Source: Streptomyces sannanensis
GTDB taxonomy: Bacteria > Actinomycetota > Actinomycetes > Streptomycetales > Streptomycetaceae
Assembly (NCBI RefSeq): GCF_039536205.1
Contig: NZ_BAAAYL010000001.1
Span: 1,488,001 to 1,552,000, forward strand
Direction of reading: 5' to 3'
DNA length: 64,000 nt
Shown one piece after another: positions 1 through 64,000 of this stretch; positions within the stretch are counted from its first letter, which is position 1; the number at the start of each line of letters is the position of its first letter. Made by a program: the position numbers and the translations under genes. Below the pieces are notes generated by a model. It searched no databases. It was not told the DNA's origin and worked only from the letters and a program-made list of their open reading frames with translations.

Positions 1-878
1 CCCGGGGTGAGCCGGGCACAGCCGCGGAGCATGTCCTCGGCGGACTGCTCGATATTGCCGGCGGGGCTCTGGGCCGCCACACAAATCTGTTCGAGCTTCA
101 CCCACACGGCCCAGTTGCCGAGCGGGGTGAGGGTCGCCTGGCTCGGCCCGAGGGTGAGGGCGCCGACCGCGGCCAGGCCCTCGAGTGCCCAGTCCAGCAG
201 GGCGGCCAGGGGGACGGCGACGGCGGCCTCGGGCGCGGGCTGCGGCTCGTACGGGACTTCGCAGCGCTCCTCGCGCAGTTCGGCGACGCGCTGCTCGAGC
301 AGATCGAGCAGAACCGGGACCGTCACGGGACCGGCCGAGAGCTGAAGAAGGGAGAGCACCTGGGGAACGGCTTCGACGACCTCGGCGAGGGCGGTGGGGA
401 CGACTCCGTCGGGGGCCGGGTGGACCAGTGACCACGCGTCGAAGAGGGCGACCCAGCCGCGCAGGACCGCGGCGTCGTCGCGGTCCCAGGCGCGCAGTCG
501 CCAGCCCGGGCGTGCGGTGTCACCGTGCAGCTCGACGAGACCGGCGAGCCGGGCCCGGTCCCAGTCGGCCCGTGCCCGGTCCGGCGTCAGCGACAGCTCG
601 GCGGCGGCCCACCGGGCGGCCTCGGCGGAGAGAGTTCCGGCCGGGCCGGGACGCGGGGCGGCGCCGCGTCCGCGCTCGGCATCCGCCCAGCGGGCGATCC
701 GCACCGCGTCGGCGAGCACCAGTCTGGCCTGGCGGGCCAGTTCTCGCGGAGCGGGAGTGCCCTCGGGCGGTCGTGGAGCCGGCCGGGTACGCCGGTTGGT
801 CACCGCCTTGCGTGCGGTGGCCAGGGGTCGTGAGCGGACAAGTCGAAGCCTGGAGTCGCGCGGGGTACGGGACGTCAC
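1..878 (-). CDS. Hypothetical protein, C-terminus cut by window edge
   Basis: Reading the minus strand from a GTG at 876-878 gives an open frame that runs off the left edge, so about 292 residues are visible and the C-terminus is missing. The first 40 or so residues are rich in Arg, Pro and Thr. The rest is Ala/Leu/Glu-rich and probably helical, with a stretch containing WDRARLAGLVELHGD and later LLDLLEQRVAELREE. I see no signal peptide, membrane segment or catalytic motif, and I do not recognise the family. The opposite-strand frames over this stretch lack a plausible start with a ribosome site, and their Arg/Gly-rich composition is typical of antisense shadows in GC-rich DNA. The coding call rests on codon bias and a normal amino-acid composition. 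Confidence 0.6.
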   Translation of the reverse strand, partial: MTSRTPRDSRLRLVRSRPLATARKAVTNRRTRPAPRPPEGTPAPRELARQARLVLADAVRIARWADAERGRGAAPRPGPAGTLSAEAARWAAAELSLTPDRARADWDRARLAGLVELHGDTARPGWRLRAWDRDDAAVLRGWVALFDAWSLVHPAPDGVVPTALAEVVEAVPQVLSLLQLSAGPVTVPVLLDLLEQRVAELREERCEVPYEPQPAPEAAVAVPLAALLDWALEGLAAVGALTLGPSQATLTPLGNWAVWVKLEQICVAAQSPAGNIEQSAEDMLRGCARLTP

Positions 879-954
879 GGGTGCAGTCTTCCCGTTGACG
901 GCCCGAAAGCCCAATCGGAACCGGTCTTCCCGCCCGGCCGGGGCGTTTCCGCCG

Positions 955-2082
955 TCAGGCGAGCGGTACCAGGAAGCGGCGGAGGGCCTCTTCGTAGCGG
1001 GCCGGGGCGGCATTCCACATGGAGGCGTGCGGGGCGTCCGCGATGGTCTGCAGAGTGACCAGTTCGGGACGGCGGGCGGCGAGTTCCGCGGACGGCTCCC
1101 AGCGGGCCAGGGTGTCGCCCGGGCCGTGGAAGAGCAGTGTGGGGACGCGCAGACGCTCCGGGTCGGCGGCCTCGATCAGACGGTCACCGTGCAGCCCGGT
1201 CCGGTCCTCGGCGGACCGGACCGCGAGCGGCAGCAGGGCGAGAGGTGTGCGATGGGCGGAGGCGAGGGCCCGGAGGGTGGCTTCCCGGTCCAGGACGGGG
1301 GAGTCCAGCACCAGACCGCAGATCCGGTCGCGGACGTCCGAGTCCAGCGCGGCGCGCAGGGCCATCGAGGCACCTGTGGACCAGCCGAGGAGGACGATGC
1401 GCTGCGCGCCCTGTCGCACGGCGTGACGGATGGCCGCGTTCAGGTCGTACCACTCGGAGTCACCGAGATGAGTGAGCCCGTCAGGGGGTTTCGGGGCACC
1501 GGGGTCGCCCCGGTAGGCGAGGACGATCACCGGGAAGCGGCGGCGGTGCAGGAACTCCAGGATGTTCAGGGCATGCTCCCTGGTGGTGCCCAGCCCGTGC
1601 ACGGCGATGATCCAGGTGCCGCGCGCTCCCGGGACGAACCAGGCCGGCAGAGGTCCCAGTTCACCGGAGATCTCGATGTCGTGGTAGTTGATGCCGAGGG
1701 CACTGCGCGGATTGCCGTGGTGGATCTGCGGGGTGAGCCGTACCTTGTCGCCGGGGGCCAGGGTGCCCCGGCTGACGCGTTCCAGCCGACGCACGACGGT
1801 GTCGGCGGGGCGTGGCGCCGATTCGAGGACGTCACCGATGATCGCGTGGGTCTGCGGCCCCTCCAGCCCGTATGTACCGGGGCGCAGTGAGGCGAGGCAG
1901 CGGGTCAGGGTGATCCGGCCGGGTGCCGTGGCGTGCACGGTGAGCCAGGGATCGGCGGGCAGGGGACGCCCGGTCTGTGTCTTGAGGGCGGCGTCTCCGG
2001 CGTAGCGGCCGGCCACGACGGCCGCCGCGCCGATGCCTATCAGGGTGGTGACGGCCGCTGCCGTCGCTGTAGCGGGGCGCAC
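955..2082 (-). CDS. Alpha/beta hydrolase with N-terminal signal or anchor
   Basis: A 375-residue serine hydrolase of the alpha/beta fold. Residues 1-28 form a hydrophobic signal or membrane anchor, so the enzyme probably acts outside the cell or on the outer face of the membrane. The oxyanion-type HG lies near residue 162 (AVHGLG). The nucleophile elbow GWSTGAS places the catalytic Ser at about 235. A likely acid lies in FHGPGDTLA and the His in DAPHASMW near the C-terminus, so the triad looks complete. The start is GTG, preceded by GGAAAG. It lies 36 bp downstream of the aldolase gene on the same strand and is probably cotranscribed with it. The substrate cannot be told from the sequence. 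Confidence 0.85.
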   Translation of the reverse strand: MRPATATAAAVTTLIGIGAAAVVAGRYAGDAALKTQTGRPLPADPWLTVHATAPGRITLTRCLASLRPGTYGLEGPQTHAIIGDVLESAPRPADTVVRRLERVSRGTLAPGDKVRLTPQIHHGNPRSALGINYHDIEISGELGPLPAWFVPGARGTWIIAVHGLGTTREHALNILEFLHRRRFPVIVLAYRGDPGAPKPPDGLTHLGDSEWYDLNAAIRHAVRQGAQRIVLLGWSTGASMALRAALDSDVRDRICGLVLDSPVLDREATLRALASAHRTPLALLPLAVRSAEDRTGLHGDRLIEAADPERLRVPTLLFHGPGDTLARWEPSAELAARRPELVTLQTIADAPHASMWNAAPARYEEALRRFLVPLA

Positions 2083-2118
2083 CTTTCCAGTGTCGGCGCG
2101 AGCGGGTGCGGCTGCCAG

Positions 2119-2772
2119 TCAGCGGGACTGTCCGTATCCGCGCAGTTGCTCGGCGGCGGCCTCGAGCTGACCGGAAGTGAGCAGGCTGGGCGTGTGTCCG
2201 GGAACCGCGCTCGCGGTGAGCCAGAGGCGGGACATCCATTCGAGCTGGGCGGTGCGGTCGTAGGCTTGGTCGAGGGTGTCGCCGTAGGTGACGGTGCCGT
2301 GGTTCTGGAGGAGGCATCCGGTGCGGTTGTCCAGAGCGCGCAGCATGTTCTCGGCCAACTCCTCGGTGCCGTAGAGGGCGTACGGAGCCACGCGCACCGG
2401 GCCGCCGAGGGCCGCCGCCATGTAGTGGACGGGCGGGAGCTCGGACACGAGCGTGGAGACGGCGGTGGCGTGTACGGCGTGGGTGTGGACGACGGCCCGG
2501 GCGTCGGTCTTCCGGTAGAGCGCGAGGTGCAGGGGCAGCTCGCTGGTGGGCCTGAGCTCTCCGATCGCCTGACGCCCGGCGAGGTCGACGGCGACGGTGT
2601 CCCGGGGGCCGAGCCGGTCGTAGGGGACACCGCTCGGTGTGATCAGTACGAAGTCGCCGGCCCTCGCCGACACATTGCCCGAGGTGCCGACGACCAGGCC
2701 CTCGGCGGCGGTTCTGCGGGCTGTCGTCACCAGTTCCGCCCAGGTGCGTTCGATCTCCTCGCGATCGCTCAT
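2119..2772 (-). CDS. Class II aldolase/adducin family protein
   Basis: 217 residues, the usual length for the L-fuculose-1-phosphate aldolase/L-ribulose-5-phosphate 4-epimerase family of zinc enzymes. The N-terminal GTSGNVSAR loop binds substrate phosphate in the family. VVHTHAVHATA carries two zinc-binding His, QNHGTVTYG supplies the third, and TSELPLH contains the likely catalytic Glu. Soluble and cytoplasmic. It probably splits a phosphorylated sugar or a related aldol, but fuculose, rhamnulose, 5-deoxyribose or methylthioribulose substrates cannot be separated by sequence alone. It is the first gene of a two-gene minus-strand unit with the alpha/beta hydrolase. No sugar kinase or isomerase lies nearby, so the pathway is unknown. 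Confidence 0.85.
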   Translation of the reverse strand: MSDREEIERTWAELVTTARRTAAEGLVVGTSGNVSARAGDFVLITPSGVPYDRLGPRDTVAVDLAGRQAIGELRPTSELPLHLALYRKTDARAVVHTHAVHATAVSTLVSELPPVHYMAAALGGPVRVAPYALYGTEELAENMLRALDNRTGCLLQNHGTVTYGDTLDQAYDRTAQLEWMSRLWLTASAVPGHTPSLLTSGQLEAAAEQLRGYGQSR

Positions 2773-2891
2773 GCGTGCGAGTCTGCCAGCTCCGCACCCG
2801 CTCGGCCATTGGCCGGAGATCGACGGACATCACGGGATCTTCCATTAGCCTCTGGGAGATTTGTCATGCACGTTGCCATCCGGGGGGAAGC

Positions 2892-3638
2892 ATGGCCCGT
2901 GATCACAAACCGACCTTTCGGCGTACCCGGATGCTGGCGGCGTCCGCGGCGGTGCTGACCCTGGGGGGAGTCGCCCTGACCGAACTTCCGGCGGCCTCCG
3001 CCGCGGGCAAGCCACGGGGGCACGATGTCTCGTCGCACCAGAAGGACGTGGACTGGAGCGAGGCGAAGCAGAAGGGCGCCGAGTTCGTCTACGTCAAGGC
3101 GACCGAATCGCACACCTATCGCAATCCGTATTTCGGCCGGCAGTACAACGGCTCGCGCGGGGCCGGGATCATCCGCGGCGCCTATCACTTCGCCGTCCCC
3201 GACAAGTCCGGGGGCAAGCAGCAGGCCCGCTTCTTCGTGAGCAACGGGGGCGGATGGCGGTCGGACGGCTGGACCCTGCCGCCGGCCGTGGACCTGGAAG
3301 GCAATCCGTACGGCCGGAACAAATGCTACGGGCTGAGCGCGCCCGCGATGGTCTCCTGGATCAAGGCGTTCAGCGACGAGGTCAAGCGGCGGACCGGTCG
3401 CAGGCCCGTCATCTACACCACCACCCACTGGTGGAACGAGTGCACCGGCAGGAGCACGGCATTCGGCGCGGGTCACGCGCTGTGGCTCGCCCGCTACGGC
3501 TCCTCACCGGGGGCACTGCCGGCCGGCTGGTCGTACTGGACCATCTGGCAGCACGACAACGGCAGCGGAAGCCTGCCGGGTGACCAGAATCTCTTCAACG
3601 GCTCCCTGGGCCGGCTGAAGAAGTTCGCAAAGCACTGA
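2892..3638 (+). CDS. Secreted GH25 lysozyme (N,O-diacetylmuramidase)
   Basis: 248 residues. I chose the ATG at 2892 because GGGGGGAAG sits just upstream and the protein then begins with a standard signal peptide (MARDHKPTFRRTR, a hydrophobic core, cleavage after ASAA near residue 38). The mature part is a glycoside hydrolase family 25 domain. GHDVSSHQ has the first active-site Asp at about 45, and AVDLEGN has the Asp/Glu pair at about 134/136. YVKATES and WTIWQHDN are family signatures. The enzyme cleaves the beta-1,4 bond of peptidoglycan outside the cell and probably takes part in wall turnover or attack on other bacteria. It is monocistronic, with a hairpin terminator after the stop. No wall-binding module is present. 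Confidence 0.92.
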   Translation: MARDHKPTFRRTRMLAASAAVLTLGGVALTELPAASAAGKPRGHDVSSHQKDVDWSEAKQKGAEFVYVKATESHTYRNPYFGRQYNGSRGAGIIRGAYHFAVPDKSGGKQQARFFVSNGGGWRSDGWTLPPAVDLEGNPYGRNKCYGLSAPAMVSWIKAFSDEVKRRTGRRPVIYTTTHWWNECTGRSTAFGAGHALWLARYGSSPGALPAGWSYWTIWQHDNGSGSLPGDQNLFNGSLGRLKKFAKH

Positions 3639-3652
3639 CAAGCCCGGCGATA

Positions 3653-3682
3653 CCGCCGCTTCGGACATAAACGGAGCGGCGG
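3653..3682 (+). terminator. Rho-independent-type hairpin after the GH25 gene
   Basis: CCGCCGCT at 3653-3660 pairs with AGCGGCGG at 3675-3682 around a 14-nt loop. There is no U-tract, as is common in streptomycetes. It lies 15 bp after the stop codon and before the PHO box of the next gene. Confidence 0.5.
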
Positions 3683-3715
3683 CACCCGCTCGAGGACACT
3701 GCCGAGCCCGATCCA

Positions 3716-3756
3716 GTTCACCTTCCGTTCACCCAGGTTGCCTACGTTCAACCAGC
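3716..3756 (+). promoter_or_regulatory. PHO box (PhoP-binding direct repeats)
   Basis: Direct repeats on an 11-bp register: GTTCACCTTCC at 3716, GTTCACCCAGG at 3727, a degenerate third unit (TTGCCTAC), then GTTCAACCAGC at 3746. The GTTCACC core is the established Streptomyces PhoP half-site. The last repeat ends about 28 bp before the pit start codon, so PhoP probably acts at the pit promoter and the leader is very short. The direction (activation or repression) cannot be read from the sequence. Confidence 0.8.
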
Positions 3757-3784
3757 CACTGACGTCAAACGATTGCCTGGGTAA

Positions 3785-5026
3785 ATGGAACACATAACGC
3801 TGCTGCTTGCGATTGTGGTCGTAACAGCTCTCGTGTTCGATTTCACGAACGGTTTCCACGACACCGCGAACGCGATGGCGACGACCATCTCGACCGGTGC
3901 CCTCAAGCCCAAGACGGCGGTGGCCATGTCCGCCGCGCTCAACCTCGTCGGCGCGTTCCTGTCCGTGGAGGTCGCCAAGACGATCTCCGGCGGGATCATC
4001 AACGAGGAAGGCATCAGGACAGAAGTGATCTTCGCGGCGCTCGTCGGCGCCATCCTGTGGAATCTGGTGACCTGGCTGCTGGGCCTGCCGTCCAGCTCCT
4101 CCCACGCACTGTTCGGCGGTCTCATCGGCGCCACCCTCATGTCGGTCGGCGCCTCCGGCGTCAACGCTCCCGTCATCGTCACCAAGGTGCTGATCCCGGC
4201 CGTCGCCGCCCCGGTCGTCGCCGGTCTGGCCGCGATGCTGGCCACCAGGCTGACATACAGGATCGGCAGCCGTACGGACGAGAAGGCCACGGCCAAGGGC
4301 TACCGCGCGGGCCAGATCGCCTCCGCCGGTCTCGTCTCCCTCGCCCACGGCACCAACGACGCCCAGAAGACCATGGGTGTCATCACCCTCGCCCTGGTCA
4401 CCGGCGATGTGCTCGCCCCCGGCTCCAACCCTCCCCTGTGGGTCATCGTCTCGGCCGGCACGGCCATCGCCCTCGGCACCTACCTCGGCGGCTGGCGGAT
4501 CATCCGCACCATGGGCAAGGGCCTCACCGACCTCCAGCCGCAGCAGGGCTTCGCGGCCCAGACCAGCGCCGCGACGGTCATCCTGGCCTCCTCCCACCTG
4601 GGCTTCTCCCTCTCCACCACGCAGTCCTGCTCCGGCGCCGTGATGGGCGCGGGCCTCGGCCGCAGGGGCGGTGTGGTCCGCTGGTCCACGGCCACCCGGA
4701 TGTTCATCGCCTGGGGCCTGACCCTCCCCGCCGCCGGCCTCGTCGGCGCCGCCGCCGAGCTCCTCACCTCCCAGGGCGCCTGGGGCGTCGCCGTCGTCGC
4801 GGTCCTGCTGATCGCCGGCTCCGCCGCCATCTGGGCGCTGTCCCGCCGCAAGCCGATCGACCACACCAACGTCACCCACGACGACACCGCCGAGCAGGCG
4901 GAGCCCGCGGGCGTCGTGACCACCGCCGTCGCGGCCGTCACCCCGCCGCCCGCCGGCGACCTCAAGGCCACCATCCCGGCCCCGGCGGCCACCACCCCCG
5001 AGCCGCCGCAGCCCGCCACGGTGTAA
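3785..5026 (+). CDS. pit: Low-affinity inorganic phosphate transporter, PiT family
   Basis: 413 residues, an integral membrane protein with about ten hydrophobic segments. The PiT signature appears twice, once per inverted half: NGFHDTANAMAT near residue 20 and AHGTNDAQKTMG near residue 190. The SSSHA motif (about 105) and the later STTQSCSGAVMG belong to the same family. It carries metal-phosphate in symport with protons. The C-terminal 55 residues are a hydrophilic Thr/Pro/Ala-rich tail in the cytoplasm. The ATG has only a poor ribosome site. The PHO box directly upstream indicates phosphate-dependent control, and it resembles the PhoP-controlled pit gene next to the cob cluster of S. coelicolor. 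A small membrane protein follows 13 bp downstream. Confidence 0.94.
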   Translation: MEHITLLLAIVVVTALVFDFTNGFHDTANAMATTISTGALKPKTAVAMSAALNLVGAFLSVEVAKTISGGIINEEGIRTEVIFAALVGAILWNLVTWLLGLPSSSSHALFGGLIGATLMSVGASGVNAPVIVTKVLIPAVAAPVVAGLAAMLATRLTYRIGSRTDEKATAKGYRAGQIASAGLVSLAHGTNDAQKTMGVITLALVTGDVLAPGSNPPLWVIVSAGTAIALGTYLGGWRIIRTMGKGLTDLQPQQGFAAQTSAATVILASSHLGFSLSTTQSCSGAVMGAGLGRRGGVVRWSTATRMFIAWGLTLPAAGLVGAAAELLTSQGAWGVAVVAVLLIAGSAAIWALSRRKPIDHTNVTHDDTAEQAEPAGVVTTAVAAVTPPPAGDLKATIPAPAATTPEPPQPATV

Positions 5027-5039
5027 GGAAAGAATCGAC

Positions 5040-5267
5040 ATGGACATCGACTGGGCAGCTCTCGGCTCCGTCTTCGGAGTCAGCCTCATCGTCACCGTGG
5101 GCCTGGTGGGCCTGTTCACCCTCGGCATCGTCGGTCTGGCCGCGAAGCCCGCGGAGGGCCCGTCCGCCGGCTCCGGCTCGGTGGCGCTGAAGCGCACCGG
5201 TGCCTACGTCTGCTTCGCGCTGTGCGCGGCAGCGGTCTCGTACGGCATCTACCTGATCGTCGCCTGA
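5040..5267 (+). CDS. Small membrane protein downstream of pit
   Basis: 75 residues with two predicted transmembrane helices, at about 10-33 and 52-74, joined by a short Ala/Pro/Ser loop. It starts 13 bp after pit and is preceded by AAGGAAAG, so it is almost certainly cotranscribed with the phosphate transporter. I do not recognise a family. Such small partners of Pit transporters are common in streptomycetes and may stabilise or modulate the permease, but that role is inference. A strong terminator follows. Confidence 0.78.
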   Translation: MDIDWAALGSVFGVSLIVTVGLVGLFTLGIVGLAAKPAEGPSAGSGSVALKRTGAYVCFALCAAAVSYGIYLIVA

Positions 5268-5291
5268 CGTCGGCCGGTCCTGCAGGCTCGG

Positions 5292-5323
5292 ACGCCCCCG
5301 AACGGATCTCCGTTCGGGGGCGT
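5292..5323 (+). terminator. Strong terminator after the pit operon
   Basis: A perfect 13-bp stem (ACGCCCCCGAACG at 5292-5304 with CGTTCGGGGGCGT at 5311-5323) and a 6-nt loop. It ends the pit unit and isolates the B12 riboswitch transcript that follows. Confidence 0.82.
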
Positions 5324-5349
5324 CACTTCGTCGCAGGTCAAAGGCAAGT

Positions 5350-5575
5350 TGACGGGCGTTCGGGGGGCGTGGTGGACTGCCGGGGCCAAGTACGGCGGCA
5401 GAAGAGGAAGCCGGTGCGAATCCGGCGCGGTCCCGCCACTGTCACCGGGGAGCGCTCCTCCACATCGGACGTCACGGCCTGCCGACGCAGGCTGGAAGGC
5501 CGGAGGAACCGCGGATCCGGGAGCCAGGAGACTCTCGCCGCCGGTCACGTCGAACCAGGGCGCGGACCCTGAGTG
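5350..5575 (+). promoter_or_regulatory. Cobalamin (AdoCbl) riboswitch
   Basis: The conserved core is directly readable: GGAAGCCGGTGCGAATCC at 5406-5423, then GCGGTCCCGCCACTGT ending at 5442, and the 3' element GGGAGCCAGGAGACTC around 5518-5533. These are hallmarks of the cobalamin riboswitch class. It lies in front of the whole cob operon, so coenzyme B12 should shut down its own synthesis. The first start codon downstream (5589) follows GTGAGGAC, which lies at the 3' edge of the aptamer, so control is probably exerted on translation initiation. The 5' boundary is approximate. Confidence 0.93.
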
Positions 5576-5588
5576 AGGACACACCGCC

Positions 5589-5654
5589 ATGCGCGCCGCA
5601 GAGCTGAGTACCGGCCCGAGCACGACCGCCCTCCGAGGTGTGTCGGCGGGCTGA
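5589..5654 (+). CDS. Possible 21-codon leader ORF between riboswitch and cobD
   Basis: ATG at 5589 with GAGTGAGGAC at a good distance upstream, 21 sense codons, and a TGA at 5652-5654 just 3 nt before the cobD ATG. The peptide (MRAAELSTGPSTT and so on) resembles nothing known. cobD itself has no convincing ribosome site, because the bases in front of it are inside this ORF. That suggests translational coupling: the riboswitch would gate the leader ORF and cobD would be reached by termination-reinitiation. It could also be chance, since no homologue can be checked here. Confidence 0.4.
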   Translation: MRAAELSTGPSTTALRGVSAG

Positions 5655-5657
5655 CCG

Positions 5658-6632
5658 ATGCGTGCCGATCACGTCTTCGCATACGGAGCCACCGCCGGCC
5701 TGGCGGGCGATCTGCTGCTCGGCGATCCCCGCCACGGGCACCCCGTCGCCGTGTTCGGACGGGCCGCGGGAGCCGTCGAAAAGGTGCTGTGGCGCGACCA
5801 CCGCGGGTGGGGGGCGCTGCATTCGCTGGTGTGCGCCGGGGGCGCGGCGGGAGCCGCCGCGCTGGCCGCGCGTGCCGTACGCGACCGTCCCGCTGCCCGT
5901 GTCGCCCTGACCGCGGCCGCCGCCTGGGCCGTCGTCGGCGGCACCTCACTCGGCCGCGAGGCACGGACCATCGGCGGCGCCCTGGCCGCCGGGGAGACCG
6001 AAGCAGCACGGGCCCGGCTCCCCCATCTGTGCGGGCGCGACCCGCAGGCCCTGGACGCGCCGGGAATCGCCCGCGCCGTCGTCGAGTCCGTCGCCGAGAA
6101 CACCTCCGACGCCGTCGTCGGCGCGCTGGTGTGGGGTGCGTTGGGGGGTGTGCCCGGGCTCGTCGGATTCCGGGCCGTCAACACCCTGGACGCCATGGTG
6201 GGCCACAAGTCCCCGCGGTACCGGCGGTTCGGCTGGGCCTCGGCCCGCCTCGACGACGTCGCCGGCTGGCCGGGCGCCCGGCTCACCGCGGCCCTCACCG
6301 TCGCGGCGGGCGGCGACCCGCGCGGTGCGGTGCGGGCCTGGCGCACCGACGCCTCGAAGCATCCGAGCCCCAACGCCGGCCCGGTGGAAGCCTCCTTCGC
6401 GGGCGCACTCGGCATACGGCTCGGGGGCACCCTCTCCTACGGCGGCCGCGTCGAGCACCGCCCCGTCCTCAACGGTTCCGGCCGGGCCGTGGAGGTCGCC
6501 GACATCGACCGCGCGGTCCGGCTCTCCCGTCGTGTCACCGCGCTGACCCTGGCCGTCTGCGTGACGGGCCGCCTGGCCGTCGGCGCGCTGAAGGCCCGTA
6601 CCGGAGCTCGTAACCGAAAGGAAGACAGATGA
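5658..6632 (+). CDS. cobD: Adenosylcobinamide-phosphate synthase (CbiB/CobD)
   Basis: 324 residues, the usual CbiB length, with several hydrophobic segments expected of this membrane enzyme. Family signatures include GDPRHGHPV near the N-terminus, VESVAENTSDAVVGAL (about 142-157), AVNTLDAMVGHK and the S/N-rich DASKHPSPNAGPVEA. It joins (R)-1-amino-2-propanol phosphate, or the free aminopropanol, to adenosylcobyric acid. It is the first main gene of the riboswitch-controlled operon. Its stop overlaps the cobQ start by four bases (ATGA), so the two are translationally coupled. The aminopropanol phosphate would come from the cobC-type decarboxylase further along the same operon. Confidence 0.94.
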   Translation: MRADHVFAYGATAGLAGDLLLGDPRHGHPVAVFGRAAGAVEKVLWRDHRGWGALHSLVCAGGAAGAAALAARAVRDRPAARVALTAAAAWAVVGGTSLGREARTIGGALAAGETEAARARLPHLCGRDPQALDAPGIARAVVESVAENTSDAVVGALVWGALGGVPGLVGFRAVNTLDAMVGHKSPRYRRFGWASARLDDVAGWPGARLTAALTVAAGGDPRGAVRAWRTDASKHPSPNAGPVEASFAGALGIRLGGTLSYGGRVEHRPVLNGSGRAVEVADIDRAVRLSRRVTALTLAVCVTGRLAVGALKARTGARNRKEDR

Positions 6633-8221
6633 GGGGCGGGGGGCTGCTGGTCGCCGGAACCACCTCGGACGCCGGGAAGAGCGTCGTCACGGCCGGGATC
6701 TGCCGCTGGCTGGTGCGCCGGGGCGTGAAGGTCGCGCCCTTCAAGGCGCAGAACATGTCGCTGAACTCCTTCGTCACACGCGGGGGCGCTGAGATCGGCC
6801 GGGCCCAGGCCATGCAGGCCCAGGCGGCGCGCGTGGAGCCGAGCGCCCTGATGAACCCCGTACTGCTCAAGCCCGGCGGCGACCGCAGCAGCCAGGTGGT
6901 GCTGATGGGCAAGCCGGTCGGCGAGATGAGCGCCCGCGGGTTCTTCGGGGGATCCGGGCCCACGGCGCAGCCGCGATCGGGCGGAGCGTCCCCCGGGAGA
7001 ACGCCGCACGACGGCCGGCAGCAGCTGCTCGGCACCGTGCTGGAGTGCCTGGCCGAACTACGGGGCACATATGACGCCGTGATCTGCGAGGGGGCGGGCA
7101 GTCCTGCCGAGATCAATCTTCGGCGTACGGACATCGTCAACATGGGTATCGCACGAGCGGCCAGGCTGCCGGTCGTGGTGGTCGGTGACATCGACCGGGG
7201 CGGGGTCTTCGCGTCGTTCTTCGGTACGACGGCGCTGCTGAGCCCCGAGGACCAGGCGCTGATCGCGGGTTACGTCGTCAACAAGTTCCGGGGCGATGTG
7301 TCGCTCCTGGAGCCGGGGCTCGACATGCTGCACGGGCTGACCGGGCGTCGTACGTACGGCGTGCTGCCGTACCAGCACGGGCTCGGCATCGACGAGGAGG
7401 ACGGACTGCGCGTCTCCATGCGTGGGACCGTGCGGGAGTCCGTCGTCGCTCCCCCGCACGGCGAGGACCTGCTGCGGGTCGCCGTCTGCGCGATCCCGCT
7501 GATGTCCAACTTCACGGACGTGGACGCGCTGGCCGCCGAACCGGGCGTGGTGGTGCGCTTCGTGGACCGGCCCGAGGAACTCGCGGACGCCGACCTGGTG
7601 GTCATACCGGGTACGCGCGGAACGGTGAAGGCGCTCGCATGGCTGCGGGAGCGGGGCCTGGCCGACGCGCTGGCGCGCAGGGCTGCCGAGGGCCGGCCCG
7701 TGCTGGGCATCTGTGGCGGCTTCCAGGTACTGGGCGAACTCATCGAGGACGACGTCGAGTCGAGGACGGGCGTCGTCGAAGGGCTCGGACTGCTGCCCGT
7801 ACGGGTGCGGTTCGCCGCCGAGAAGACCTTGGCCCGGCCGGTCGGTGAGGCACTCGGCGAGCACGTCGAGGGCTACGAGATCCACCACGGCGTCGCCGAA
7901 GTGCTGGGCGGGGAGGCGTTCATCTCCGATGACAACGGACACAGCCTGGACGGCTGCCGGGTCGGCGAGGTCTGGGGCACACACTGGCACGGCTCGCTGG
8001 AGAGCGACGGCTTCCGCCGCGCGTTCCTGCGCGAGGTCGCCCGTGCGGCGGGCCGCCGTTTCGTCCCGGCGCCGGACACGTCGTTCGCCGCGCTGCGGGA
8101 GGAGCAGCTGGACCGGCTCGGCGACCTGATCGAGGAGCACGCGGACACGGAGGGGCTGTTGAAGCTCATCGAGTGCGGCACGCCGTCGGGGCTGCCGTTC
8201 GTTCCGCCGGGGGCGCCATGA
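6629..8221 (+). CDS. cobQ: Cobyric acid synthase
   Basis: 530 residues. The N-terminal half is a dethiobiotin-synthetase-like ATPase with the P-loop AGTTSDAGKS at residues 9-18. The C-terminal half is a class I glutamine amidotransferase with the nucleophile Cys at about 362 (LGICGGFQ) and the His in WGTHWHGS near 453. It amidates carboxyls b, d, e and g of adenosylcobyrinic acid a,c-diamide using glutamine and ATP. Around residues 106-128 there is a Gly/Ser/Pro-rich stretch longer than in typical CobQ, probably a surface loop. It overlaps cobD by four bases. The next conserved gene starts 470 bp later, where other streptomycetes often carry cobN. Confidence 0.95.
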   Translation: MRGGGLLVAGTTSDAGKSVVTAGICRWLVRRGVKVAPFKAQNMSLNSFVTRGGAEIGRAQAMQAQAARVEPSALMNPVLLKPGGDRSSQVVLMGKPVGEMSARGFFGGSGPTAQPRSGGASPGRTPHDGRQQLLGTVLECLAELRGTYDAVICEGAGSPAEINLRRTDIVNMGIARAARLPVVVVGDIDRGGVFASFFGTTALLSPEDQALIAGYVVNKFRGDVSLLEPGLDMLHGLTGRRTYGVLPYQHGLGIDEEDGLRVSMRGTVRESVVAPPHGEDLLRVAVCAIPLMSNFTDVDALAAEPGVVVRFVDRPEELADADLVVIPGTRGTVKALAWLRERGLADALARRAAEGRPVLGICGGFQVLGELIEDDVESRTGVVEGLGLLPVRVRFAAEKTLARPVGEALGEHVEGYEIHHGVAEVLGGEAFISDDNGHSLDGCRVGEVWGTHWHGSLESDGFRRAFLREVARAAGRRFVPAPDTSFAALREEQLDRLGDLIEEHADTEGLLKLIECGTPSGLPFVPPGAP

Positions 8222-8697
8222 CGCGCGCCACGCGCTGGTTGCCGGTCTCCGTCCAGGTGGCCGGTGTGTCCGTCCTCAATCGCCGGACAGGCTTGTGGGT
8301 TGCTGCCGGTCGCCGGGTGCCGCTCCGGGGATACCGTCCGGGCCGGGGCATGATTTATGCCGCGCTGACTCGTACTCCGCAGGACTGGGCCTGGACATCC
8401 GCGCGGCACACATCACGTTTTACGGCCCGACCGGCACCCCCTGCGCGGCCCCCTTCACACGCCGCTGGTTCGGTTGTGGGCGCTCCGTTCCGCGGGCGGA
8501 GGACGGAGACACCGGCTCGCCCTGTGTGGGGCGGCCGGCTTCCAGCCCGTCCTGGGGGCACCTCTGGGGGCACCCCCAGCGGCAGCTGGGGGAGGCAGCT
8601 GGGGGAGCTCGAGGACACCGACCGAAGGGCGGTCCCGGGGGCTGGGGGAACGACTTGGACCATACGAACGCCTCTCGAAGGAGCGATCACCGCATGA
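8218..8697 (+). other. cobQ-chelatase gap; doubtful 159-codon ORF; no cobN
   Basis: A 470-bp interval between cobQ and the chelatase gene. One frame is open throughout: an ATG at 8218 overlaps the cobQ stop (ATGA) and its TGA at 8695-8697 overlaps the chelatase ATG. The predicted product (MTRATRWLPVSVQ and so on) is Arg/Pro/Gly-rich in its second half and matches nothing I know, so it may be chance or the scar of a lost gene. Around 8560-8606 the repeated motif GGGGGCACC/CAGCTGGGGGAG forms a low-complexity, self-complementary patch. No part resembles the 1,200-residue CobN. The ribosome site of the chelatase gene (AAGGAG, 8677-8682) lies inside the interval. Confidence 0.35.
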
Positions 8698-10742
8698 GCA
8701 CCCGCTATCCGTTCACCGCGGTCGTCGGCATGGACGACCTGCGGCTGGCGTTGCTGCTCAACGCCGTCAGCCCGGCGGTGGGCGGAGTCCTCGTCCGTGG
8801 GGAGAAAGGAACGGCCAAGTCGACGGCGGTGCGCGCGTTGGCAGACCTGTTGCCCGAGGTGCCGGTGGTCGCGGGATGCCGCTTCAGCTGCGACCCGGCC
8901 ACGCCCGATCCGCAGTGCCCCGACGGGCCTCATGAGGCCGCCCATGGCACTGCCCGTCCTGCCCGGATGGTCGAACTGCCGGTGGGTGCTTCGGAGGACC
9001 GGCTCGTCGGCGCTCTGGACATCGAGCGGGCGCTCGCGGAGGGCGTGAAGGCCTTTGAGCCCGGGCTCCTGGCGGCCGCGCATCGCGGGATTCTGTATGT
9101 CGATGAGGTCAATCTTCTTCATGACCATCTGATCGACCTCCTGCTGGACGCGGCCGCCATGGGCGCCTCCTACGTCGAGCGTGAAGGCGTCTCCGTACGG
9201 CATGCCGCGCGCTTCCTGCTCGTGGGGACCATGAACCCCGAGGAGGGCGAGCTGCGGCCGCAGCTCCTCGACCGGTTCGGACTGACCGTGGAGGTCGCGG
9301 CCTCCCGGGACCCCGAGCGGCGGGTCGAGGTCGTGCGGCGGCGGCTCGCGTACGACGACGACCCGGCGGCCTTCGCCGCGCGCTGGGCGGGCGAGGAGGC
9401 CGCGCTGCGGGAGCGCGTCGTGGCCGCGCGGGCGTTGCTGCCGCAGGTGGTGCTCGGCGACGACGCCCTGCGTCAGATCGCCGCGACCTGCGCAGCGTTC
9501 GAGGTGGACGGCATGCGCGCCGACATCGTGATGGCCCGTACCGCGACCGCGCTCGCCGCGTGGGCGGGGCGTACGGACGTCACCGTCGAGGATGTGCGGC
9601 AGGCCGCGCTGCTGGCGCTGCCGCACAGGCGCAGGCGCAACCCCTTCGACGCGCCCGGCCTCGACGAGGACAAGCTCGACGAGACGCTGGAGCAGTCCGG
9701 CGGCAACGACGACAACGACCCGGATCCCGACCCCGACGGCCCCGGTGGCGGTCCGGGTGGTGGCGGAGGTGTGCCGCCTCAGTCGCAGGGTCCCGATGCC
9801 GCGCCGCGGTCGGAGGAGCCCTCCCCCGGTGCCGGGACCGGTGCCGGCGAGCAGGCCGCCGTCCGCGCCGCCGAGCCGTTCCGTACGAAGATGCTGAGCG
9901 TGCCCGGGCTCGGCGAGGGCGCAGCCGGGCGGCGTTCCCGGGCCCGTACCGAGCACGGCCGGACCACGGGTGCCCGGCGTCCGCAGGGGGCTCTGACGAA
10001 GCTGCACCTGGCGGCGACCGTGCAGGCCGCCGCCCCGCATCAGCGGGCGCGCGGGCGCTCAGGACCGGGGCTCGTCGTCCGCCGGGACGATCTGCGGCAG
10101 GCGACCCGCGAGGGCCGCGAGGGCAATCTCGTCCTCTTCTGCGTGGATGCCTCCGGCTCGATGGCCGCCCGTAAGCGGATGAGCGCCGTGAAGGGCGCCG
10201 TGCTGTCGCTGCTGCTGGACGCGTACCAGCGCCGCGACAAGGTCGGCCTGGTCACCTTCCGCGGCCGGGACGCCGAAGTGGCGCTGCCGCCGACCTCCTC
10301 GGTCGACGCGGCTGCGGCACGGCTCGAGTCGCTGCCGACCGGCGGCCGTACCCCCCTGTCGGCGGGCCTGCTGAAGGCCCATGACGTGCTGCGCGTGGAG
10401 CGGCTGCGTGACCCCTCGCGCCGTCCGCTGCTGGTCGTCGTCACGGACGGCCGGGCCACCGAATCAGGCGGGGCCGCGCGCAGCCCGTCGTCGCAAGGGC
10501 GGTGGCGGGCGACGGGCGGGAGCGACCCGGTCGCGCTGGCCGCGCGTGCCGCGCGGCTGCACGCGGCCGAGGGCACGGCCTCGGTCGTCGTGGACTGCGA
10601 GGCGGGGCCGGTACGGCTCGGACTGGCCGGGCGGCTGGCCGCCGATCTGGGCGGTACCGCCATCACTCTCGACGAGCTGCGCGCGGACAGCATCGCCGGG
10701 CTCGTACGAGACTTCCGCACCGATTCAAGGAGGGCCGCGTAA
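8694..10742 (+). CDS. Magnesium/cobalt chelatase ChlI-ChlD-type ATPase subunit
   Basis: 682 residues from the ATG at 8694, chosen because CGAAGGAGCGATC precedes it. Residues 1-330 form an AAA+ ChlI/BchI-like module: Walker [10 protein letters not shown] at 36-44, Walker [11 protein letters not shown], and the [21 protein letters not shown] sensor region. A Gly/Pro/Asp-rich acidic linker follows (about 330-400). The C-terminal part is a von Willebrand A domain with the MIDAS motif DASGS near 484. The fusion corresponds to the I and D subunits in one chain and should power metal insertion by a CobN-type large subunit, which is absent from this cluster. Its stop overlaps the cobO ATG (TAATG). 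Confidence 0.9.
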
Positions 10743-11341
10743 TGCCGCAGGGACAGCCGACCGCCGTACCGGACGACGGTCTCACCACCCGTCAGCGCCG
10801 CAACCGCCCGCTGGTCATGGTCCACACCGGCCCCGGCAAGGGGAAGTCGACCGCCGCTTTCGGGCTGGCGCTGCGCGCCTGGAACCAGGGCTGGCCGATC
10901 GGTGTGTTCCAGTTCGTCAAGTCGGCGAAGTGGAAGGTCGGCGAGGAGAGCGCGCTCAAGGTGCTGGGGGCGAGCGGCGAGGGCGGCACCGTCGACTGGC
11001 ACAAGATGGGCGAGGGCTGGTCCTGGATCCAGCGCGACTCCGAGCTGAGCAACGAGGAGAAGGCCCGGGAGGGCTGGGAGCAGGTCAAGCGCGACCTGGC
11101 GGCGGAGAAGTACCGGCTGTACGTGCTCGACGAGTTCGCCTACCCCATGCACTGGGGATGGATCGACACCGATGAGGTGATCCAGGTGCTGCGGGACCGC
11201 CCGGGCACCCAGCATGTCGTCATCACCGGCCGCAATGCGCCGGAGAAGCTCGTCGACTTCGCCGACCTGGTCACCGAGATGACCAAGGTCAAGCACCCGA
11301 TGGACGCGGGCCAGAAGGGCCAGAAGGGCATCGAGTGGTAG
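10742..11341 (+). CDS. cobO: Corrinoid adenosyltransferase (CobA/CobO type)
   Basis: 199 residues. The P-loop HTGPGKGKST (28-37) is placed as in CobA/CobO/BtuR enzymes, and LYVLDEFAYPMHWGWID and GRNAPEKLVDFADLVTEM are further family blocks. It transfers the 5'-deoxyadenosyl group of ATP to Co(I) corrinoid, fixing the upper ligand before amidation and nucleotide-loop assembly. The start overlaps the chelatase stop, and its own stop overlaps the GTG of cobB by seven bases, so the three are tightly coupled. Length and motifs are normal. Confidence 0.95.
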   Translation: MPQGQPTAVPDDGLTTRQRRNRPLVMVHTGPGKGKSTAAFGLALRAWNQGWPIGVFQFVKSAKWKVGEESALKVLGASGEGGTVDWHKMGEGWSWIQRDSELSNEEKAREGWEQVKRDLAAEKYRLYVLDEFAYPMHWGWIDTDEVIQVLRDRPGTQHVVITGRNAPEKLVDFADLVTEMTKVKHPMDAGQKGQKGIEW

Positions 11342-12675
11342 CCAGGCTCGTCATCGCGGCCCCGTCGTCCGGCAGTGGCAAGACCACCGTCGCGACGGGA
11401 CTGATGGCGGCGTTCGCCGCCGCGGGGCTCGCCGTGTCCCCGCACAAGGTGGGGCCCGACTACATCGACCCCGGCTACCACGCGCTGGCCGCCGGCCGGC
11501 CGGGCCGCAACCTCGACGCGTACATGTGCGGTACGGATCTCGTCGCGCCGCTCTTCGCGCATGGTGCGAAGGACTGCGACATCGCCGTCGTCGAGGGCGT
11601 CATGGGCATGTACGACGGGGCATCCGGGCAGGGCGAGCTCGCCTCCACCGCGCAGGTGGCGAAGCTGCTGCGCGCGCCGGTCGTGCTGGTCGTGGACGGC
11701 TCGTCGCAGTCGCGGTCCGTGGCGGCGCTCGTGCACGGGTTCGCGTCCTGGGATCCGGAGGTGCGGATCGGGGGCGTGATTCTGAACAAGGTGGGCTCCG
11801 ACCGGCACGAGGCCCTGCTGCGGGAGGCGCTTGCGGAGGCCGGGGTGCCGGTGCTGGGTGCGCTGCGGCGGGCCCGGCAGGTCGCCGCGCCGTCCCGGCA
11901 CCTCGGGCTGGTGCCGGTCGCCGAGCGGCGCGCGGATGCCGTGGCGGCGGTGGCCGCGCTGGCGGACCAGGTCCGCGCGGGCTGCGACCTGGAAGCGCTG
12001 CTCGCGCTGGCGCGCAGTGCGCCGGCGCTCGCGGCGGAGCCGTGGGAGCCCGCCACGGGGCCGCACACGACCGGCAAACCGGTCGTCGCCGTCGCCGGCG
12101 GGGCCGCGTTCACGTTCTCGTACACGGAGCACGCCGAACTGCTTCGGGCTGCGGGGGCGGAGGTCGTCACCTTCGACCCGCTCCGGGACGAGAAGCTTCC
12201 GGACGGCACGTCCGGGCTCGTCATCGGCGGCGGTTTCCCCGAGGTGTACGCGCCCGAGCTCTCCGCGAACGAGCCCCTGCGCAAGGCGGTCGCGGACCTC
12301 GCGGCGACGGGCGCACCCGTGGCAGCCGAATGCGCCGGGCTCCTCTACCTCGCGCGGTCACTGGACGGCGCCCCCATGTGCGGTGTGCTGGACTCCGACG
12401 CACGGATGTCGGAGCGGCTGACGCTCGGCTACCGGGAAGCGGTGGCGGTGAGCGACAGCGTCCTCGCCGCGGCCGGGACCCGGCTGCGCGGGCACGAGTT
12501 CCACCGCACGGTCCTGGAGCCCGGCGCCGGACCCGCGCCCGCTTGGGGGATGCATCTGCCGACGCGCCGCGTGGAGGGGTTCGTACAGGGCGGCGTACAC
12601 GCGAGTTATCTGCACACGCACTGGGCGGCGGCTCCCGGTGTCGCCCGCCGCTTCGTCGAGAACTGCGCTCAATGA
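11335..12675 (+). CDS. cobB: Hydrogenobyrinic/cobyrinic acid a,c-diamide synthase
   Basis: 446 residues with the two-domain layout of CobB/CbiA. The N-terminal P-loop APSSGSGKTT is at about 9-18, and the C-terminal glutamine amidotransferase has Cys at about 333 (AAECAGLLYLA) and the closing HASYLHTHWA His. It amidates the a and c side chains of the corrin. The GTG start lies inside the end of cobO (seven-base overlap). The order cobO-cobB after a chelatase is that of an aerobic-type late pathway. The next 187 bp carry no recognised gene. A 41-codon frame beginning at 12672, overlapping the stop, is the only ORF there and is not convincing. Confidence 0.94.
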   Translation: MVARLVIAAPSSGSGKTTVATGLMAAFAAAGLAVSPHKVGPDYIDPGYHALAAGRPGRNLDAYMCGTDLVAPLFAHGAKDCDIAVVEGVMGMYDGASGQGELASTAQVAKLLRAPVVLVVDGSSQSRSVAALVHGFASWDPEVRIGGVILNKVGSDRHEALLREALAEAGVPVLGALRRARQVAAPSRHLGLVPVAERRADAVAAVAALADQVRAGCDLEALLALARSAPALAAEPWEPATGPHTTGKPVVAVAGGAAFTFSYTEHAELLRAAGAEVVTFDPLRDEKLPDGTSGLVIGGGFPEVYAPELSANEPLRKAVADLAATGAPVAAECAGLLYLARSLDGAPMCGVLDSDARMSERLTLGYREAVAVSDSVLAAAGTRLRGHEFHRTVLEPGAGPAPAWGMHLPTRRVEGFVQGGVHASYLHTHWAAAPGVARRFVENCAQ

Positions 12676-12862
12676 GCCGGGCCCGGCACGAGGTGGCGCC
12701 GGTCGGTGACGCGTTGCGCGGTCCAGCCGCCGGACCGCGTCATCGGGAACGCACCGAGCGCGACATACACCGCCATGCGCACGTGCCGGCCGATTGACCC
12801 CCTGTCCCGCACATCGGCCATCGACCGTCCCGATCCCCCACCCCGCAGAAAGGACCGCGCTC

Positions 12863-13309
12863 ATGACCGACGGAGTCGTGGTGGGGGTGGGTGCCTGCCG
12901 GGGCGTGACGGCAGGGGATGTGCTCGGGCTGGTCGAGGAGTCACTGCGTGCGGCAGGGCTTCCCATGAGCTGCGTCACCGAGTTGGCAACCGTCGACGTG
13001 AAAGCGGATGAGCCGGGCATTCTGGCGGCCGCCGAACGGCTGGGGGTTCCGCTCGTGGCGTACGGTGCTTCCCGACTCGCCCGGATCGCCGTGCCCACTC
13101 CCTCGGAGCAGGCGCGGTCACTGGTCGGGACGGCGTCCGTGGCCGAGGCCGCCGCGCTCGCCGGCGGGGGCGAACTGCTCGTCCCCAAAAGGAAGGCCGG
13201 CCCTCCCGGGCGGCCCGCCACAGTCACCTGTGCCGTGGTGCGCCGCTTTCCCCCACCCGGTTCGGAAGGCAAGGTCAGCGACCATGTATGTACACACCGA
13301 CAGCCATGA
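12863..13309 (+). CDS. CobE/CbiG C-terminal-like cobalamin protein
   Basis: 148 residues from the ATG at 12863, chosen for AGAAAGGACC upstream. VVVGVGACRGVTAGDVLGLVEE at the start and the ELATVDVKADEPGILAAAERLGVPLVAY block are typical of the CobE/CbiG C-terminal domain, which takes part in corrin ring formation and is found fused or free in cob clusters. Soluble. The last 40 residues diverge. Its 3' end overlaps the aminotransferase-like cobC gene by 26 bp in another frame, so the two are cotranslated. The precise step for free-standing actinobacterial copies is not settled. Confidence 0.8.
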   Translation: MTDGVVVGVGACRGVTAGDVLGLVEESLRAAGLPMSCVTELATVDVKADEPGILAAAERLGVPLVAYGASRLARIAVPTPSEQARSLVGTASVAEAAALAGGGELLVPKRKAGPPGRPATVTCAVVRRFPPPGSEGKVSDHVCTHRQP

Positions 13310-14387
13310 TCTGCGCCACCACGGCGACGCGGAGGTCAGGGGCGCGTCCCTGACCGACCTCGCGGTCAACGTCCGTGCCGACACGCCCCCCGACTGGCTG
13401 CGGGAGCGCATCGCCGCCTCGCTCACCCGGCTCGCCGCCTACCCGGACGGCCGGGCCGCGCGGGCCGCGGTCGCCCGGCGGCACGGGCTGCCGGTGGAGC
13501 GGGTGCTGCCGACGGCCGGGGCGGCGGAGGCCTTCGTGCTGATCGCGCGTGCTCTGCCGGCGCGCAGACCGGTCGTCGTGCACCCGCAGTTCACCGAGCC
13601 GGAGGCGGCGCTGCGGGACGCCGGGCACGAGGTGACCCGGGTGCTGCTGCGCGAGGAGGACGGTTTCCGGCTGGACCCCGCCGCTGTGCCCGATGACGCC
13701 GACCTGGTCGTCGTCGGCAATCCGACGAACCCCACGTCCGTGCTGCACCCGGCCGCGCTGCTGGAGAAGTTGGCCCGGCCGGGCCGGACCCTGGTCGTGG
13801 ACGAGGCGTTCATGGACGCGGTGCCGGGCGAGCGGGAGGCGCTGGCGGGGCGGATGGACATACCCGGTCTGGTGGTGCTGCGCAGCCTCACCAAGACCTG
13901 GGGTCTGGCGGGGCTGCGCATCGGCTACGTCCTGGCCGGACCGGAGACCATCGCGGCTCTGGAGCGGGCCCAACCGCTGTGGCCCGTGTCCACGCCCGCA
14001 CTCGCCGCGGCCGAGGCCTGCATGTCGTCGGCCGCGCTCACGGAGGCCGCGCGGGCCGCGGACCGTATCGCCGCGGACCGGGCCCATCTGCTGGCCGGTC
14101 TCGCGGAGTTCGAGGAGGTACGGGCCGTGGCGGAGGCGGCGGCCCCGTTCGTCCTCGTACGGATCGAGCGCGCCGACGAGGTACGGGAACGGCTGCGCGG
14201 ACTGGGCTTCGCGGCCCGGCGCGGCGACACCTTCCCGGGGCTCGGGCCGGAGTGGCTGCGGTTGGCCGTCCGGGACCGGGTGACGACCAACCGCTTCCTT
14301 CAGGCGCTGGACCAGGCGCTGGCGCTGGTGGGCGTCAGTTCCGGGCCCGGCGGCGGGCCAGAACCAGCGCGCCCGCTCCCGCTGTGA
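13284..14387 (+). CDS. cobC: Threonine-phosphate decarboxylase-type PLP enzyme
   Basis: 367 residues, fold type I PLP enzyme related to HisC. VVGNPTNPTSV (143-153) and VVDEAFMD are cofactor-binding blocks, the Schiff-base Lys is about 204 in SLTKTWGLAGLR, and a C-terminal LRLAVRDR supplies the carboxylate-binding Arg. In B12 pathways this family decarboxylates L-threonine-O-3-phosphate to aminopropanol phosphate, the substrate of CobD in the same operon. That position supports the call over histidinol-phosphate aminotransferase, its closest relative in sequence. The start at 13284 lies within the end of the CobE-like gene. The C-terminal coding end overlaps the convergent surface-protein gene by 53 bp. 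Confidence 0.88.
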   Translation: MYVHTDSHDLRHHGDAEVRGASLTDLAVNVRADTPPDWLRERIAASLTRLAAYPDGRAARAAVARRHGLPVERVLPTAGAAEAFVLIARALPARRPVVVHPQFTEPEAALRDAGHEVTRVLLREEDGFRLDPAAVPDDADLVVVGNPTNPTSVLHPAALLEKLARPGRTLVVDEAFMDAVPGEREALAGRMDIPGLVVLRSLTKTWGLAGLRIGYVLAGPETIAALERAQPLWPVSTPALAAAEACMSSAALTEAARAADRIAADRAHLLAGLAEFEEVRAVAEAAAPFVLVRIERADEVRERLRGLGFAARRGDTFPGLGPEWLRLAVRDRVTTNRFLQALDQALALVGVSSGPGGGPEPARPLPL

Positions 14388-15261
14388 GCAGGAGGCCCGC
14401 ACCGCCCGCGATGTAGACCGACATCGATCCGCCGCCGGTCTCGGCGAGGTCCGTCCGGACCGGTGCGGCGGCGACGGTCTGCGGCTTCACCGGCTCGGCG
14501 CTCTGCGTCTTGACCGGCTCGGCGCTCTGCGTCTTGACCGGCTCGGCGGGCTGCGCCTTCGCCGGCTCGGCGGGGGACTCGCACGTCGCCTCGGCCAGGG
14601 TGAGAGTGCCGGTCACCTCGGCGACGTTCAGCTTGAGCGGGTTGACCTCGACGCGCAGCTCCAGCGCGGTGGCCGCGGCCGTGCGCGACGTGGTCTGCGT
14701 CTTCGACAGGTCCAGGCCGACCTCGCCGATGCCCGGCACCTGGACCCGGGTCGGCCCGCCGGCCGACAGGGTGACCTTCTTGCCGAGCACGGTGACGGCG
14801 CCGAGCACGTTCGACTCGGCGACAGGCTGCTTGCCCGCCTCGCAGACCGCCTTGGAGGTCACCTTCTCGACCTCGATCAGCGACAGCAGCGGCAGCCCGG
14901 GGACGTGCAGCCTGGCGTGGGCGAGGTTCGCGTACGCCTCCGTCCTGTGCTCGCCGATGGTCGCCTTGGCGTTCGCCACGTCCGCCGTCAGCACATTGAC
15001 CGGCTGGCCCTTGTCGACCCCGTCCAGCCGGACCGTCAGACCGCTCTGCTCGGCGCTTGCCGGGGCCTGCACCTCGTTGAGGGCGACCTTCAGCGGCACG
15101 TCAATGGTCTTGTTGAGCAGTGAGACGTCCAGACCGGTACGGAGCACGACCGCCCCGGCCTTCCCCTTCTCGGTGTCAGGGGTGGCGTGCGCCGGAGCGG
15201 CAGCGGCGACGAGGACGGCGGCAGCCAGCACGGATGCGCACCGGCAGATGTTGCGGTTCAA
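14335..15261 (-). CDS. SCO1860-type LAETG-anchored surface protein
   Basis: 308 residues with an N-terminal signal peptide (residues 1-26, ending APAHA), a beta-rich extracellular part, and a classic C-terminal sorting signal. LAETGGG is followed by a hydrophobic span and a final RRRAR. LAXTG is the motif recognised by class E sortases in streptomycetes, so the protein should be covalently attached to the wall. Just before it is a short degenerate tandem repeat of an 8-residue unit like KTQSAEPV (about four copies), probably a flexible wall-spanning stalk. Two Cys (about 135 and 227) may pair. The gene converges on and overlaps cobC by 53 bp. Function unknown. Confidence 0.9.
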   Translation of the reverse strand: MNRNICRCASVLAAAVLVAAAAPAHATPDTEKGKAGAVVLRTGLDVSLLNKTIDVPLKVALNEVQAPASAEQSGLTVRLDGVDKGQPVNVLTADVANAKATIGEHRTEAYANLAHARLHVPGLPLLSLIEVEKVTSKAVCEAGKQPVAESNVLGAVTVLGKKVTLSAGGPTRVQVPGIGEVGLDLSKTQTTSRTAAATALELRVEVNPLKLNVAEVTGTLTLAEATCESPAEPAKAQPAEPVKTQSAEPVKTQSAEPVKPQTVAAAPVRTDLAETGGGSMSVYIAGGAGLLLTAGAGALVLARRRARN

Positions 15262-15970
15262 GGTGGGACCCCCACGAGAGACTTGACGCGGTCACGGGGA
15301 ATCCTTACGCACTGAGGGTGAACGGTCAGACACTCGAAGTGCGTTCACTCCAACGAGGAGTTTCGGTGCGTACGTTCGAATTTTGCGGCACGACTGTTCG
15401 CATACGTCACCCGAGCCACGTACACGCGGGGGCCCGTCACCGGCGTGCGCCCCGGCGCGCACGAGCCGTGCTCAGCGAGCCGCAGCGGTTGACGCAACCC
15501 GTCCGTCAACTGCGCGCCGAACGAGGGTTCTCCACCGCCGACACCACGAACACCGGCCGGCAGCCCGCCGCCGAGGTCGGCTACCCGCTAGTTGAGCACG
15601 CGTCTGGGATCGGCTGCATGGACACCTCGGCGAAGCGTCAGAGTGCATACGAGCGCCACACCGGGTTGCTTCGGCGGGGCACTGGGTGGACGGGCTCACG
15701 AGGTCTGCCGGGCTGGGTCCTTGAAGGCGGCGACGAAGGAGATCCAGGCGCTGACAGCGACCGTGAGGACGGGGCCGTGCGGGGTCAAGGAGTGGATCGT
15801 GGCCGGCCGCCTTCAGCGGCAGTTCTCCGCCCACGGTGGGGTCTTGACGTGTCCTGAGTGGACAGGACATCGCGTGGACGGAGGCTCTATTCGCTTGCGG
15901 ACGCAGCCGATGGCTTGGCAACGTTCGAGGCACCGTCCGCGTCTGAATCGTGCACTGAGGAGGCACCCCC
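15262..15970 (+). other. 709-bp region without an intact gene
   Basis: Upstream of the LAETG gene on one side and of the S51 peptidase on the other. A GTG at 15366 behind CGAGGAG opens a 163-codon frame (MRTFEFCGTTVRIR and so on) that ends at 15857. It has no recognisable domain and overlaps a DUF397 remnant on the other strand, so I do not accept it as a gene. The GAGG before 15971 is the ribosome site of the peptidase. No clear promoter or repeat could be assigned. Confidence 0.4.
15696..15860 (-). pseudogene. DUF397 gene remnant
   Basis: The minus strand reads THGPVLTVAVSAWISFVAA-like residues (TPHGPVLTV then AWISFVAAFK) ending in a TGA at 15696. That is the characteristic C-terminal half of DUF397 proteins. 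Upstream, the frame is broken by a TGA (about 15818), and the N-terminal W-RKSS part is not recognisable. DUF397 genes normally follow an XRE/DUF5753 regulator, but none is left here. I read it as the eroded tail of such a pair. An intact DUF397 gene is present at 56779. Confidence 0.55.
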
Positions 15971-16711
15971 GTGGCTGTCGTTCCGGAACATCGTCTGGCT
16001 CTCCTTGGGGGCGGCTTCTCCACCGATGACGATGGCCTGCTGGATGACTGGGTGCTCGATCAGGTGCGCGCTGCTCGGCCCAAGGTGTGCTTCGTCCCAA
16101 CAGCCAGTGGCGACGCCCCCGCCTACGTCGAAAAATTTCTCGCCGCGTACAAGTCGCGCTCCTGCGAGCCCAGTGTCTTGCCGCTGTTCCGGCGGGAACT
16201 CGATGACGACGCCCTGCGAACGTTCCTGCTCTCTCAAGACGTCGTCTATGTAGGTGGGGGCAACACCGCGAATCTGCTGGCGGTCTGGCGGGCGCACGGC
16301 GTGGACCGACTACTGCGCGAGGCCTTCGACCGCGGAACCTTGCTGTGCGGTATCAGCGCTGGTGCCAACTGCTGGGCCGACGGCTCGCATACCGACTCCT
16401 TCGGACCGCTGACTCATCTGTCTGACGGGTTGGGGCTGCTGTCCGGCTCGGTCTGCCCCCACTACGACAGTGAGCCGGGTCGTCGCTCGTCCTATCAGGC
16501 GGCCGTAGCAACGCGCACACTTCCGGCCGGTTGGGCAGTGGAGGACGGCGTCGGTGCCCTCTTCACGGACGGTCTGTTGACGGACGCAGTGACTCGCACA
16601 CCGCAGGCCCTTCTGTATCGGGTGGAGCCAGACGGGGACGACGAAATCAAGGAACGAGCCCTGCCATGTCGCCTGCTCGTCGCAGCACAGCAACCCACTT
16701 CGCCCGCGTGA
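15971..16711 (+). CDS. Peptidase E-like protein, family S51
   Basis: 246 residues. The catalytic Ser of the S51 family is about 129 in LCGISAGANCW. VVYVGGGNTANLL (91-103) and PTASGD near residue 44 are family-typical, and HYDSEPGRR is in the usual place for the acid and His. Family members cleave N-terminal Asp-X dipeptides or hydrolyse cyanophycin products, and cytoplasmic forms like this one have no signal peptide. The GTG start at 15971 is supported by GAGGAGGCACCC. It is a single gene. The amidohydrolase that follows is convergent. Confidence 0.9.
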   Translation: MAVVPEHRLALLGGGFSTDDDGLLDDWVLDQVRAARPKVCFVPTASGDAPAYVEKFLAAYKSRSCEPSVLPLFRRELDDDALRTFLLSQDVVYVGGGNTANLLAVWRAHGVDRLLREAFDRGTLLCGISAGANCWADGSHTDSFGPLTHLSDGLGLLSGSVCPHYDSEPGRRSSYQAAVATRTLPAGWAVEDGVGALFTDGLLTDAVTRTPQALLYRVEPDGDDEIKERALPCRLLVAAQQPTSPA

Positions 16712-16751
16712 GGCGCCCGGCCGGGCCACGGGCAGAGGCGGCCAGGGGACC

Positions 16752-17843
16752 TCAGCCCATGACGCGGCCGTTCAGAATCACATGGCTGGGCGAGCCCAGC
16801 ACCCGGACGTCCGCTCGCGGGTCCTCGTCGTAGACGACCAGGTCCGCCGGGGCGCCCTCCTCCAGGGCGGGGCGGCCCAGCCACGAACGAGCCCCCCAGG
16901 TCGTGGCCGACAGGGCGTCCAGTGGCGGGATGCCCGCGGTGACCAGCTCGGCGACCTCCTCCGCGACCAGGCCGTGGGCCAGGGAGCCGCCCGCGTCCGT
17001 GCCCACGAAGATCGGGATGCCCGCGTCGTACGCCGCGCGGACCGTTTCGTAGCGGCGGGCGTGGAGAGCGCGCATATGGGCCGACCAGAGCGGGAACTTC
17101 TGCTCGCCGCCGGCCGCGAGCTGCGGGAAGGTCGCGATGTTGATCAGGGTCGGGACGATCGCCACGCCGCGCTCCGCGAAGAGCGGGATCGTGTCCTCGG
17201 TCAGGCCGGTCGCGTGCTCGATGCAGTCGATGCCCGCCTCGACGAGCGGCTGGAGCGACTCCTCGGCGAAGCAGTGCGCGGTGACCCGGGCGCCCAGCCG
17301 GTGAGCCTCGGCGATCGCGGCCTCCACCTCACCGCGCGGCCAGCAAGTCCCCAGGTCGCCCGTCTCGCGGTCGATCCAGTCGCCGACCAGCTTGACCCAG
17401 CCGTCGCCGCGCTTCGCCTCCTGGGCGACGTAGGCGACGAGGTCGCCGGGCTCGATCTCGTGGGCGTAGTTGCGGATGTAGCGGCGGGTGCGGGCGATGT
17501 GGCGGCCGGCCCGGATGATCTTCGGGAGGTCGTCCCGGTCGTCGATCCAGCGGGTGTCGGAGGGGGATCCGGCGTCGCGGATGAGGAGGGTGCCCGCCTC
17601 GCGGTCGGTGACGGCCTGCTTCTCGCTGGTCTCGGCGTCGACCGGGCCGTGGGCGTCGAGCCCCACGTGGCAGTGCGCGTCGACCAGGCCGGGCAGCGCC
17701 CACCCGAAAACGGTAGGGGCGTCGTCCGTGCCGGGCGGGCGCTCGTAGGTGATGCGGCCGTCGACCGCCCACAGCTCGTCCCGGACCTCCTCGGGACCGA
17801 CGAGCACCCGCCCCTTCACATGCAGCACCACGTGATCGCTCAT
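16752..17843 (-). CDS. Metal-dependent amidohydrolase
   Basis: 363 residues from the ATG at 17843 (a GTG nine bases upstream is also possible, and neither has a strong ribosome site). The metal-dependent TIM-barrel is marked by VDAHCHVGLD (first metal His pair, about 56-65), VTAHCFAEESLQ, DCIEHATGL (third and fourth His) and FVGTDAGGSLAHG (active-site Asp). It resembles the imidazolonepropionase/prolidase-like branch of amidohydrolases. The substrate is unknown. Divergent from the class V aminotransferase at 17913, with about 70 bp for two promoters. No signal peptide. Confidence 0.88.
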   Translation of the reverse strand: MSDHVVLHVKGRVLVGPEEVRDELWAVDGRITYERPPGTDDAPTVFGWALPGLVDAHCHVGLDAHGPVDAETSEKQAVTDREAGTLLIRDAGSPSDTRWIDDRDDLPKIIRAGRHIARTRRYIRNYAHEIEPGDLVAYVAQEAKRGDGWVKLVGDWIDRETGDLGTCWPRGEVEAAIAEAHRLGARVTAHCFAEESLQPLVEAGIDCIEHATGLTEDTIPLFAERGVAIVPTLINIATFPQLAAGGEQKFPLWSAHMRALHARRYETVRAAYDAGIPIFVGTDAGGSLAHGLVAEEVAELVTAGIPPLDALSATTWGARSWLGRPALEEGAPADLVVYDEDPRADVRVLGSPSHVILNGRVMG

Positions 17844-17912
17844 GTCCAGCACTTTACGAGCACTGGGTAGTCTCGATCGACGAGAGTTCGATTACAGCTT
17901 GCAAGGAGAGAC

Positions 17913-19010
17913 GTGAGCCACCCGCTTCTGGACCTGACCCCGCTGACCGCCACGCACTTCGCGGACATCGAGCGCCGGGTGGCCTCGCTGCTCCGCACCG
18001 AGCAGGACGTGGTCATCATGCAGGGCGAGGCGCTGCTCCCTCTGGAGGGCTGCATCAAGGGCGCGGCCCACCCCGGTTCGACCGCGCTGAACGTCGTCAC
18101 CGGGCCGTACGGGCAGACCTTCGGGAACTGGCTGCGGGACGCCGGGGCGAACGTGATCGACCTGGCGGTGCCCTTCCACACCGCGGTCACCGCCGCGCAG
18201 ATCGAGCAGGCGCTGGCGGAGCATCCCGGGATCGACTTCGTGTCGCTGGTGCACGCGGAGGCCGCGACCGGCAACACCAACCCGGTCGCGGAGATCGGTG
18301 AGGTGGTACGGGCCCATGGCGCCCTCTTCATGGTCGACGCCGTCGCCTCGGTGGGTGCCGAGCCGCTGCTGACCGACGAGTGGGGCGTGGACCTGTGCGT
18401 GATCGGCGCGCAGAAGGCGATGGGCGGCCCGGCGGGAGTGTCGGCGGTGTCGGTGAGCGGGCGCGCCTGGGAGCGGATGGCCGCCAACCCTGCGGCGCCG
18501 CGCCGCTCGTACCTCTCCCTGCTGGACTGGAAGGAGCGCTGGATCGACGGCGGCCGCCGGGCGCTGCTGCACGCCCCCGCGCAGCTGGAGATGCTGGCGC
18601 TCGAGGCATGCCTGGAGCGGATCGAGACGGAGACCCTGGACGCGGTGATCGCGCGGCACGCCTCGGCCGCCGCGGCCATGCGCGCGGGCGTGCTCGCGCT
18701 GGGCGGCGGGCCGGCCCCGTACGTCCACGAGGCGCGCGAGGCGGCGCCGGTGGCGACGACGCTGCGTGCGCCCGCTGGGGTGGACGCCTCCGAGCTGGTG
18801 GCGAAGGCGCTGGCCGTCGACCCGTCGGTGCCGCTGATCGCGGGCGGCGGGGCGCTGGCGTCCGAGATGATCCGGGTCAACCACTACGGCGTGGACGCGG
18901 CGCCGGGCGTGGTGGAGTCCTCGCTGGCGGCGCTGGGCGCGGCGCTGGGCGAGTACGGGCTGACGGCGGATGTGGAGGCCGCCCGCAAGGCGGCCTCCAC
19001 GGCCTGGTAG
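17913..19010 (+). CDS. Class V PLP-dependent aminotransferase
   Basis: 365 residues starting at GTG 17913 with AAGGAGAGAC in front. It is a fold type I, class V enzyme: HAEAATGNTNPV (114-125), MVDAVASVGAEP and the PLP-binding Lys at about 168 (VIGAQKAMGGPAG) are clear. It resembles alanine-glyoxylate/serine-glyoxylate and purine-catabolism aminotransferases, but the sequence does not fix the amino donor. Cytoplasmic. The gene is divergent from the amidohydrolase, and the pairing of an amidohydrolase with an alanine-glyoxylate-like aminotransferase could point to nitrogen-compound breakdown. That is inference from neighbourhood. Confidence 0.88.
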   Translation: MSHPLLDLTPLTATHFADIERRVASLLRTEQDVVIMQGEALLPLEGCIKGAAHPGSTALNVVTGPYGQTFGNWLRDAGANVIDLAVPFHTAVTAAQIEQALAEHPGIDFVSLVHAEAATGNTNPVAEIGEVVRAHGALFMVDAVASVGAEPLLTDEWGVDLCVIGAQKAMGGPAGVSAVSVSGRAWERMAANPAAPRRSYLSLLDWKERWIDGGRRALLHAPAQLEMLALEACLERIETETLDAVIARHASAAAAMRAGVLALGGGPAPYVHEAREAAPVATTLRAPAGVDASELVAKALAVDPSVPLIAGGGALASEMIRVNHYGVDAAPGVVESSLAALGAALGEYGLTADVEAARKAASTAW

Positions 19011-19174
19011 TCCCCGGGTCAGTGCCGGACCGTCCAGGACTGCTCGTCCGGGACGGTCGCGGCGATCGCCGGGTCGTGCACGGCGTCCGTGCGGAGCTGT
19101 TGGACTGCCAGAGCCCCCTGTCAGTGCCGCACAATGCCCTTGCGGATGTGAAACCGCAGGAAGAGGAACGCACC

Positions 19175-20536
19175 ATGGACGAACCGGCTGTCATCGGACA
19201 GCGCGTACAGCGCCTGCGTGCCGAACGGGGTCTGACGCAGCGGCAACTGGCCGAACCCGCGTACACGGCCGCGTACATCTCCACGCTGGAGTCCGGCAGG
19301 GTCCGCCCCTCCGAGACCGCCCTGCGCTTCCTGGCCGAGCGGCTCGGCACCACTTACGAAGAACTGACCACCGGCCGCTCCGCCCGGCTCGCCACCGAAC
19401 TGCGCCTCGCCCTCACCGACGCCCGCCGCCTGCTCGCCACCGGCACTCTCGGCGAAGCGGCCGCCCGCTACCGGGAACTGCTCACCGAGGCCGAGGAACT
19501 CGCCCTGGAACCCGAGCGGGCCGACGCGCTCACCGGGCTCGGCGAATGCGCCCTGGAGAGCGGTGAACTGGACGCCGCCCGCGAGCACTTCGAGTCGGCG
19601 GAACGCATCCTCACCTCGGCCGGCGAGCCGCTCCCCCGCCGGGTCCGCGCCCTGCGCGGCCGGGCCGTCGCGCACCTGCTCGCCGGTGAACTGCGTTACG
19701 CCTGTTACGTCCTGGAGACCGCCCTCGACGAACTGAACGCCCAGGGCCTGCACGACCCGGACGCCCTGCTGCTGCTCTACGCGTCCTCCATCGGCCCGTA
19801 CATGGACATGGGCGCGCACGCCCGGGCCGCCCAGGCCGCCGAACTCGCCCTGTCACTGGCCCCGCAGGTCTCCGACCCGGCCCTCGTCGCCGGAATGCAC
19901 CGCAGCGTGGCGCGCACCCTGCTCGCCGAGGGGCGGATCGCCGAGGCCGACGCCTCGCTCGCCAAGGCGCAGGACCTCTACCAGCAATTGCAGACCCGTA
20001 CCGAGCTGGCCCACTGCCACTGGATGCGCGGCTATGTGCAGGCCCAGAACGGCGACCTGGAGGCCGCCGAGCGCGAGCTGCGCACCGCCCGCGAGATGCT
20101 CGCCGCCCGCAGCGCCGCCCTGTACACCGCACAGGTCGAGGTCGAACTGGCCGATGTGCTGCGCCGACGGGGGAAGCGCGACGAGGCGGTGGCCCTGCTG
20201 TCCCGGCTGCTGGAGCTCGGTGCGGGCCTCGGCGACGGACGCGGCGCCGTCCACGCCGCGGGCGCCCGCCGGCTGCTGGGGCTGATCGCCGAGGAGGGGG
20301 GCGCGGACGAGCGCGCCGAGGAGCACTACGTGCTGGCGCTGGCCCTGCTGGAGCGCAGTGGGGCGGCGGGTGATCTGGCCGATCTGTGCCGGCTGCTGGG
20401 CGATCTGCTGCGGCGTACGGGCCGTACGGAGGCCGCGCTCGACGCGTACCGTACCGGCCTCGGCCATCGGGCGGCGCCGGGCACGACGACGCTCGGCCCG
20501 GCTCCCGCGGCGCCGCCGTTCCGCGGCGCCTGGTGA
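19175..20536 (+). CDS. XRE-family regulator with TPR repeats
   Basis: 453 residues from the ATG at 19175, with AGGAAGAGGAACG upstream. Residues 8-65 form an XRE helix-turn-helix (VQRLRAERGLTQRQLAE, YISTLESGRVRPSETALRFLA). The rest is all-helical with at least six TPR-like units, such as AAARYRELLTEAEELAL and EAVALLSRLLELG. This layout is that of actinobacterial regulators that sense peptides or partner proteins through the TPR part. It converges on the radical SAM gene with a four-base gap, which suggests but does not prove that it controls that unit. About 165 bp upstream are non-coding, apart from a short minus-strand frame ending SWTVRH that looks like a gene remnant. Confidence 0.9.
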   Translation: MDEPAVIGQRVQRLRAERGLTQRQLAEPAYTAAYISTLESGRVRPSETALRFLAERLGTTYEELTTGRSARLATELRLALTDARRLLATGTLGEAAARYRELLTEAEELALEPERADALTGLGECALESGELDAAREHFESAERILTSAGEPLPRRVRALRGRAVAHLLAGELRYACYVLETALDELNAQGLHDPDALLLLYASSIGPYMDMGAHARAAQAAELALSLAPQVSDPALVAGMHRSVARTLLAEGRIAEADASLAKAQDLYQQLQTRTELAHCHWMRGYVQAQNGDLEAAERELRTAREMLAARSAALYTAQVEVELADVLRRRGKRDEAVALLSRLLELGAGLGDGRGAVHAAGARRLLGLIAEEGGADERAEEHYVLALALLERSGAAGDLADLCRLLGDLLRRTGRTEAALDAYRTGLGHRAAPGTTTLGPAPAAPPFRGAW

Positions 20537-20540
20537 CGTG

Positions 20541-21536
20541 CTATCTGGGCGTGGTGGGGCTGCACACGTCGGGCGAGCAGTTCTGGGGCTGGCACGACTG
20601 GGAGCACAGCAGGGGCTCGCACGGGCAGGACAGGTCGGGGTTGCAGGACTGGGGGCATTCCCTGGCGCTGCTCTGCCACACCGTGTCGTGGATCTCCCGG
20701 CGGATCCGCGCCAGCTCGTCGCCGTTCACGATCTCGTCGAGGGTCTGGTGCAGGATGTCGCCGACCGGCCAGTTCCGTGCCATGACGCAAGGGAAGACCC
20801 GTCCGTCCGGTGCGACGGCGAGGCTGCCCTTCCAGCAGTGCCCGCACAGGCTGGAGAGGTTCGCCTCCTGCCCGAGGAGTTCCCGGCCCCGTCCGAACTG
20901 CCGTACCTCGGACGCCCGTACCTGTCCGTCGACACCGAGGTCCATCAGGTACCGCCGGGTGCGTTCCACGGCGTCTGCGTCCTCGTTCACCGCGATCACG
21001 CCCACTCGCGTGGGGACCTTGTGCTCGATGAGCCGCCGAAGGTTGGCGACGGTGCGCCGGTGACTGCCGCGGACGGTGGTGACGGCGTCGTGCGCGACGG
21101 GGTCGTCGGAGTAGACGGAGGTCGCGAAGTGCACTCCGTTCTCGACCGAGAACGCCAGGGTCTCGTCGTCGAGCCGGGTGAGATTGCTGAACACCTCGAC
21201 GAAGTCGAAGCCGCACTCCACGCTACAGCGCAGCAGGCGCCGGAAGTCCGGGTTGAGCTGGGGCTCTCCGCCGATCAGCTGGACGCGGCGGCAGCCCAGG
21301 TCGTAGGCCTGGCTCAGCACGGATTCGTAGTCCTCGGCGGTGAGGACGTCCTGGTCGCCGCTGAGCGGATGCGACTCGGTGTAGCAGTGGACGCACTGCA
21401 GATTGCAGCGGTTGGTCAGTTCGAGCCAGAGGAAGTTCAGGACTCCGTCGACGTCGTCGAGCGCCGGGGGCGTCCCCGGCTGTGTCTCCGTGGCGTGCAC
21501 GTGATGCCCTTCCGCCGCTGATGAGCTCAGTCCCAC
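20541..21536 (-). CDS. Radical SAM protein with Cys-rich C-terminal (SPASM-like) region
   Basis: 331 residues. The radical SAM cluster motif C-x3-C-x2-C is at Cys 44, 48 and 51 (NRCNLQCVHC). LIGGEPQLNPDF binds SAM, as GGEP motifs do in the family. From about 230 a CGHCWKGSLAVAPDGRVFPC stretch and, in the last 45 residues, ten more Cys (CPQSC, CPCEPLLC, CQPQNC) indicate auxiliary iron-sulphur clusters of the SPASM/twitch kind. Enzymes of this build usually modify peptides or proteins. The start overlaps the 78-residue gene upstream by ten bases, a strong hint that the two products work together. The substrate is unknown. No transporter or protease is beside it. Confidence 0.9.
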   Translation of the reverse strand: MGLSSSAAEGHHVHATETQPGTPPALDDVDGVLNFLWLELTNRCNLQCVHCYTESHPLSGDQDVLTAEDYESVLSQAYDLGCRRVQLIGGEPQLNPDFRRLLRCSVECGFDFVEVFSNLTRLDDETLAFSVENGVHFATSVYSDDPVAHDAVTTVRGSHRRTVANLRRLIEHKVPTRVGVIAVNEDADAVERTRRYLMDLGVDGQVRASEVRQFGRGRELLGQEANLSSLCGHCWKGSLAVAPDGRVFPCVMARNWPVGDILHQTLDEIVNGDELARIRREIHDTVWQSSARECPQSCNPDLSCPCEPLLCSQSCQPQNCSPDVCSPTTPR

Positions 21537-21763
21537 AGGGCCGTCCCCTCCTGATCCGGAATCGGCATCAGGAGCAGTTCGCCTCGCCAGTCAACCGGGG
21601 TCATGGTGAGGACCATCGAGAACGCGCGCCCGCCCCGGGCCTGGAACTCCCAGGCCTGGCCGATGGTGAACCACACATCGCCGTCAGGTGTCGTCCTCGC
21701 CCGGACGGCGAATTGCGGGGGGCCGGATATGTCCGGCGGAAGATCCTTGTCGTCCTGGGGCAC
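21527..21763 (-). CDS. 78-residue unknown protein coupled to radical SAM gene
   Basis: Starts at GTG 21763 and ends inside the radical SAM gene (ten-base overlap). The sequence begins MPQDDKDLPPDISG and has a conserved-looking centre with DVWFTIGQAWEF, a mixed beta pattern, and an acidic end (PIPDQEGTALWD). It has four Trp and no Cys, no signal peptide and no membrane span. I do not recognise a family. Given the overlap, it could be the enzyme's substrate, a leader-binding chaperone (an RRE-like role), or a small regulator. The length and lack of a Gly-Gly or other leader boundary make a plain RiPP precursor less likely than a partner protein. Confidence 0.7.
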   Translation of the reverse strand: MPQDDKDLPPDISGPPQFAVRARTTPDGDVWFTIGQAWEFQARGGRAFSMVLTMTPVDWRGELLLMPIPDQEGTALWD

Positions 21764-21829
21764 AGCTGCTCACCATCCTTGCCCTGCGGCGCCTGATTGC
21801 GGTCCCAGATTCGCATCATTCACATTGCA

Positions 21830-21853
21830 CCGATATCGGACTCGTCCGATCGG
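21830..21853. promoter_or_regulatory. Tandem palindromes upstream of the radical SAM unit
   Basis: CCGATATCGG at 21830-21839 is followed six bases later by CCGATCGG at 21846-21853. Both are perfect palindromes with the same half-site, about 70-90 bp upstream of the 78-residue gene. They may be the operator of the unit. The convergent XRE-TPR protein is a candidate ligand. A GC-rich stem (21873-21880 with 21901-21908) further upstream could end the aminotransferase transcript. Confidence 0.35.
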
Positions 21854-21994
21854 GGAGGACGCCGGGCCGGGCGGCGCCGGATACGGCCACCCCGGGCCGC
21901 CCGGCGCCTCCGCGCCCGGGGACTCAGCCGGCCAGGACCGGGTAGTGCACCGAGACGGCGGACCGGCCCGAGGCGAAGCAGGGCTGCTGAGGCC

Positions 21995-23053
21995 TCAGCC
22001 CGCCAGGACCTCCAGGACGCGGTCCACGTCGGCCGCGGTGTTGTAGAGGTGGAAGGACACCCGCAGGTTGCCCGCACGGGCCGCGGTGATGACGCCGGCC
22101 GCGGCCAGCTCGGGCTCGCGGTCCGCCAGGCCCGGCACCGAGACGCTCGTCGAGCCGGGCGCGGGCACCGGCCGGTGGCCGAGGGAGAGCAGGCCCTCCC
22201 GGTAGCGGTCGGCGAGCGCGGTGTTGTGGGCGTGAACGGCCTCGATGCCGATCTCCTCGAGCAGCGCGAGCGACTGCTCGGCCGCGTGGTACGCGTAGAA
22301 GGACACCGGCTCGTCGTAGCGGCGGGCGGATGCGGCGAAGACCTCGACCGGGCCGTAGGTGCTGTTCCACCTGTCCTCGGCGCCGACCCAGGTCCCGTGC
22401 AGCGGCGCCATGGTCTCCTGAGCCTCCTCTGAGACGGTCAGGAAGGACACGCCTCGCGGACACATCAGGTACTTGTAGCCCGCGGTCACCGTGAAGTCGT
22501 ACAGACCCGCGTCCATCGGCAGCCAGCCCGCCGACTGGCAGGCGTCGACGAGCGTACGGGCCCCGTGCGCGGCCGCCGCGGCCCGTACCGCCGCCAGGTC
22601 GGCCAGCCGGCCGTCCGCCGACTGCGCGGCGGAGGTGGCGACCAGCGCGGTGCCGGGCCGCACCGCCTCGGCCAGCTCCTCCAGCGGCGCGTACCGCACC
22701 TTGAGATCGCCGCGGACCGTGAACGGCGTGATCACCGAGCTGAACTCGCCCTCGGTGATGAGGACTTCGGCGCCCGGCGGCAGCGAGGAGGCGATCAGCG
22801 CGACATGCACGGCCACCGAGCCGCCGGTGGCCACCCGCCCTGCGTCCACTCCGACGAGCCGGGCGAAGGACGCGCGGGCCGCGTCCACCTTCTCGAAGCT
22901 GCCCGGCCCGCCACGCACCCCGGCGGCGTTCTCGTCGGCCAGCGCTTTCACGGCCTCGAGCGCCCGCCGGGGCAGCAGCCCCGCGGTCGAGGTGTTCAGG
23001 TACGTCGACTGCGGCGCGAACTCGTCGGCCGCCGGATTGCCCAAGTTCTCCAT
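21995..23053 (-). CDS. Class V aminotransferase (cysteine desulfurase-like fold)
   Basis: 352 residues. STYLNTSTAGLLPRRAL at the N-terminus and the PLP Lys at about 194 (AGYKYLMCPRG) place it with isopenicillin-N-epimerase/cysteine-desulfurase-like class V enzymes. TLVDACQSAGWLPMD has the cofactor-binding Asp, and NLRVSFHLYN the C-terminal Arg. No active-site Cys loop of a true cysteine desulfurase is evident. ATG start at 23053. It precedes the 78-residue/radical SAM pair on the same strand, but 231 bp with a possible stem-loop separate them, so shared transcription is uncertain. Reaction not predictable. Confidence 0.86.
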   Translation of the reverse strand: MENLGNPAADEFAPQSTYLNTSTAGLLPRRALEAVKALADENAAGVRGGPGSFEKVDAARASFARLVGVDAGRVATGGSVAVHVALIASSLPPGAEVLITEGEFSSVITPFTVRGDLKVRYAPLEELAEAVRPGTALVATSAAQSADGRLADLAAVRAAAAAHGARTLVDACQSAGWLPMDAGLYDFTVTAGYKYLMCPRGVSFLTVSEEAQETMAPLHGTWVGAEDRWNSTYGPVEVFAASARRYDEPVSFYAYHAAEQSLALLEEIGIEAVHAHNTALADRYREGLLSLGHRPVPAPGSTSVSVPGLADREPELAAAGVITAARAGNLRVSFHLYNTAADVDRVLEVLAG

Positions 23054-23123
23054 GAGATCACTCTGGATGCCGCGCCGATTCCCTGTCCATCACGAATTTC
23101 TGAGGTGAACTTCCAAGCAGTGC

Positions 23124-23843
23124 TTATGCGTTGCCGTCGGCCTGCGGAACGTCGCACGCCCCGTCCGGACCGCAGGCGTCCGCGTCGACGGCCACCGTGG
23201 TCAGCACCCGGCCCTGCCAGGCCTGCTCCAGCGCCTGGGTGAAGACCTCGGCGGGCTGGCCGCCCGAGATGCCGTAGCGGCGGTCGAAGACGAAGAACGG
23301 CACCGCGTTCGCGCCCAGCTCGGCGGCCTCGCGCTCGTCGGCGCGCACCTCGTCGGCGTAGGCGTCGTCGTCGGCCAGCACGGCGCGGGCCTCGTCCGCG
23401 TCGAGTCCCGCCTCGACGGCAAGCTCCACCAGCACCTCGGCGTCGAAGACGGACCGCTCCTCGGCGAAGTTGGCGCGGTAGGCGAGGTCGAGCAGCTGCT
23501 CCTGGCGGCCGCGGGCCTTCGCCAGGTGCAGCAGCCGGTGGATGTCGAAGGTGTTGCCGTGGTCACGTCCCTCGGTGCGGTAACCGAGGCCCTCGGCACG
23601 CGCGTTGGAGGCGACGTGCTCCTCCATGGCCCGCGCCTCGTCCAGCGTGCGCCCGTACTTCTGCGCGAGCATGTCGATCACCGGGGCGGTGTCGCCCTTG
23701 GCGCTGTTCGGGTCGAGTTCGAAGGAGCGGTGCACCACCTCGATCTCGTCGCGGTGGGCGAAGGCCGCCAGGCCCTTCTCGAAGCGGGCCTTGCCGATGT
23801 AGCACCACGGGCAGGCGATGTCGCTCCAGATCTCGACGCGCAT
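23124..23843 (-). CDS. DsbA-family oxidoreductase, FrnE-like
   Basis: 239 residues from the ATG at 23843, chosen because GGAGAAGAAGAC precedes it and the protein then begins directly with the thioredoxin strand (MRVEIWSDIACPWC). The CPWC redox motif is at residues 11-14. An all-helical insert follows, and GANAVPFFVFDRRYGISGGQ carries the cis-Pro typical of DsbA-like folds. There is no signal peptide, so it acts in the cytoplasm. It is of the FrnE/2-hydroxychromene-carboxylate-isomerase-like family seen in polyketide clusters and oxidative-stress responses. The C-terminus adds CGPDGAC, a second Cys pair beyond the family norm that may be redox-active or bind metal. Monocistronic. Confidence 0.9.
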   Translation of the reverse strand: MRVEIWSDIACPWCYIGKARFEKGLAAFAHRDEIEVVHRSFELDPNSAKGDTAPVIDMLAQKYGRTLDEARAMEEHVASNARAEGLGYRTEGRDHGNTFDIHRLLHLAKARGRQEQLLDLAYRANFAEERSVFDAEVLVELAVEAGLDADEARAVLADDDAYADEVRADEREAAELGANAVPFFVFDRRYGISGGQPAEVFTQALEQAWQGRVLTTVAVDADACGPDGACDVPQADGNA

Positions 23844-24001
23844 GTCTGTCTTCTTCTCCAGGGGTCGTACGGCGGGATCTCCGCCTTCGGGCGACAACGC
23901 GCCCCCGCGGTGGCGCATTCCCCGGGAAAAGGAACGGCCCCGGGCCGGAGCGCGGGGGGCCGTGCCGACCTGAGCTGGTCAGGACGCGGGAGACACCCCC
24001 A

Positions 24002-24021
24002 CCCCGGCCTGAAGGCCGGGG
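24002..24021 (-). terminator. Hairpin with TGAA/TTCA loop (terminator or IS-end relic)
   Basis: CCCCGGCC, loop TGAA, GGCCGGGG: a perfect 8-bp stem 32 bp after the GNAT stop on the minus strand. It can serve as that gene's terminator. The stem-loop plus the neighbouring GCATCC also resembles terminal hairpins of IS200/IS605 elements, like those of the complete element at 54399. Confidence 0.5.
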
Positions 24022-24053
24022 CATCCTCCGGTTCATCTGGTGACGCCCGTGAC

Positions 24054-24530
24054 TTACGCCCCCGGCGGATCCGGGACTGTCAGCCGCAGTGCGAGGTGGG
24101 TGCCCAGGCGCGGTATCCCGGGGTCGGGCCGCCAGCCGTGGCGGGCGTAGAAGGCCCGGGCGCGCACATTGTGCTCGTAGACGCCGAGCCGGGCGGTGCG
24201 CACGCCCGCGCGCTGCCAGGCGGTCACGCAGGCCGTGTGCAGCGCGGTGCCGACGCCGCGGCTCCAGTGGGCGGGGTGTACATGGAGCTGGGTCAGACTG
24301 GCCTGGCCTGCCCGCAGGCGGTACGAGGCGGCGCCGACGACCAGGCCGTCCAGCTCGGCACACAGGACGGCGCCCTCGGTGCGGTCGCGGTCGATGGCGC
24401 GGGCCCAGCCCTCGCAAGTACCGGCCGGCTCGGCCGCCTCCGGGACCCGGCGCCGGTAGTAGGTGGCGCGTGCCGCGGCATGCAGGGCGGCGATGGCGTC
24501 GAGGTCCCGGACGGTGGCGTGACGGATCAT
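24054..24530 (-). CDS. GNAT-family N-acetyltransferase
   Basis: 158 residues from the ATG at 24530 (MIRHATVRDLDAIAALH), which matches the usual GNAT N-terminus. A further ATG at 24578 is in frame, but its extra residues look non-domain. The acetyl-CoA binding motif A is LTQLHVHPAHWSRGVGTAL, followed by the C-terminal EHNVRARAFYARHGW (motif B). It transfers acetyl from acetyl-CoA to an amine that cannot be named. Cytoplasmic. It lies downstream of the aldehyde dehydrogenase gene but beyond a strong terminator, so it is probably separately transcribed. Confidence 0.85.
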   Translation of the reverse strand: MIRHATVRDLDAIAALHAAARATYYRRRVPEAAEPAGTCEGWARAIDRDRTEGAVLCAELDGLVVGAASYRLRAGQASLTQLHVHPAHWSRGVGTALHTACVTAWQRAGVRTARLGVYEHNVRARAFYARHGWRPDPGIPRLGTHLALRLTVPDPPGA

Positions 24531-24594
24531 CCTGCGAGCCTGCGGCAGGAGAAGAGGGCACTCAAGCATGTCCGGCATGTGCAGGACGGACGTG

Positions 24595-24624
24595 CCGGGC
24601 CACCCGGTGTCGCGGGTGGCCCGG
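24595..24624 (-). terminator. Terminator of the aldehyde dehydrogenase gene
   Basis: A perfect 12-bp stem (CCGGGCCACCCG at 24595-24606 with CGGGTGGCCCGG at 24613-24624) with a 6-nt loop, nine bases after the aldehyde dehydrogenase stop on the minus strand. Confidence 0.8.
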
Positions 24625-24632
24625 ATTCCGTG

Positions 24633-26162
24633 TCAGCGCTCCAGGCGGCCGTTGATGCGGCGCGGCAGGCCGAGGGGGTTGTCGTCGCGCAGCTCCGGGG
24701 GCAGGAGGGCGGCGGGCGTCGACTGGTAGGTGACGGGGCGGAGCCAGCGTTCGATCGCCGTGCCGCCCACCGAGGTGGAGGTGGAGGTGGTGGCCGGGTA
24801 GGGGCCGCCGTGGTGCTGGGCGGGGGCGACGGCAACGCCGGTGGGCCAGCCGCCGACGAGGACCCGGCCGGCCAGCCGGCTGAGCGCGGCGAGCAGTCCG
24901 GTCCCCCGGCCGTCGGCGCCCTCGGCCTCGGCGGTGGAGAGCTGGACGGTGGCGGTGAGGTTGCCGGGGAGGCGGGAGAGGACGGCGGTGATCTCCGAGT
25001 CCTCCTCGTAGCGGGCGACGACGGTGACCGGGCCGAAGCACTCCTCCAGCAGGAGGTCGTGCGGGCCTTCGGCGGCCAGCGGACGGGCCGGTACGGTCAG
25101 GAAGCCGGGCCGCACGGTGTGATCGCCGTCCGCGCCCGGGGCGACGGGAGCGTCCACGTCCGGCAGTGCGGCCCGCTCCGCGGTGCCGGCCACGAAGGCG
25201 TCACGCATGCGGTGGTCGAGCATGACACCGGCACCGGCGGCGGCGAGGGTCTCGGTCAGGGTCTTGACCAGGGTGTCACCGGCCGCCCCCGAGGGGACCA
25301 GGACGAAGCCCGGCTTGGTGCAGAACTGGCCGACGCCCAGCGTCATCGAGCCCGCGAGCCCGGCGCCCAGTTCCTCGGCGCGTTCGGCGGCGGCCGCTTC
25401 GGTGACCACGACCGGGTTGAGCGAGCCGAGTTCGCCGTGGAAGGGGATGGGTACGGGCCGGGCGGCCGCGGCGTCGTGGAGGGCGCGCCCGCCGCGTACC
25501 GAACCGGTGAAGCCGGCGGCGGCGACCAGCGGGTGCCGGATCAGTTCGACGCCCGCGTCGAAGCCGTGGACAAGGCGGACGACGTCCTCCGGCAGACCGG
25601 CCTGAGCAGCCGCGCGGCGCAGCAGTCCGGCACACAGCTCCGAGGTGGCCGGGTGCGCCGGGTGGGCCTTGATGACGACCGGGCAGCCCGCGGCGAGGGC
25701 GCTCGCGGTGTCCCCGCCGGGTACGGAGAAGGCGAGCGGGAAGTTGCTCGCGGCGTAGACGGCGACGACGCCGAGCGGCACCTTCCAGCGGCGCAGGTCG
25801 GGCCAGGGCGGGGTCTGCGCGGCGTCGGCGTGGTCGATGCGTACGTCGAGGAAGGAGCCCTCTTCGACGACGTCCGCGAAGGCCCGCAGCTGGCCGGTGG
25901 TACGGGCGAGTTCGCCGGTGAGCCGGACCGGGCCGAGGGCGGTCTCGGCGTCGGCGGCGGCCACGATCTCGTCGGCGGCCGCGTCCAGGAGGTCGGCCGC
26001 GGTGCGCAGCAGGGCGGTGCGTACGGCCCGGTCGGCGAGGGCGTCACAGGCGGCGTGCGCGGCCCGTACCGCCTCGTCCACGTCCCGGGCCGTGGCCTCC
26101 GCCGCGATCTCCTCGCGCGGCTTCCCGGTTCGGGGATCGACACTCCAGACTGGTGCTGCCAC
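24633..26162 (-). CDS. NADP-type aldehyde dehydrogenase (ketoglutarate semialdehyde-like)
   Basis: 509 residues from the GTG at 26162, selected because GGGAGGCGTCGCG precedes it. A longer open frame upstream crosses the divergent regulator gene. The ALDH fold is clear: catalytic Cys about 281 (GVGQFCTKPG) and Glu about 244 (FHGELGSLNP), with AASNFPLAFS and GFTGSVRGG for cofactor binding. The N-terminal region and the FHGELGSLNP form match 2,5-dioxovalerate (alpha-ketoglutarate semialdehyde) dehydrogenases used in sugar-acid, hydroxyproline or glucarate breakdown. The enzyme oxidises the semialdehyde to 2-oxoglutarate. It is divergent from an IclR regulator over a palindrome, so it is likely repressed until its inducer is present. 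Confidence 0.9.
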   Translation of the reverse strand: MAAPVWSVDPRTGKPREEIAAEATARDVDEAVRAAHAACDALADRAVRTALLRTAADLLDAAADEIVAAADAETALGPVRLTGELARTTGQLRAFADVVEEGSFLDVRIDHADAAQTPPWPDLRRWKVPLGVVAVYAASNFPLAFSVPGGDTASALAAGCPVVIKAHPAHPATSELCAGLLRRAAAQAGLPEDVVRLVHGFDAGVELIRHPLVAAAGFTGSVRGGRALHDAAAARPVPIPFHGELGSLNPVVVTEAAAAERAEELGAGLAGSMTLGVGQFCTKPGFVLVPSGAAGDTLVKTLTETLAAAGAGVMLDHRMRDAFVAGTAERAALPDVDAPVAPGADGDHTVRPGFLTVPARPLAAEGPHDLLLEECFGPVTVVARYEEDSEITAVLSRLPGNLTATVQLSTAEAEGADGRGTGLLAALSRLAGRVLVGGWPTGVAVAPAQHHGGPYPATTSTSTSVGGTAIERWLRPVTYQSTPAALLPPELRDDNPLGLPRRINGRLER

Positions 26163-26190
26163 CGCGACGCCTCCCAGCGACTGTGCAGAA

Positions 26191-26210
26191 TTGTTCAGTC
26201 TTCTGAACAA
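26191..26210. promoter_or_regulatory. Palindromic operator between ALDH and iclR-type genes
   Basis: TTGTTCAG TCTT CTGAACAA is a perfect 8-bp inverted repeat. It sits 28 bp upstream of the aldehyde dehydrogenase start and 60 bp before the regulator start. IclR proteins bind such short palindromes, so it is the probable operator for both genes. Confidence 0.75.
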
Positions 26211-26270
26211 GATTCCTGATCGTGAATATGCTGGCGACTCTATAAACGCGCGTTTGAAGGGGTCAAGGGC

Positions 26271-27053
26271 ATGTCTGCTGCTCAGACAGGCGGGGAGACC
26301 GGCGGCGCACCGGTCAAGTCCGCCGTGCGGACCGTGGAACTGCTCGAGTTCTTCGCCGGACGCCCCGGCATGCACTCGCTCACCGCCGTCCAGGACGCCG
26401 TCGGCTACCCCAAGTCCAGCCTCTACATGCTGCTGCGCACCCTGGTGGAGCTCGGCTGGGTGGAGACCGACGCGACCGGCACGCGCTACGGCATCGGCGT
26501 ACGGGCCCTGCTGGTCGGCACCTCGTACATCGACGGCGACGAGGTCGTCGCCGCCGCCCGCCCCACCCTGGACCGGCTCTCCGACGACACCACCGAGTCC
26601 GTCCACCTCGCCCGGCTCGACGGCACCGATGTCGTCTGTCTCGCCACCCGCCGGTCCCAGCACCATCTGCGCCCCTTCACCCGGGTCGGCCGCCGGCTGC
26701 CCGCCCACTCCACCGCCCTCGGCAAGGCGCTGCTGGCCACCCGCACCGACGAACAGGTCCGCGCGCTGCTGCCGGAGAAGCTGCGCCGGCTCACCGAACA
26801 CACCGTCACCGACCGGGAGCGGCTCATCGAGGAACTGAGCCTCGTCCGCGAGCAGGGCTACGCCGTCGACCGCGAGGAGAACACCCTCGGTCTGCGCTGC
26901 TTCGGCGTCGCGGTCCCCTACCGCACCCCGGCCCGTGACGCCCTCAGCTGCTCGGTGCCGGCGGCCCGGCTCACCCCCGCCCACGAGCAGCTCGTCAAGG
27001 ACGCGCTCCTCGACGCCCGCGACCGGCTGACGACTGCCGCACGGAGGTTCTGA
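26271..27053 (+). CDS. IclR-family transcriptional regulator
   Basis: 260 residues. The N-terminal winged helix (SAVRTVELLEFFAGRPGMHSL through YPKSSLYMLLRTLVELGWVE, residues 17-65) is followed by the IclR effector domain (RRLPAHSTALGKALLA at about 143, GYAVDREENTLGLRCFGVAV near 210). It should sense a metabolite linked to the divergent aldehyde dehydrogenase and repress that gene through the TTGTTCAG palindrome. The ATG at 26271 has a weak ribosome site (GGGGTCAAGGGC). The stop overlaps the next GNAT gene (TGATG). Confidence 0.92.
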   Translation: MSAAQTGGETGGAPVKSAVRTVELLEFFAGRPGMHSLTAVQDAVGYPKSSLYMLLRTLVELGWVETDATGTRYGIGVRALLVGTSYIDGDEVVAAARPTLDRLSDDTTESVHLARLDGTDVVCLATRRSQHHLRPFTRVGRRLPAHSTALGKALLATRTDEQVRALLPEKLRRLTEHTVTDRERLIEELSLVREQGYAVDREENTLGLRCFGVAVPYRTPARDALSCSVPAARLTPAHEQLVKDALLDARDRLTTAARRF

Positions 27054-27523
27054 TGAATGTCTCGCTGCGTGAGGTCGAGCAGTCCGACCTGCCCGTCCTC
27101 TTCGCCCTGCTGCAGGACCCCGAGGCGGCCCGGATGGCCGCCTTCACCCCCGAAAACCCTGCCGACCGGGCACGCTTCGACGCGTACTGGGCGCGGATCC
27201 TGACCTCCGACGACATCAACCGGACCGTGCTCGTCGACGGCGCGGTGGCCGGGCACGCGGCGGTGTACGGGCCGTCGGGCGAACGCGAGGTCACCTACTG
27301 GATCGACCGCGCCCACTGGGGCCGCGGCGTGGCCACCACCGCCCTGCGCGCACTGCTCCGGCTCGTCCCCGAACGGCCGTTGTACGCCCGCGCCGCCGCC
27401 GACAACACCGGGTCCGTCCGGGTCCTGGAGAAGTGCGGTTTCCGGGTCACCGAACACACCAGGGGTTTTGCGAACGCCCGGGGCGCGGAGATCGACGAAG
27501 TGGTCCTCACCCTGGAGGACTGA
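27053..27523 (+). CDS. RimJ/RimL-type GNAT acetyltransferase
   Basis: 156 residues. VTYWIDRAHWGRGVATTALRALL is the acetyl-CoA loop, and DNTGSVRVLEKCGFRVTEH the conserved C-terminal block of the RimJ/RimL branch, which acetylates protein N-termini or small amines. The ATG overlaps the IclR stop (TGATG) behind CGGAGGTTC, so it is translated from the regulator's transcript. No link to the semialdehyde pathway is obvious. Cytoplasmic. Confidence 0.88.
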   Translation: MNVSLREVEQSDLPVLFALLQDPEAARMAAFTPENPADRARFDAYWARILTSDDINRTVLVDGAVAGHAAVYGPSGEREVTYWIDRAHWGRGVATTALRALLRLVPERPLYARAAADNTGSVRVLEKCGFRVTEHTRGFANARGAEIDEVVLTLED

Positions 27524-27601
27524 GCGTCTCCCCCGTACGGCCGAGCCGGATCGTAGGAGCGCAGGACGTCCCGGGGGCGGGCGGCCGGAAGGCTGAGTGC
27601 C

Positions 27602-28594
27602 ATGGCACAGACACCGCTCGCCCCCTCTCCCCTCCCCGCCGCGCCGGTACGACCCGGCCGGGCCCGTCGGGTGCTGCGCGCCCTCGCCGTCGTCTCCTGC
27701 GTCCCCTACCTCTCCCTCAAGATCGCCTGGGTGGCGGGCAGCCGGATCGGCATCCCCGAGGGCAGCGCCCTGCTGGAGAAGCGGGCCCTGTACGCCGTCG
27801 CCAACAGTGTGACGATCCTGATGGACGCGACCGTGATCGTCCTCGCCCTGCTGCTCACCCAGGCCTGGGGGCGGCGCGTGGCCTCCTGGCTGCTCGCCTT
27901 CCCCATGTGGGTGGCGACCGGACTGCTGGCGCCGATCATGCTCGGCTTCCCGCTCCAACTGGTGGCGGCCGCCTTCGCCGGCGGCCCCGACGCGCAGGAC
28001 GGGACGCGTGAACCCTTCCTCGACGACTGGGTGTTCGACGTCGTCTACGGCGGCTTCATCATGCAGGGCATCGCCCTCGGCACGCTGTTCGTGCTGTACG
28101 CCCGGGAACGCTGGGGCGGGCTGTGGCAGGGCAGGGTGTGGGAGCTGCCGCCCGTGGTGAGCGGCCCGCGCACGAAGGCGGTCGCCGTGGCTGCGGCACT
28201 CCTCGCGCTGTTCCCCGCGGCCCTGCATCTGATGTGGGCCCTCGGCTCGACGACCGGGCTCCCCGCGAAGGCCGCCGAGCAGCGCGACACCGACATGTAC
28301 CTGCTCGAAGGAACCCGCGTCTTCTTCGTGGCCGCGGCCGTCACCGGTGTGCTGATGCTCGTCCTCCGCCTCGGCCGGGCACTGAAGGTGAAGGCGGTGC
28401 TCGGCACGGCCTGGGTGGGCTCCGGTGCCGTGGGCTGCTGGGGCGGCTGGATGCTGATGGCGTCGCTGCTGCCCGAGGACGATCCGGCCAAGCGGGCCAC
28501 GGGGCTGCTCGTACTGACCTACTCTGTCGAAATGATCACCGGGTTCCTGTTGGCCGGCTGTGTCGTCTCCTTCCTGCGGCGGCGTAGCGCGTGA
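27602..28594 (+). CDS. Multi-spanning membrane protein
   Basis: 330 residues with about eight hydrophobic segments (27-45, 67-86, 95-120, 146-165, 195-218, 240-262, 272-292 and 303-325). I recognise no enzyme or transporter motif. The gene is the first of a three-gene unit: its stop overlaps the GTG of the kinase (GTGA). Membrane proteins in this position before a NarL-type two-component pair are common in streptomycetes and may be sensor partners. That role is inferred from context only. Confidence 0.8.
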   Translation: MAQTPLAPSPLPAAPVRPGRARRVLRALAVVSCVPYLSLKIAWVAGSRIGIPEGSALLEKRALYAVANSVTILMDATVIVLALLLTQAWGRRVASWLLAFPMWVATGLLAPIMLGFPLQLVAAAFAGGPDAQDGTREPFLDDWVFDVVYGGFIMQGIALGTLFVLYARERWGGLWQGRVWELPPVVSGPRTKAVAVAAALLALFPAALHLMWALGSTTGLPAKAAEQRDTDMYLLEGTRVFFVAAAVTGVLMLVLRLGRALKVKAVLGTAWVGSGAVGCWGGWMLMASLLPEDDPAKRATGLLVLTYSVEMITGFLLAGCVVSFLRRRSA

Positions 28595-30240
28595 GCACGC
28601 TGGTACGGGCGCTGCTCGGGGCCCGGGCCCGGCGGCGCTGGATCCATCTGATCCTCGGCGGCGCGCTGTTGATGCCGTACTGGCTGCTCGGCACAGTGGC
28701 GCTGACCGTGGCCGGCGATGTCTTCCGCAGCACGGCCCTCCAGTTCGCCGCGTACGGACTCGCTCTGCCGATGGCCGCCGTCTCCGCCCTCTTCCCGCTC
28801 ACCCGGCCGCTGTCGGCGGCAGCGGTGCGCGCCCTGTGCGGGGTGCCGGAGGGCCGGCTGGCCGAGGGGCCGGCCAGGACCCCGGAGGCCAGGGCCCGGG
28901 TCTCGGCCTGGTGGACGCTGCATCTGGGCCTGGGCGCGCTGATCAGCGGGGCGACGCTGGCGCTGCCGCCGTTCGCGCTGTCGCTGATGGTGTTGCCGTT
29001 CTCGGCCGGGCTCCGGAACTCCGGGCTCAACGCGTTCCGGGGGCCGGACCGCACCTGGGTGCTGTGGGTCGCTCCGCCCTCCGGGCTGCTGATGCTGCTC
29101 GCCCTGGCGGCCTGCGCCGCGGCGGCCGGGGCGCTGCTGGCCCGCGTCGCGCCGCTCCTGCTCGGACCGGCCCCCGCGGACCGGCTGGCCGCGGCCGAGC
29201 GGCGGGCCGCCGAGCTGGCGGTGCGCAACCGGCTCGCCCGCGAGCTGCACGACTCGGTGGGCCACGCACTGAGCGCGGTCACCCTCCAGGCGAGCGCGGC
29301 CCGTAAAGTCCTTGACGCGGATGTGGAGTTCGTACGCGAGGCACTGGCGGCGATCGAGGAGACCACGCGGCGCACGGTCGCCGAACTCGACTCCGTACTG
29401 GGCCTGTTGCGCCAGGACGAGAACGACCCCGACCTGCCTGCCCCGGCCCTCGACGCGCTGGACGGGCTGCTCGCCCGTACCGGCCTGGACGTCTCGTTCC
29501 GTACGACAGGAGACCCGGCCTCTGTCCCGGAGACCGTCTCGCGCGAGGCCTACCGGATCGTGCAGGAGGGCCTGAGCAATGTGCTGCGGCACTGCGGAAC
29601 GTCACCGGTCACGCTGAGCATCGCCGTCACCGGCGAGGAGTTGGAGATCACCATGGAGAATCCGCTGCCCGCCGCGCCCCCTTGCCGGTCGCACTCCGCC
29701 TCGACTCCGCTTCGGCCGAGTGCCCCTCCCTCGTTCCTCGACCGGGACCCTCAACCTCCGCCGCATCTCGGCTGCGCCGCGCCCCCTTGCCGGTCGCGCT
29801 CCGCCTCGACTCCGCTTCGGCCGAGTGCCCCTCCCTCGTTCCTCGACCGGGACCCTCAACCTCCGCCGCATCTCGGCTGCGCCGCGCCCCCTTGCCGGTC
29901 GCACTCCGCCTCGACTCCGCTTCGGCCGAGTGCCCCTCCCTCGTTCCTCGACCGGGACCCTCAACCTCCGCTGCATCTCGGCTGCGCCGCGCCCCCTTGC
30001 CGGTCGCACTCCGCCTCGACTCCGCTTCGGCCGAGTGCCCCTCCCTCGTTCCTCGACCGGGACCCTCAACCTCCGCTGCATCTCGGCTGCGCCGCTCCAC
30101 CACCGGTACGGCCCGGCGGCGGCCGCGGCCTGCGTGGCATAGCCGAACGCGCCGCCCTGCTCGGCGGAAAGGCCCAGGCCGGGCCCAAGGACGGCGTATG
30201 GCGGCTGACCGCCGTGCTGCCGCTGGGCGGTGCGCGATGA
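28591..30240 (+). CDS. Histidine kinase with repeat insertion in ATPase domain
   Basis: 549 residues, NarL/DesK-type sensor kinase. Four to six membrane segments fill residues 15-195. The phosphoacceptor His is about 220 (RELHDSVGHALS), the N box is EGLSNVLRHCG (about 327-337), and the G box GGGRGLRGIAERAALLGG follows at about 507-524. Between ENPLP and the G box, residues 361-500 consist of four 35-residue repeats rich in Pro, Ser, Arg and Cys, encoded by perfect-period 105-bp DNA repeats. Related kinases have only a short linker there, and without the insert the protein would be about 409 residues. The insert keeps the frame. Whether ATP binding survives is unknown. It overlaps the neighbours on both sides by four bases. 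Confidence 0.87.
   Translation: MSTLVRALLGARARRRWIHLILGGALLMPYWLLGTVALTVAGDVFRSTALQFAAYGLALPMAAVSALFPLTRPLSAAAVRALCGVPEGRLAEGPARTPEARARVSAWWTLHLGLGALISGATLALPPFALSLMVLPFSAGLRNSGLNAFRGPDRTWVLWVAPPSGLLMLLALAACAAAAGALLARVAPLLLGPAPADRLAAAERRAAELAVRNRLARELHDSVGHALSAVTLQASAARKVLDADVEFVREALAAIEETTRRTVAELDSVLGLLRQDENDPDLPAPALDALDGLLARTGLDVSFRTTGDPASVPETVSREAYRIVQEGLSNVLRHCGTSPVTLSIAVTGEELEITMENPLPAAPPCRSHSASTPLRPSAPPSFLDRDPQPPPHLGCAAPPCRSRSASTPLRPSAPPSFLDRDPQPPPHLGCAAPPCRSHSASTPLRPSAPPSFLDRDPQPPLHLGCAAPPCRSHSASTPLRPSAPPSFLDRDPQPPLHLGCAAPPPVRPGGGRGLRGIAERAALLGGKAQAGPKDGVWRLTAVLPLGGAR
29671..30090 (+). repeat. Four tandem 105-bp repeats within kinase gene
   Basis: Units begin at 29671, 29776, 29881 and 29986, each starting GCCGCGCCCCCTTGCCGGTC. 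A partial fifth begins GCCGCTCCACC at 30091. Copies differ by only a few bases (for example gcactcc/gcgctcc, ccgccgc/ccgctgc). The period is exactly 35 codons, so gain or loss of a copy would not shift the frame. All three forward frames and the minus strand are also open across the array. Confidence 0.97.
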
Positions 30241-30896
30241 GCGACACGGTCCGGGTCGTCCTCGCCGACGACGAGCGAATGGTCCGTACAGCCCTGCGCG
30301 TCATCCTCGACGCCGAGCCCGATCTGGAGGTCGTCGGCGAGGCGGCGACGGGCACGGAGGCGGTTTCGGTGGTGCGGGAGCTGCGGCCCGAGGTGGTGCT
30401 GATGGACGTACGGATGCCGGAGATCGACGGCATCCGGGCCACCGAGCGGATCCTGGGCTCGATGCCGGAGCCGCCCCGTATCGTCGTCGTCACCACCTTC
30501 GAGAACGACTCCTACGTCTACGACGCGCTGCGCGTCGGCGCCTCCGGCTTCCTCCTGAAGCGCGCCGCCGCGGAGGAACTCGTCCAGGCGGTCCGGCTGG
30601 TCGCCCGCAGCGACTCACTGCTCTTCCCCGCCGCCGTACGCGCCCTCGCCGCAGAACACGCCGCCCGCCGGCCCGCCGCTCCCCCGCCCTGGGCAACCCG
30701 CCTCACCGAACGCGAGGCGGACGTCCTGCGGCTGATGGCGACGGGTCTGACCAATGCGGAGATCGCCGGGCGGATGGGGGTCGGCGCGGCAACCGTCAAG
30801 ACGCATGTGGCGTCGGTGCTGGCGAAGACGGGCGCGCGCGACCGCACGCAGGCGGTGATCGCGGCATACGAGTCGGGGTTCATCGCCCCGGGGTGA
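30237..30896 (+). CDS. NarL/LuxR-family response regulator
   Basis: 219 residues from the ATG at 30237, which overlaps the kinase stop (ATGA). The receiver domain has the acidic pair Asp 11/12, phosphoacceptor Asp 57 (LMDVRMPEIDG), Thr 86/87 and Lys 108 (FLLKRA). The C-terminal LuxR helix-turn-helix is LTEREADVLRLMATGLTNAEIAGRMGVGAATVKTHV. It is the partner of the kinase directly upstream. Target genes are unknown; the cotranscribed membrane protein is a likely one. All functional residues are present, so the regulator looks intact even if the kinase is compromised. Confidence 0.93.
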   Translation: MSDTVRVVLADDERMVRTALRVILDAEPDLEVVGEAATGTEAVSVVRELRPEVVLMDVRMPEIDGIRATERILGSMPEPPRIVVVTTFENDSYVYDALRVGASGFLLKRAAAEELVQAVRLVARSDSLLFPAAVRALAAEHAARRPAAPPPWATRLTEREADVLRLMATGLTNAEIAGRMGVGAATVKTHVASVLAKTGARDRTQAVIAAYESGFIAPG

Positions 30897-30906
30897 CACC
30901 GGCCGG

Positions 30907-31296
30907 TCAGAGGCCCAGCATCTCGCGCAGCCCGCGCTGCCGGGGCACGGCCTCGGCGGGCTGCAGTTCGTGCACGTACTCCTGTGTGTGCACCAGCTCG
31001 GCCGCGGTGACCCGGAAGTGCCAGTTGTCCGTTCCGAGCCGGACGACGGTCAGCCACGAGCCTTCGGCGACGCGGTAGACCGCCCGCCCGGGAGTACCGG
31101 GCCGGCCCTCGGCCCCACTCGGGACACGGCTGCGGGCCAGCTGCTCGGCCACGGCCACGGCGTGCTCCCTGCCGCCGTCGACCGGCCGGCTGCCGATCAC
31201 CTGCCAGCGGGGGATGGCTGCGTAACCGTCGCCCGCGGGCTCGCGGGACTCGACGTTCTCCTCGACCAGGATGTACCAGGAACCTTCGGTTGTCAT
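30907..31296 (-). CDS. Conserved-looking hypothetical protein
   Basis: 129 residues, ATG start at 31296. Mixed alpha/beta composition, four Trp (GSWYILVEENVESR near the start, DNWHFRVTAAELVHTQEYVHEL near the end), no signal peptide or membrane span and no catalytic motif that I know. It ends 11 bp from the convergent response-regulator gene. Codon use is like the neighbours, so I take it as a real single gene of unknown role. Confidence 0.7.
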   Translation of the reverse strand: MTTEGSWYILVEENVESREPAGDGYAAIPRWQVIGSRPVDGGREHAVAVAEQLARSRVPSGAEGRPGTPGRAVYRVAEGSWLTVVRLGTDNWHFRVTAAELVHTQEYVHELQPAEAVPRQRGLREMLGL

Positions 31297-31696
31297 GGTA
31301 TGAACCTATCGCCCCACGATGTCGACACTGCCACACTTCTTGAGATCCTCAGCGACATCGTCCCGGTCCGAGCAGGGCGCGGTACCGCGAACGGTCAGCC
31401 TTGACCGGATGTTGACGTCTCGTCGGTCACAGCTGCGGAGATCGAGGCGTCCTGGGGTGAGGCAGAAGGAAGGCGAGCAGGACGGACACGGTATTCGAAT
31501 ACTCGCCCCAACTATCACATCAGCCCGAGGAGTTCAGTTCGGTGCGGCCGCCGCCCGCCTCGAAAAACACTGCATTCAAGGGCGATCAAGGACCAAGCAC
31601 CCTCCCAGGTCAACCGAACGATGGACACGACCCCGAGCCGGTGCACGGCTTAGTCTCTGCGCTGACCGCCTGAAATGAACCAGAGGTGAGGCGCGG
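31297..31696 (+). other. Upstream region of the second two-component pair
   Basis: 400 bp without a gene. The last 110 bp (from about 31588) closely match 42586-42690, which precedes the decayed kinase-regulator copy. Shared pieces include CCGGTGCACGGCTTAGTCTC and the start-codon region. The conserved block probably contains the promoter (TTAGTCT is a possible -10). Nothing recognised in 31297-31587. Confidence 0.5.
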
Positions 31697-32959
31697 ATGA
31701 GGATTGGGCAGCCCGGAGGGGCGGCGCGCGCCATGCCGCCGATGCTGCGGCATGCACTGAACGGCTTGTTCGTCTCCTCGCTCGTCGCTGCTCTCCTGGT
31801 CGTGATCGGTCCGGGCACGGCTGTGTCGAGCCAGGACACGTCCGTCGTGGCCGCCCTGTCCGTGCTCCTCGCCGCCACGTACGCGGTGGGATTCGCCGGC
31901 CCTGCCAGGCCTGCCGACTCTCGACGTCGCGAGGAACCCACCGAGTCCGTCGACACGACCGGAGGGAACCCGGGCCGTGCGCTGCGCTGGCTCGGCGCGC
32001 TGACCACGGTATGGGCCTGTCTCATGGCGTTCAGTGCGGAGTTCGGCTGGCTGGGGTTCCCGCTGTTCGCACTGTATGTCCTGCTCCTGCCGCCGCGGCT
32101 GGCGGTCGTGGCCGTCGCTGTGGGGACCGCCATCGTGGTCGCCGCCAAGGGAGCGGAGGCCGGCACGCTGGGGATCCCCCAGTTGGCCGGCCCCCTGCTG
32201 GGCGCGCTGGTCTCCACACTCCCGGTGCTCGGGTACCAGTCGCTGTACCGGGAGAGCCAGGCCCGCAAGGCGCTCATCGCTGAGCTGATCGTCACCCGGG
32301 AGGCGCTGGCGGAGTCACAGCGGGAGGCCGGCCGGCTCGCCGAACGCCAGCGGCTGGCCCGGGAGATACACGACACGGTCGCGCAGGGCCTCTCGAGCGT
32401 GATCATGCTGTTGCGCGCCACCTACGCCGCGCTGCCGCCGGACGCGTCCCTGGCGCAGGAGCGGACCACCGCGGCCACCGAGGTCGCCACGGCGAACCTC
32501 GCCGAGTGCCGGCGCTTCCTGTACGAACTGAGCCCGCCGCCCCTGGTCGAGACGCCCCTGCCCGAGGCGTTGCGCCGACTGGTCGACCGGAGTGCCGAGG
32601 ACGGTCTCAGCACCGCTTTCCATCTGCACGGGGAGCCGTACCCGCTGGGTGCCGAGTGCGATGTGGCGCTGCTGCGGGTGACCCAGGAGGCGCTGGCCAA
32701 TGTGCGCGGGCACGCGCACGCCGAGAGGTGCGTGGTGAGCCTGTGCTACCTGGACGACCGGGTGACGCTCGATGTCTTCGACGACGGCAAGGGCTTCGAT
32801 CCGGAACTGCCCCCACAGGACTCCCGTGGCGGCTTCGGGCTCTTCGGGATGCGCCAGCGGATAGAGGAGCTGGACGGCGCGCTCACCGTCGAGTCCGCGA
32901 TCGGCGAGGGAACAGCGGTCGCCGCCAGTCTGCCGATTCCGAATGGGGTGACATCATGA
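31697..32959 (+). CDS. NarL/DesK-type histidine kinase
   Basis: 420 residues. Two N-terminal hydrophobic segments (about 22-40 and 48-66), a hydrophilic stretch, then three more (97-185) make a membrane sensor. A coiled linker leads to the phosphoacceptor His about 225 (REIHDTVAQGLSS). N box EALANVRGHAHA, D box DDGKGFD and G box GFGLFGMRQRIEELDG are all present, so it should be active. The ATG at 31697 follows GAGGTGAGGCGCGG. Its stop overlaps the regulator's ATG. A decayed copy of its first 67 residues lies at 42691. It is probably the sensor once linked directly to the S8 protease genes. Confidence 0.93.
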   Translation: MRIGQPGGAARAMPPMLRHALNGLFVSSLVAALLVVIGPGTAVSSQDTSVVAALSVLLAATYAVGFAGPARPADSRRREEPTESVDTTGGNPGRALRWLGALTTVWACLMAFSAEFGWLGFPLFALYVLLLPPRLAVVAVAVGTAIVVAAKGAEAGTLGIPQLAGPLLGALVSTLPVLGYQSLYRESQARKALIAELIVTREALAESQREAGRLAERQRLAREIHDTVAQGLSSVIMLLRATYAALPPDASLAQERTTAATEVATANLAECRRFLYELSPPPLVETPLPEALRRLVDRSAEDGLSTAFHLHGEPYPLGAECDVALLRVTQEALANVRGHAHAERCVVSLCYLDDRVTLDVFDDGKGFDPELPPQDSRGGFGLFGMRQRIEELDGALTVESAIGEGTAVAASLPIPNGVTS

Positions 32960-33792
32960 CCGCGCCGCAGACCGCCTCCGTCGCGCAGGTGCGCGTGCTG
33001 ATCGTCGACGACCACCCGGTCGTGCGCCGTGGCCTGCGTGCGCTGCTCGATGACGTGCCCGAGGTCGTGGTGGCCGGTGAGGCGGGGGACGGCGCCGAGG
33101 CGCTGCGCATGGTCGCCGGGCCGACGGAGGTCGACGTGGTCCTCATGGACCTGCGCATGGGCGGCGGTTCCGACGATGTGTCAGGCGTCGCCACCGATGC
33201 GACCGGCAGCAGGCGAGGCGTCGAGCGCATGGACGGTGTCGAGGCCACCCGCCGGATCAGGGCCCTGCCGGCCCCGCCCCGGGTACTGGTCCTCACCACC
33301 TACAGAACCGACGCCGAGATCCTTGCCGCCGTCGAGGCGGGTGCGACCGGTTACCTGCTCAAGGACGCGCCGGTCGAGGAGCTGATCTCCGCGGTGCACG
33401 CTGTCGCGGCCGGCGAGACCGTGCTGGCTCCGCCCGTCGCCACTCGGCTGCTCGGCCGCATGCGGGCACCGCAGTCCGCACTGACCCCACGCGAGACAGA
33501 GATTCTCGTCCTGCTCGCGAAGGGACTGTCGAACCGGCAGGTGTCACGCGCGCTGTTCATCAGCGAGGCAACGGTGAAGACCCACCTGGTCCGTGTCTTC
33601 GCCAAGCTCGGTGTGGACAGCCGCACCGGCGCCGTGACGGCGGCACTGGGCCGTGGCCTGATTCCCGAACCGCTGCCTGGCCCCGCGTTACCACCCGTAC
33701 GACCGAATCCCGCGGACCCGCCCAACGCGTCCGCCCCGCCCGACCGACCCGAGTTTCCGGATCCCACAGCGCAACGAGGTTCCCGTGCCTGA
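32956..33792 (+). CDS. NarL/LuxR response regulator with receiver insertion
   Basis: 278 residues. Receiver: Asp 18/19, phosphoacceptor Asp 65 (VVLMDLRM), Thr 114 and Lys 136 (YLLKDAP). Immediately after LMDLRM, where most family members read PGMDG, there is an extra stretch of about 22 residues (GGGSDDVSGVATD to RRGVER) before MDGVEATRRI. It enlarges the beta3-alpha3 loop next to the phosphorylation site. The LuxR DNA-binding domain is LTPRETEILVLLAKGLSNRQVSRALFISEATVKTHL (about 175-215). A Pro-rich tail of 50 residues follows. It is coupled to the kinase by ATGA. Part of this gene recurs, decayed, at 42691-43140. Confidence 0.92.
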   Translation: MTAPQTASVAQVRVLIVDDHPVVRRGLRALLDDVPEVVVAGEAGDGAEALRMVAGPTEVDVVLMDLRMGGGSDDVSGVATDATGSRRGVERMDGVEATRRIRALPAPPRVLVLTTYRTDAEILAAVEAGATGYLLKDAPVEELISAVHAVAAGETVLAPPVATRLLGRMRAPQSALTPRETEILVLLAKGLSNRQVSRALFISEATVKTHLVRVFAKLGVDSRTGAVTAALGRGLIPEPLPGPALPPVRPNPADPPNASAPPDRPEFPDPTAQRGSRA

Positions 33793-34015
33793 CATACCGG
33801 CGGCGCACGGCCGCCGCCAGGGGCGCACCAACTGTTGGGCTCCCCGATGGAGAAGTCTCACTCGAGCGACCCGCAGCGTGGAAGGGCTCCTGAGCGCCTA
33901 CGACCAGCGCCGCCGGACCTGGATTCGCTTCACCACCGGGCTGAAGCCCGATGCAGTGCGAATAGACCCGGTAGCGGCTGGGTCGAACAGCACAGGCCCC
34001 TCGGCGAGGGCCGGA
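33793..34015. other. Non-coding junction after the regulator
   Basis: The first 40 bp match 43141-43180 (after the decayed copy), ending CACGGCCGCCGC. Beyond that the two loci differ, so this marks a breakpoint of the duplication or a later insertion. CGGGC TGAA GCCCG at 33937-33950 is a small stem-loop of the IS200/IS605-end type. Confidence 0.4.
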
Positions 34016-34429
34016 TCAGACCTTGATCACGGTGACCCGTGGGCCGCACAGCGCGGCCAGGTCCTCGGGATCCGAGGTGAGGATCGTGACGGGGCCGGGG
34101 GCGGCGAGTGCGGTGGCGCTGAGCATGGCGTCGATGGCGGACTTGTGGCCGTGCAGGCCGGTGTCGGCAAGGAGGGCGGCGGCGTGGCGGGCGATGGGGT
34201 CGGTGACCGGCTCGACGACCAGGCGGGACAGCGTCCACTCCAGGGCCGGGCGGTTGATCCGAGGGTGGACCACCTCCACCAGGGTGGCCGCGGACGTGAT
34301 CACCCGCAGGTCGTCTGCGCGGGCCAGGGCGAGCCAGCCGGTGACCGTGCGGTCGCGCAGAACGGCCTTGGCAAGCCCCTCACTGTCCAGGACCAGCGTG
34401 CCGCCGGGAATGGCGGGGGAGCGGCTCAC
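34016..34429 (-). CDS. PIN-domain toxin, VapC-like
   Basis: 137 residues. The four acidic PIN residues can be placed: TLVLDSEGLAKAV (Asp about 15), SAATLVEVVH (Glu), KSAIDAMLSATAL (Asp) and LTSDPEDLAAL (Asp). It should be an Mg-dependent RNase of a type II toxin-antitoxin system. GTG start at 34429, overlapping the antitoxin stop by four bases (GTGA), the classic antitoxin-first order. The pair sits between the two-component genes and a LAL regulator, exactly where the second protease locus lacks it, which suggests later insertion. Confidence 0.85.
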   Translation of the reverse strand: MSRSPAIPGGTLVLDSEGLAKAVLRDRTVTGWLALARADDLRVITSAATLVEVVHPRINRPALEWTLSRLVVEPVTDPIARHAAALLADTGLHGHKSAIDAMLSATALAAPGPVTILTSDPEDLAALCGPRVTVIKV

Positions 34430-34689
34430 GCGGCATCCGCCCCGCCCTGCGTTTGCTGTCGGCGCGCCTGCCGGAGCTGGTCCCGCAGGGCCTGGATCTC
34501 CTCGTCCGTGACCGGGCCGTGCTCGGCCTCGGCGACGGTGATGAGTTCGTTGAGGTTGTCGCGCTCGATCTGACGAGCGACCGCGGCGGCGACGTAGGCG
34601 GACAGGCCGGAGGGACCGCTGCGGGCCTTGGCGGCTTCGGCGATGTCGCGCGGCATGGTGATCGAGAACTTGCCGGTAGGCTCACTCAT
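34426..34689 (-). CDS. Antitoxin of the VapC-like toxin
   Basis: 87 residues from the ATG at 34689. A second ATG at 34707, 3 bp behind GGGAGG, would add six residues (MSRIGS). GKFSITMPRDIAEAAKARS followed by GLSAYVAAAVARQIERD is a ribbon-helix-helix DNA-binding pattern, and the acidic, helical C-terminus is expected to bind and block the toxin. It should also repress its own promoter. Translation is coupled to the toxin. Confidence 0.82.
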   Translation of the reverse strand: MSEPTGKFSITMPRDIAEAAKARSGPSGLSAYVAAAVARQIERDNLNELITVAEAEHGPVTDEEIQALRDQLRQARRQQTQGGADAA

Positions 34690-35055
34690 GCTACCTATCC
34701 TACTCATAGTCCTCCCACCAAATCGGGCTCGAAGGTCGGATCTCTCACGTGGAGAAGGTGCGGGCATTGTGTGCACGGCGGCGACGCCCATGTGCTCCTG
34801 GATCGCTCCACCATCCAGCCCGCTCTGGGACCACGCCGGATGTGAGGCTGGGGCAAGTGACACAGAGGTCTCGGCCCCCGGGCGGGCGCGATGGCAGCAC
34901 AAACCTCAGCCCCGGAAATCCACAGTGATCGCCTGCTGCACCACGCCTTTGAACGTGGCCTACCCCCCTGCCACCCCGCCTTGTAACCTCTGATCATATT
35001 GTTCACGGAAGATGGCGGTTCGGCATGCCGTCGTCTGTCTCCTACGGTGGGGCGA
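34690..35055 (+). other. Intergenic region before the LAL regulator
   Basis: About 350 bp between the divergent antitoxin and LAL regulator genes. Frames are open here and there, but none has a recognisable product. TTGTAACC at 34981 and TCATATTG at 34994 give an AT-richer patch that may be a promoter of the LAL gene. Nothing else seen. Confidence 0.35.
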
Positions 35056-38004
35056 ATGTCTACCAGCGATTCCGACACACGCGACCTGCCTGCGAGCGCA
35101 GCACCCGGCTTGGTCGGACGCGAGCGCGAACTCGCCGCCTTGAGAGCGGCGTTGTCCGACCCGCCGGTGGTCGTGCTGATCGAGGGCGAGGCCGGGATCG
35201 GTAAGAGCCGACTGGTCCAGGAGCTACTCGCGGCGCATGCCCCGGCCCGGCAGCGGGTGCTGCTGGCGACCTGCCCGGCCGTTCGACAGCCTTTTACGCT
35301 CGGGCCGGTGGTGGACGCGATCCGACCGGCGACCGAGGACGTCGCCCGGCTCGGCCTGAGCGGGTTGGCGGGAGCGCTCCGGCCGTTGTTCCCCGAGTGG
35401 GCATCGGCGTTGCCGCCCACACCCGACCCGGCCGAAGACGCGGCAGCGGCACGACACCGGCTGTTCCGGGCCATCGAGGAGATCCTCGAACGGCTCGAGA
35501 TCGGGTTGCTCGCGGTTGAGGACGTGCACTGGGCGGATGAGGCCACCCTGGAGTTTCTGCTGTTCCTGGCATCACGTCCGCGACAACAGGTCAGTCTGCT
35601 GGTGAGCTACCGCCCGGAGGAAATCGCGCCGGACTCTCTGCTGCTGCGGTTGTCGTCGCGGCAACCGGCGGGGGCGGCGCGGCTGCGGCTGTCGTTGGAG
35701 CCGTTGGATGTCCCCGGGACTGCCGCGCTGGTGTCCTCGATGCTGGGTGGGGAGCGGGTTTCCGACGAGTTCGCGACCATCCTGCACGACCGGACCGACG
35801 GGCTTCCGCTCGCGGTCGAGGAGTCCGTCCGGCTGATGTGGAACCGCGCTGATATGACCCGGCGGGGTGATTCCTGGGTGCGGCAGCGACTGAGTGAGAT
35901 CGACGTACCGCCGACAGTGCGGGACGTCGTACTGGAACGCAGCGCACGGCTCGGCCCGGCGGCGCAGGCCGCGTTGCGCGCGGCCGCCGTACTCGCCGAC
36001 CCCGCCCCCGAGGAGGCCGTCGTCGAGGTGATGGCTCCGGAAGGCGATCCGGCGAGCAGGCTGGCAGGCCTGGCGGAGGCAGTGGGTTCGGGGCTGCTGA
36101 GGGAGGACCAGCGCGGGCTGGTCTCGTACCGGCACAAGCTGGCGTGCCGCGCGGTGTACGAGACGATTCCTGTGCCGCAGCGGCGGGCGATGCACCTGCG
36201 TGCCGCACACGTTCTCGAAGACACCACCCCGTCCCCGGTCGCCCAGCTCGCGCGCCACTTCCGGGAGGCCGGCGACACGACGGCGTGGTGCCGGTACACG
36301 GAACAGTCTGCCGACCTCGCCCTCGCCTCGGGTGACGATGCGACGGCGGTCACTCTGCTGCACGAGCTGCTCACCAACGCCGGCCTGCCGCCCGCCGACG
36401 TGGTCCGGCTGACCGGCAAGGTTCCGTTCCATCTGCTCAGCGGGCACGAACGCTACCGCGAACTGATGGACGCCCTTCACCTCGCGCTGGACACCGGCGG
36501 GCCGACGCCGAGCGAGGCGGCGGAGATCCGCTTCCACGTCGCCCGGCTGCTGCAGCAGATGGAGGAGTTCGAGCAGTCCCGGATCGAGATGGAACGCGCG
36601 CTGCCCGACCTCGGGCACGACCCGGCGAAGTCAGTTCGCGCAATGATGTTTCTCGGCCTGCCGTACGGGACGACGACACCGGCGGCCGAACACCTCAGGT
36701 GGCTGCGGCGCGTGGCGCAGGTGCCGGTCTCGATCGCGCCGGTGGACCGGCTGAATATCCGGGTCGGACGGGCGAGTGGGCTTTTGCTGCTCGGTGAGGA
36801 GGAGGGGTGGGCCGAGGCGGCATTGATCGCCGATGACGCGTCCACCGCCGCGGAAAGGCAGCAGATCACGGTCGGCCATCAGAACGTCGGGCACATGGCG
36901 CTGATCTGGGGGAGGTACCCGGAGGCGAGGCGGGCGCTCACGCTGGCCGCAGGACTGGCCGACACGTATCAGTACCAGAAGCTCCGCAGGAAGGGGCAGG
37001 TGACGCTGGCCCAGCTGGACTGGCTCACCGGAGCCTGGGACGGGCTGGCCGACCGGGCCCAGTCGCTGGCCGGTGACGAGGAACTCCTGCAGCCGGTGAG
37101 CCGCCTGGCGCCGGCCGTGGTCACCGGCTTGCTGTATGCGGCCCGAGGCGACCAGGACAGAGCGGACGAATGCCTGCGGCGCGTCCTTGAACAGGCGGAC
37201 CGACATGGCGGTGCGGAGCATTCCGTCGAACCTGCCGGCGCCCTGGCCAGGCTCCGGCTCGGCGCCGGGCGGGTCGACGACGTGCTGCGGTTGACCGACG
37301 GGCCGATCCGGTTCCTGGAACGCAAGGGCACGTGGATCTGGGCCACCGAACTCGCCCCGGTCCGGGCCGAGGCACTACTCATGGCCGGCCGCATCGACGA
37401 GGCCGGCGACTTGGTCGACGCATTCGCAGCGGGAGTGCGTGGTCGCCGCGCACCTGGGCCGCACGCCGCCTTGTCGACCTGCAGGGCGATCCTGGCCCAG
37501 CATCAGGACGATCCCCTCAGCGCCGCCGAACTGTTCGCGCGTGCGGCTGACGCGTGGCAGGGCCTTCCGCAGCCGTACGACGCCCTGCTCAGCCGTGAGC
37601 GACAGGCCCGTTGTCTGCTCCGTGCGGACCAGTCCGATGCGGCTCTCTCCCTCCTTACGGAAACCTTCCAGGGGTTGTCCACCCTCGGCGCTCGTGGCGA
37701 CGCCGAGCGCGTCATGCACACACTGCGTGCATCCGGTGTCGGGGTGAAGCGCCCGTCGTGGCACGGTGGACGACGAAGCTACGGCGATCAACTGTCTCCC
37801 CGTGAGCTCGACGTAGTCCGGCTGCTCGTCGGAGGCCGGACCAACCGGGAGATCGCCGGTGCCCTCATCCTGTCGCCGAAGACGGTCGCACGGCACGTGG
37901 AGACAGCGATGCGCAAGCTCGAGGTCTCGTCCCGGACGGCGCTGGCCGTGAAGGTCGTCGAAGCCGGCGTCGTCGTCGACAGCTCGGCCGGCGCCTCCCG
38001 TTAG
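35056..38004 (+). CDS. LAL-type (large ATP-binding LuxR) transcriptional regulator
   Basis: 982 residues from the ATG at 35056 (GGTGGGGCGA upstream). An ATG 57 bp earlier is in frame but has a poor site. Walker A is VLIEGEAGIGKSRL (K at about 50) and a Walker B-like LLAVEDVHWADEATLEFL near 170 completes the AAA/STAND ATPase. The middle 550 residues are helical with TPR-like repeats. The C-terminal LuxR helix-turn-helix (LSPRELDVVRLLVGGRTNREIAGALILSPKTVARHV, about 915-950) binds DNA. LAL proteins are usually activators of degradative or secondary-metabolite genes. It sits 400 bp upstream of protease 1 and may activate it. Confidence 0.92.
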   Translation: MSTSDSDTRDLPASAAPGLVGRERELAALRAALSDPPVVVLIEGEAGIGKSRLVQELLAAHAPARQRVLLATCPAVRQPFTLGPVVDAIRPATEDVARLGLSGLAGALRPLFPEWASALPPTPDPAEDAAAARHRLFRAIEEILERLEIGLLAVEDVHWADEATLEFLLFLASRPRQQVSLLVSYRPEEIAPDSLLLRLSSRQPAGAARLRLSLEPLDVPGTAALVSSMLGGERVSDEFATILHDRTDGLPLAVEESVRLMWNRADMTRRGDSWVRQRLSEIDVPPTVRDVVLERSARLGPAAQAALRAAAVLADPAPEEAVVEVMAPEGDPASRLAGLAEAVGSGLLREDQRGLVSYRHKLACRAVYETIPVPQRRAMHLRAAHVLEDTTPSPVAQLARHFREAGDTTAWCRYTEQSADLALASGDDATAVTLLHELLTNAGLPPADVVRLTGKVPFHLLSGHERYRELMDALHLALDTGGPTPSEAAEIRFHVARLLQQMEEFEQSRIEMERALPDLGHDPAKSVRAMMFLGLPYGTTTPAAEHLRWLRRVAQVPVSIAPVDRLNIRVGRASGLLLLGEEEGWAEAALIADDASTAAERQQITVGHQNVGHMALIWGRYPEARRALTLAAGLADTYQYQKLRRKGQVTLAQLDWLTGAWDGLADRAQSLAGDEELLQPVSRLAPAVVTGLLYAARGDQDRADECLRRVLEQADRHGGAEHSVEPAGALARLRLGAGRVDDVLRLTDGPIRFLERKGTWIWATELAPVRAEALLMAGRIDEAGDLVDAFAAGVRGRRAPGPHAALSTCRAILAQHQDDPLSAAELFARAADAWQGLPQPYDALLSRERQARCLLRADQSDAALSLLTETFQGLSTLGARGDAERVMHTLRASGVGVKRPSWHGGRRSYGDQLSPRELDVVRLLVGGRTNREIAGALILSPKTVARHVETAMRKLEVSSRTALAVKVVEAGVVVDSSAGASR

Positions 38005-38310
38005 GCGGGCGCGGCAGCAAAATTGGGTCATCTGCCCAGTCGTCCGGTGGCCGGTGCGTGAACAACACTCAGCGTCATGGAATCATTACCTCCGATTGCC
38101 GCCACTCGTCCCCCCGCGTTCGCACGTCTTGCGCCGCACGGTCACATCTGACGGATCGCCTCGACCGGCCCCGGTTCCCCGACGAGGCCAGGTTCCGGGA
38201 CGAACCGCGCAGGCCGACCGACCGGTGCCGGGTCACTGCCGCAACAGCGGGACGCGCCGCTCGCCGCTGTACCACCGATCCGCCCGAAGCAACACTGGCG
38301 ACACCCACCA
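38005..38310 (+). other. Region between the LAL regulator and protease 1
   Basis: About 300 bp with no acceptable gene. The sequence from about 38300 to the protease start is nearly identical to 43250-43342 before protease 2. The part before it is unlike the second locus. Confidence 0.4.
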
Positions 38311-38331
38311 CATACGACGTATATACGACGC
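38311..38331 (+). promoter_or_regulatory. Direct repeats upstream of protease 1
   Basis: CATACGACG at 38311 followed by TATATACGACG gives two copies of an ATACGACG element on an 11-12-bp register, about 70 bp before the start. The same element occurs three times before protease 2. It is a candidate binding site for a shared regulator (the NarL-type or LAL protein). Confidence 0.45.
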
Positions 38332-38400
38332 GGCGCCGCATCCACGCGACGGCGTGGTTCCGCGCGCCTTCATTCCCCCTCAGAGAATGTCAACGCCTTG

Positions 38401-41400
38401 ATGAGACAGTCACAACCGGCTGAGCCGAACGGATCCTCAGCCAGCCCGGCCAACCCCGTAGCCCACCGGCTGACACGCCGTCCAGTGCGGACAGCCCTGG
38501 GGATTCTCACCGCGGCCTGTGTGGCCGGAACACTCACCACCCTCCCGGTCGCCACCGCCGCCGAGACGCCGGCAGCCCAGGCCGCCCAGCCGCAGCAGAA
38601 CAGCCCCGTTGTCGCCACACACAAGCTCACCCTCGTCACCGGCGAAGTGGTGACGCTGGAGCGTCACGCCGACGGCTTCCAGGCGGCGACGGTCGAGCCC
38701 GCGGCCGACGGCACCCCGGCGGCGTTCACCTCCATGAAGGTGGGCGACGAGGTCTACGTCATCCCGGACAAGGCCCAGCCCTACCTCGCCGCGAACGAGC
38801 TCGACCGCGAGCTGTTCAACGTCACCAAGCTCGTCGAATACGGCTACGACGACGCACACCGCCCCGCCGTACCCCTGATCGCCACCTACGCAGGCGCGCC
38901 CGGCAAGGCCGGCAAGGCGCTCGACCAGGCCGCGCCGGCCGGCTCGGTGAAGAAGGACGAACTGCCCAGCGCCAACGCGGTCGCGCTGCACGCGAGCAAG
39001 AAGAAGGCGGCGACCTTCTGGGAGGCCGTCGACGACGACAGCACCGCCACGACGAGCGCACCGAAGCTCGCCGACGGCATCAAGAAGCTCTGGCTCGACA
39101 AGCCGGTGCACGTCACTCTGGACCAGAGCGTGCCGCAGATCGGCGCCCCGGACGCCTGGGCGGCCGGCTACGACGGCACCGGCACCAAGGTCGCCATCCT
39201 CGACACCGGCATCGACCCCAACCACCCCGATGTGGCAGGGCGGATCAAGAGCGCGCAGAACTTCACCGACGACCCCGACGCGGTCGACCACCACGGCCAC
39301 GGCACACACGTCGCCTCGACCATCGCCGGCTCCGGTGCCGCCTCGGGCGGCAAGTACAAAGGTGTGGCGCCGGGCGCCGACCTGTACATCGGCAAGGTCC
39401 TCAACACGGCCGGTTCGGGCTCCCAGTCGGCGGTCATCGGCGGCATGGAATGGGCGGCGGCCCAGGGCGCGGACGTCATCAGCATGAGCCTGGGCGGTTC
39501 GGTCCCCAGCGACGGCACCGACCCGATCAGCCAGGCCGTCAACCAGCTCACCGCGTCCTCCGGGTCGCTGTTCGTCATCGCGGCCGGCAACGATGGCCCG
39601 GGCAAGGGCACCGTGGGTTCGCCCGGTGCCGCCGAGGACGCACTGACCGTCGGAGCGGTGTCCAAGCAGGACCAGCTCGCGAACTTCTCCAGCCGCGGCC
39701 CGGTCAAGGAAACCTTCGCGGTCAAGCCGGAGATCACCGCACCGGGCGTGGGCATCGTCGCCGCCCGCGCCGCCGGCACCACGATGGGCACCCCCGTCGA
39801 CGCCAACTACACCTCGGCCAACGGCACCTCGATGGCCACCCCGCACGTGTCCGGCGCCGCGGCGATCCTTGTCCAGCGCCACCCCGACTGGACCGCCGAC
39901 CGGCTCAAGCAGGTGCTGGTCAGCACCGCCAAGCAGGGCTCGTACAACGCCTACCAGGGCGGTAACGGCCGCGTCGACGTGCCCAAGGCGATCAACGCCA
40001 CCGTCTACTCCAGCCCCGCCGTCGTCAGCATGGGCAAGAAGTCGGCCGAGAGCGCGCCGGTCACCAAGACGATCAACTACGTCAACACCTCCGCGACGGA
40101 CACCACGCTGTCGCTCCGCCTGTTCGGCCTCGGGGAGACGGCACCCCCGCCGGACGGCATGTTCACGCTCAGCGCCAACAGCGTGACGGTCCCGGCGAAC
40201 TCCACCGCGAGCGTGACGGTGACCTACCACCCCGAGCTCGGCGCCGTGGGCGACTACACCGGTACCATCACCGCCACCTCGGCCGACGGCACCGCGATCC
40301 GCACCACCGTCGGCGCCACGAAGGACGTGCCCACCGTCGACCTCACCATCAACACGATCGACCGGAACGGAGACCCGGCGTCCGGCGAACTCGTGGTGTT
40401 CGACCTGGACAACGGCGTTGTCCGCGAGGTCTTCCCCCAGGGCGGAACCAAGACCATCGCGGTGCCGCAGGGTCGCTACTCCGTCATGGGCTTGGTGTAC
40501 ACGAAGGACAAGGCCACGGGCCTGGCCGTGAGCAACACGCTTGCCGGTGAGCCCGTCGTGGATCTGACGGCGGACCGGACGATCACGATGGACGCCCGGC
40601 TGGGCAAGGAAGTCAAGGTCTCGACGCCCAAGGAGTCGCAGTCGAGCCAGCACAAGCTCGGGTACCGCCAGCAGCTGCCCGGCAAGCGCGGGGTCGACTA
40701 CATGAAGGGTACGTCGAGCCTGTTCGCGAAGCACGCCTATGCGGTGCCCACCGGGCCGGTGACGGACGGCACCTTCGAGTTCAACTTCCAGGACCGCAGG
40801 TACTCGCCGGTGATCCGGGCGTCCTATGCCGGGCAGGGAGGCGCGCTCCCGCTCACGCCGGTGCTCTATGCGGCCCAGTTGTACGGCCCCAGCACGCTCC
40901 AGGCGGTCAACGCCGGCACGGGACGGCCGGAGGACCTGGCGGGTAAGGCCCTCGATGGCAAGCTCGCGGTCGTCACCCGCGATGCCACCCGGAAGGTTGC
41001 CGACCAGATCGCCGCTGTGGCCGGTGCCGGTGCGAAGGCAGCGATCATCGTCAACGACCGGCCCGGCCTCTACGCCACCAGCGTGCCGCGCGTCACCGGC
41101 ACTGCCATCCCGGCCTGGACCCTCACCCAGGACGAGGGCGCGGTGCTCTTCGGCCGGATGGCCGGCGGTCCCACGCAGATCAACCTGCAGGGCATGGGGA
41201 ACAACCCCTCCGTGTACAACATCGCGCTGATGGTTCCCGGTGGAATTCCGGCCGACCCCACCGACGCGGTCACCGCGGAGAACTCGGCCGTGGTGAAGTC
41301 CCACTACCGCGGCACCAAGGGCACTCTGCTCGGCGACACCACCTCGGCGATCCGCCCGGGAGAAACCTTCATCACCCAGTTCGTGGACTTCCACGACGCG

Positions 41401-42222
41401 CCGGTGGACCGGGAGGAGTGGTACTCCACCGGCAGCAAGTGGCCGACGATGAAGGACATGGGGTGGTGGCACATGGTCTACCCGGACCGCAAGGACATCA
41501 TCGCCAGCATGAGGGACCTCGTCCGCAACTACAGCCCGGGCGAGCAGCGCGAGGAGACCTGGCTGGGCGCGGCGAACGGCCCGGCCGGACCGGAGCCCAC
41601 CCTCGCGTTCCGCGACGGTGACAAGGTCACCCTCAACATGATGGAGATGGGCGACAGCCAGCCCGGACACTACGAATACTTCCAGGGCGACAACGGCACC
41701 ACGTCGACGGTGCGGCTGTACCAGGACGGCAAGCTCCTCAAGGAGCAGGGCTGGTTCACGCTCACGACGCTGCCGGTCAGCCCTGACCCGGCGACCTACC
41801 GGATCACCATGGACACGTCGCACCCGGCGTGGTTCCCGCTGTCCACCAAGGCCAGCACCGCGTGGACCTTCAAGTCCGCCCGGCCGGCGAACGGCAAGGA
41901 GGACCTGGCGCTGCTCTGGCCGAAGTACGGCCTGGACCTGGACGCGGAGAACACCACCCCGGGCGGCAACACCTACCACTTCGACCTGTCGTTCGTCCTC
42001 CAGAACGGCGCCACCCCGGACATGAACGGGGTCGAGGTGGAGGCGTCCTCCGACGACGGTGCCACCTGGCAGCCCGCGAAGGTCGAGAGCAAGAACAACG
42101 GCAGCTACAAGGTGTCCGTGAACAACCCGGCAAAGGGCTACGTGTCCCTGCGCATCAAGGCACAGGACACCAACGGCAGCAAGATCGAGCAGACCCTGAT
42201 CAAGGCCTACGCCGTTCGCTGA
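38401..42222 (+). CDS. Large secreted S8 (subtilisin-like) protease 1, intact
   Basis: 1,273 residues. A twin-basic n-region (LTRRPVR) and hydrophobic core form a signal peptide cleaved near residue 52. A propeptide of about 180 residues follows. The catalytic triad is Asp about 268 (AILDTGID), His about 300 (HGHGTHVAS) and Ser about 477 (NGTSMATPHVSG), with oxyanion Asn in AAGND. After the protease come a beta-rich Fn3-like stretch, a region with PA-like features (AAIIVNDRPG, IPAWTLTQDEGA) and a C-terminal module (about 1110-1273) shared by all three proteases of the array. It is exported and probably degrades extracellular protein. The ATG at 38401 has a weak ribosome site; a TTG just before is also possible. 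Confidence 0.93.
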   Translation: MRQSQPAEPNGSSASPANPVAHRLTRRPVRTALGILTAACVAGTLTTLPVATAAETPAAQAAQPQQNSPVVATHKLTLVTGEVVTLERHADGFQAATVEPAADGTPAAFTSMKVGDEVYVIPDKAQPYLAANELDRELFNVTKLVEYGYDDAHRPAVPLIATYAGAPGKAGKALDQAAPAGSVKKDELPSANAVALHASKKKAATFWEAVDDDSTATTSAPKLADGIKKLWLDKPVHVTLDQSVPQIGAPDAWAAGYDGTGTKVAILDTGIDPNHPDVAGRIKSAQNFTDDPDAVDHHGHGTHVASTIAGSGAASGGKYKGVAPGADLYIGKVLNTAGSGSQSAVIGGMEWAAAQGADVISMSLGGSVPSDGTDPISQAVNQLTASSGSLFVIAAGNDGPGKGTVGSPGAAEDALTVGAVSKQDQLANFSSRGPVKETFAVKPEITAPGVGIVAARAAGTTMGTPVDANYTSANGTSMATPHVSGAAAILVQRHPDWTADRLKQVLVSTAKQGSYNAYQGGNGRVDVPKAINATVYSSPAVVSMGKKSAESAPVTKTINYVNTSATDTTLSLRLFGLGETAPPPDGMFTLSANSVTVPANSTASVTVTYHPELGAVGDYTGTITATSADGTAIRTTVGATKDVPTVDLTINTIDRNGDPASGELVVFDLDNGVVREVFPQGGTKTIAVPQGRYSVMGLVYTKDKATGLAVSNTLAGEPVVDLTADRTITMDARLGKEVKVSTPKESQSSQHKLGYRQQLPGKRGVDYMKGTSSLFAKHAYAVPTGPVTDGTFEFNFQDRRYSPVIRASYAGQGGALPLTPVLYAAQLYGPSTLQAVNAGTGRPEDLAGKALDGKLAVVTRDATRKVADQIAAVAGAGAKAAIIVNDRPGLYATSVPRVTGTAIPAWTLTQDEGAVLFGRMAGGPTQINLQGMGNNPSVYNIALMVPGGIPADPTDAVTAENSAVVKSHYRGTKGTLLGDTTSAIRPGETFITQFVDFHDAPVDREEWYSTGSKWPTMKDMGWWHMVYPDRKDIIASMRDLVRNYSPGEQREETWLGAANGPAGPEPTLAFRDGDKVTLNMMEMGDSQPGHYEYFQGDNGTTSTVRLYQDGKLLKEQGWFTLTTLPVSPDPATYRITMDTSHPAWFPLSTKASTAWTFKSARPANGKEDLALLWPKYGLDLDAENTTPGGNTYHFDLSFVLQNGATPDMNGVEVEASSDDGATWQPAKVESKNNGSYKVSVNNPAKGYVSLRIKAQDTNGSKIEQTLIKAYAVR

Positions 42223-42252
42223 CCCTCACAGCAGCCCTTTCCCGACCGCGCT

Positions 42253-42281
42253 CCTGGCACAAGGCACGCCCTTGCGCCAGG
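42253..42281 (+). terminator. Terminator of protease 1
   Basis: CCTGGCACAAGG (42253-42264) pairs with CCTTGCGCCAGG (42270-42281) with one A-C mismatch and a 5-nt loop, 30 bp after the stop. The homologous hairpin after protease 2 is perfect. Confidence 0.75.
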
Positions 42282-42690
42282 GGCGCACCCGTTGTACCGC
42301 CGCTCACATATCTCGCCGGGACGGTCAAAACCAACTACTCATCCCGCGCCTGCCACCAGACCTCGACGCCCTTGAAAGTGCCGGACATACCCGAAAGTTC
42401 CCGACGTTCGCACCCACCCGCTTGACTCACTCCACCGTCAGCGCAGCGAACGCGGCTCCGGTGGTTTTTCCTGTCCACGAATCCTTGACGTCCCCTCGCT
42501 CGTTGTCCGGCCCATCACTGCGGCGGGTTTGGCGCTCATACGGCCGGCGTCGAAGCGAAATCTGTTGCATTTCCGAACAGTTGAGGATCAAGCACCCACT
42601 CAAGTCAATCGAACGATGGACGCGCCCCCAGCCGGTGCACGGCTTAGTCTCTGCGCTAACACCCTGAGGTGAACCGGAAGCGAGGCGCAG
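42282..42690 (+). other. Inter-protease region, partly duplicated
   Basis: No gene in 409 bp. The first part resembles 47230-47400 after protease 2, for example around CCGACGTTCGCACCCACCCG and CCGGTGGTTTTTCC. The last 105 bp match the upstream region of the intact kinase at 31588-31696. It is thus a junction of two repeated blocks. Confidence 0.45.
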
Positions 42691-43140
42691 ATGAGGATTG
42701 GGCAGCCCAGAGGGGCGGCACACGCCATGCCTCCGACGCCGCGACTCGCGTTGAACGAATTGCCCGTGTCCTCGCTCGCTCCGGCCCTCGCGGTCGCGAT
42801 CGATCCGGGAACGACCGTGTCGAAGCAGGACACGTCCATCGTGGCCGACTTGTCCATGCTCTTCACCGCCACGTACACGGCTGGGTGCGGCAATACCGAC
42901 GGGGTGTCAGGCGCCGTCAAGGACACGTCGGCCGAGGAACTGATCTCCGCGGTACGGGCCACCGCGATCGGCGAGACCGTGCCGGCTCCGCCGGTCGCCA
43001 CCCGGCTGCTCAGCCTGACTCCCGAACCGCAGCCCGGCCCCACGCCGCCGACCGCACGACCGCATCCCGCGGACCCGCCCAACGCGCCCGACCGGCCCGG
43101 TTTTCCGGATCCCACAGCGCAACGAGTTTCCCGTGCCTGA
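42691..43140 (+). pseudogene. Kinase-regulator fusion remnant (second two-component copy)
   Basis: A 149-codon frame beginning MRIGQPRGAAHAMPP. Residues 1-67 match the N-terminus of the kinase at 31697 (for example VSKQDTSIVADLS against VSSQDTSVVAALS). It then jumps to pieces of the response regulator at 32956: a TDGVSG piece of its receiver insertion, then VKDTSAEELISAVRAT against LKDAPVEELISAVHAV, and the Pro-rich tail PADPPNAPDRP. The kinase core, most of the receiver and the DNA-binding domain are gone, so no two-component function is possible. All deletions happen to keep one open frame. It lies directly before protease 2, the order expected of the ancestral unit. Confidence 0.8.
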
Positions 43141-43241
43141 CATACCGGCCGCGCACGGCCGCCGCATCAACACGGCGCGCGGTCCACCGTCCTGGTGCTG
43201 CTCACCGCTCACACAGGAAAGAGCAGCACAACCACACACCA

Positions 43242-43272
43242 CATATGACGCATATACAACGCATATACGACG
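43242..43272 (+). promoter_or_regulatory. Three direct repeats upstream of protease 2
   Basis: CATATGACG (43242), CATATACAACG (43251) and CATATACGACG (43262) repeat a CATATRNGACG-like element three times, 70-100 bp before the protease 2 start. This is the same element as before protease 1, with one copy more. Confidence 0.5.
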
Positions 43273-43342
43273 CGGCGCCGCATCCACGCGACGGCGTGGT
43301 TCCGCGCGCCTTCATTCCCCTTCAGAGAATGTCAACGCCTTG

Positions 43343-46300
43343 ATGAAACAGTCACGACCGGCTGGGCCGACCGAACTCCCAGCCCGCTCAACCACCCCCA
43401 TAGCCTACCGGCTGACCCGCCGTCCAGTGCGCACGGCCCTGGGGGTTCTCACCGCGGCCTGTGTGGCCGGCACGCTCGTCACCCTGCCGGCCGCCGCCGC
43501 GGCAACACCGGCCGAGTCGGTCGCTGAGGCTGCCCAGCCACGGCAGGACGGCCCGGTTGTCGCCACACACAAGCTCACCCTCGTCACCGGCGAAGTGGTG
43601 ACCCTGGAACGCCACGCCAACGGCTTCCAGGCGGCAACGGTCGCGCCCACGCCTGACGGCACCCCGGCGGCGTTCTCCACCTTGCGGCTGCGCGATGAGC
43701 TCTATGTCATCCCTGACAAGGCTCAGCCCTACCTCGCCGCGAACGAGCTCGACCGCGAGCTGTTCAACGTCACCAAGCTCGTCGAGTACGGCTACGACGA
43801 CGCACACCGCCCCGCCGTACCCCTGATCGCGACCTACGCGGGCGCGCCCGGCAAGGCCGGCAAGGCGCTCGGCCAGGCCGCGCCGGCCGGCTCGGTGAAG
43901 AAGGACGAGCTGCCCAGCGCCAACGCGGTCGCGCTGCACGCGAGCAAGAAGAAGGCGGCGACCTTCTGGGAGGCGGTCGACGACGACAGCACCGCCACGA
44001 CGAGCGCACCGAAGCTCGCCGGCGGCATCAAGAAGCTCTGGCTCGACCGGCCGGTGAACGTGACGCTGGACCGGAGTGTGCCGCAGATCGGCGCACCGAC
44101 CGCGTGGAAGGCCGGCTACGACGGCACCGGCACCAAGGTGGCCGTCCTCGACACCGGTATCGACCCCAACCACCCTGATGTGGTGGGGCAGGTGAAGAAG
44201 ACGCAGAACTTCACCGACGACCCCGACGCGGTCGACCACCACGGCCACGGCACGCATGTCGCCTCGACCATCGCCGGCTCGGGTGCCGCGTCGGGCGGCA
44301 AGTACAAGGGTGTGGCGCCGGGCGCCGACCTGTACATCGGCAAGGTCCTCAACAGTGCCGGAGTCGGACCCGAGTCGGGGGTCATCGCCGCCATGGAATG
44401 GGCGGTGGACCAGGGTGCGGACGTCGTCAGCATGAGCCTGGGTTCGTCGGTCGCCAGTGACGGCACCGACCCGCTGAGCCAGGCCGTCAACCAGCTCACC
44501 GCGTCCTCCGGCGCGCTGTTCGTCATCGCGGCCGGCAACGAGGGCTCGGGCAAGTCGACCGTGGGTTCGCCGGGTGCTGCCGACGCCGCGCTGACTGTGG
44601 GCGCGGTGTCCAAGTCGGAGCTGCTCGCGGGCTTCTCCAGCCGTGGCCCGCGCAAGCGTGACTTCGCGGTCAAGCCGGAGATCACCGCACCGGGCGTGGG
44701 CATCGTCGCCGCGCGCGCCGCCGGAACCACGATGGGCGCCCCCGTCGACGGCAACTACACCTCGGCCAACGGCACCTCGATGGCCACCCCGCACGTGGCC
44801 GGCGCCGCGGCGATCCTCGCCCAGCGCCACCCCGACTGGACCGCCGACCGGCTCAAGCAGGTGCTGGTCAGCACCGCCAAGCAGGGCGCGTACACCGCCT
44901 ACCAGCAGGGCGGCGGCCGGGTCGACGTGCCCAAGGCGATCGACGCCACCGTCTACTCCAGCCCCGCCGTCGTCAGCATGGGCAAGTCGACGGCCGAGAG
45001 CGCGCCGGGCACCAAGACGGTCAGCTACGTCAACACCTCCGCAACGGACACCACGCTGTCGCTCCGCCTGGCCGCCTCCGGGGAGACCGGGCCCGCACCG
45101 GACGGCACGTTCACGCTCAGCGCGACCAGCGTGACGGTCCCGGCGAACTCCACCGCGAGCGTGACGGTGACCTACCACCCCGAACTCTGCGCCCTGGGCG
45201 ACTACACGGGTGTCGTCACCGCCACCGCGGCCGACGGCACCGCGATCCACACCACCGTCGGCGCGACGAAGGGGGTGCCCACCGTCGACCTCACCGTCAA
45301 CGCGATCGACCGGAACGGAAACCCGGCGCAGAACGCCGACGTGACCGTGTTCGACCTGGACCAGGACGAGGTCATCCAGCCCTACCTCCAGGACGGAACG
45401 ACGACCGTCGCAGTGCCGCTGGGACGCTACTCGGTCATGGGTGTCGTCTACACGCGGGACAAGGCCGGAGTCGAGATCCTGAACGGTACCCTCGCCGGCG
45501 ATCCCATGGTGGAGCTGAAGGCGGACAAGACGATCACGCTCGATGCCCGGCTGGGCAAGGAGGTGAAGGTCGCGACGCCCAAGGAGTCGGAGCCGAACGG
45601 CTACAAGCTCGGGTACCGCCAGCAGCTCCCCGGCAATTACGGGATCGACTTCATGAAGTTCATGTTCAGCCCGATCTGGGACCACGCCTACGTGGTGCCC
45701 ACCGAGCCGGTGAAGCTCGGCACATTCGAGTTCCACTTCCAGCAGCGCAGGTACGCCCCGGCGATCCGGGCGTCCATCGCCGGGCAGGGCGGCGCGCTCC
45801 CGCTCGAGCTGGTGTTCAATGCGGCCCGGTTGGACGGCCCCAGCACGCTCCGGGCGGTCGACGCCGGCAAGGGACGGCCCGAGGACCTGGCCGGCAAGGA
45901 CCTCGCCGGCAAGCTCGCGGTCGTCACCAACGATGCCACCCGGACGACTGCCGACCAGATCACCGCCGTGGCCGAGGCCGGCGCGAAGGCAGTGATCATC
46001 GTCGGCGACCAGCCGGGTACCTTCAACGCCAGTGTCCCGTTCGCCGCCCGCACGGCCATCCCGGCCTGGACCCTCAACCGGGACGAAGGCACGGTCCTCT
46101 TCGACCGGATGGCCGGCGGTCCCACGCAGGTCAACCTGCGCGGCATCGCCAGCAGCCCGTATGTGTACAACATCGCACAGATGGTTCCCGGTGGAATTCC
46201 GGCCGACCCCACCGACGCGGTCACCGAGGAGAACTCGGCCGTGGTGAAGGCCCACTACCGCGGCACCAAGGGTGCCAGACTCGGCGAGACCACATCGGTG

Positions 46301-47168
46301 GTCCGCCCGAGGGAGCGCCTCATCATCCAGGTGGTGGAATTCGTCGACGGGCCGCTGGACCGGGAGGAGTGGTTCTCCACCGGCAGCAAGTGGCCGACCC
46401 TGAAGGACATGCGGTGGTCCCACGCGGTCTTCCCGGACCCCCCCCAACATCCTCCGCCGCATGGATGACGTACTCCGCACCTACAGCCCGGGCGAACGGC
46501 GCGAGGAGACCTGGCTGGGCGCGGCGAACGGCCCGGCCGGACCGGCGAACACCAGCGCGGTCCGCGAGGGCGACGACATGACCCTCATCGTGCCGGAGAT
46601 GGGTGACAGCGAACCGGAGCACTTCGGCTGGTTCGGCGCAGAGGCCGACAAGGCGACGGTGCGGGTGTACCAGGACGGGAAGCGCCTCGCCGAGACGACG
46701 CGCGCACTGTGGATGCTGTCGGTCAGCCCCGACCCGGCGACCTACCGGATCACCATGGACACCGAGCACCCGGCGTGGTTCCCGCTGTCCACCAAGACCA
46801 GCACCGCGTGGACGTTCAAGTCCGCCCGGCCGGCGAACGGCGAGGAGGACCTGGCGCTGCTCTGGCCGAGGTACGGCCTGGGCCTGGATGCGCAGAACAC
46901 CACCCAGGGCGGCAACACCTACCACTTCGACCTGGCGTTCGTCCTCCAGAACGGCGCCACCCCGGACATCGACGGGGTCGAGGTGGAGGCGTCCTCCGAC
47001 GACGGTGCCACCTGGCAGCCCGCGAAGGTCAAGAGCAAGAGCGACGGCAGCTACAAGGTGTCCGTGAGCAACCCTGATTCGGGCCACGTGTCCCTGCGCG
47101 TCAAGGCACAGGACACCAACGGCAGCAAGATCGAGCAGACCCTGATCAAGGCCTACGCCATTCGCTGA
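43343..47168 (+). pseudogene. Large secreted S8 protease 2, frameshifted near C-terminus
   Basis: A close paralogue of protease 1, collinear over its whole length. Signal peptide (LTRRPVR n-region), propeptide, triad AVLDTGID, HGHGTHVAS and NGTSMATPHVAG, and PA-like region are intact. A run of eight C at 46438-46445 shifts the frame: the first part stops at 46468 and the rest continues from 46461 (MDDVLRTYSPGERREE) to 47168. Seven C would restore a protein of the same length as protease 1 (1,274 codons). As it stands, the product is about 1,041 residues and lacks the C-terminal module. This may be a real mutation, phase variation or a sequencing error. The start and ribosome site match protease 1. 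Confidence 0.85.
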
Positions 47169-47196
47169 CCCTCACGGCAGCCCTTTCCCGACCGCA

Positions 47197-47229
47197 CCCC
47201 TGGCACAAGGAACGCCCTTGTGCCAGGGG
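47197..47229 (+). terminator. Terminator of protease 2
   Basis: A perfect 14-bp stem, CCCCTGGCACAAGG (47197-47210) with CCTTGTGCCAGGGG (47216-47229), and a 5-nt loop, 28 bp after the end of the C-terminal frame. Confidence 0.85.
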
Positions 47230-47639
47230 CATACCCGTTGTATTGGCAATCAAATACCTTGCCGGTCTCCGTATTGCCGAAATCGAGAGCATTCTCGAAA
47301 AGACCGGACATATCCGAGAGTTCTGACGTCCGCACCAGCCCGCTTGATACACCGCATCATCGGCGCAGCTCCACATTCCCGAACGCGGCGCCGGCGGTTT
47401 CCCCTACCCACCAGTACTTTGGCGTTCCTCCGCCGGTCGTCCGACCGAATGTCGTGGCGGGTTTACGACATGGAAGAAATCCGCCACTGCCGATCGGTTG
47501 CCTCGGTTCGTGAAGAGCCCGAAAGTATCTGCCGAATGCAACAAGAACTTCTTCTTCACGATGAGTTGGAGACGCTCATGCATCCCCCGCGCCATTTTCA
47601 CGGCGAACCCGAAAGAACGACATCTCAGGAGGCCTCGCG
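47230..47639 (+). other. Region between protease 2 and protease 3
   Basis: 410 bp without a gene. The first 170 bp are a diverged copy of the region after protease 1. The remainder is unique and should hold the promoter of protease 3, whose ribosome site CAGGAGG is at 47626-47632. No ATACGACG direct repeats like those of proteases 1 and 2 are seen. Confidence 0.4.
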
Positions 47640-50600
47640 ATGAGGCGTTTCGGGCGACGGCTGGCCACCGCGGCTGCCGCCATGACCGTCCTCGGGACGG
47701 TCATGTCGAGCACCGCGGCGAATGCCTCCAACCCAACTCCGTCTTCCCTTACTTCCCTGAACCTGCCGGCTTCGGTCAGCGACAGCCTTCTCAAGGCTGC
47801 CGCCAGAAATCAGGCGGACCTGTCGCTGACGCTGGTGACCGGCGACAAGGTGCAGATCAGCATCACCGAGGACCGCAAGCCGGTCGTCCGTGAGATCGTG
47901 CCCGCGACGCGGCCCGGGAACGAGTCGGTTCTCTTTCACACCGTCACCAGGAACGACCAGGTCTACGTCGTACCGGACGACGCGTTGTCGCTGCTCACTG
48001 CCGACGTGCTGGACTGGGAGCTCTTCAACCTCGCCAAGCTGGCCGATTGGGCAGCTGAGGGCAGAACCGGTGAAGTCCCGGTGATCACCGCGTACAGCGG
48101 AAAGACCGGTGCCCGGACAGCGGCGACCGCTGCCGGTACGACCGCCAAGACCGTCCTGCCGAGCATCAACGCCCGCTCGATGAGCATCAAGGGCAACGGC
48201 CAGTGGTGGCGAGAGGTGCGGAAGAAGAACACCGGCAAGTCCGCCGTCACCTCCCTGGCGACCGGCCCGCTGGCCGGGGTGGGGAAGGTCTGGCTGGACG
48301 AGCTGACGCATCTGGAGCTCGACCAGTCCGTACCGCAGATCGGCGCGCCCGCTGCCTGGGAACGCGGCTTTGACGGTTCGAACGTGAAGGTCACGGTGCT
48401 GGACAGTGGCGTCGATGCCACCCACCCCGATCTCGCCGGCCGGATCGCCGAGGCGGTCGACTTCACCAACAGCCCGAGCGGTACGGTGGACCAACACGGA
48501 CACGGTACCCATGTGGCGTCCACGATCGCCGGCACCGGACAGGCCTCCAACGGGCTGCGCCGCGGTGTGGCGCCCGGTGCGAAGCTCTCCATCGGCAGAG
48601 TCTGCGGTCCGGACGGCTCGTGCACCGGCTCCGCGGTCATCGCCGGCATGGAGTGGGCCGCCAAGTCCGGTGCCGACGTGGTGAACATGAGCCTCGGCGG
48701 CGCGCCCTCCGACGGAAAGGACATCCTGAGCCAAACGGTCAACACGCTCAGCCGCACCTACGGCACCCTGTTCGTCATCTCCGCGGGCAACGCCGGCCCG
48801 GATGCCGAGACGGTCGGGGCGCCAGGTGCCGCCGACGAGGCGCTGACGGTCGCGGCCGTGGACAAGAGTGACCAGATGGCCCGCTTCTCCAGCCGCGGAC
48901 CCCGCGTCGGGGACGGCGCGCTCAAGCCGGACATCTCGGCGCCGGGCGTCGCCATCGTCGCGGCCCGGGCCAAGGGCACCGGCATGGGCAAGCCCGTGGA
49001 CGAGCTCTACACGGCCGCCAGCGGCACCTCCATGGCCTCGCCCCATGTGGCCGGTGCCGCGGCGATCGTCGCCCAGCAGCACCCGGACTTCACCGGGCGG
49101 CAGATCAAGTCGCTGCTGATGGCGACCTCCAAGGACCTCGGGCACGACCTGTTCGCGCAGGGCGCCGGCCGGGTGGACGTGGCCCGCGCGGTCGATCCGA
49201 AGATCATCTCCGACGGAAACCTGAACTTCGGCCGAGCCGAATACCCGCACTCGCCGGTGTCCAAGAAGGTCACCTACACCAACTGGACCGACGAGCCGAT
49301 CACTCTTACGCTCTCCGCCTCGGCTTCCCATGCGGGCAAGCCCGCACCGGAGGGGCTGTTCACGCTCAGCGCCGACCAGGTCACCGTGCCCGCCAAGGGC
49401 TCGGCCGATGTGACGGTGACCATGGACGGCAGGGTGGTGGACAGTTCCGGGCAGTACGGCGCATACACCGGCGTCCTGACCGCCAAGGACAGCGCGGGGG
49501 CAGTGCTCGGATCATCGCGGATCTCGACCTATGTGGAGCCGATCCGCCACGACCTGAACATCAAGGTCATTCCTCCGGCCGGCGCCACCGATGTCTCGTA
49601 CGGCAGCGTGCTGATCGTCCCGGTCGACGAGGACAAGCTGGGCCTGTACGAAAAGCCGCTGACGGTACCGGGCGGCGAGACGGTCAAGGCACGGGTTTTC
49701 AGCGGCACTGTCACGGCGTCCCTCGGGGTGACGTGGCGGGACGCGGCCGGCGACCTGAACATGGTCGCACCGATGGTGCCGGAGGTGGAGGTCACCGGGG
49801 CGACCACGGTGGAGCTGGACCTTCGGAAGGCCAAGCCCATCCGTGTGAACACCCCGGAGCCGACCGAGACATACGCGGCAAAATTCAAGACCCAGCGGAC
49901 CTCCGTGGACGGAGACTGGGCGATCACGGCGTCGTTGTCCACCGAATACGGTCCCGGCGAGCCGAAGTGGTGGGCACTGCCGACCACCGGTGAGGTCAGC
50001 CTCGGCACGCTCGACTTCTTCAGCCGGCATGTCCTGGTACCGCCGTCAGTGACGATGAAGGTCACGGGGAACGGCGACAAGTTCGACCTGGACGCCCGTT
50101 ACGCGACACCGGACACCACCATCAACGGCGGAAACCAGAGGTGGACGGAGGACGGGAAGCCCGTAAGCACCCTCGTGCGGTCGACGATTCCCCGACTGCC
50201 CGCCACCGGGAAGAAGCCCGTCGTCTACGCGGGCACCGGCTCGGCCGAGGAACTCGCCAAGGTCGATGCCAAGGGTGCGCTGGTGCTGCTGAAGCCGACC
50301 GACATCTGTGGGAAGACCTGCGACTTCACCGCACTGCGCACGCGAGTGGCGGCGGCTGCCGCCGCGGGCGCGGTCGGGGTGCTGGTGACCGGCGAAACCG
50401 ATCGGGTCGCCCTGCTGAAGTACGAGTCGTCCCGGCAGTACAAGTGCGTAAACGGTCCCGACAGCTGCCCGCCGGTCGACCCGTACGCAGCGCTGCCGAT
50501 CGTGACCGTACCCCCGGCCCAGGCCGCCACGCTGATCAAGCAGATCGAGGGCGGAGCGAAGTCCGGCGTCCAGATCGAACTCGGCGGCAACCGCGAAGTG

Positions 50601-51312
50601 TCCAAGGCCTACGCTCTGGCCTTCGACTCCCCCGGTCGGGTTCCCGGCAACCTGCCGTACCAGGTCCAGTCCCAGGATCTCGACCGCGTCGATCACCGCT
50701 TCCACTCCGACCAGCCCGGCGCGATTCCCCACTTCAGCTGGAACCGGATCACGAAGTCCGGCCCGGTGACAGAGGAAAGCCTGCTGCCCAAGCCGGACAG
50801 TCAGCGGCAGTTCACCACGTTGGTCGGGCCGCGGAACGCCGAAGCGATCGACCGCTTCGAGATGTCCGTCAGGACCTACATCGCGCCGTCCGTGGCACGT
50901 GGGGGGGGGCCTGGGCGAAACTCAGGACCTGGCGCTCGGCAAGAAGAACACGATCGACTGGAACACGGGTCCGTCGCTTCCCGGCGCGGTGCCCCAGGTC
51001 CGCACCAAGTCGGGCTTCACCGCCGACACCGGCCTGCCGTGCGCCGGCTGCCGGGAGGGCGACCGCTTCTGGCCCACCCTGTACCTGACCGGCAACGGTG
51101 GCGCTCGCCAGGCCATGATGGGCATGGTCAACGACGAGGGTATCCCCAATTTGGTCTACGGGATCGATTCCTGTGCGCCCCCCGCCTGCAAGGTAAGCCT
51201 CTTCGACGACGCCGGCCAGGAGCTCGAGCAGAAGCTCAACCCGGTCGAGTTCATCATCCAGCTCGGCGAGCCCGGCAACGCGTCGGACCTGATGTCGAGG
51301 AGCGGGCGGTGA
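47640..51312 (+). pseudogene. Large secreted S8 protease 3, frameshifted near C-terminus
   Basis: A more distant paralogue. Signal peptide MRRFGRRLATAAAAM to about residue 30, propeptide, triad VLDSGVDATHPD, HGHGTHVAS and SGTSMASPHVAG, oxyanion SAGNAGP, then beta-rich and PA-like regions. At 50901-50909 nine G follow CGT. With eight, the frame continues as GLGETQDLALGKKNTID and ends at 51312 after SDLMSRSGR, giving about 1,223 residues. In the given sequence, translation instead slides into an Arg-rich shadow frame that runs on in phase with the next gene to 51947, so a 1,435-residue chimera is possible on paper. Even when corrected, it lacks the C-terminal module of proteases 1 and 2, which is encoded by the next gene. 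Confidence 0.82.
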
Positions 51313-51341
51313 TGACCGAAATGAGAAAGGAGACTGCTCCG

Positions 51342-51947
51342 ATGAACGCGGCCGAGCCATCGAGGCGGCGCCGGAAGGTGAACCTGGCGGCGTCGGCAGC
51401 CGTAGCGATGCTCGCGCTGGTGGGGTGCAAGGCCGACGTCATCTCGTACGACCTGCCTGCGGAATCAGCCCGCTACACGTTCCAGGCGGAGACCAACGGG
51501 GTCAAGACCGCGTGGGAGTACACGTCCGACCGGCCGGCCAAGCCCGACACGCCGACGTCGCAGCCGTGCGTCGCGGACGTCGTTCTCAGGGAAACCGGTC
51601 CGTGCCGTCCGGAGCCGCTCATCTTCCTGCGGTACGACCTGGGCCTGGACCTGGACAACACCGCCAAGGCCGGCGGGAGCCACCCGATCACCGTCACCGG
51701 CTACTACCAGGATCGGCTCAGCACACCGCCGACCGTGACCGAGTTGCGGGCGGAGGCCAGCTTCGACGGCGGCAAGACCTGGAAGCCGGCGAGCACCCAG
51801 GCCGACGGGAAGAACACCTTCACCGCCCGCATCGAGCAGCCGAAGCGTGACGACGCTCCGGAAGGAGTCGCACTGCGGATCACCGCGACCGACAGTGCGG
51901 GCAACACCGTCAAGCAGACCATTCCCAAGGCGTACCGACTGCGCTGA
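51342..51947 (+). CDS. Lipoprotein carrying the protease C-terminal module
   Basis: 201 residues from the ATG at 51342, chosen for AAAGGAG nine bases upstream. An ATG at 51312 overlaps the protease 3 stop (TGATG). N-region RRRRK, a hydrophobic core and the lipobox LVGC (Cys about 29) mark it as a membrane-anchored lipoprotein. The mature part (YDLPAESARYTFQAET, LRYDLGLDLDNTAKAGGSH, RAEASFDGGKTWKPAS, IPKAYRLR) aligns with the last 150 residues of proteases 1 and 2 (AWTFKSARP, KYGLDLDAENTTPGGNT, VEASSDDGATWQPA, IKAYAVR). So the module that is fused in the paralogues is split off here. It may anchor or dock protease 3. That is inference. Confidence 0.82.
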   Translation: MNAAEPSRRRRKVNLAASAAVAMLALVGCKADVISYDLPAESARYTFQAETNGVKTAWEYTSDRPAKPDTPTSQPCVADVVLRETGPCRPEPLIFLRYDLGLDLDNTAKAGGSHPITVTGYYQDRLSTPPTVTELRAEASFDGGKTWKPASTQADGKNTFTARIEQPKRDDAPEGVALRITATDSAGNTVKQTIPKAYRLR

Positions 51948-51984
51948 GGTGAACCGCTGAAGCGGTAAACCGACCTGAGGGGTC

Positions 51985-52020
51985 ACGGCCGGGGCGAGAC
52001 ATGAGTTTCGCCCCGGCCGT
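51985..52020 (+). terminator. Terminator after the protease 3-lipoprotein unit
   Basis: A perfect 13-bp stem, ACGGCCGGGGCGA (51985-51997) with TCGCCCCGGCCGT (52008-52020), and a 10-nt loop, 37 bp after the lipoprotein stop. Confidence 0.85.
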
Positions 52021-52103
52021 CTCTCACGTTTTCGGCACAGCCCTCGCCGAATGCGGCAGGGACGCGCCAGGTCGAAGTACCGACAGACAGGCAGAGGAAC
52101 ATC

Positions 52104-53123
52104 ATGTTGTCAGATGTGCTGGGACTCACCCCCGAAGAGGCGGACACCTACCGCACCCTGGTCTCGGTAGCCTCCGCCACTCCCGCTGAACTCACCGAAC
52201 TCGTCGGCTGCGACGCCCGCCGGGTGGTGCGCATCCTCGGCATGCTCGAAGGCCGGGGGCTCGCCGCGCGCAGCGCCGGCGACACCACTCGGTTCGTCGC
52301 CTCCCCACCGGCGGCGGCACTGCGGGCGCTCCTGCTCCAGCGACAGAACGAGATCAAACTGGCGGAACTCGAGCTCGACTCCCTCGACGAAATCTACCGC
52401 GCGGCCTCCCTCGGACGCGGTGTCGCGGAGGTCGCCGACGTGATCCACGGCACCGATGCCATCCGCGAGCGCCTCGGACACATACAACTCGGCGCACGGA
52501 AAGAAGTCATGAACTTCGTCAGGGCGCCGGTCTTCTCGGCCGACAACATGACCGAGGACACGGCCATCGCGCGCGGCGTCCGTTACCGCATGCTACTCGA
52601 ACGCGCGATACTCGACGAGGGAGCCCCGTCGTTCGACGAGATCGCCCAGGCGCAAGCCGCAGGAGAGGAGGTCCGGATCGCCGACACGGTGCCGCTGAAA
52701 CTCTTCATCGTGGACCGCGAGTTGGCCATGGTTCCACTCCTCGGTTCGACGAGTGCCGCACAGGCGGTAGCCCTGCTCGTGCACGAGAGCAGCCTGCTCG
52801 ACGCGCTGATAGCACTGTTCGAGTCCGAATGGGAGAAAGCAACGCAATTCGTCACTTCCGCAGGTACCTTGCAGAACGCGCCCGCCATCGATGATCTGGA
52901 CGCACAAATCCTCAGCCTGTCGCTGACCGGCCTCACCGACCAGGCGATCGCCACCCAACTGCGCACCTCCCTACGGACGGTGCAGCGCCGGATCCGGCAC
53001 CTGATGGACGTCGCGAAGGTGCACAATCGCATGCAACTGGGCTTCCAGGCGGCACGGCTGGGCTGGCTCGAAGCCGAGCAGGACGGCAATACCAGGGTGC
53101 GAACCCAAGGCGGTCGAGCATGA
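52104..53123 (+). CDS. TrmB-like/LuxR-type transcriptional regulator
   Basis: 339 residues. The N-terminus (LGLTPEEADTYRTLVSVASATPAELTELVGC through RVVRILGMLEGRGL) is a TrmB-type winged helix. The middle (about 95-245) resembles the phospholipase-D-like sensor part of such regulators. The C-terminus has a LuxR-type helix-turn-helix (DLDAQILSLSLTGLTDQAIATQLRTSLRTVQRRIRHLMD). This double-HTH family is frequent in streptomycetes near extracellular protease genes, and it follows the S8 array directly, so it may control it. ATG at 52104 with AGAGGAAC. Cytoplasmic. Confidence 0.87.
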   Translation: MLSDVLGLTPEEADTYRTLVSVASATPAELTELVGCDARRVVRILGMLEGRGLAARSAGDTTRFVASPPAAALRALLLQRQNEIKLAELELDSLDEIYRAASLGRGVAEVADVIHGTDAIRERLGHIQLGARKEVMNFVRAPVFSADNMTEDTAIARGVRYRMLLERAILDEGAPSFDEIAQAQAAGEEVRIADTVPLKLFIVDRELAMVPLLGSTSAAQAVALLVHESSLLDALIALFESEWEKATQFVTSAGTLQNAPAIDDLDAQILSLSLTGLTDQAIATQLRTSLRTVQRRIRHLMDVAKVHNRMQLGFQAARLGWLEAEQDGNTRVRTQGGRA

Positions 53124-53153
53124 GGGCCGCGCGCAGCGGCGAGGCCACCGTGA

Positions 53154-53504
53154 TCAGGCCGATGACCCGTTCTTCGCAAGCCGAGCGCTGATCGCCGATT
53201 CGAGCTCTGCCATTGTGCGGGAGAAGGCGTCATCGAGATCAATGTTGTAACGGTACGCAAGAATGAGCACCGACCACAGACAGTCCGCGAGCTCATGCTC
53301 CAGCGCCGCTCGTCCGCCCGGCATCTCCCGAGCGCCCTCCTCAGCCATGACGAGCTTCGCCAGATCACCAACATCCCCCGCGAAGCCAAGCATGAACTCC
53401 TCCCGTGTCCACCCCCGGCCGCGCTCAAGCCGGTTCAGCTCGTCGTACAGATCATGAATACGGATCGCCCGCTTCTGCAGCTCACCGAGGTCCACAGCGT
53501 CCAC
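53154..53504 (-). CDS. MazG-like nucleotide pyrophosphohydrolase family protein
   Basis: 116 residues with a GTG start. The helical pattern with EEFMLGFAGDVGDLAKLVM and ELADCLWSVLILAYRYNIDLDDAF matches the all-alpha NTP-pyrophosphohydrolase (MazG-like) fold. The acidic residues Asp/Glu at GDVGDL and HELADCL are the metal-binding places. It probably hydrolyses a nucleoside triphosphate or a modified nucleotide. Convergent with the TrmB/LuxR regulator. Monocistronic. Confidence 0.8.
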   Translation of the reverse strand: MDAVDLGELQKRAIRIHDLYDELNRLERGRGWTREEFMLGFAGDVGDLAKLVMAEEGAREMPGGRAALEHELADCLWSVLILAYRYNIDLDDAFSRTMAELESAISARLAKNGSSA

Positions 53505-53746
53505 CGTCTCTCAAAGACCGAGCGGGAGCGAGTCCTGTTGCCAGGACCCAACGGTCCCGGTGCTCCAGCACAGCACAGGTCACCTGCGGATCCGCCGGCA
53601 GACGCCGGGCCATGCACCGCGACCCCCCACTTGTTTCATCGCGTGTCACATGATCTCAATCCGGCGACTGGCCGGGAACCCCGATCAGGCCCGCGCAGGG
53701 TTCCCCCGGCTGAAGCCGCGCGGGGCCGTCTGAACACGACCCCCTC
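53505..53746. other. Intergenic region with IS-end-like hairpin
   Basis: No gene. CGGC TGAA GCCG at 53707-53718 inside a longer imperfect GC stem resembles the end hairpins of the IS200/IS605 element 700 bp away. It may equally be the terminator of the 53747 gene on the minus strand. Confidence 0.35.
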
Positions 53747-54001
53747 TCACCGGCAGGCCGGTCTTCCCGCGGTCGTGTCGTCCGCGAGGGCCAGGGACAG
53801 TTCCGCGTGGAGCTGTTCCGCCTCGGCCAGGCTCATGCAGAGCCGGCCGTCGGCGTGGTGTTCGCCGTCACGGACGATCCACAGCGGGAGCTCCAGGGCC
53901 GCCGGGGCCGACTCGTGCGGGCTCTGGATGCGGCGGATGCGCCGCCCGGGGATCCGGTCGAGCCGCCATCCGCGTGCGGGGTCGTATGCGTTGTTCGTCA
54001 T
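53747..54001 (-). CDS. Small hypothetical protein divergent from XRE regulator
   Basis: 84 residues from the ATG at 54001, fixed by AGGAGGTACCTC. It begins MTNNAYDPARGWRLDRIPG and contains ALELPLWIVRDGEH and MSLAEAEQLHAELSLALAD, a helix at the end. There is no membrane span and no known motif. It is divergent from the interrupted XRE/DUF5753 gene. Small proteins at this place are typical partners of such regulator-DUF397 loci in streptomycetes, but the function is unknown. Confidence 0.72.
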   Translation of the reverse strand: MTNNAYDPARGWRLDRIPGRRIRRIQSPHESAPAALELPLWIVRDGEHHADGRLCMSLAEAEQLHAELSLALADDTTAGRPACR

Positions 54002-54119
54002 GAGAGGTACCTCCTGTCTCAGGTTGCCACGTTCACACACATCTTCGCGGTCACACAGCTACGCTGGGTAGCGGCAACGCGTTTTCAACGCAGCCTGAGA
54101 ACAAGGGGGTTCCGAGCTC

Positions 54120-54398
54120 ATGGCCCAGCCGCGCGATCTCACCCCGGGCCGTTCCGCCCGGCATCTCTACGGTGCCGAGCTGCTCAGATGCCGGGAGCAG
54201 GCGGGCCTCTCCCTCTCCCGGCTCGCCGAGATCCTGACGTACAGCAAGACGCACTTGTCCAACATCGAGACGGCCCAGCGGTCCATCCCGCCGGAGCTGT
54301 CGCAGCGGCTGGACACGGTCTTCGACACGGGTGGGCTGTTCGGGCGGCTGTACGCCCTGGCCCGCAACGAGGTGCATCCGGACAAGTACCGCCGCTAT
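54120..54398 (+). pseudogene. XRE/DUF5753 regulator, 5' part, split by IS element
   Basis: 93 codons: MAQPRDLTPGRSARHLYG, then an XRE helix-turn-helix (LLRCREQAGLSLSRLAEILTYSKTHLSNIETAQRSI) and ALARNEVHPDKYRRY. At 54398 the IS200/IS605 element begins. Joined to 56234 the frame continues exactly (KYRRY then MELEAEAVEI) and gives a normal 282-residue Scr1-like regulator. In the present sequence, the frame happens to run on through the antisense of tnpB to 55838, so a chimera of 572 residues could be made. The DNA-binding domain might therefore still be expressed. Confidence 0.9.
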
Positions 54399-54560
54399 GT
54401 GACTCCACCCACGACTAAAGTCGCGGGCTTCCTGCGTCGCTGGCTAAGCAGCGTCACAGAGGACCAGCCCGGCCCTGCTGAGGACGTTCAGTGCGCCGAC
54501 GTGGTCTGCGTTCGCGGTGAAGCCGCACGCGGTGCACTGGAACTTCGCTTGGGTGACGCG
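54399..54560 (-). ncRNA. Right end and predicted TnpB guide (omega) RNA
   Basis: In this family the guide RNA overlaps the 3' end of tnpB and the RE and ends in the flanking DNA. The RE hairpin is visible (CGAC TAAA GTCG at 54412-54423 with CCC/GGG outside), followed by TGGAGTCAC at the boundary. The guide would then read into the flank beginning ATAGCGGCGG. The 5' limit is a guess. Confidence 0.45.
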
Positions 54561-55652
54561 GTTCTCTTTCGCGACGTGCCCGCATTCGGGGCAGGTGCGG
54601 GAGGTGTTGCGGGCGTCCACCGGGATCACGCGGCGACCGGCGCTCTCAGCCTTGTTCGCCAGGATTCCGAAGAACAGCCCCCAACCCGCATCGAGGATGC
54701 TGCGGTTCAAGCCCGCTTTCGCAGCGGCCCCGTTCGGAAGGAACGTGCCGTCGCTGTCGGGATCGGGCTTGGGTGCGGGTGCCTTGGTCATGCCCGCTGT
54801 GTTCAGCCGCTCGTGGGCGATCACGTCGTGGTCACGGATCAGCTCGTTCACGGCCTTGTGGTGGTGGTCGAGCCGCTGCCGCCGGATCTTGGCGTGCAGC
54901 TTGGCAACCGCCCGCGCTGCTGCCCGATGCTTCTTTGTCCGGCGCTTGGTGCGCTTGGGGAACGTGGCGAGGTGTCGCTGTGCTTCGGCCAGGGCATCGG
55001 CAGACGCTTCGAGGAAGCGCGGGTTCTCCACGTGCGTGCCGTCGCTGGTGGTGAGGAAGTGCGTCACTCCCATGTCGATGCCGACGATCGCCCCGGTGGC
55101 CGCAAGTGGCTCGGCAGGAACCTCGTCGCAGGCAAGGATCACGTACCAGCGGCGGCCTTCCCGCTTGATGCTGATCGTCTTCACACGGCCCTTCACACGC
55201 CGGTGCTGGTGCACGCGGATGTGCCCGACGCCCTGCAGGCGTACGCGGGTCTGGGTGTCGCGCGGGGCGGAGTCCCAGCGGCAGCCGTCGCCGTCCTTCG
55301 GGAACACCACGGTGTCGAAGTGCCCGACGCCCTTGAACCTGGGGTATCCAGGCGTCTGCCCGGCCTTGACGCGGCGGAAGAAAGCCTGCATCGCCTTGTC
55401 CAGCCGGCGCAAGGTGGCCTGCTGGCTGGAGAAGGACCAGCGGCCCTGACGCTCGGGATCGAACGCCCGGATCTCCTTGAGCTGCGCAGACTGCTCACCG
55501 TACGTGATGCTCGTCTTCAAGGCGTGCCGGTAGGCATCCCGGCGTTCCTGCAAGGCGCCGTTGTAGAGCGAGCAGTGGTCCCGCAGCATCTCGGCGAGCG
55601 CCTGCGCCTGGCGGACAGTGGGGCGCAGAAGGAACTTGCAGGCGCGTATCAC
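54444..55652 (-). CDS. tnpB: TnpB RNA-guided nuclease of IS200/IS605
   Basis: 402 residues from the GTG at 55652, which overlaps the tnpA stop (GTGA). All RuvC residues are present: Asp about 193 (GIDMGVTHF), Glu about 281 (AHERLN) and Asp about 383 (NADHVGALNVL). The zinc-ribbon Cys are at about 354, 357, 373 and 376 (CPECG, CTACG). Full length for the family, so it is probably active. TnpB is guided by the RE-derived RNA to cut the empty donor site next to the target motif, which favours retention of the element. Confidence 0.94.
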   Translation of the reverse strand: MIRACKFLLRPTVRQAQALAEMLRDHCSLYNGALQERRDAYRHALKTSITYGEQSAQLKEIRAFDPERQGRWSFSSQQATLRRLDKAMQAFFRRVKAGQTPGYPRFKGVGHFDTVVFPKDGDGCRWDSAPRDTQTRVRLQGVGHIRVHQHRRVKGRVKTISIKREGRRWYVILACDEVPAEPLAATGAIVGIDMGVTHFLTTSDGTHVENPRFLEASADALAEAQRHLATFPKRTKRRTKKHRAAARAVAKLHAKIRRQRLDHHHKAVNELIRDHDVIAHERLNTAGMTKAPAPKPDPDSDGTFLPNGAAAKAGLNRSILDAGWGLFFGILANKAESAGRRVIPVDARNTSRTCPECGHVAKENRVTQAKFQCTACGFTANADHVGALNVLSRAGLVLCDAA

Positions 55653-56083
55653 GAGCGTGCCTCCTTGTCCTTCTTCTCCGGGCGTTCCCATTGCGTGTTG
55701 ATGTACTTCTCCACCGTGGCCGCGCTGACCGCGCCGGCCGAGGCGGCGAAGTACGACGACGACCACAGGGTGGGCATCCGCGACTTCAGGTGCGGGAACT
55801 CGGAGCGGAGGATGCGGGAGGTGAAGCCCTTGAACTGATTGGCGACGTATGAGGCTGACGACTTCGGGTCGTGCTTGACGAACAGGTGCACGTGGTCGGG
55901 CATGACCTCAAGGGCGATGATCTCCCACCCACGTTCGTCGGCCTTCTGCCGGATCAGTTCATCCAGGCGTTCCGCGACCCGGCCGCCAAGGACCGGACGG
56001 CGGTACTTCGGGCACCACACCACGTGCAGCCCGAGATCGAACACGCCACCGGAGAACTGGCGAACCTTCCTGGTCACAGCCAT
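55649..56083 (-). CDS. tnpA: TnpA Y1 transposase of IS200/IS605
   Basis: 144 residues from the ATG at 56083. HUH motif His 64 and His 66 (PDHVHLFVK), catalytic Tyr about 127 (VEKYINTQW), and the N-terminal LHVVWCPKYRRPVL of the family. It acts as a dimer, cutting and joining single strands at the hairpins of LE and RE. A longer in-frame ORF extends upstream into the left end and the interrupted regulator, but its extra residues are not transposase-like. Intact. Confidence 0.94.
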   Translation of the reverse strand: MAVTRKVRQFSGGVFDLGLHVVWCPKYRRPVLGGRVAERLDELIRQKADERGWEIIALEVMPDHVHLFVKHDPKSSASYVANQFKGFTSRILRSEFPHLKSRMPTLWSSSYFAASAGAVSAATVEKYINTQWERPEKKDKEARS

Positions 56084-56198
56084 GCGATCAATATACACAT
56101 GCGACGTGTCTAGTAATCCAGTTTCGTGGTTCAGGTCAACAGTGCTGACCCGTGGGAGACGTTGATGCCAGAGCAGCCCAGAGAAGCGATTCCCCCCA

Positions 56199-56210
56199 CG
56201 CCTGAAGGCG
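56199..56210. repeat. Left-end hairpin of the IS element
   Basis: CGCC TGAA GGCG, 23 bp inside the left boundary at 56233. It corresponds to the subterminal hairpin bound by TnpA. Its TGAA loop differs from the TAAA loop of the right end. Confidence 0.7.
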
Positions 56211-56233
56211 CAGGTCCCCTCGCTAGATCCCTG

Positions 56234-56803
56234 ATGGAGCTGGAGGCGGAAGCGGTCGAGATCCTGCACTACGGAAGCCACACCGTCTCCGGGCTGCTCC
56301 AGACCGAGGCGTACGCACGGGCCCGGATGCGAGCGGCCGATCCCCAGGCTCCGGACGAGACGATCGACGCGCGGGTGACGGCTCGCCTCAGCCGCCAGCT
56401 ACGGCTGTCGGAAGCGAACCCGCCGCGTATGACGGTGATCCTGGACGAGGCGGTGCTGCGCCGCCGGGTCGGCGGACCCGCAGTCATGCGTGCACAACTT
56501 GCCGCACTGCTGAAGGTGTTGGGCGTCGGTCGCGTACTGATCCAGATCCTGCCGTTCGAGCTCGGGGAGTACGGATTCTCCGGCGGGGCGCAAACGCTAC
56601 TGGTCCTGGCCGACGGCACACGGATCGCCTACGTGGAGGGCGACGGCGTCGGTACGGTCCTGGAGGAGCCGGGGATCGTTACCGCACGCTGGCACAAATA
56701 CGATCGGCTCAGGTCGCTTGCCCTGCCGCCCCGGGAGTCCGAGGCGCTGATCCGATCGGCGATGGAGGACCACGCCAGATGCTCACCACAAAGCTCGACC
56801 TGA
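56234..56803 (+). pseudogene. XRE/DUF5753 regulator, 3' part
   Basis: 189 codons that continue the frame of 54120-54398. MELEAEAVEILHYGSHTVSGLLQTEAYARA is the start of the DUF5753 domain, and VLDEAVLRRRVGG, LPFELGEYGFSGG and VTARWHKYDRLRSLAL follow to the end. A GTG at 56126 inside the IS left end could start a 225-residue product consisting of this domain without the DNA-binding part. The gene end overlaps the DUF397 gene by 25 bp, showing that the two formed a unit. Confidence 0.88.
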
Positions 56804-56985
56804 CCACGGCTCGCTGGCGCAAGTCCAGCCACAGCAACGACGACGGCGGCGAGTGCCTCGAAGTCGCCGACGGCTTCGCCTCCGCCGTCCCCGTCCGCGA
56901 CAGCAAGACCGCCCCGCACGGCCCCGTGGTCGTGATCGGCGGCAGTGCGTGGACCACGTTCGTCGCGTTCGTTCGCGACCGCTGA
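56779..56985 (+). CDS. DUF397 protein
   Basis: 68 residues: LDLTTARWRKSSHSNDDGGECLEVAD and VPVRDSKTAPHGPVV through WTTFVAFVRDR are the full DUF397 signature. The start lies inside the end of the DUF5753 part (25-bp overlap). In streptomycetes DUF397 proteins are partners of XRE/DUF5753 regulators (the BldB/WhiJ-like type) and are thought to antagonise or modulate them. Here the regulator has been split by the IS element, so the DUF397 protein has probably lost its partner. Confidence 0.9.
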   Translation: MLTTKLDLTTARWRKSSHSNDDGGECLEVADGFASAVPVRDSKTAPHGPVVVIGGSAWTTFVAFVRDR

Positions 56986-57031
56986 CAGCCGCGCGGCCGG
57001 CGAGGGGCCGAACCTCTCGTCGGCTCACAAC

Positions 57032-57483
57032 TCACTGCGTCGGCGACCAGGACGGATCCCGGCCGCTGAGGCCGATCACCCGGTCCAGCAGCGGCGCGCC
57101 CTCCGGAACCGGGACGACCGGGCCGAACGGTCCCTGCCGCCTGTCGCCGAACTGGGCCAGCAGGGCGCGGCAGGCCTCCAGGCTCGCCTCGTCGGAGGCG
57201 TACTCCTGACTCGTCGCACGGGCCAGGTCCCAGCCGTGGAGGACGAGTTCGTTCAGGGCCACCGCCCCTGACAGGGTGACCCCGCCAGCCCCGGTCTCGC
57301 CCTCCCACGCCTCCGGGCTGAGCCAGGCTTGCCCCCAGCTTGTCCAGCAACTTGGGCAGCAGACCACGCCAGTCGGCGGGCACCTGCCCCGGAGAGCGCC
57401 CGTGTTCACCGTCCAAGCCCTGTGCCTTGCTTCAGCAGCACGGCGACCCGCCGCGCGGCCGACCGTAGATCGAGCTCGATCAT
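57032..57483 (-). pseudogene. Broken TIGR03086/maleylpyruvate isomerase-like gene
   Basis: Pieces of one metal-binding (DinB-like) protein lie in different frames: the N-terminus MIELDLRSAARRVAVLL (from 57483), a middle piece VPADWRGLLPKLLDKLGASLAQP, and the C-terminus AWLSPEAWEGETGAGGV through ALNELVLHGWDLARATSQEY to DPSWSPTQ (stop at 57032). At least one frameshift, at about 57335-57350, and an internal deletion separate them. The total is 452 bp against about 600 for intact relatives. The longest single frame still keeps the HGWDLA region but not a functional N-terminal half. Confidence 0.75.
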
Positions 57484-57680
57484 CCCAGGCGGCTCTGGAG
57501 GCCGGCATCCGCTCAGCCGGGGACCGCTGACGGCTTCGGCTGCGCCGGGAGTGCGCTGCATGCACATTGTCGAGCGCTGCCCCGTTCGTAGGAGTCCAAT
57601 GCATTCCGCCCTGGTGATCCCGTATATGCCTCTACGGTGCAGTCCCGCACCTTGCACACCAAGCACACCAAGGGACCGAC

Positions 57681-57920
57681 ATGACCACCGCACCTGACCA
57701 GCCGCCTGCCCAGCCATACGGGCAGCCTCCGACCATCATCATCAACAACAGCTCATCCGCTGTGGCGTCGGCTTCGGCGGCCATCGGCGGTGCGGGCCAA
57801 CTCAGGCGCCGACACCAGTCGTTCTGGGTTCACTGCTGGCTGTTGATGTTCACCGCAGGTATCGGCAACGTCTTTTACGCCGCTCACGTCAACCGCTGGA
57901 ACAGAGACCGCGGCCTGTGA
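57681..57920 (+). CDS. Small membrane protein
   Basis: 79 residues. A Pro/Gln-rich cytoplasmic head (PDQPPAQPYGQPP), a Ser/Ala-rich stretch, and one membrane helix (about 49-66, WVHCWLLMFTAGIGNVFYA). AAGGGACCGAC precedes the ATG. Composition and layout resemble other short actinobacterial proteins of unknown role. Monocistronic. The 197 bp upstream show nothing else. Confidence 0.65.
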   Translation: MTTAPDQPPAQPYGQPPTIIINNSSSAVASASAAIGGAGQLRRRHQSFWVHCWLLMFTAGIGNVFYAAHVNRWNRDRGL

Positions 57921-57939
57921 CCAGACGCTAGAGTGACGC

Positions 57940-58782
57940 TCAGGCCTTGGCGCGGCGGATGTCGATGTTCCCGTACCGGGTGCGGGCGCGGACCTCGACG
58001 GTGCCCTCGGTCTTCTCCGGGGTCTCGGACGCGGTGAGCGCGTTGCGCACCTGGCCGGAGCCCGAGCTGACGTCGAGCCAGGCGGCCGCGCCCTCACGGA
58101 CGCCGACCTCGATAGCGCCGTAGGAGGTCTCCAACTGGACGGTGCCGCAGGCAACTTCACCCACGCGCAGGGCGCCGTGAGCGGTGGTGGCGGTGACCGA
58201 GTCCTCGGCGCGCCGGATCTCGATGTCGCCGTTGGCTCCGCTCACCCGCAGCTCGCCGGTCGCGGCGCCGACGGTCGTGGTGCCGTGCGAGTTCTTCAGG
58301 ACGGCGGGGCCGTCGACGAGGCCGACGCGCAGGCTGCCGGAGCTGGTGGTGATCTCGGCCGTGCCCTCGACCCGGTCCACGGTGATCGAGCCGTGCGAAG
58401 CGGTCAGCTTCAGCGGGCCGGTCGTGTCGAGGCGGACGTCGCCGGACGAGGTCTTCACGCGGACCTCGCCGAGTCGGCCCTCGCCGAGCACCTGGACCCA
58501 GGCACCGGTCATGTCGATGCGCGAGCCCGTGGGCAGTTCGACCGTCACGTCGACGGCGCCGGTGCGGCCGAACAGATTGGGCTTGGGCGTCCTGACGGTC
58601 AGTACGCCGCTCGCGTACGTGACCTCGGTCTGCTCGGCCGTCCGCACGTCCAGGTCCTTCTTCGGGTCGCGGGGCCGCACATCGACGACGGTGTCGAGGC
58701 GGTCGCCCGCGGTGAACTGGATGGAACCGGCCTCCACGCGCGCGGTGACCGAGATCGCTTCGGGAGTGTCGAAAGAAGGCAT
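57940..58782 (-). CDS. DUF4097 beta-strand repeat protein
   Basis: 280 residues from the ATG at 58782 (GAGGACGGGACAG upstream). An ATG 24 bp earlier is possible. The sequence is a regular succession of short beta-strands with a period near 20 residues (VRLDTTGPLKLTASHGSITVDRVEGTAEITTSSGSLRVG), typical of the DUF4097 right-handed beta-helix-like family. No signal peptide or membrane span, so it is cytoplasmic. Function unknown. It is the second gene of a two-gene unit after the ribbon-helix-helix protein (93-bp gap), a pairing I know to be frequent in streptomycetes. Confidence 0.88.
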   Translation of the reverse strand: MPSFDTPEAISVTARVEAGSIQFTAGDRLDTVVDVRPRDPKKDLDVRTAEQTEVTYASGVLTVRTPKPNLFGRTGAVDVTVELPTGSRIDMTGAWVQVLGEGRLGEVRVKTSSGDVRLDTTGPLKLTASHGSITVDRVEGTAEITTSSGSLRVGLVDGPAVLKNSHGTTTVGAATGELRVSGANGDIEIRRAEDSVTATTAHGALRVGEVACGTVQLETSYGAIEVGVREGAAAWLDVSSGSGQVRNALTASETPEKTEGTVEVRARTRYGNIDIRRAKA

Positions 58783-58875
58783 GGCTGTCCCGTCCTCATG
58801 AGTCATAGGGCCGTCCCCACTGGTGGGACGTGGTGTGGGTGAGTGGTGCGGGCGCGGGCGCGGGCGCGGGCGCGG

Positions 58876-59394
58876 CTAGCGCACCCAACCCGTGAAGCTC
58901 TGTCCGATGGTGCGGGTCTTCTCCGTCGTACGCGGCCGGGTGCCACCGTCGACCGCGGCCGACACGGCGCGCACCAGCCACGCGTTGACCGACAGGCCCT
59001 CGCGGCTCGCGGCCTCCTCGGCACGCGCCTTGAGGTGGGCCGGCAGACGCAGATTGACGCGGGCGGTGCCGCCCTCGTCGCCGTCGGCCGGGGCCGGGGT
59101 CTTGAACGGTTCGACGGGCGCGGCCGGCTCTGCGGGGGCGCCGCCGCCGGCGGGCGGCGGTGTCACCACGAAGTCGGGGTCCAGCCCGCGCAGCCGTACA
59201 TCGACCGAGCCGGGGGCGAGCTCGCAGGTGATCTCGTCCATCGCGGCGGAGAGCACATTGAGCATGGTCAGACGGGTCGCCGACTCCAGAGGAGCGGTGA
59301 GCCGCTCGGCCAGCTCGCGGGCTTCGTCGCCGCCGGCTTCGGCGGCGACCGCGAGTTCGCGGCGGAGGGTGTCGATATACGGGGTGAGGTCCAT
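58876..59394 (-). CDS. Ribbon-helix-helix (HicB/Arc-like) protein
   Basis: 172 residues. The C-terminal ARVNLRLPAHLKARAEEAASREGLSVNAWLV (about 110-142) is an Arc/HicB-type ribbon-helix-helix DNA-binding domain. The N-terminal 100 residues are helical and acidic with an Ala/Pro linker. It is often annotated as a HicB-family antitoxin, but the partner gene is a DUF4097 protein rather than a HicA toxin, so a plain regulator is just as likely. Its own start is surrounded by TGGCACC/GGTGCCA repeats that are plausible operators. Confidence 0.82.
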   Translation of the reverse strand: MDLTPYIDTLRRELAVAAEAGGDEARELAERLTAPLESATRLTMLNVLSAAMDEITCELAPGSVDVRLRGLDPDFVVTPPPAGGGAPAEPAAPVEPFKTPAPADGDEGGTARVNLRLPAHLKARAEEAASREGLSVNAWLVRAVSAAVDGGTRPRTTEKTRTIGQSFTGWVR

Positions 59395-59404
59395 AACGCC
59401 ATGG

Positions 59405-59611
59405 TGGCACCACTATGGCGCCCCACGCAAGCCCGGGTGGCACATCATCTGGGGCGGTCTGAGGAGTTCTGAGGAGTGACCGCCCTGAACTGGGGAAACA
59501 TGAAGGGGTCAACCTGAGCCATTGTGGTGCCATGCGTGCTCATGTGCTTTTGGGAGCGTGGAATGGCACCGGGCGGCACCGGATGACACCAAGCGGTGCC
59601 ACCCGGTGCCA
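59405..59611. repeat. Cluster of TGGCACC/GGTGCCA heptamers
   Basis: Copies on either strand: TGGCACC at 59405 and 59564, TGGCAC at 59438, GGTGCCA at 59526, 59595 and 59605, CGGCACC at 59574 and TGACACC at 59584. The last five are spaced about 10 bp apart, one helical turn. They fill the interval between the divergent ribbon-helix-helix gene and the MFS remnant. Candidate operators of the ribbon-helix-helix protein. Confidence 0.6.
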
Positions 59612-59625
59612 CCCGGGGCCATGTG

Positions 59626-60270
59626 ATGTCGCAAGAAGGTGGCCGCGTACGGGAGAGCACGCCCGTCCCGGACGCGTCCGAGCGCGGATTCGCCGAGGGC
59701 GCCCGCACCCTGTGGAACTCCCCCGTGCTGCGGCCCCTGGTCCTCGCCGGCGGGGCCACCATGCTGCTCGCCGGGCTCAACGGCGCGGCCGTCTACGCGG
59801 TCGCCGACAAGGGGCTGGGCCACTCCCCCACCTATGTGGGCGTGCTCTACGCGGTACAGGGCGCGGGCTCGGTGGCGGCGGGCCTGCTGGCGGGGCCGCT
59901 GATGCGGCGGCTGCCGGAGCGTACCTTCGCCGCCGCCGGGATCGCCCTGTTCGCGGCCGGCGTCGCACTGCGCGCGCTCCCGTAAGACCCGGTGGCGCTC
60001 GCGTGCAGCGCCGCGATCGGGCTCGGGCTGCCCTGTGCGCTGATCGCCGCGATGACCGCGGTGCAGCGCGAAACCCCGGACGCCGTCCTGGGGCGTACTG
60101 CGGCGACCGCCAACACCCTGGTCTTCGTACCGAACGCGGTGGCACTGACCCTCGGGGCGGGCCTGATCGCGGTGGTGGACCACCGGGTGCTGCTGGTGAC
60201 GCTCGGCGCGGCGGGGCTGCTCACCGCACTCATGCTGGTCAGGGAACGGCAGTACGCCATCGGTCGTTAG
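59626..60270 (+). pseudogene. MFS transporter remnant with internal stop
   Basis: Only the C-terminal half of a major facilitator is present: ARTLWNSPVLRPLVLAGGATMLLAG, then six hydrophobic segments, ending LVRERQYAIGR. It has no N-terminal half, and an in-frame TAA at 59983-59985 splits it (FAAGVALRALP, stop, DPVALACSAAIGLG). The frame is otherwise continuous. The 5' end runs into the TGGCACC repeat cluster, so the deletion endpoint lies about there. A drug- or sugar-exporter type is likely, but the substrate cannot be told. Confidence 0.8.
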
Positions 60271-60277
60271 ACCGGGC

Positions 60278-61477
60278 ATGACCGCTATGACGCCTGGCTC
60301 GAACATCCCGCTCCCCACCGTCCGTGTGTCGGTGGACGTCGCCGCCCCGGTGCGGCTGGACGTTTCGGGCCTGCTGCTCACCGCCGACGGCAAGGTGCGC
60401 TCCGACGACGACTTCATCTTCTACAACCAGCCGAACGGCCCCGGTGTCACCTACCGCTCCGGCGGTGGCACCGCTCCGGACGCGATCCTGGTGGACACGA
60501 CCGCGGTCCCGGCCGGCATCGAGAAGATCGTGGTCACCGCCAGCCCGGACGCGGCAGGCCAGACCTTCCAGGGCGTCGAGCCGACCGCGACCGTGCGCAA
60601 CGCCGACGACGGCAGCGTCATCGCCACCTTCACCCCGCCGCAGCTGGGGACCGAGACGGCGCTGGTGGTCATGGAGGTCTATCTGCGCAACGGCGTCTGG
60701 AAGGCCCGCGCGGTCGGCCAGGGGTACGCCAACGGGCTGGCCGGCATCGCGACGGACTTCGGCGTGACGGTGGAGGAGCCCGCCGCACCCGCCGCCACAC
60801 CCGCCGCCCCGCCTGTCGCGCCGCCTGTCGCGGCCGCTCCCCCGGTGGTCCCGGCCTCTCCCGCTCCGGCCCCCGCCGCGCCTGCACCCGCGCCCACCGG
60901 CAAGATCAACCTCGACAAGGGCCGGGTGAACCTCCAGAAGAACCAGACCGTCTCCCTGGTCAAGGGCGGCCGCCCGCTGCTCTCCAAGGTCAAGATGGGC
61001 CTCGGCTGGGAGCCCGCGTTCCGCGGCAAGGACATCGACCTCGATGCCTCCGTCATCGCCTACGGCCCGCAGCGCAACCACCTCGACAGCTGCTACTTCG
61101 GCAAGCTCTCCATCCTGGGCGGCGCCGTCAAGCACTCCGGCGACAACCTCACCGGCGAGGGCGGCGGCGACGACGAGGTCATCGTCGTCGACCTCGGCCG
61201 CCTTCCCGCCGAGGCCACCGGCCTGGTCTTCACCGTCAACTCCTTCTCCGGCCAGAAGTTCACCGATGTCGCCAAGGCGTACTGCCGCCTGATCGACGCC
61301 GCTACGGGCGAGGAGCTGGTCCGCTTCGACCTGACGAACGCCGAGCCGCAGACGGGCGTGATGATGGCCAAGCTCGTCAAGCAGTTCTCGGGTGAGTGGG
61401 AGATGACGGCCATGGGCGGCTTCGTCAAGTCCCGCACGGTCCGCGGCATGGTCAAGCCGGCGGCCCAGGCGCTCTGA
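60278..61477 (+). CDS. Two-domain TerD-family protein
   Basis: 399 residues. Residues 1-165 are a first TerD-like domain (DVSGLLLTADGKVRSDDDFIFYNQPNGPG, VVMEVYLRNGVWKARAVGQGY). A 45-residue Pro/Ala linker follows. Residues 210-397 are a second, canonical one (KVKMGLGWEP, DIDLDASVIAYG, GGDDEVIVVDLGRLP, YCRLIDAATGEELVRFDL). The acidic DDD/DLDAS loops are the calcium sites of TerD domains. The protein belongs to the tellurium-resistance/stress family found in many copies in streptomycetes. Soluble. Starts eight bases after the MFS remnant. ATG 60287 is an alternative. Confidence 0.92.
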   Translation: MTAMTPGSNIPLPTVRVSVDVAAPVRLDVSGLLLTADGKVRSDDDFIFYNQPNGPGVTYRSGGGTAPDAILVDTTAVPAGIEKIVVTASPDAAGQTFQGVEPTATVRNADDGSVIATFTPPQLGTETALVVMEVYLRNGVWKARAVGQGYANGLAGIATDFGVTVEEPAAPAATPAAPPVAPPVAAAPPVVPASPAPAPAAPAPAPTGKINLDKGRVNLQKNQTVSLVKGGRPLLSKVKMGLGWEPAFRGKDIDLDASVIAYGPQRNHLDSCYFGKLSILGGAVKHSGDNLTGEGGGDDEVIVVDLGRLPAEATGLVFTVNSFSGQKFTDVAKAYCRLIDAATGEELVRFDLTNAEPQTGVMMAKLVKQFSGEWEMTAMGGFVKSRTVRGMVKPAAQAL

Positions 61478-61486
61478 CCCGCCGGG

Positions 61487-62380
61487 TCAGCCGTCCGACG
61501 GGCGGCGGTGGGAGTCGGTGCCGTCCGTGGGACCCTTCCGGGCTCGGCGTTCGAGGTACATGCAGCCGACGACCGATCCGAGGTGGACGACCACCCCCAC
61601 CGCCACCAGCCAGGAAAGGATGATCATCACGACGCCGATGGGGCCGTAGCTCGCCTCGTTGGCCACGATCGCCGCGGAGAAGTAGCGGGCGGAGAACGCG
61701 CCCAGGCCCACCCAGCACACACCCGTGGCCAGCGCCGGGGGAAAGAGGGCGCGCCACCGCACATCACCCGCGAGCAGCACCCTCATGCTCCCCCACCAGA
61801 AGCACATCGCCAGGACGAAGCCGAACAGGCCCTGGAGCACCACTCCCCCGACCGTGCCGAGCGCTCGCCCGCCCGCCGCCTGCGCGGCGCCGTAGGCGAG
61901 CAGTGCCGCGACCCAGTAGCCCTGGGCGGCGACATCCCGCCACCCCCGGCCCGGGACGTCGAACACCCTTCGGTACCAGGTCTGCAGGGTGCCGGCGACA
62001 GCCAGGGCCCCAAGGATCATCAGGAAGGCACTCGGCAGGGTGAGCGTGCCCGAGATCTGGCCGGGTTTGAAGAGGGTCGCCACGGCCCGTGCCGCCTCCT
62101 CGTTCAGTCCCAGCCAGCCGACGAGCACCACCGCGGCGTTCTCACCGGCCGCGGCGGTGATGACGATGAGGAAGGGAAAGAAACACAGGATCGAGAGCGC
62201 GGCCAACTGGAACGCGTTGCCGAAGAAGTCGACCGCGGTGAGCCGGCTCCACAGCCTGCTCGCCTCGCTCTCCTTCAGACGCCGTGCGGCCTCCCGCCTC
62301 CTCTGCTCCAGACTCACCCATCCCACGCGCTGATGACCACGCCCGCCAGGCGGACCGGCCGGCTTCCTGCGACCTCTCAT
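61487..62380 (-). CDS. YihY/BrkB family membrane protein
   Basis: 297 residues with six membrane segments (about 57-77, 113-140, 150-180, 186-206, 220-240 and 250-275). The N-terminal cytoplasmic 45 residues are basic. ALSILCFFPFLIVITAAAG and YGPIGVVMIILSWLVAVGVVVHLGS are the family's conserved ends. BrkB-like proteins were long called ribonuclease BN, but that is not their activity, and a transport or export role is assumed. Convergent with the TerD gene. Confidence 0.88.
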   Translation of the reverse strand: MRGRRKPAGPPGGRGHQRVGWVSLEQRRREAARRLKESEASRLWSRLTAVDFFGNAFQLAALSILCFFPFLIVITAAAGENAAVVLVGWLGLNEEAARAVATLFKPGQISGTLTLPSAFLMILGALAVAGTLQTWYRRVFDVPGRGWRDVAAQGYWVAALLAYGAAQAAGGRALGTVGGVVLQGLFGFVLAMCFWWGSMRVLLAGDVRWRALFPPALATGVCWVGLGAFSARYFSAAIVANEASYGPIGVVMIILSWLVAVGVVVHLGSVVGCMYLERRARKGPTDGTDSHRRPSDG

Positions 62381-62486
62381 GGATCGACAGTGAACCCGCT
62401 CCGCGGGCGCGGCACGCGGGCACGCGGAGATACCGCTGAACGGGACACGCCATCGCCCTCGGCCATCGCAGGCTGCACTGCCGACC

Positions 62487-62876
62487 TCACGGGCGCTCGA
62501 CCTTGATGTGCTTGCGGTTGGCGCATTCGGTCAGTGCCCGGATGTCGCCGAGGTCGTCGGTGAGGATCGGCGCGTCCTCGTACGCCATGGAGGCCAGCAC
62601 CACACTCGCGTCGACCACATCCGAGCTGCCGTTCTTCTGGACGAGCGCTGCCGCCGCCTTCGCGAGCGGCTCGGTGAGCGGCAGTACGAGGCAAGGGCGC
62701 AGCACCCGGTGCAGCACGGCCGCCCTGGGCCGCTCGTCCCAGCACTGCGCAAGGACCCCGGCCGGGACGATCGGCCTGACATCCGAGGCAAGAAACGCGT
62801 CGTGCTGGGCAAGGAAGCGCCGGTCGTTCTTCACCGCGGCGATAAGGGCGCCTGCGTCATACACGACGTAACTCAT
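62487..62876 (-). CDS. PIN-domain toxin, VapC-like (second pair)
   Basis: 129 residues. PIN-fold acidic residues: VVYDAGALIAAV (Asp about 7), SSDVVDASVVLASM (Asp) and ILTDDLGDIRAL (Asp), with GVLAQCWDE in the place of the usual Glu. Expected to be an RNase toxin. The start overlaps the antitoxin stop by four bases. It differs strongly from the PIN protein at 34016 and is not a duplicate. Confidence 0.85.
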   Translation of the reverse strand: MSYVVYDAGALIAAVKNDRRFLAQHDAFLASDVRPIVPAGVLAQCWDERPRAAVLHRVLRPCLVLPLTEPLAKAAAALVQKNGSSDVVDASVVLASMAYEDAPILTDDLGDIRALTECANRKHIKVERP

Positions 62877-63148
62877 GCGGAACGGGCCTGCCCCTCTTCC
62901 CAGCCCATAAGGTCGGCCACGCGGGCGCGGGCGGCAGCTTGCTCCTCTTCAGTGAACATGCCATGCGCCTCCTGGTACTCCACCATGGCCTCACGCCCCT
63001 CGCGGATGGCCCGCCTCCGGTCCAGGAAGTCCGCCAATGCCTGGCTGACCACGGCGGAAATCTGCTCATCCCCCGCTTCGGCGTACTCCCTGAGCGCCTT
63101 GCCGAGCTCGACGTCCAAACTCACGCTGAACTTCACCTTCTCCGCCAT
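62873..63148 (-). CDS. Antitoxin of second VapC-like pair
   Basis: 91 residues from the ATG at 63148. An upstream in-frame start adds nine unlikely residues. KVKFSVSLDVELGKALREYAEAGDEQISAVVSQALADFLDRR is a ribbon-helix-helix domain. The acidic C-terminal half (FTEEEQAAARARVADLMG) should wrap the toxin. It precedes the toxin gene with a four-base overlap, as usual. Confidence 0.84.
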   Translation of the reverse strand: MAEKVKFSVSLDVELGKALREYAEAGDEQISAVVSQALADFLDRRRAIREGREAMVEYQEAHGMFTEEEQAAARARVADLMGWEEGQARSA

Positions 63149-63171
63149 ATTCCAACTGTAATACGCAATGC

Positions 63172-64000
63172 TCACGCAAGCCGCCTAGGTGCGATTCCCG
63201 CCGCGATCCTGGCCTGGTCGGCTCGGAAGGCGTAGTCCACGCGATCCTGGATGGGGACCGATCGGAAGGTGTCGGCGACCGGACCGCCGGTCTTCCGCTC
63301 CTCCCGCGCCTTCAGCGCCTTGGCCGCCGTCACCCCGAGCCAGGCGACCTGCTCCACGTCCGCCTTCATGTCCTCACGGCAGTCGAGGCACAACCCTCGG
63401 ATGAGCTGCGTCGTCGTCTCGGGCGCCTCGCAGACGGAGCAGAGCATCACGACGCGGGTGACACGGCCACGGACGGGGGTCGACTCGGGAGGCATCTTGT
63501 TCTCCAGTCGGGTACGGGCGATCGCGCCGGGACTGTGCAGCGGGTGCGGCAGCCCGGCGGTCAGCGTGCGGGTGAGGTGATCGGGGGTCGCCCCGCGCGC
63601 CAGCCACTCGGCGGCCAGCGGTTCGAGCGCTGCGCACTCGGCGGCGGACAGAGTCATGCGCGGCTCGGTACGCCCGAGGCCGGCCAGGAGGTTGTACGCG
63701 TCCGAGCGCTCGGGCTGGGGCTCGGGGTCAGGGACGGAAGTACGTTCCGGTTCGCACACGCGGGCGAGTCCGCCCGCGCGCCGGTGCACGGTGACGTCCA
63801 CGCCGTGAATGCTGCGGACGAACTCGTCCCACCACTCCTCGTCCCGCGGCGTACGGGACCAGTACGTCCTGGTGACCCAGCGCATCGAGGAGTCCCCCAG
63901 CGTCAAGTGCTCCTTGATATGACGCAGATGACCGGCGTCCGTGAGATTCCTGAAGGCGCTGAGGCAGGCCTGCTGGCCGTACTCGAGTTCCCCGGCGAGC
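63172..64000 (-). CDS. Helix-turn-helix-type regulatory protein, N-terminus cut by window
   Basis: An open frame enters from the right edge and ends at 63172, so 276 residues are visible. The first visible part (LEYGQQACLSAFRNLTDAGHLRHIKEHL then GDSSMRWVTRTYWSRTPRDEEWW) is typical of the wing and following strands of a replication-initiator/MarR-like winged-helix family very common in streptomycetes. Near the C-terminus CSVCEA and CLDC form a possible zinc-binding pair. ATGs further in exist, but the domain clearly continues past the edge. Function not known. Confidence 0.7.
   Translation of the reverse strand, partial: LAGELEYGQQACLSAFRNLTDAGHLRHIKEHLTLGDSSMRWVTRTYWSRTPRDEEWWDEFVRSIHGVDVTVHRRAGGLARVCEPERTSVPDPEPQPERSDAYNLLAGLGRTEPRMTLSAAECAALEPLAAEWLARGATPDHLTRTLTAGLPHPLHSPGAIARTRLENKMPPESTPVRGRVTRVVMLCSVCEAPETTTQLIRGLCLDCREDMKADVEQVAWLGVTAAKALKAREERKTGGPVADTFRSVPIQDRVDYAFRADQARIAAGIAPRRLA

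Follow-up and report, generated by a model that had tools for sequence, protein, structure and literature searches.

A radical SAM/SPASM enzyme of Streptomyces sannanensis with a Cys/Pro-rich tail that could serve as its own substrate, and a small partner protein confined to one clade

The sactipeptide maturases SkfB, AlbA and StsB combine a radical SAM barrel with a SPASM/twitch auxiliary cluster, and RiPP maturases of this kind act on separate precursor peptides. Ranthipeptide systems (SCIFF, freyrasin) have Cys-rich targets that are likewise separate peptides. For CteB, the parts of PMC8326336 and PMC8172795 that concern this enzyme describe an auxiliary cluster whose open site takes up a Cys of the peptide. 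In fungi, according to the portion of PMC8429565 dealing with them, the modifying enzyme of fused borosins of the OphMA type bears its substrate peptide as a C-terminal extension.

Here we analyze a gene pair within a 64,000-nucleotide stretch of the S. sannanensis contig NZ_BAAAYL010000001.1, referred to as the window. It encodes an enzyme that shares the barrel and auxiliary-cluster architecture of the sactipeptide maturases and ends in a Cys/Pro-rich tail. The nature of this tail is the main feature of the locus and was overlooked in the initial annotation. Titles and abstracts of the open-access literature yielded no description of the tailed enzyme family. Both genes lie on the minus strand, with the small gene directly upstream of the enzyme gene:

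20541..21500, minus strand: radical SAM/SPASM enzyme gene, 319 aa (Pfam, 319-aa listing, homologue starts, junction comparison)
21527..21763, minus strand: small partner gene, 78 aa, predicted all-beta (profile search, alignment, AlphaFold2)
21508..21513, minus strand: GGAAGG, probable ribosome-binding site for the GTG at 21500 (also in L014 and L023)
21384..21407, minus strand: CNLQCVHC, motif for the SAM-cleaving [4Fe-4S] cluster (C44, C48 and C51 invariant in alignment A4)
20787..20846, minus strand: auxiliary-cluster (SPASM/twitch-like) segment C231-x2-C234-x15-C250 (invariant in A4)
20544..20657, minus strand: Cys/Pro-rich tail CPQSCNPDLSCPCEPLLCSQSCQPQNCSPDVCSPTTPR, residues 294-331 (A4 invariance, pLDDT, tails of relatives)

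The initial annotation had the two genes overlapping by ten bases, and the longest open reading frame of the enzyme indeed spans 21536-20541. This overlap is contradicted by the protein database entry for the window enzyme (P0054), which has 319 aa, by the many homologues whose N-terminus reads MHA/SxE, by the record of locus L023, in which the annotated enzyme start is the GTG matching 21500, and by the position of GGAAGG, seven bases 5' of GTG 21500 and six bases in L014 and L023. Judged from these sequence comparisons, GTG 21500 is the most likely enzyme start and the ten-base overlap is probably wrong; a start at 21500 would place a gap of 26 bases between the genes. At locus L012 the two genes overlap by four bases (GTGA).

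The enzyme matches the Pfam models Radical_SAM (5.4e-19, 69.4 bits against a cut-off of 29.5) and SPASM (5.9e-10, 39.7 bits against 21.5), and its motif CNLQCVHC fits CxxxCxxC, which assigns it to the radical SAM/SPASM superfamily. The initial annotation had counted about ten Cys toward the C-terminus beside this motif, and we confirmed 11 from residue 231 on, namely C231, C234, C250 and eight in the tail. It had also proposed a peptide- or protein-modifying SPASM type, and a peptide-maturase-like enzyme is supported: by sequence and by fold the core matches RiPP maturases, SkfB first. A profile search of PDB sequences ranked SkfB at the top (2.1e-19), and the fold search returned SkfB 6efn (E 4.6e-12, TM 0.66) followed by SuiB, anSMEcpe, BlsE and 5why, which we take to be CteB and whose structure title refers to thioether bond formation in sactipeptides. 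PqqE, AlbA, SkfB and StsB were among the top NCBIfam profiles, all below cut-off. Among the best 25 of 78 NCBIfam matches the enzyme stayed below the cut-off of every model (PqqE 70.8 bits against 381, AlbA 66.6 against 850, SkfB 61.9 against 300, PapB 42.3 against 340), so that no sactipeptide, PqqE or PapB equivalog was assigned. Viperin was considered as the closest family and rejected: the pVip match (1.2e-11) was weaker than those of the RiPP maturase profiles, and viperin was absent from the best 25 of 78 NCBIfam families.

In the AlphaFold2 model most core blocks exceed pLDDT 90, residues 1-19 are under 50, and the first barrel strand begins at residue 35. This N-terminus is too short for a winged helix with three helices and three strands, so an RRE ahead of the barrel is not expected. 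The small protein does not provide one either, with four predicted strands, and a PqqD-like Pfam hit was absent in both proteins. In sequence and predicted structure, the core resembles the sactipeptide maturases, with the recognition domain absent. Compared with SkfB, AlbA and StsB, the window enzyme therefore differs in having no RRE, in its Cys/Pro tail and in its sub-cut-off scores for the NCBIfam models among the best 25 of 78; moreover, a separate precursor gene, a shared exporter and shared immunity genes were not found at the loci of the pair. It differs from the ranthipeptide systems in that the Cys-rich stretch belongs to the enzyme itself, as its tail, and no RRE is present.

Searches for relatives at E 1e-10 or better returned 352 proteins, of which 120 were listed and 119 provided a parsed tail; P0098, in which the motif was not found, was left out of the tail statistics, and P0149 and P0172 were kept although their tails look frameshifted. 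The 119 tails contain 917 Cys, 824 of them with Pro at +1 or +2, including 596 in CxP. The linker from the core to the first CxxxCxP could be counted in 113 of the 120 listed enzymes, six more without CxxxCxP being left out. In a FastTree phylogeny, the enzymes with a CPC-type tail and P0066 form one clade (support 0.997), which holds the window enzyme and is tracked by the small gene. Within this CPC clade the tail is short and conserved, and linkers measure 6 to 25 residues (median 9, 35 listed enzymes; the 25 of P0056 is overstated because the linker rule missed its first cassette, CPQCC), against 8 to 92 residues (median 32.5) in the 78 non-CPC enzymes. Linkers longer than 25 residues occur in 41 of the 78 non-CPC enzymes and in 0 of the 35 CPC enzymes. 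Exact internal repeats of at least 9 residues were found in 8 of 113 listed tails; seven of them repeat cassette sequence, and the longest covers 39 residues (P0108). More distant enzymes, at loci L025, L026, L027 and L028 (37 to 42% identical), likewise have C-terminal tails with CxP, and the trait may therefore be ancient. Tethered by a linker and sometimes repeated, the tail could stand in for the precursor that is otherwise missing.

The strongest rival to this reading takes the tail as the second half of the SPASM domain, with its Cys completing one or more auxiliary iron-sulfur clusters and the substrate encoded elsewhere. We regard it as doubtful, although several features speak for it. 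C44, C48, C51, C231, C234 and C250 are invariant in the 76 proteins of alignment A4 (the window protein plus 75 of the 120 listed relatives, without the tail-less P0066, the frameshifted P0149 and P0172 and several repeat-bearing proteins, P0108, P0114, P0128 and P0146), and the folded core thereby offers only three Cys for the auxiliary cluster. C234 and C250 align with Cys of anSMEcpe, C231 has no counterpart there, and the tail begins close to the position of the next anSMEcpe Cys pair. Both CxxxC pairs of the tail are invariant in the same 76 proteins (C294, C298, P300, C311, C315, P317), and 99 of the 119 listed tails have exactly two CxxxCxP cassettes. A domain half of this kind is harder to reconcile with linkers that range from 6 to 92 residues, the ones longer than 25 being rich in P, A, E, K, G and D, or with the three to seven cassettes of 12 of the 119 tails (the remaining 8 have fewer than two). 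The tail is also unfolded in the AlphaFold2 model, with pLDDT under 50 at 295-318 and 322-331; such low values are compatible with cluster ligation, since AlphaFold2 models no clusters. Overall, cluster ligation by the tail explains the long linkers, the duplicated cassettes and the predicted disorder less well than a substrate role would.

The partner of this enzyme, a 78-residue ORF with four Trp, had been described as belonging to no known family, and profile searches agree: Pfam and PADLOC gave 0 hits each, the best NCBIfam and PHROGs matches reached E 0.18 and E 0.46, and membership in a known unrelated family, which would have spoken against the proposed pair, was not the case. A Pfam scan of 49 aligned family members produced a single match at E 0.036. 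A first search retrieved 8 small proteins, the window's own among them, and a profile search raised this to 53 matches, including the window's own and P0053 (Vgb_lyase), which was taken as unrelated and dropped; P0048, P0051 and P0052 were left out of alignment A3. The family core reads ARxxPxGDVWFTIGQxWxF...MTPxxWxGELLLxPI. AlphaFold2 predicts strands at 18-23, 32-42, 45-52 and 62-67 (mean pLDDT 79, block means above 80 for residues 11 to 70). The small gene has dN/dS of 0.14-0.69 in all nine pairs with dS of at least 0.5 and is therefore under purifying selection.

The small gene stands directly upstream of the enzyme gene in 5 of 5 close loci, the window counted. Enzymes 70% identical to that of the window led to three of these loci (in G231, on plasmid NZ_CP109590.1, which is L023, and in G907), and the small gene led to L012 in Streptomyces sp. 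BK340, with an enzyme 69% identical over its C-terminal part. L023 and L038 are nearly identical and have common surroundings, so the five loci amount to four independent sites. The small gene was absent from the fetched stretches of 3 of 3 distant loci by profile search, the enzymes there being 50 to 55% identical (L024 of Rhizobium sullae, L015 on a viral-collection contig and L039 from G803). The expectation that the small protein always accompanies this enzyme clade is thus upheld in the close loci and fails in the distant ones, and the refuting outcome, in which each gene would be missing from the other's neighbourhood, was not seen in the five close loci. Compared by eye, 10 genomes appear to be common to the tables of small proteins and listed enzymes; their enzymes fall 10 of 10 in a 36-member clade and 0 among the other 83 tree members. 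In 72,556 plasmid records, one had the small gene and one an enzyme of at least 60% identity, and this was the same record. Counting its own genome each time, the enzyme at E 1e-60 or better was present in 2 of 394 family genomes, 1 of 396 phylum genomes and 3 of 392 genus genomes. By these counts the predicted pair is real and its family is rare.

The small gene itself gave 3 matches in the 394 family genomes (own, G231 and G262). In G262 the small-gene frame stops resembling its family partway through the domain. A short distance downstream, a different frame gives CCSPTEQR, the last residues of the S. lateritius enzyme P0062, so that G262 appears to be a remnant in which one deletion took out half of the small gene together with almost the whole enzyme gene. 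The deleted copy adjoins a GDL-motif (DUF1843) peptide gene and a TIGR03913 maturase gene. These represent another enzyme clade and another peptide, and they were not seen beside the window's pair.

The surroundings of the pair proved less constant. The class-V aminotransferase-like gene upstream and the convergent XRE-TPR gene that the initial annotation had pointed out are present in the window (Pfam); neither was seen by eye beside the pair in L012, L029, L023 or L038. Its tandem palindromes are likewise present, at 21830 and 21846, and exact copies are absent from L010, L012, L014 and L023 (three sites). L023 has an M28 peptidase gene upstream, as L038 does when inspected by eye, and L023 also contains an MFS transporter gene; neither was seen at the other sites. 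No protease or exporter common to all sites was found, and inspection of the three distant loci by eye revealed no common neighbour. Judged by gene content, the putative cassette is two genes, and one gene in the distant loci.

Could the small protein be the substrate, with the residues of WFTxGQxW and PxxW modified or cross-linked to give a modified structural or binding protein? Its co-occurrence with the enzyme within the close clade, the adjacency of the genes, overlapping in L012, and the invariant Trp in 49 sequences (W31, F32, T33, G35, Q36, W38, P56, W59 and G61 are all invariant) would fit, and we nevertheless judge this reading the least probable of those considered. The three distant loci have the enzyme without the small gene, which means that the core chemistry does not have to depend on the small protein; in addition, this protein is predicted to fold as a domain and is conserved along most of its chain, unlike a leader and core, and it holds no invariant Cys in the 49 aligned sequences.

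Cys-Pro motifs also recall heme regulatory motifs. The tail might accordingly remain unmodified and act as a metal-, heme- or partner-binding regulatory arm, with the small protein as its binding partner. CP without CxP accounts for 228 of the 917 listed tail Cys, the tail is predicted to be disordered, and it evolves faster than the core in 6 of 6 pairs (dN/dS 0.33-0.93 against 0.12-0.37, on about 20 synonymous sites; the smallest contrast, in one pair, is 0.33 against 0.31). The confinement of the small gene to one tail type points in the same direction. Such an arm would leave two things unexplained, a RiPP-maturase-like core lacking a recognition domain and the duplication of cassettes borne on long linkers, and we consider it improbable, if slightly less so than a small-protein substrate.

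A separate peptide with the cassette sequence was sought in genomes, loci and plasmids. In the own genome, the codon pattern CxQ-x-CxP (fourth codon WSN) gave 9 matches, translated by eye, of which the two in the enzyme tail are CPQSC and CSQSC and the rest CPQRC, CRQSC or CAQCC. Outside the enzyme tail, CPQ(S/T)CxP was found by eye in none of 5 genomes (own and four further), and other CxQ(S/T)CxP codon matches in four genomes were about as frequent as those of the reversed-pattern control, or somewhat more so. Across nine loci in six frames, C.Q(S/T)C.P or CPQ(S/T)C appeared in the enzyme tail only, in all eight enzyme-bearing loci. The cassette pair was present in the 72,556 plasmid records only in the enzyme-bearing record of R. 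sullae, at two places. The CPQ(S/T)CxP pattern therefore gives no separate precursor gene beside the enzyme, and a precursor of other sequence may exist.

We favor, tentatively and with a probability of roughly 0.37, a self-contained cassette in which the enzyme modifies its own tail, with the small protein as an accessory confined to one clade. The two genes would travel as a unit, present at unrelated sites. The enzyme would be a peptide maturase of the radical SAM type that probably forms thioethers and acts on its own predicted-disordered C-terminal tail, where the Cys of CPQSCxP-like cassettes would be cross-linked or otherwise altered. Because the folded core offers three Cys only, we infer an open cluster site at which a tail Cys may reach the auxiliary cluster, as the substrate Cys does in CteB. 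The small, predicted all-beta protein, present in one clade only, may bind or present the short CPC-type tail or be a client of the modified tail; its confinement to the clade with a short, fixed CPC tail suggests that it handles this tail. An enzyme acting on itself would fit the maturase-like core, the missing recognition domain, the three core ligands and the flexible tail, the sole constant companion of the core found at the loci. The arrangement is comparable to that of the fused borosins in that a candidate substrate sits at the enzyme's own C-terminus; the window enzyme is radical SAM rather than a SAM-dependent alpha-N-methyltransferase, which by the strict borosin criterion places it outside that class; a tethered tail is present, and its modification by the enzyme is a proposal.

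Several observations weigh against a self-substrate. Two cassettes in 99 of 119 listed tails are more regular than free-running repeats would be, and the tail is short and conserved within the window's own CPC clade. P0066 (75% identical), whose protein record stops at CPQS, would lose most of its substrate. The sites share no protease or exporter, and there are the other genome matches to CxQ(S/T)CxP and the second place of the cassette in R. sullae.

If the tail instead completes an auxiliary cluster, the enzyme would have an unusual SPASM domain on a flexible arm. If the enzyme does modify its own tail, the substrate would be permanently attached, and one or two genes would suffice to make Cys-rich modified peptides or protein-derived cofactors. 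Precursor mining would have difficulty finding such systems, yet their expression and assay would be simple, and cassette variants found in nature would serve as design data. It is possible, with somewhat less assurance than for the self-contained cassette, that the locus represents a widespread but rare radical SAM family with an in-cis, RiPP-like Cys/Pro tail substrate and an all-beta partner that recognizes or shields the tail once it is modified; with the same reserve, the partner-bearing clade of such a family may be mainly actinobacterial.

In the window, the pair formed by the gene of the 78-aa small partner and that of the radical SAM enzyme is adjoined by a class-V PLP enzyme gene, which was not seen at the other loci. 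This gene and further features of the same stretch are the following:

Features of the window, with scores
5404-5534, cobalamin riboswitch (74.6 bits)
16752-17852, amidohydrolase gene, partial likeness to Xaa-Pro dipeptidase (100 bits, cut-off 500)
17913-19010, gene of the Aminotransferase V family, similar to pyridoxamine-pyruvate transaminase (267 bits, cut-off 600)
21995-23053, class-V PLP enzyme gene, weakly similar to cysteine desulfurases and EgtE (under every cut-off shown)

The amidohydrolase and Aminotransferase V genes are divergently oriented. At the Streptomyces sp. BK340 locus (L012), a tRNA-Pro-like sequence was recognized by eye after the pair (L012, about 9300-9380), a possible integration site.

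Among relatives of the enzyme, the radical SAM enzymes of a sister group (37-42% identity), encoded at four loci (L025, L026, L027 and L028), also have C-termini formed by CxP-containing tails. By eye, a phosphotransferase-like gene lies near the enzyme gene in L025 and L026, with an ATPase-like gene between the two in L026. The listed sequence of a close relative from Micromonospora chersina (P0066) ends at CPQS, so that nearly the whole Cys/Pro-rich tail is absent; its short end could represent a truncated gene, a frameshift or a natural tail-less form.

A deleted copy of the cassette, apparently lacking half of the small gene and nearly all of the enzyme gene, is present in genome G262 (L011 / L030; L011:1447-3111). 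It is directly followed by a DUF1843 peptide gene (6.3e-10) and the gene of a TIGR03913-like GDL-peptide maturase, which scores 548 bits, below the cut-off of 592. On the plasmid NZ_CP109590.1, which carries the pair, a DUF1843-like fragment was noted by eye 3′ of the enzyme gene. The cassette and the DUF1843/TIGR03913-like system may have stood side by side in some ancestors.
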